This document shows, in pieces, positions 1-11,919 of a stretch of 11,919 bases of DNA. Made by a program: the position numbers and the translations under genes. The number at the start of each line of letters is the position of its first letter. Positions within the stretch are counted from its first letter, which is position 1. Where the stretch lies: NCBI GenBank assembly GCA_016182705.1, contig JACPGA010000314.1, positions 1 through 11,919 of the forward strand. The letters run 5' to 3'. The notes below the pieces were generated by a model, which saw nothing but the letters and a program-made list of their open reading frames with translations, was not told where the DNA came from and searched no databases. The stretch is from Deltaproteobacteria bacterium. GTDB lineage: Bacteria; Desulfobacterota; GWC2-55-46.

Positions 1-930
1 ATGCCTGACGACGTCGGTCTCTGAGAAGGTCACAAAGTCTATGCCTCCGACATCCTCGAGTATCTTCTGCGCCTCAACAAGGCCCGAGGGCTTGGCAAGC
101 GGCAGGTCTATCTGCGTGATGTCTCCAGTAATAACGGCTTTTGAGCCGAAACCCAGCCTCGTGAGGAACATCTTCATCTGCTCTATCGTCGTGTTCTGCG
201 CTTCATCGAGGATGATGAAGGAATCGTTCAGGGTCCTGCCCCTCATGAACGCCAGCGGGGCGACCTCGATGGTGCCGCGCTCCAGGAGTTTCTGGGCCTT
301 TTCAAAATCTATCATGTCATGCAGCGCGTCATACAGGGGCCGCAGATACGGGTCGACTTTGGCAGCCAGGTCGCCGGGCAGATACCCGAGCTTCTCACCC
401 GCTTCTACCGCCGGCCTCGTAAGTATTATCCTGTCGACTTCCTTGCTGGTGAGGGCGGCAACGGCCATAGCCATGGCAAGATAGGTCTTGCCGGTCCCGG
501 CGGGGCCTATGCCGAAAACTATGTCGTTCCTCCGGATGGCGTCAACATATCTTTTCTGTGCCACGCTCTTTGGCGCGATGACTTTTTTCCTGTAAGAGAC
601 GAATACCGTGTCCATGAAGACATCTGAAAGCTTCATCTCCCTGCCAGCCAGCGCCATCCTCACGGCATAGTCCAGGTCATGAGTGGACATGGCGTAGCCT
701 TTTTCGAGAAGCTCATAAAGGTCGAGTATGAGCTTTTCCGCAAGCTCAGCCTTGTCAGGCTCGCCAGTTATGATCACGAGAGAGCCGCGGGTATTGAGCT
801 CTACTCCAAGTCTTTTTTCGACTTTCTTGAGGCTCTCTCCCCTGTCGCCAAAAAGACGCACGGCCAGATTATTATCCGGGAGATTGACCTGTTTTTTTAT
901 TGTCCCGTTCTTTTCCGATGGGCTTGGCAA
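1..930 (-). CDS. PhoH-family ATPase (YbeZ-like), C-terminus cut by the window edge
   Basis: Cytoplasmic P-loop ATPase of the PhoH/YbeZ family, linked in other bacteria to RNA metabolism and ribosome or rRNA maturation together with YbeY. About 310 residues are visible and the frame is still open at base 1, so only the last few residues are missing (the family is usually 310-330). Seen: an N-terminal KH-like RNA-binding region with VRLFGDRGE near residue 24, Walker A GPAGTGKT at 142-149, the family block LTRPAVEAGEKLGYLPGDL, then LAFMRGRTLNDSF, Walker B ILDEAQNT with Asp242, and GDITQIDLP. No ATG or GTG lies before the KH-like region. I chose TTG at 928-930, with an A-rich GGA stretch upstream; the frame is open further up to a stop near 1018, so the start is uncertain. 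It lies downstream of lpxC behind a terminator, so it probably has its own promoter. The family is certain; the exact cellular role is known only by homology. Confidence 0.93.
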   Translation of the reverse strand, partial: MPSPSEKNGTIKKQVNLPDNNLAVRLFGDRGESLKKVEKRLGVELNTRGSLVIITGEPDKAELAEKLILDLYELLEKGYAMSTHDLDYAVRMALAGREMKLSDVFMDTVFVSYRKKVIAPKSVAQKRYVDAIRRNDIVFGIGPAGTGKTYLAMAMAVAALTSKEVDRIILTRPAVEAGEKLGYLPGDLAAKVDPYLRPLYDALHDMIDFEKAQKLLERGTIEVAPLAFMRGRTLNDSFIILDEAQNTTIEQMKMFLTRLGFGSKAVITGDITQIDLPLAKPSGLVEAQKILEDVGGIDFVTFSETDVVRH

Positions 931-982
931 GTTATTGTATTTTCCTTTTTTCCTGAATCGACCTGTTTGCTTTAATAGGAAA

Positions 983-1002
983 ACCCCTCTGAAGGGAGGG
1001 GT
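983..1002 (-). other. Hairpin in the leader of the PhoH gene
   Basis: A perfect 7-bp inverted repeat (ACCCCTC / GAGGGGT, 6-nt loop). On the minus strand it is followed by TTTTCC, a short and imperfect U-run. It lies about 50 bases before the chosen PhoH start. It may be a weak terminator or attenuator, or just a leader stem. A stronger terminator already ends lpxC upstream, so a second full stop is not needed. The remaining sequence between the PhoH and lpxC genes holds no other gene that I can see. Confidence 0.5.
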
Positions 1003-1048
1003 CTCATGAAAAAGGGCTTATTTTAAAGTAACGCTCATAAAAAACATT

Positions 1049-1076
1049 AACATAAATCAGGCATTTTTGCAATCAA
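1049..1076 (-). promoter_or_regulatory. Possible sigma70 promoter for the PhoH gene
   Basis: On the minus strand TTGATT (1076-1071) and TATGTT (1054-1049) are 16 bp apart, each matching the consensus at 4 of 6 positions. The site sits in the AT-rich gap after the lpxC terminator, where a promoter for PhoH would be expected. The match alone is weak, so this is a candidate based mainly on position. Confidence 0.3.
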
Positions 1077-1103
1077 TGGGACAGGGGACCGCGGTTTAGG
1101 GTC

Positions 1104-1130
1104 TAAAAAAAAAGCCCCTCTAAGGGGGCT
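1104..1130 (-). terminator. Intrinsic terminator after lpxC
   Basis: On the minus strand AGCCCC (1130-1125) pairs with GGGGCT (1118-1113) around a 6-nt loop and is followed at once by an uninterrupted U-run of about nine bases (1113-1105). It starts 24 bases after the lpxC stop codon. The GC stem plus U tract is a textbook Rho-independent terminator, ending the DUF2905-lpxC transcript before the PhoH gene. Confidence 0.9.
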
Positions 1131-1153
1131 GTTTTGATAATGGGTTGGCTGGA

Positions 1154-2104
1154 CTAAATAGTGGCGAGCTTCTCGAGGAGCGCGGGCATTGAAGACATGA
1201 CGTCCTTGTCAGCCAGGGAATCAGTAAGTTCCCACCTGCCCGGCTTGTCGAGCACCTTTTGCGCAAGCTTATGGTTGAGCGAATGGCCCGACCTGTACGC
1301 GATGAGCTGGCCTATTACAGGCGCGCCTACGAGGGCTATATCGCCCATCATGTCAAGCACCTTATGCCTTACGAACTCGTCAGGGTACCTAAGACCGCCC
1401 TCGTTCAATATCTCTGTGTCGCTTATTACTATCGCGTTCTCAAGAGAGCCGCCCCTGGCAAGCCCGTTGGCCCTCAGGGTTTCGACGTCTTTTAAAAAGC
1501 CGAATGTCCTGGCGCTTCCCAGCTCTTTCCTGAAAACGTCCTGCGAAAAGAGCCTCGCGAAGGACTGCTTGTTGAGGAACGGATGGGCGAAATCTATGGA
1601 GTAGTCTATCGTGAACTCCATATCGTCAGGGGGCAGCAGGAAAATGTACTTGTCGTCCTCTGAAACCCTTATCGGCTTCTTTATGACAAGATACTGCCTC
1701 AGGGCCGGAAGAGCCATGAGGCCTGAAGACTCTATCATGCCTATGAAATCAACGGCGCTGCCGTCCATTATCGGCACTTCGGGGCCGTCGATCTCGACGT
1801 TGGCGTTATCCACGCCCATGCCGTAGAAGGCGGCCATGAGATGCTCGATCGTGGAGACGGACGCGCCCTTGACGCCTATGGTGGTCGCGTAACTGGTTGA
1901 GATTACGTTGGCTGAAACAGCCTTTATGCAGGGGCTCCCGGGCAGGTCTTTCCTGTAAAACCTGATCCCGGTGTCGGGTCCAGACGGCGTTATCCTGACA
2001 TTTACGGGTTGGCCGGTGTGAAGGCCTATCCCTGAGAACTCTATTATGTCTTTCAAGGTGTGCTGCATCTTCATGTCAGCATTATAAAGCAATAAATGTG
2101 CCAT
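1154..2104 (-). CDS. lpxC: UDP-3-O-acyl-N-acetylglucosamine deacetylase LpxC
   Basis: Zinc enzyme that removes the acetyl group from UDP-3-O-acyl-GlcNAc, the committed step of lipid A synthesis in the cytoplasm. The 316-residue protein shows the whole family pattern: TLKDIIEFSGIGLHTG at the start, STIEHLMAAFYGMGVDN with zinc ligand His88, PIMDGSA, then HKVLDMMGDIALVG with zinc ligands His247 and Asp251, and SGHSLNHKLA with catalytic His274 (E. coli His79, His238, Asp242, His265). Length is close to the usual 300-310. I chose the ATG at 2104 because GAGG lies 8 bases before it. A TTG at 2122 has no such support, and the ATG at 2074, which matches the usual LpxC N-terminus better, has no Shine-Dalgarno, so the true start could still be 2074. 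It lies downstream of the DUF2905 gene, probably co-transcribed, and is closed by a terminator. It shows that the host makes lipopolysaccharide. Confidence 0.97.
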   Translation of the reverse strand: MAHLLLYNADMKMQHTLKDIIEFSGIGLHTGQPVNVRITPSGPDTGIRFYRKDLPGSPCIKAVSANVISTSYATTIGVKGASVSTIEHLMAAFYGMGVDNANVEIDGPEVPIMDGSAVDFIGMIESSGLMALPALRQYLVIKKPIRVSEDDKYIFLLPPDDMEFTIDYSIDFAHPFLNKQSFARLFSQDVFRKELGSARTFGFLKDVETLRANGLARGGSLENAIVISDTEILNEGGLRYPDEFVRHKVLDMMGDIALVGAPVIGQLIAYRSGHSLNHKLAQKVLDKPGRWELTDSLADKDVMSSMPALLEKLATI

Positions 2105-2162
2105 TAATAAATCCTCATTCAATTCGGATACTTGGTTATTAAAGGCATCCTGATAGTGTGTT

Positions 2163-2171
2163 ATTATTGCA
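2163..2171 (-). promoter_or_regulatory. Possible extended -10 element for lpxC
   Basis: On the minus strand TGC followed by AATAAT forms an extended -10 element about 60 bases upstream of the lpxC ATG. I see no good -35 box at the right distance. It could give lpxC a second start site inside the operon, but the strong promoter before the DUF2905 gene may be enough. Confidence 0.3.
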
Positions 2172-2190
2172 ACTACGGCCGCAGAATTCT

Positions 2191-2222
2191 CTTTTTTACA
2201 ACACTACCGTCTTGTAAAAAAG
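2191..2222 (-). repeat. Perfect 11-bp inverted repeat over the DUF2905 stop codon
   Basis: CTTTTTTACAA (2191-2201) and TTGTAAAAAAG (2212-2222) are exact reverse complements around a 10-base loop. The dyad covers the last codons and stop (2204-2206) of the DUF2905 gene and lies about 87 bases upstream of lpxC. In RNA it would form an A-U-rich hairpin with no U-run after it, so it is a poor terminator. As DNA it looks like a protein-binding dyad or an mRNA stability element. Its role is not known. Confidence 0.6.
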
Positions 2223-2419
2223 TAGAGGATCAGACTCAAAATGACGCTGATTATTATGGATGTGGCGAGCGGAAAATAGAAGACGAAGTTATCCCTTTTT
2301 ACGTGGATATCCCCCGGTAGTTTGCCAATATACGGTATTTTCGGTCCGTACGCGGCGAAAAGGCCGATTACTATTATGATTATGCCGATGATTATAAGAG
2401 ACTTTCCGAGCCCCGGCAT
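2204..2419 (-). CDS. DUF2905-family small membrane protein
   Basis: A 71-residue inner-membrane protein of unknown function. Two hydrophobic helices (about residues 7-24 and 51-67) flank a short conserved polar loop with the family pattern PKIPYIGKLPGDIHVKRDNFVFYFPLATSI; PYIGKLPGDI and FYFPL are the hallmarks of DUF2905. The protein ends in RR, which suggests a cytoplasmic C-terminus. I chose the ATG at 2419, which follows GAGG by 5 bases; a GTG just before it is less likely. It is the first gene after a consensus sigma70 promoter and is followed by lpxC, so the two probably form one operon. In other bacteria DUF2905 genes often sit near ruvB or queA, from memory; neither is here, so the prophage may have split an older gene neighbourhood. 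Confidence 0.9.
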   Translation of the reverse strand: MPGLGKSLIIIGIIIIVIGLFAAYGPKIPYIGKLPGDIHVKRDNFVFYFPLATSIIISVILSLILYFFTRR

Positions 2420-2439
2420 CACTACCTCGCTATCATACT

Positions 2440-2468
2440 ATTATAGGCAGGCTGCCGGGGGGTGTCAA
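2440..2468 (-). promoter_or_regulatory. Consensus sigma70 promoter for DUF2905-lpxC
   Basis: On the minus strand TTGACA (2468-2463) and TATAAT (2445-2440) are exactly 17 bp apart, a full match to the consensus. Transcription would start near 2433, about 14 bases before the DUF2905 ATG, leaving just room for its GAGG ribosome site. The -35 box is only 23 bp from the stop codon of the phage holin gene. Full-consensus promoters are usually strong and little regulated. Confidence 0.88.
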
Positions 2469-2491
2469 ACAGGAAAGTTATTTTTTGAGAG

Positions 2492-2932
2492 TTACTGCCT
2501 GTAAGCCCTTTTCCAGACCGTTTCAGCTGTTTTTTCAAGAGACCTGCCGCCGAAATAGAAAATTATGACGGTCTTCATTATCTCGCTATGGACCTCAGAG
2601 AGCGAAAACTCCCCAAAGCCCAGATAAGGAGCCAATACAGTCCAGCCAAACAGGGAAAGCGCGGCGTACGACCATATCGGCCTGTGAGTGACGGTCAGGA
2701 CCCTGGTCCAGGAAGGCGCCTGCGCCCAGGCCTCTTTTGCCGCGAGGTCACGGGCGCTCTTTAAATCAACTGACGCGGCCTTGTACTCCTCGCTCGCGAT
2801 GCGCCGGGCTTCGAGCTTTAGTTCCTCCCTTTCCTTTTCGCCCAGCGAAGACGGAAGGAACCTGTCGGTAAGCCTGTCCACTACCTTGCCTACCGTGCTG
2901 TCCAGTATGTCTGTTATTATCGGAGTTCCCAT
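2492..2932 (-). CDS. Holin-like protein (3TM/GTA-holin type)
   Basis: A 146-residue protein likely to permeabilise the inner membrane at lysis. The N-terminal half is charged and helical (EKEREELKLEARRIASEEYKA, possible coiled coil). It is followed by the pattern PSWTRVLTVTHRPIWSYAALSL, with a membrane segment near residues 89-108 and a second near 118-134 ending in FYFGGRSLEKTAE. This layout, a charged helix, then an R-P-x-W/I motif, then C-terminal membrane helices ending in GRSLEK, matches the phage 'holin of 3TMs' family also found in gene transfer agents. The ATG follows GAGGTG. It is the last phage gene and lies 9 bases after the 59-residue ORF in the lysis cassette. It ends 23 bp before the host promoter with no terminator visible. 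The family call is from memory of the pattern; the function is inferred. Confidence 0.75.
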   Translation of the reverse strand: MGTPIITDILDSTVGKVVDRLTDRFLPSSLGEKEREELKLEARRIASEEYKAASVDLKSARDLAAKEAWAQAPSWTRVLTVTHRPIWSYAALSLFGWTVLAPYLGFGEFSLSEVHSEIMKTVIIFYFGGRSLEKTAETVWKRAYRQ

Positions 2933-2940
2933 AGTTCACC

Positions 2941-3120
2941 TCAAAGTCCCATATTCCTCAGTTCATCCGCGATATCAAGAACTCGGTTTGAAGCGTCGTC
3001 AAGGGCTCCTTCCTCTATGCAGGAGATGACTGACTGGAGCCCGCCCCGGAGCTTATGCTGGAGGTGTCGCCTCGCGCTTGTAGACAGGTTCCTTATTTCC
3101 GTGATGGCGTTGTCTTCCAT
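2941..3120 (-). CDS. Small protein resembling a histidine-kinase dimerisation hairpin
   Basis: A 59-residue soluble protein with no signal or membrane segment. It reads as two helices (about 6-37 and 40-57) joined by a short turn. The first helix carries ARRHLQHKLRGGLQSVI, close to the H-box of histidine kinases (H-x-L-R-x-x-L-x-x-I), with His22 in the phosphoacceptor place; the second helix is DDASNRVLDIADELRNMG. There is no ATPase domain and no receiver domain. It may be a lone phosphotransfer or dimerisation hairpin, or simply a helical hairpin that looks alike. The ATG at 3120 follows GGGAG by 5 bases and lies just after the endolysin stop; a longer open frame upstream overlaps the endolysin and is unlikely. 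Its place between endolysin and holin hints at a part in lysis or lysis control. Function unknown. Confidence 0.75.
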   Translation of the reverse strand: MEDNAITEIRNLSTSARRHLQHKLRGGLQSVISCIEEGALDDASNRVLDIADELRNMGL

Positions 3121-3122
3121 TA

Positions 3123-3482
3123 TCACTCCCTGTATTCGAAATGGTTCGCGTCCCAGCCTGTTTTTGCCACGTAATCCTTTGGCTCTACACCAAACCTGCC
3201 GCCCCATCTGCCGCCAAGGGCCTCCCACTTTTCGCCGAGCGGCCTGTACAGGCTCCCGTCGGTCAGATATTGGCCATTCTTGAACAGGTTGAAATCCACC
3301 GCGAGCCTGTCCATGTGAGGAGAGTTCATGGTGCGGCTCTTGCCGGAGCGCACATAGAGCCTCTGCTGCTCTTCAGTCCTGAATGCTTCGCCGAAGCTCA
3401 ATTCATACCCGCCGGCGTACGCCTGCTTTATGAATTCGGCCACCAGCAAAGGAAACCTTCTCTGCATCTCCGAAATTTTCAA
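3123..3482 (-). CDS. Endolysin, M15-type L-alanyl-D-glutamate/D-Ala peptidase
   Basis: A 119-residue zinc peptidase that would cut the peptide stem of peptidoglycan to free phage particles. It shows the M15 (VanY/T5 endolysin) pattern: EAFRTEEQQ with Arg35, SPHMDRLAVDFNLF with zinc ligands His56 and Asp63, and WDANHFE with zinc ligand His114. The length is typical of single-domain phage M15 endolysins. There is no signal peptide, so release needs a holin, which fits the holin-like gene just downstream. The start is TTG at 3482, supported by AGGAGG with a 6-base spacer that overlaps the stop of the upstream gene; the next ATG in frame (Met6) would lack this. Its stop is 2 bases before the start of the 59-residue ORF, so the two are probably translationally coupled. 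Exact bond specificity cannot be read from the sequence. Confidence 0.92.
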   Translation of the reverse strand: MKISEMQRRFPLLVAEFIKQAYAGGYELSFGEAFRTEEQQRLYVRSGKSRTMNSPHMDRLAVDFNLFKNGQYLTDGSLYRPLGEKWEALGGRWGGRFGVEPKDYVAKTGWDANHFEYRE

Positions 3483-3492
3483 GCGCGTCCTC

Positions 3493-3720
3493 CTATTTAA
3501 GCGCCAGATGGCTGGCCAGATAAACGTAAGCGTCCTTCAACACCCAGAGCATCACCGCTCCGCATATCCACAGGAAAGTCCTCACGGCATTTCTCTTGGT
3601 CCTCAGAAGGTCCTTTACAGCTTCCTGCTCGGCTGGAGAAAAGGCGCACGCGCCTAACCTCGCCGCCAGCTTCTCGGCAATAAGCTCCGCGACCCGTTCC
3701 GTCTCTTTGACTTCCGGCAT
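3493..3720 (-). CDS. Small single-pass membrane protein, possible lysis accessory
   Basis: A 75-residue protein I do not recognise as a named family. Residues 1-45 are charged and helical (VKETERVAELIAEKLAARLG, then EQEAVKDLLRTKRN). One membrane helix follows at about 47-70 (FLWICGAVMLWVLKDAYVYLASHLAL), with a basic patch just before it, so the N-terminus should be cytoplasmic. The shape recalls small phage holin or haemolysin XhlA-type proteins, and the gene lies directly before the endolysin, a usual place for a holin. With the larger holin-like gene at the end of the cassette it could be a second holin, an antiholin or a membrane anchor. It starts at ATG 3 bases after the previous stop; the ribosome site (AGGCG) is weak, suggesting coupling. 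Confidence 0.8.
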   Translation of the reverse strand: MPEVKETERVAELIAEKLAARLGACAFSPAEQEAVKDLLRTKRNAVRTFLWICGAVMLWVLKDAYVYLASHLALK

Positions 3721-3723
3721 AGC

Positions 3724-4053
3724 CTACGCCTTTCTTCTTATGCCTTTAAAGCTCACGCCCCCCTGGGCGGCGGCCTGGGCAAGGTCCACTTCGAAGTTGT
3801 CCATTACGTACCTGGTCCTGTCAATCTCCTCTATCCTGGGCTGACCGGTAACAGGGTCTATGAGGGCCCTCGGGCCGCTCCCGTTTTCAATCTCCACTGC
3901 CATAAGCGTGTCTATATTGAGCCTCGCGTGCGTCAAACCCTGAGGTATGCCTGTAAACGTGAGCATCGCATCAACCTGCCCCGCGGGGAGCGTATCAGCG
4001 CAGTAGCAGGCCATTATAACTCCGGCATCATCGTGAAGGACTTCTATATACAT
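3724..4053 (-). CDS. Phage protein of unknown function between fibre and lysis genes
   Basis: A 109-residue soluble protein I do not recognise. It is acidic in the middle and shows a beta-rich N-terminal part (MYIEVLHDDAGVIMACYCADTL), a DPVTGQPRIEEIDRTRYVMDNFEVDL stretch, and a basic C-terminal tail (FKGIRRKA). I chose the ATG at 4053, which follows AGGAGG, rather than an earlier in-frame codon that would overlap the fibre gene. It lies 11 bases after the fibre-like gene and 3 bases before the small membrane protein. By position it may be a tail-fibre partner or assembly factor; the sequence gives no direct proof. Confidence 0.8.
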   Translation of the reverse strand: MYIEVLHDDAGVIMACYCADTLPAGQVDAMLTFTGIPQGLTHARLNIDTLMAVEIENGSGPRALIDPVTGQPRIEEIDRTRYVMDNFEVDLAQAAAQGGVSFKGIRRKA

Positions 4054-4064
4054 ATTTGCGCCTC

Positions 4065-4517
4065 CTAATTGGTGTGGTAATCCCAGTAAACACAAAAATA
4101 TTCGATGTTTTCAATCTGCGCCTGGACGGTTACTTCCCAGACCTCGCCACCGGAAGACAGGTGCTGACGCGTCTGAAGGAGCAGCTGGACGGCATATACA
4201 GACCCTGTCTTGTTAAAGCTCGGCAGATGGGAGTATCTGGCCACCGGGATATAATAGTTCCCGCCTGTTGAAGCACCGAAGCTTCCCCTTGCGACTTTCA
4301 ACTTGGCGATCGAAACTACGGAGTCAGCGAGCACGACGGTCTTGCTGTTTATGCCGTCATGGTCGTGGTCCACTGCCGGGGTAAAACTATCACCAAGCCA
4401 CTCTTTGAGGTGCACCAGGTTCTGCCTGACCCCTTCCATGAGAGTCGTATCGATCGGGCTTTCCGCGTCAGTCTGCGCTGAAGTAATCGCGTTCCATGAA
4501 AATGTTGGCGCTGCCAT
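4065..4517 (-). CDS. Short tail fibre-like protein
   Basis: A 150-residue protein likely at the tail tip. Residues 1-45 carry a short helix-forming segment (LMEGVRQNLVHLKEWLGD), then the motif AVDHDHDGINSKTV at about 48-61. HDHDGxNSK repeats are typical of phage tail fibre and tail collar proteins, where His and Asp residues may bind metal along a trimer axis. The C-terminal part (from about 75) is beta-rich and would form the distal knob. The ATG follows GGAGAG and lies 9 bases after the hub stop codon. The assignment rests on the HDHDGINSK motif and the gene order; the receptor cannot be told. Confidence 0.75.
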   Translation of the reverse strand: MAAPTFSWNAITSAQTDAESPIDTTLMEGVRQNLVHLKEWLGDSFTPAVDHDHDGINSKTVVLADSVVSIAKLKVARGSFGASTGGNYYIPVARYSHLPSFNKTGSVYAVQLLLQTRQHLSSGGEVWEVTVQAQIENIEYFCVYWDYHTN

Positions 4518-4526
4518 AAACTCTCC

Positions 4527-6245
4527 TTACCAGATATGATATCCGTCCACCCCGCCAGTGAGGTTGGAGGCATTCCCCACGTACCCGTATGCTCTCTGGG
4601 CCGATGAAGCTCCCTCGTAATCAGGCAGCCCGGCAGGGGCTATGAAGCCGTACCGCCTTGACATCTTTGTCTCGACGCCCTCCACCGACACCCTGCCTGA
4701 AGCGAAATCCGGCCGCACAGACGTCAGCATGACCCTGTTTCTAAGCCAGCTTGCCGCGCCCTTGCCGCACGCCTCATCCGTCGTGAGGTCTTTCAAGTCA
4801 GCCGGCTTCATGAACCTTGAGCTGGTTGCCATGCAGTTTATATCCACGTCGAAGCTCATCGTCGCCACAGGGTCTCTGTACCGGTTGAGAAGCTTTCCCG
4901 CAAGCGTTGAAGCATGGTTGCCGCCCCCTATCGCGCTTATTTCCACTATTGAGGCCGCGTTTGCGGCCGGGAGGGAAGCGATGTTTACCAGAACCCGCAC
5001 ATACCTGTTTTTATCGGCGTCAAAGACCTGGTATTTGCCGTCACGCGTAAGCTTCACGGCCTCTCCGGCCACCCCTCCCGGTGAAGTCCAAGTCAATGAT
5101 GAAGAGGCTTTGATGAACGAGAGCTGTCCTGTCCCTTCACCGTTAGCCCTTGACGCGTGATAGACTTTAATCCCGCCCAATCCCGGCTCTTCAATGAATG
5201 TATGCGATCTTATCCACTTGCTCTTTATGGTCCGGGTACAGGTCTCCTTCCACTGGGAAGCGCTCTGCGAGGCGGCGTCAGCAGCTATGACCGCTGACTC
5301 ATAGTTCCCTTCCCTGTCTCCGCCTGACTCGTCGTAATCGTAGTAAACGACCACCCTGTTGCAAAACCCGTCTCTGTAGCCTGCCTTCACCGCGAAAGAG
5401 TCCTTCAAAAAGGTCCTGTCAGTCCATTCATCGACCGTCTGCCCTGGCACTGGCGGGGCAAAGACCTTGAAGCCTATCTTTTCACCGTCATGCACGATAA
5501 AAGAGTTTGACTCAACCTGCAGCTCGTTAAGGAACTGGTTCGCTTCCAGGGGTTCCGTAAGTATCCTGTCAAACTTCCAAGCGCCGAGCCATCTGTCCCT
5601 TTCCAAGGCAAAGGCCTCGAGATCGACCAGAGAAGCGTCTACGCCGAGCCTTGATACGATGATGTCAGACATGATGTCCGCCGGGTTCATTGACCTGTAT
5701 TCTATGAAAGCGGTCCTCGACTCGGTTTCAGCCGGGATCCTGGCGGAAGCTTCTTTCAAGTCATCAGCGATGACGACAGTAAGCTCATCGCCTTTCCTGG
5801 ACCAGTCAAGGACCTTGCCGGTGAATGTCGAGGCGTAATCAACCCAGGTGAAACCATGAGCTATGAAACCATCCCTGCGCTTGACGCGCCTGTTCTTCAG
5901 GTACTCGTCGCTTACAAGAGCCGAGAAATTTTCTCTTCCGGCGATCACGACAGTAAACTGCCCTCTCGTGGTATAGCCTGAGCGCACGTCTATCCTGTTC
6001 TGAAGCGAAGAGACCGTTTTGAGCGCCGGGATTACGAACGGAAGCTCGTCACTTCCTGCCGGGTTCAGGTAACCGTCGGCACGATAAGTTCCATCCGCCC
6101 TGAACAGGCACGGGGGAAGCATGTTCCTTCCATGAAAGCCGAACCTTACGAGCCCGTTGTCCAGTTCGAACTCGACAACGACATTGGAAATATTTGTGCA
6201 TCTCCCGAGTTCTTCCAGGAATCTGCGGCTTAGGACCATCCCCAT
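4527..6245 (-). CDS. Large tail hub/tip protein (baseplate or host-attachment hub)
   Basis: A 572-residue beta-rich protein with no signal peptide or membrane segment. Residues about 80-190 contain RSGYTTRGQFTVVIAGRENFSALVSDEYLKNRRVKRRDGF, then GKVLDWSRKGDELTVVIADDLKEASARIP; this fold pattern, a beta barrel followed by a 'distance from the axis' sub-domain, recalls phage tail hub proteins (gp27/Tal-like). Residues about 200-260 (NPADIMSDIIVSRLGVD, then EANQFLNELQVESNSFIVHDGEKIGF) also resemble such hubs. The middle (about 370-440) looks like an inserted beta domain (GKYQVFDADKNRYVRVLVNIASLP) that may bind sugars. The C-terminus is Gly-rich. The ATG at 6245 has GGGGAG 7 bases upstream. It follows the tailspike after a 66-base gap and precedes the fibre gene. 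I am sure it is a phage structural protein; the hub role is inferred from order and sequence pattern. Confidence 0.75.
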   Translation of the reverse strand: MGMVLSRRFLEELGRCTNISNVVVEFELDNGLVRFGFHGRNMLPPCLFRADGTYRADGYLNPAGSDELPFVIPALKTVSSLQNRIDVRSGYTTRGQFTVVIAGRENFSALVSDEYLKNRRVKRRDGFIAHGFTWVDYASTFTGKVLDWSRKGDELTVVIADDLKEASARIPAETESRTAFIEYRSMNPADIMSDIIVSRLGVDASLVDLEAFALERDRWLGAWKFDRILTEPLEANQFLNELQVESNSFIVHDGEKIGFKVFAPPVPGQTVDEWTDRTFLKDSFAVKAGYRDGFCNRVVVYYDYDESGGDREGNYESAVIAADAASQSASQWKETCTRTIKSKWIRSHTFIEEPGLGGIKVYHASRANGEGTGQLSFIKASSSLTWTSPGGVAGEAVKLTRDGKYQVFDADKNRYVRVLVNIASLPAANAASIVEISAIGGGNHASTLAGKLLNRYRDPVATMSFDVDINCMATSSRFMKPADLKDLTTDEACGKGAASWLRNRVMLTSVRPDFASGRVSVEGVETKMSRRYGFIAPAGLPDYEGASSAQRAYGYVGNASNLTGGVDGYHIW

Positions 6246-6285
6246 CGAATCACTCCCCTTTTGATGAACAGCTTTGCGTTCTTTT

Positions 6286-6298
6286 CACGGGCGCCGTG
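6286..6298. repeat. Small GC-rich dyad in the tailspike-hub gap
   Basis: CACGG and CCGTG form a perfect 5-bp inverted repeat around GCG in the 66-base gap between the tailspike stop and the hub start, the longest non-coding gap in the phage part. On the minus strand it is followed by AAAAG, not by a U-run, so it does not look like a terminator. It may set relative expression of the two genes by RNA structure or processing, or mean nothing. Confidence 0.35.
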
Positions 6299-6311
6299 CC
6301 GCCGCGCTCTA

Positions 6312-7724
6312 TCATGGCGTGTTATCGTGGACCTGAAAGTACCAGTTCGTTCCGTCGAAAATCCCGGTCATCACATCGCCTGCGGCCCCTGCGAAGTCCA
6401 CGCCGCCGTTGCCCTTGAGGTTCGTCCCAGTAAAGTCGATCGTGGTGTTAGCATCAGCGAAAATTACTGTTATCTCCTGCCCGACAACTCCATCATCAAA
6501 CGCAGTGATGGTCGTTGGGTTTACCGATTGAGTCTTGAAGGAGTGCCTTTTTCCGCCAACCGCGACCGAAGGCGTGGCGTCGTCCAGGGCCAGATTCGGC
6601 ATTCTGGGATCGACGGTGCCGGCGGCCACAATGGTATCGTAGGCCGTATTCTCGACGTTATACGTCCCGAGTTCCAATCTCTTGATGCCGGAAAGGTTGA
6701 AGGCGGTGTGCCCGCCTTCGTCGTCGCCTACAAGCCTGAGCTTGTCCATTCCAAGCCCATCGACATTGTTGGCGAAAACAGCCGTGGTGTTTTCATACAT
6801 GGTAAGCTCTTCAAGCCTTACATTATGGATATTGTACGAAGTGGCTGTAGTTACCCTTACGCCGTTGATCGAAGTGTTTTCAATGAGGGAGTTCTCAACC
6901 AGGACCTCCCTGTAGAAGTCCTGTATCCTAACGCCGTAATCGTGGTTGCCGGCGGCGCACTCCCTTATGGTCATATTGCCGCCCCGGTTGCCCATGGCCG
7001 CAAGCAGGAAACCTGTGCCGCTGTACTGGGCGAGGCAGTTGTCATAGGTAATGTGCGTGGTATGGACAGGGTCTGCTGTCGTGGCTCCCACCTTGAAGCA
7101 GGCCTCGCCTTTTTTTCCGGCCCCAGCCGAGCCCATGCGGATGTAGCAGTCACGCATTGCAATCTGGTACGCGTGATTGAGCCACAGGCCGACAGCCGCC
7201 GGGTTATAGAAACCGTACATGGTGATCCGCTCGAAGAGCCACTGCGTCACGAACTTGGCGTAAATTCCACCAAGAGCAGTCGTTGAGCTGCTGCCGTCTA
7301 TTGAAAGATCGGTTATGGATGAGTACGGGAGCCAGTCGCCTGTGGCCCCGTCCGAGCTGTTAATGAGCCAGCTTGCCGAGCTGGCGGGTATCTTCAGGAT
7401 GGTATTGGCCCGGCCAGCTCCCCTGATATTGCGATAGCCCCTCACATTCAGGTTTTCGCAAAGCCATATCCCGGCGGGTAAATATATCCTCTGCCCGTTG
7501 GTAATACATTCCTGTATCTCATCCGAGTAATCGACCGAGCCATTGGTTACAAAACCAACGGGCAAAAACTCGCGCAGGTCAAGCTCCTTGCGTCCAGTCA
7601 GGTTATACTTGTGCGTCCCGTCGTTGTTGTGCTCGACAAGGGAAAGACGGTTGAGAGTGTCGGCCTTTACAGGATGCCCGGTCCCTACCATCTCTTCGTT
7701 GAATTGTATCCGCAGGTCTGCCAT
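6312..7724 (-). CDS. Tailspike/receptor-binding protein with pectate-lyase-like beta-helix
   Basis: A 470-residue protein that probably binds and may cut host surface polysaccharide. Residues 1-50 form a short particle-binding head. From about 65 to 380 the sequence has the rhythm of a right-handed parallel beta-helix (YSDEIQECITNGQRIYLPAGIW, NLNVRGYRNIRGAG, SSITDLSIDGSSS, FERITMYGF, MRDCYIRMGS, GVRIQDFYREVLVENSLIENTSINGVRVT), as in the pectate lyase 3 family. Residues 384-470 form a small C-terminal domain (TPSVAVGGKRHSF ... GQEITVIFADANTTIDF ... FDGTNWYFQ) common at the end of phage spikes. The ATG has AAGGAG 5 bases upstream. I cannot identify catalytic residues, so enzyme activity is a guess. 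It lies between the distal-tail-like and hub genes, an unusual place, since spikes more often follow the hub. Its target is probably lipopolysaccharide or capsule. Confidence 0.85.
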   Translation of the reverse strand: MADLRIQFNEEMVGTGHPVKADTLNRLSLVEHNNDGTHKYNLTGRKELDLREFLPVGFVTNGSVDYSDEIQECITNGQRIYLPAGIWLCENLNVRGYRNIRGAGRANTILKIPASSASWLINSSDGATGDWLPYSSITDLSIDGSSSTTALGGIYAKFVTQWLFERITMYGFYNPAAVGLWLNHAYQIAMRDCYIRMGSAGAGKKGEACFKVGATTADPVHTTHITYDNCLAQYSGTGFLLAAMGNRGGNMTIRECAAGNHDYGVRIQDFYREVLVENSLIENTSINGVRVTTATSYNIHNVRLEELTMYENTTAVFANNVDGLGMDKLRLVGDDEGGHTAFNLSGIKRLELGTYNVENTAYDTIVAAGTVDPRMPNLALDDATPSVAVGGKRHSFKTQSVNPTTITAFDDGVVGQEITVIFADANTTIDFTGTNLKGNGGVDFAGAAGDVMTGIFDGTNWYFQVHDNTP

Positions 7725-7736
7725 GTTGACTCCTTC

Positions 7737-8510
7737 TTATTCCTTCCGGCCTGTAAGCGCTATCACTATATCCCTGGCGGCCCCTCCGGATTTGAGCGGG
7801 TTTGAAAACCTCGGCTCTGGCCTCATCAGAAAAACATCTTCAGGGTGCCCTGAATTCTCCCACGCCACAAAAAAATTCCTTGTGCCGCTGCCTTCCCACC
7901 ACTCTTTGACCTTCCCATAAAGCGCAGCGTCCGCGTCGTCGAACCTTATTGTCATGGACCTTTCGATATACTTGGCGTGAGCGCCGGCGAGATATCCGCC
8001 ATTGCTCAGATTGACAGCGGCCTTGACCTCCTGCTCGTTGGGGTCGAACGACGCGCTCGCGTAATCGAGCTCTGTCCTTAATCCCCACGCCGCTATGTAG
8101 ATAAACGGGGCTATGACCGTGCCTTCAAGCGCGAGCCTCCAGTACCTGAAAGCCCCGGGGCTCGTGAACTCCTTTACGAAAGCCCTGTCAGAGGCGGGGA
8201 TAAACGGCGTAAAGGCATCAAGGTACGATTCTCCGTCGTTTGAATACTGGAGTTTGACGAGCGCGTTAATTGAAGCAAAGTTGTGACCTGAAACCGCGAG
8301 ATAGTCAGCCTCATGGGAGTTTCCCTCACCAGAGTCGTGCATTATGTAATGCGGCCCCATTCCCACAGCTGCCTGCCACAGGTTCGTCTCGAGCATGTTG
8401 CAGATATTGGATACGCTTGTGCGCTCGAAAGTCGAGCTCGCTTCAAGCGCGGAGCCCTGGGAGCCTGAAAACGACTTCCAGTAGAATTTTATTTTTGCCC
8501 AGTCTGCCAT
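7737..8510 (-). CDS. Tail protein with discoidin-like domain, probable distal tail protein
   Basis: A 257-residue protein without signal or membrane segment. Residues about 35-130 look like an F5/8 type C (discoidin-like) fold: a core of NLWQAAVGMGPHYIMHD, ADYLAVSGHNF, VKLQYSNDG and FRYWRLALEG, usually a sugar-binding beta sandwich. The second half (about 150-257) holds SIxFD-like stretches ending in RNFFVAWENSGHPEDVFLMRPEPRFSNPLKSGGAARDIVIALTGR, the kind of C-terminal beta domain seen in phage distal tail proteins. It starts 12 bases after the tape measure stop with AGGCAGG upstream, and is followed by the tailspike gene. Position straight after the tape measure is the standard place of the distal tail (Dit) protein, which links tube and hub; the sugar-binding domain would add host adhesion. 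The role is inferred. Confidence 0.75.
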   Translation of the reverse strand: MADWAKIKFYWKSFSGSQGSALEASSTFERTSVSNICNMLETNLWQAAVGMGPHYIMHDSGEGNSHEADYLAVSGHNFASINALVKLQYSNDGESYLDAFTPFIPASDRAFVKEFTSPGAFRYWRLALEGTVIAPFIYIAAWGLRTELDYASASFDPNEQEVKAAVNLSNGGYLAGAHAKYIERSMTIRFDDADAALYGKVKEWWEGSGTRNFFVAWENSGHPEDVFLMRPEPRFSNPLKSGGAARDIVIALTGRKE

Positions 8511-8521
8511 TACCTGCCTCG

Positions 8522-9367
8522 CTAAGCCATTTTCGTTATGTTCACGGCGATGTTCCTGTCACCGGCTTCCCTCAAGGCCGGCACGATGTTGTCTTCCACG
8601 ATCTTCTGCCAGTTCTGCTCGGAAAGAGGGTTGTATATCTGCACCGTTATTGACTGCAAAGGCCTTGCGTCCTCGACCCTTGTCGGCGCCGGGTACGCGC
8701 CTGGAGAGCCGCCCGAGTACTGCGGGTTCGCCCTGCCGCCTGAATCTATGGAGCTGGTAGCGCCCTCGGGCCTCGTATTTTTTATCTGCTCTACCCTCGC
8801 CAGTCCTGCCGCGATGGCGGCAGCCGCCGCCGCCGCTCCAAGGGCTGGGCCCACAACCGGTATCGGGGCAAGGGAAGCGAACGCACCCTGCGCGGCCCTG
8901 TAGGTCTGTATTACTGTCTCAGCCACGGCAAAGGCTTTCATGGTCTCGAACATGGCTCTGTGCCTGCTGCCGGTAGCGATGAAAAGGTTCTGGAGCGTGT
9001 TTGAAATGAGGGAAGCTCCTGCTTCCGCATATCCAGCCCTTCTCGCCCAGCTGGTCTTCTCGAGTTCATCGAGTTCCGCGGCTCGCGCCTCCTCAAAAGT
9101 CCTCTCCTGAGCGGCGTGACGTGCCCGCCCATCCATATAAAGGGCCTGCCCTTCCCTGAGCCTGGCGACCCTGTTACTGCCGCCGGTGTCGGTTGCGGCA
9201 ACGGCAAGCCTTTCAATGTCCTTTTTCATTTCATTGAAGGCCCGGCTCACGCTGGTCGTATATTTAACAGTAGAAGCTATCGACAGAGAACTCAGCCTCT
9301 GCAAGCCCTCTTCCGCAGCCGCTGCCGCGCTTCTGGCCCTGCCTTCGTACATATCCCGTTCAGCCAT
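8522..9367 (-). CDS. Short tail tape measure protein
   Basis: A 281-residue protein, helical and Ala-rich. Residues 10-160 are long charged helices (for example EERTFEEARAAELDELEKT) with coiled-coil character. Residues about 144-197 carry the tape measure signature: AFAVAETVIQTYRAAQGAFASLAPIPVVGPALGAAAAAAAIAAGLARVEQI in outline, a hydrophobic Ala/Gly block that is widely found near the C-terminus of siphophage tape measures. A Gly/Ser/Pro linker and a small C-terminal domain (QSITVQIYNPLSEQNWQKIVEDNIVPAL) follow. It sets tail length and helps DNA passage through the host membrane. At roughly 0.15 nm per residue the tail would be about 40 nm, very short compared with most siphophages and near the size range known from gene transfer agents. 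The ATG has GGGGAG upstream and overlaps by 8 bases the end of the frameshifted chaperone extension. Confidence 0.85.
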   Translation of the reverse strand: MAERDMYEGRARSAAAAAEEGLQRLSSLSIASTVKYTTSVSRAFNEMKKDIERLAVAATDTGGSNRVARLREGQALYMDGRARHAAQERTFEEARAAELDELEKTSWARRAGYAEAGASLISNTLQNLFIATGSRHRAMFETMKAFAVAETVIQTYRAAQGAFASLAPIPVVGPALGAAAAAAAIAAGLARVEQIKNTRPEGATSSIDSGGRANPQYSGGSPGAYPAPTRVEDARPLQSITVQIYNPLSEQNWQKIVEDNIVPALREAGDRNIAVNITKMA

Positions 9368-10129
9368 TTTTCTCCCCGGCTAATCTCGCCCTTTCTGACT
9401 GATATATCTCAAAGGCCTCCACGGCCCAGCAGGGTTGATCCGCCAGGCCTCCGTCAAAATAGAGCCGCCCTGAGCTTTCCATCATGAATACCGTTCTCAT
9501 CATCCTGAAGCTCTCCTCGCTTATATAACTGAGGGGGCATTCGTAGAGCCTCAGGTCTCCGTGGCTTATGACCTTTGCTGAGCCGCTTGCTTTGAGCTCT
9601 TCACTTATCTCCGGGTCATAGGCCGCGACAGCTCTTGCTGCCTCGGAGAGTCCCTTGTAGTTGGAGCAGTTGCGCTCTTTTTTGTCTGCTTCAGCGCAGT
9701 TCGAACAGGTAAACGGGCTCCCGCTGCCCCTCAGCGCCCAACGGAAGCCCGCTGTCAGTTTTTTCTCTGTCCGTCCGTGAGCCTTGAGGCTGATTCCATC
9801 GCCCTTATGACCTCGAGCACCAGGTCGGTATCCGCGGTATCGAAGAACTCGCCAGGGCTCGTGACCTTCATGGAGCCCACAAAATAGCCGCTTATGTTCT
9901 CAACGTTCTCGACGAACTGCTTTCTCTGAACGTGCTGGGTAAGCTCGGCCACCTTCACGGAGTCGGCAACCCCTCTTGTCCTCGCGGCCAGAAGCCTCGA
10001 ATATTCCTGGACCCTCGAGTACGGCACAAACCTGAGGCTCACGACGCACGGGTCGGCGCTTTCCCTGTTCCCGCCGTACTCAGGTATGTAGTCCACTATG
10101 CTTTCCCTGTCGAAGCTGACTATAGACAT
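9360..10129 (-). CDS. Tail assembly chaperone, long form made by -1 frameshift (G-T type)
   Basis: Fusion of the 124-residue chaperone (10129-9758) with a 132-codon extension read in the -1 frame from 9758 to the stop at 9362-9360, giving 256 residues. The extension is fully open, has no ATG, GTG or TTG with a ribosome site near its beginning, and overlaps the tape measure start by 8 bases, exactly the layout of lambda gpG/gpGT. The extension begins LTAGFRWALRGSGSPFTCSNC and has cysteines at about 142, 145 and 155 (C-x2-C-x9-C) plus 198 and 234, which could bind zinc. In lambda the long form binds the tape measure and recruits tail tube subunits and is absent from the finished particle; the same job is expected here. 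The ratio of long to short form should matter for assembly. The frame relation and the frameshift signal are seen; the function comes from the family layout. Confidence 0.88.
9715..9764 (-). promoter_or_regulatory. Programmed -1 ribosomal frameshift signal
   Basis: The slippery heptamer A AAA AAC lies at 9764-9758 in the correct zero-frame phase (aga aaa aac), directly before the TGA stop (9757-9755). After a 7-base spacer a stem starts: GGGCTTCC (9750-9743) pairs along all 8 bases, with one G-U, with GGGAGCCC (9722-9715). Inside it a second stem GCTG (9735-9732) with CAGC (9726-9723) closes a 5-base loop and stacks on the outer stem. Slippery site, spacer and stem all match known -1 signals. 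It controls how much of the chaperone is made in the long form. Confidence 0.92.
9755..10129 (-). CDS. Tail assembly chaperone, short form (G-like)
   Basis: A 124-residue soluble protein, the product when the ribosome does not shift. It begins MSIVSFDRESIVDYIPEYGGNRESADPCVVSL and then has a helical body (RVQEYSRLLAARTRGVADSVKVAELTQHVQRKQFVENVENISGYF), the usual shape of tail assembly chaperones: a short beta-rich head followed by helices, with a FFDTADTDLVLEVIRAME helix near the end. It ends at TGA straight after the slippery site. The ATG is preceded by GGGAGG. It lies 25 bases after the tail tube gene and just before the tape measure gene, the fixed place of this gene in long-tailed phages. 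The short and long forms together should coat the tape measure before tube polymerisation. The role is assigned from position and the frameshift rather than strong sequence similarity. Confidence 0.85.
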   Translation of the reverse strand: MSIVSFDRESIVDYIPEYGGNRESADPCVVSLRFVPYSRVQEYSRLLAARTRGVADSVKVAELTQHVQRKQFVENVENISGYFVGSMKVTSPGEFFDTADTDLVLEVIRAMESASRLTDGQRKN

Positions 10130-10154
10130 CCGTCCTCCCGGTTAAATTCAATTT

Positions 10155-11243
10155 TCAAACAGCAGACGCGGTGTTGACGAGCATGACCCCTGCCATGTAG
10201 CCGGCCCCCGCGCTATAGAGGCCTTCGTACTTGAGAGTTATCATCGGCTCTTTGTCGAGCCTGTACTCCGGCTCGCCCCCTATGCGCTGGAGCCTGGGGA
10301 GGTCGATAAAGAGCGCGTGGTTAGCTCCTGTGCCTGCCTGAGTGCCTGTGTCCCAGTGCAGAAACAGGCTCGATGATTCAGGAGAGGCAAGCCAGCTCCT
10401 GAACTCGGCTGCCGATGAAAAGCCACTTGCCGGGTCTTCCCAGTCGATTGTCATCTCAGCCGTGACCTTGTACTGGCCCACCCTCGTTCTGTCAGGGTAA
10501 TCGACCCCGGAAAGCCGCATGGCGTCCTCCATGCCGTTCTCCATCTTTATGCTGACTTTGTCAGGTTTTACCCTGGTCGCGCCTTCAAATGAAAAACCCG
10601 TGAAAGCCGGAGCAGTGCCAGTCCTTGTCACAGGCCCGGTATATATTTTCAAACTTTTGTAATCGCAGCGGAGCGGCTCTGCCGCGAACTCAGCGCCTCC
10701 GATCTCGTTTTCGGTGTCATTCCTCTTCTGGCCGGACAACTCAACGGAAAGCTTGAGCGCTGAGCCCGCTTCCTGCTCAAAGGCTATCGATTTGACCCTG
10801 CCGCCAGCGTAGGGCCAGTTTTTCATTAACGCGCCCTCGTTCAGATTCAGGTTGAGGGTAAGCCCCTTGTTGCCGAGGTTAGCCTCTGAAAAAGGGTCTA
10901 CGGCAGGCGACATCATGTGATAATACTGGCCAGTGGCTCCGTTCTGTGCTGAATCGCACTTGCCGAAAAAATGCTTCAGCACTGTGCCCACGAGTCCAGC
11001 CGACGAGCCTGCCTCCGTATAGAAGGGGGTCTCAATAGAAGCGGACCACCTCTGCCCCATACGGACAACAGCCGTATCCCCCTTTGCCGCTTCCTCGCCC
11101 CTGAACTCTTTTCTCCTGCGGTCGTCGAATTCCATCTTCGGTATCGCGGGGTTCAGAAGCGGAATGAAACCGACGGCCCCTGATTCCTTTACTCCCCTGA
11201 CCGCCTCTTCTCCTATCGCGAGATAGAGCCTGTTTGTCGACAT
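10155..11243 (-). CDS. Major tail (tail tube) protein
   Basis: A 362-residue beta-rich protein likely to form the tail tube by stacked rings. The N-terminus MSTNRLYLAIGEEAVRG followed by GFIPLLNPAIPKMEFDDRRRKEFRGE, then QRWSASIETPFYTEAGSSAGLVGTVLKHFFG, is typical of phage tail tube proteins. The C-terminal half repeats the theme (GFSFEGATRVKPDKVSIKMENGMED, then KVTAEMTIDWEDP, then MITLKYEGLYSAG), consistent with two tube folds in one chain, as in longer tube proteins. The ATG at 11243 follows GGAGG by 7 bases; a TTG one codon earlier is also possible. It sits between tail terminator and chaperone genes, the expected order. Its length is greater than that of lambda gpV (246 residues), so it may form trimeric rings; that is an inference. 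Confidence 0.85.
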   Translation of the reverse strand: MSTNRLYLAIGEEAVRGVKESGAVGFIPLLNPAIPKMEFDDRRRKEFRGEEAAKGDTAVVRMGQRWSASIETPFYTEAGSSAGLVGTVLKHFFGKCDSAQNGATGQYYHMMSPAVDPFSEANLGNKGLTLNLNLNEGALMKNWPYAGGRVKSIAFEQEAGSALKLSVELSGQKRNDTENEIGGAEFAAEPLRCDYKSLKIYTGPVTRTGTAPAFTGFSFEGATRVKPDKVSIKMENGMEDAMRLSGVDYPDRTRVGQYKVTAEMTIDWEDPASGFSSAAEFRSWLASPESSSLFLHWDTGTQAGTGANHALFIDLPRLQRIGGEPEYRLDKEPMITLKYEGLYSAGAGYMAGVMLVNTASAV

Positions 11244-11259
11244 CAATCGTCCTCCCTGA

Positions 11260-11688
11260 TTACGATTCCCTGTATCTTACTTTTACATCCATCGATATCT
11301 TTGAAAACCCGCCGTCGCTCTCAACGCTGAAGCCGGGTATCCTTACGCCGGTGACAGGCTTTGCCAATGCAAGCTCACCGCTATTGAGCGCGCTGTCAGT
11401 CAAAGCCTGCCTTGCCTGGTGCGCCCACATCTGTTCATCAATCAGAGCCGGGCAATCAGGCTGCTCGGGTAGAATTATTTTTATCGTGAAGCTGGCCTCA
11501 GAGTAGCTTGGCCGCTCCCCAAAGGGACTTTCAAAGGACTCTCCGTTATAGGAGACCTGGGCGAGAGGCATCAGCCCTGCCGGAAGCGAGCCCTTTGAAT
11601 CGAGCGCCTTCCTGGTGACATTGAGCCCTTCATTCTTCAAGGCAGTTTCAATGTTCCCGGTTATTTCCGATATTGTTTCGTAGCCCAT
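11260..11688 (-). CDS. Tail terminator/tail completion protein
   Basis: A 142-residue soluble protein with the alpha-beta pattern of tail terminators (gpU-like): an N-terminal helix (YETISEITGNIETALKNEGL), then beta strands (LMPLAQVSYNGESF, YSEASFTIKIILPEQ), a helix (PALIDEQMWAHQARQALTDSAL), and a final beta pair (VTGVRIPGFSVESDGGFSKISMDVKVRYRE). This protein caps the tail tube and joins it to the head. The ATG overlaps the stop of the upstream gene as TAATG, with GGAG 3 bases before it, so translation is probably coupled. It lies 16 bases before the tail tube gene. The family name is inferred from position and fold pattern. Confidence 0.7.
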   Translation of the reverse strand: MGYETISEITGNIETALKNEGLNVTRKALDSKGSLPAGLMPLAQVSYNGESFESPFGERPSYSEASFTIKIILPEQPDCPALIDEQMWAHQARQALTDSALNSGELALAKPVTGVRIPGFSVESDGGFSKISMDVKVRYRES

Positions 11689-11919
11689 TATCTCCTGCCC
11701 GCCTTCAGGCAGCCGAATGCCAGTTCGCCTTCAGCCCCGGTTATAGAGCCGTCCCCTGAATAATCGTATTTAAGCCTCAGACCCGAATAGGCACGGACGG
11801 CCTTGCCTTCGTACTCTTTCCACAGGTCCCACCATATCCCCTTGTTTTCGGAAGCAAGGCCCTTGCACGCCTCCGCGACTGACAGGTAAATATGGGCTTC
11901 GCGCAAGTCCTGGGAATCG
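11688..11919 (-). CDS. Probable head-tail connector protein, N-terminus outside the window
   Basis: The frame is open to the right edge, so the visible 76 residues are the C-terminal part of a longer protein; the TTG near 11906 is just an internal codon by this reading. Visible sequence: LREAHIYLSVAEACKGLASENKGIWWDLWKEYEGKAVRAYSGLRLKYDYSGDGSITGAEGELAFGCLKAGRR. A helix ending in a Trp-rich EYE stretch before a basic region, next to the tail terminator gene, recalls the head-tail connector (gp6/adaptor-like) proteins of siphophages. DYSGDGSIT resembles a single calcium-loop-like segment, possibly by chance. The gene ends as TAATG, sharing one base with the tail terminator start. Without the N-terminus the assignment stays tentative. 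Confidence 0.6.
   Translation of the reverse strand, partial: DSQDLREAHIYLSVAEACKGLASENKGIWWDLWKEYEGKAVRAYSGLRLKYDYSGDGSITGAEGELAFGCLKAGRR

Follow-up and report, generated by a model that had tools for sequence, protein, structure and literature searches.

How a tail assembly chaperone gene is expressed when the listed open reading frames leave an empty interval behind it, and what kind of element carries such a gene, are the questions raised by a phage-like gene cluster in an uncultivated deltaproteobacterium. The window analysed here is the whole 11,919-nucleotide stretch of contig JACPGA010000314.1 (GenBank assembly GCA_016182705.1). Between the chaperone and tape measure genes the listing leaves 9754 to 9368 without a gene, the gap of about 390 bases from which the initial annotation had proposed a −1 frameshift. 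The features of this junction are:

9755..10129, minus strand: zero-frame tail assembly chaperone, short form, 124 aa
9758..9764, minus strand: slippery heptamer A AAA AAC (37 of 39 related places have it in phase)
9755..9757, minus strand: zero-frame stop TGA, immediately past the heptamer (shifted one codon 3′ in 2 of 37 relatives, G044 and G013b)
9715..9750, minus strand: putative stimulatory hairpin, 12-bp stem, 7 nt past the heptamer (nine core positions all paired in 32 of 37 related places)
9360..9758, minus strand: −1 frame extension, 132 aa plus stop, with an 8-nt overlap with the tape-measure start (dN/dS 0.11–0.28 in the −1 frame)
9537..9707, minus strand: span of the codons of four invariant cysteines (35 of 35 sequences), at 9707–9705, 9698–9696, 9668–9666 and 9539–9537, extension residues 18, 21, 31 and 74

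The zero-frame open reading frame ends in AGA AAA AAC TGA, the heptamer being formed by the last A of AGA together with AAA AAC, and since it is preceded by GAG it lies in zero phase. Read in the −1 frame from 9758, 132 codons are open up to a stop at 9362–9360, 8 bases within the tape-measure gene (ATG at 9367), which predicts a long form of 256 residues (124 + 132), as had been described. The heptamer alone carries little weight, because AAAAAAC is not rare in the window (four occurrences against 1.6 expected, at least four being reached in 17 of 200 shuffles), and the case for frameshifting rests on its phase, the open frame, the stem and conservation in related places. The hairpin does begin after the 7-nt spacer first reported, but the 8-bp stem with a second stem stacked inside gave way to a single 12-bp helix (−22.0 kcal/mol); 2 of 200 shuffles of 9757–9715 fold as well as the native sequence (z −2.5). 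A Shine-Dalgarno-like GAGGG or GAAGG is found 6 nt before the heptamer in 31 of 37 rows; it is not claimed as a second stimulator, as a conserved Glu-Gly pair accounts for the motif and the window has GACGG (9765–9785, minus strand).

Relatives of the chaperone were compared in 39 places, two of them in IMG/VR and 37 in the genome of the window and genomes related to it; one IMG/VR contig duplicates the sequence of G012, so the 39 rows are not fully independent. AAAAAAC stands in identical phase in 37 of them, with the stop right behind it in 35 and one codon later in two. The heptamer is missing in G001 and in a second copy in G008; these two places are distantly related (46% identity) and sit after a tape-measure gene, not before it. 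By eye, a neighbouring gene in each (L100 and L102) resembles a tyrosine recombinase. The nine-position core of the stem is complete in 32 of 37 places, with 318 of 333 cells paired overall, a count that retains the 3′ arms of G033 and G027b, which were anchored off the motif and scored as partly unpaired. Compensatory changes are seen from C-G to G-C in G013 and G013b and from C-G to T-A in G031 and G042. When the 3′ arms were re-dealt among the 15 distinct arm pairs, the observed pairing (120/135) was reached in 2 of 5000 shuffles (mean 113.9), in a control that ignores the relatedness of the sequences. Part of the stem conservation is protein-driven, since both arms encode conserved residues. 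The −1 frame itself is under purifying selection, with dN/dS of 0.11–0.28 in seven pairs.

These observations also bear on whether the second open reading frame might be a separate gene, with its own start or translated by coupling. Consistent with this alternative, 18 stand-alone database proteins (88–130 aa) match the extension, and an ATG, GTG or TTG precedes the first cysteine within the extension in 12 of 36 loci. However, the other 24 have no such start there, three of them having one only at a distance upstream, where the open frame reaches into the chaperone gene, and the residues that are invariant run from the slip site onward, with heptamer phase and stem conserved; we therefore regard a separate gene as very improbable. 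A sequencing error or recently split pseudogene, which a draft assembly 61% complete might suggest, has a negligible probability, being refuted by relatives that show the identical arrangement in 37 of 39 places in many assemblies, no uninterrupted single frame in any of the 37 heptamer-bearing places and low dN/dS in both halves of the gene.

The gene order of tail tube, chaperone and tape measure is that expected of a tail assembly chaperone gene, and together with the conserved heptamer, the covarying stem, selection on the −1 frame, the lack of a conserved start and a weak fold match it argues that this gene almost certainly undergoes programmed −1 frameshifting. The grounds named beforehand for giving up this reading, a normal start in relatives or a heptamer and stem that are not conserved, were looked for and not encountered. 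The fold match is between the upstream part and the HK97 tail assembly chaperone (PDB 2ob9), at 5% identity and under the safe level of the tool; Pfam and PHROG searches returned no matching sequence family for the chaperone. The fold of the extension is predicted with confidence, with no significant PHROG, PDB or BFVD match and no Pfam match (two weak PHROG matches among 35 members). Its C-x2-C-x9-C cluster, noted at the outset as a possible zinc site, is invariant but incomplete, a fourth invariant cysteine following at residue 74. The presence of all four in 35 of 35 sequences strengthens the idea of a zinc site, and the domain is probably metal-binding, as predicted from these residues.

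In phage lambda, gpG and gpGT are encoded between the tail tube and tape measure genes in overlapping frames, and a −1 shift at GGGAAAG yields a short and a long product. The present gene resembles this system in position, in its two overlapping frames, in the −1 direction and in its predicted short and long products. Unlike that of lambda, its signal is A AAA AAC followed by a hairpin that is both strong and conserved, and its extension carries the four cysteines and is without significant match in the databases searched. We infer that ribosomes would slip back one base at A AAA AAC, helped by the 12-bp hairpin 7 nt downstream, and that some of them would thereby make the 256-residue protein with the four-cysteine extension. 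By analogy with gpG/gpGT, coating of the tape measure would fall to the short form and recruitment of tail tube subunits to the long form. A conserved −1 frameshift in the tail assembly chaperones of double-stranded DNA phages is credited to Xu et al., as named in PMC10274946.

What kind of element retains this gene can be approached from its neighbours. The initial annotation did not address this point: the gene seems to belong to a vertically inherited cluster and not to an ordinary phage. The remaining features of the window are:

11688..11918, minus strand: C-terminal piece of a putative connector-like protein (~300 aa), assigned from position and cut by the contig end
11260..11688, minus strand: conserved 142-aa protein, putative tail terminator from synteny, no family match
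10155..11246, minus strand: tail tube protein (PF18906, E 1e-10)
8522..9367, minus strand: short tape-measure-like protein, 281 aa (PHROG tape measure families, best 6.6e-13)
7737..8510, minus strand: 257-aa protein, putative distal tail protein from its position
6312..7724, minus strand: beta-helix protein with a depolymerase-type C-terminal domain (PF13229, PF25692)
4527..6245, minus strand: tail hub/fibre-like protein (phrog_11439, E 2e-12)
3123..3482, minus strand: M15 endolysin (PF13539, E 2.4e-6; phrog_465)
2492..2932, minus strand: holin, GTA_holin_3TM-like (PF11351, 22.0 bits against a cut-off of 24.8; phrog_3427 holin, 4e-7)
2204..2422, minus strand: DUF2905 gene, first past the cluster and taken as host flank (PF11146, E 8.5e-24)
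1154..2122, minus strand: lpxC, conserved host flank (PF03331, E 1e-103)

Downstream of the chaperone the order in the window is tape measure, distal tail, beta-helix, hub, endolysin and holin, followed by DUF2905, lpxC and phoH. Where relatives have longer contigs, their upstream part carries small and large terminase, portal, scaffold and capsid genes, followed in family f1 by ychF. Counted from the first conserved gene ahead of the small terminase as far as the final lysis gene, the cluster is 13.5–15.7 kb long in five genomes and 21.9–24.3 kb in three others, the extra genes lying between capsid and connector or past the tape measure. Four genomes (G014, G019, G036 and G044) have inserts between the extension or tape measure and the distal tail gene, which appear by eye to be small lipoproteins and, in G036, also an M23-type peptidase; in other versions fibre-like genes stand between capsid and connector. 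The inserts of the larger versions were judged by eye, on their first 110 residues only.

The tape measure has 281 aa in the window, and open frames of 230–375 codons in 30 of 32 rows; from this shortness a short tail would be expected. Tape measures of prophage-like relatives are longer (745, 619 and 635 aa, and 516 aa in a protein judged by position). Two of these lengths, 745 aa in G013 and the 516 aa by position in G027, come from separate prophage-like regions (L104, on G013 C32, and L105, on G027 C1) that encode a related tube, chaperone and extension with the identical heptamer. The Walker A motif of the terminase is kept in 14 of 14 long sequences, and dN/dS is low for terminase, portal, scaffold and capsid in the pairs tested. 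The holin scores above the GTA_holin_3TM cut-off in three of eight scanned members. Neither an integrase nor replication genes were found among the scanned cluster proteins. The small terminase of G008 matches phrog_1206 over residues 1–61 (E 1e-9) and HTH_23 at 14.8 bits, under the cut-off of that family; with the same N-terminal pattern seen by eye in 15 sequences, the protein seems to keep an N-terminal helix-turn-helix.

The cluster was taken to be carried by 35 of 48 genomes of a single uncultivated deltaproteobacterial order, in all seven families; this number comprises the 33 genomes with a chaperone match, minus G001 with its distant copy only, plus three recognized by capsid only (G009, G018 and G021). 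On the same contig lpxC follows in 17 of the 32 chaperone carriers, which is 17 of 19 decidable contigs; in G011 and G031 the contigs are long enough and have no lpxC next to the cluster, and 13 carriers are undecidable, one of them G010, where the 2.9 kb of contig beyond the holin contain no lpxC. The order ychF, element, lpxC is seen on 11 contigs, all from f1, the largest family; ychF and capsid share a contig in G004, G010 and G016, and outside f1 no ychF is seen in the upstream sequence, more than 5 kb in each case, of four genomes (G032, G034, G043 and G046). An empty site is seen in G029 (L086), with about 230 bp from ychF to DUF2905 and nothing between, in a genus of which five members carry the cluster, and G035 (L087, family f7) has a decayed copy at the same locus, consisting of small terminase, partial large terminase, a small tail-end gene and holin. 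The 13 of 48 genomes that have no intact element come from several genera, a scatter consistent with repeated loss, although most of these genomes are drafts. The capsid is 71–98% identical to the query within the order and has no match outside it among 395 genomes of the phylum (eight matches, all within the order) or in any of 15 other genomes of the class; its closest phage match is at 31.8% identity, that of the terminase at 45.2%. Two IMG/VR contigs catalogued as viral (L002 and L003) encode the element and are probably chromosomal pieces of these bacteria.

The element has co-diversified with its hosts. A tree of seven of its proteins shares 15 of 28 splits with the rpoB tree (31 taxa; null maximum 3 in 2000 shuffles), with r 0.64 (null maximum 0.31), and 11 of 25 splits with the lpxC tree (28 taxa; r 0.79, null maximum 0.38). 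Of these two markers, lpxC is linked to the element; rpoB is about 13 kb away from lpxC in G008 and G023, and in drafts it is found on other contigs. Among the 20 element splits that are well supported, six disagree with rpoB splits of good support, most of these being deep, and eight conflicting supported pairs are found against lpxC; G040 and G042 are misplaced relative to rpoB, G040 (f7) grouping with f1. Such conflicts reflect some horizontal exchange, or weak trees. Between G008 and G017, dS is 0.40 for the capsid and 0.57 for the chaperone, compared with 0.42 for lpxC, 0.34 for phoH and 0.65 for ychF; most cluster genes are similar to their host neighbours in this respect, the beta-helix gene and the first small gene being higher (about 1.5). 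From the pair G008–G027 the dN/dS of connector (1.4), hub (0.79) and phoH (0.93) was left out because of probable frame breaks in the G027 assembly, as was that of endolysin and beta-helix, perhaps for the same cause. The G+C content of the cluster equals that of its flanks and tracks the host from 0.475 to 0.587.

Taken together, this phage-derived head-tail-lysis cluster is very probably a domesticated element, which would have been domesticated early in the order, beside lpxC, and since then mostly inherited with the chromosome. It most likely makes gene-transfer-agent-like particles with a short tail. Gene transfer agents (GTAs) are defined, in the portion of PMC9662315 used here, by six features: proteins derived from Caudoviricetes, full endogenization, a phylogeny congruent with that of the host, packaging of mostly random host DNA, inability to package the whole of their own genome, and delivery of DNA to other cells. 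The first three are found here by sequence and the other three concern particles, with the apparent helix-turn-helix pointing the other way, and the cluster is therefore labelled gene-transfer-agent-like. Judged by gene content and inheritance, it would work like a GTA. We hold a GTA function to be somewhat probable, and the combined account of a frameshifted chaperone in a domesticated cluster that most likely makes GTA-like particles to be fairly probable as a whole.

A domesticated cluster might alternatively be kept for another use, such as killing particles or DNA-filled decoys, with the frameshift unchanged. The apparent helix-turn-helix of the small terminase and the retention in the window of a depolymerase-like beta-helix spike and M15 endolysin are consistent with such a use, but a device consisting of tails only would not need terminase, portal, scaffold and capsid, whose dN/dS is low in the pairs tested, and the Walker A motif of the terminase is kept; we consider this rather unlikely. 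It is less likely still that these are ordinary prophages, temperate or decaying, whose chaperone frameshift is of lambda type and whose order-wide pattern would come from a widespread phage group that prefers one site. The particle genes are all of phage kind, related tail modules occur in the prophage-like regions of the same hosts, and some element and host trees conflict; however, agreement with rpoB and lpxC is far above that of permutations, dS and G+C are largely host-like, the capsid is similar throughout the order, and integrase, att sites and replication genes were not found in the proteins scanned and in five flank regions, where no shared word exceeds 11 nt. Tailocins consist of tail genes without capsid and terminase, and are ruled out by the terminase, portal, scaffold and capsid genes; capsid-forming satellites have an integrase and depend on helper tails, and here no integrase was found and the cluster has a tail module of its own.

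The element resembles RcGTA and the GTA families treated in the consulted part of PMC9662315 in being phage-derived, host-fixed and co-diversifying, in the size of its compact head-tail versions and in its GTA_holin_3TM-type holin. It differs in occurring in another phylum and in its distance from known phages. In RcGTA the tail chaperones are encoded by two genes, g10 and g10.5, according to the sections of PMC11409702 consulted, unlike the one frameshifted gene found here. Known GTAs are reported to have a small terminase without a detectable DNA-binding domain, a trait that lies outside the definition (PMC11841831, in part), whereas the one studied here seems to keep its helix-turn-helix; this signal and the tree conflicts are points against the GTA reading. 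A GTA of a deltaproteobacterium has been reported, Dd1 of Desulfovibrio desulfuricans (PMC11841831 and PMC11409702, each in part), and comes from a different lineage; among the 395 phylum genomes searched, the capsid of our element matched none outside its own order. The 2022 classification deals with three GTA groups with an established genetic basis, in the text of PMC9662315 consulted, and among the literature matches listed no title or abstract opening describes a GTA for this lineage. We lean slightly towards an independent GTA family that has stood beside lpxC since before the families split, marked by an HTH-bearing small terminase and a four-cysteine frameshifted chaperone.

An order-wide cluster with the inheritance pattern of a GTA, in another phylum, offers a genomic basis on which particles can be sought in uncultured lineages, and a fresh case for the question of why hosts keep GTAs. 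Retention of the frameshift suggests that particles which would have ceased to spread as a virus still depend on the ratio of the two chaperone forms, and a peptide spanning the predicted RKN-LTAGFR junction of the long form could serve as an expression marker in metaproteomes. The cluster is headed by a small sigma-factor-like gene (G008 L050:13866–14132, 88 aa, phrog_1190 E 1.6e-5), found with 68–95% identity in 13 further regions, which may be its regulator. A second gene (G008 L050:14059–14346) overlaps it in the +1 frame, with the ATG conserved in 10 of the 10 regions displayed.
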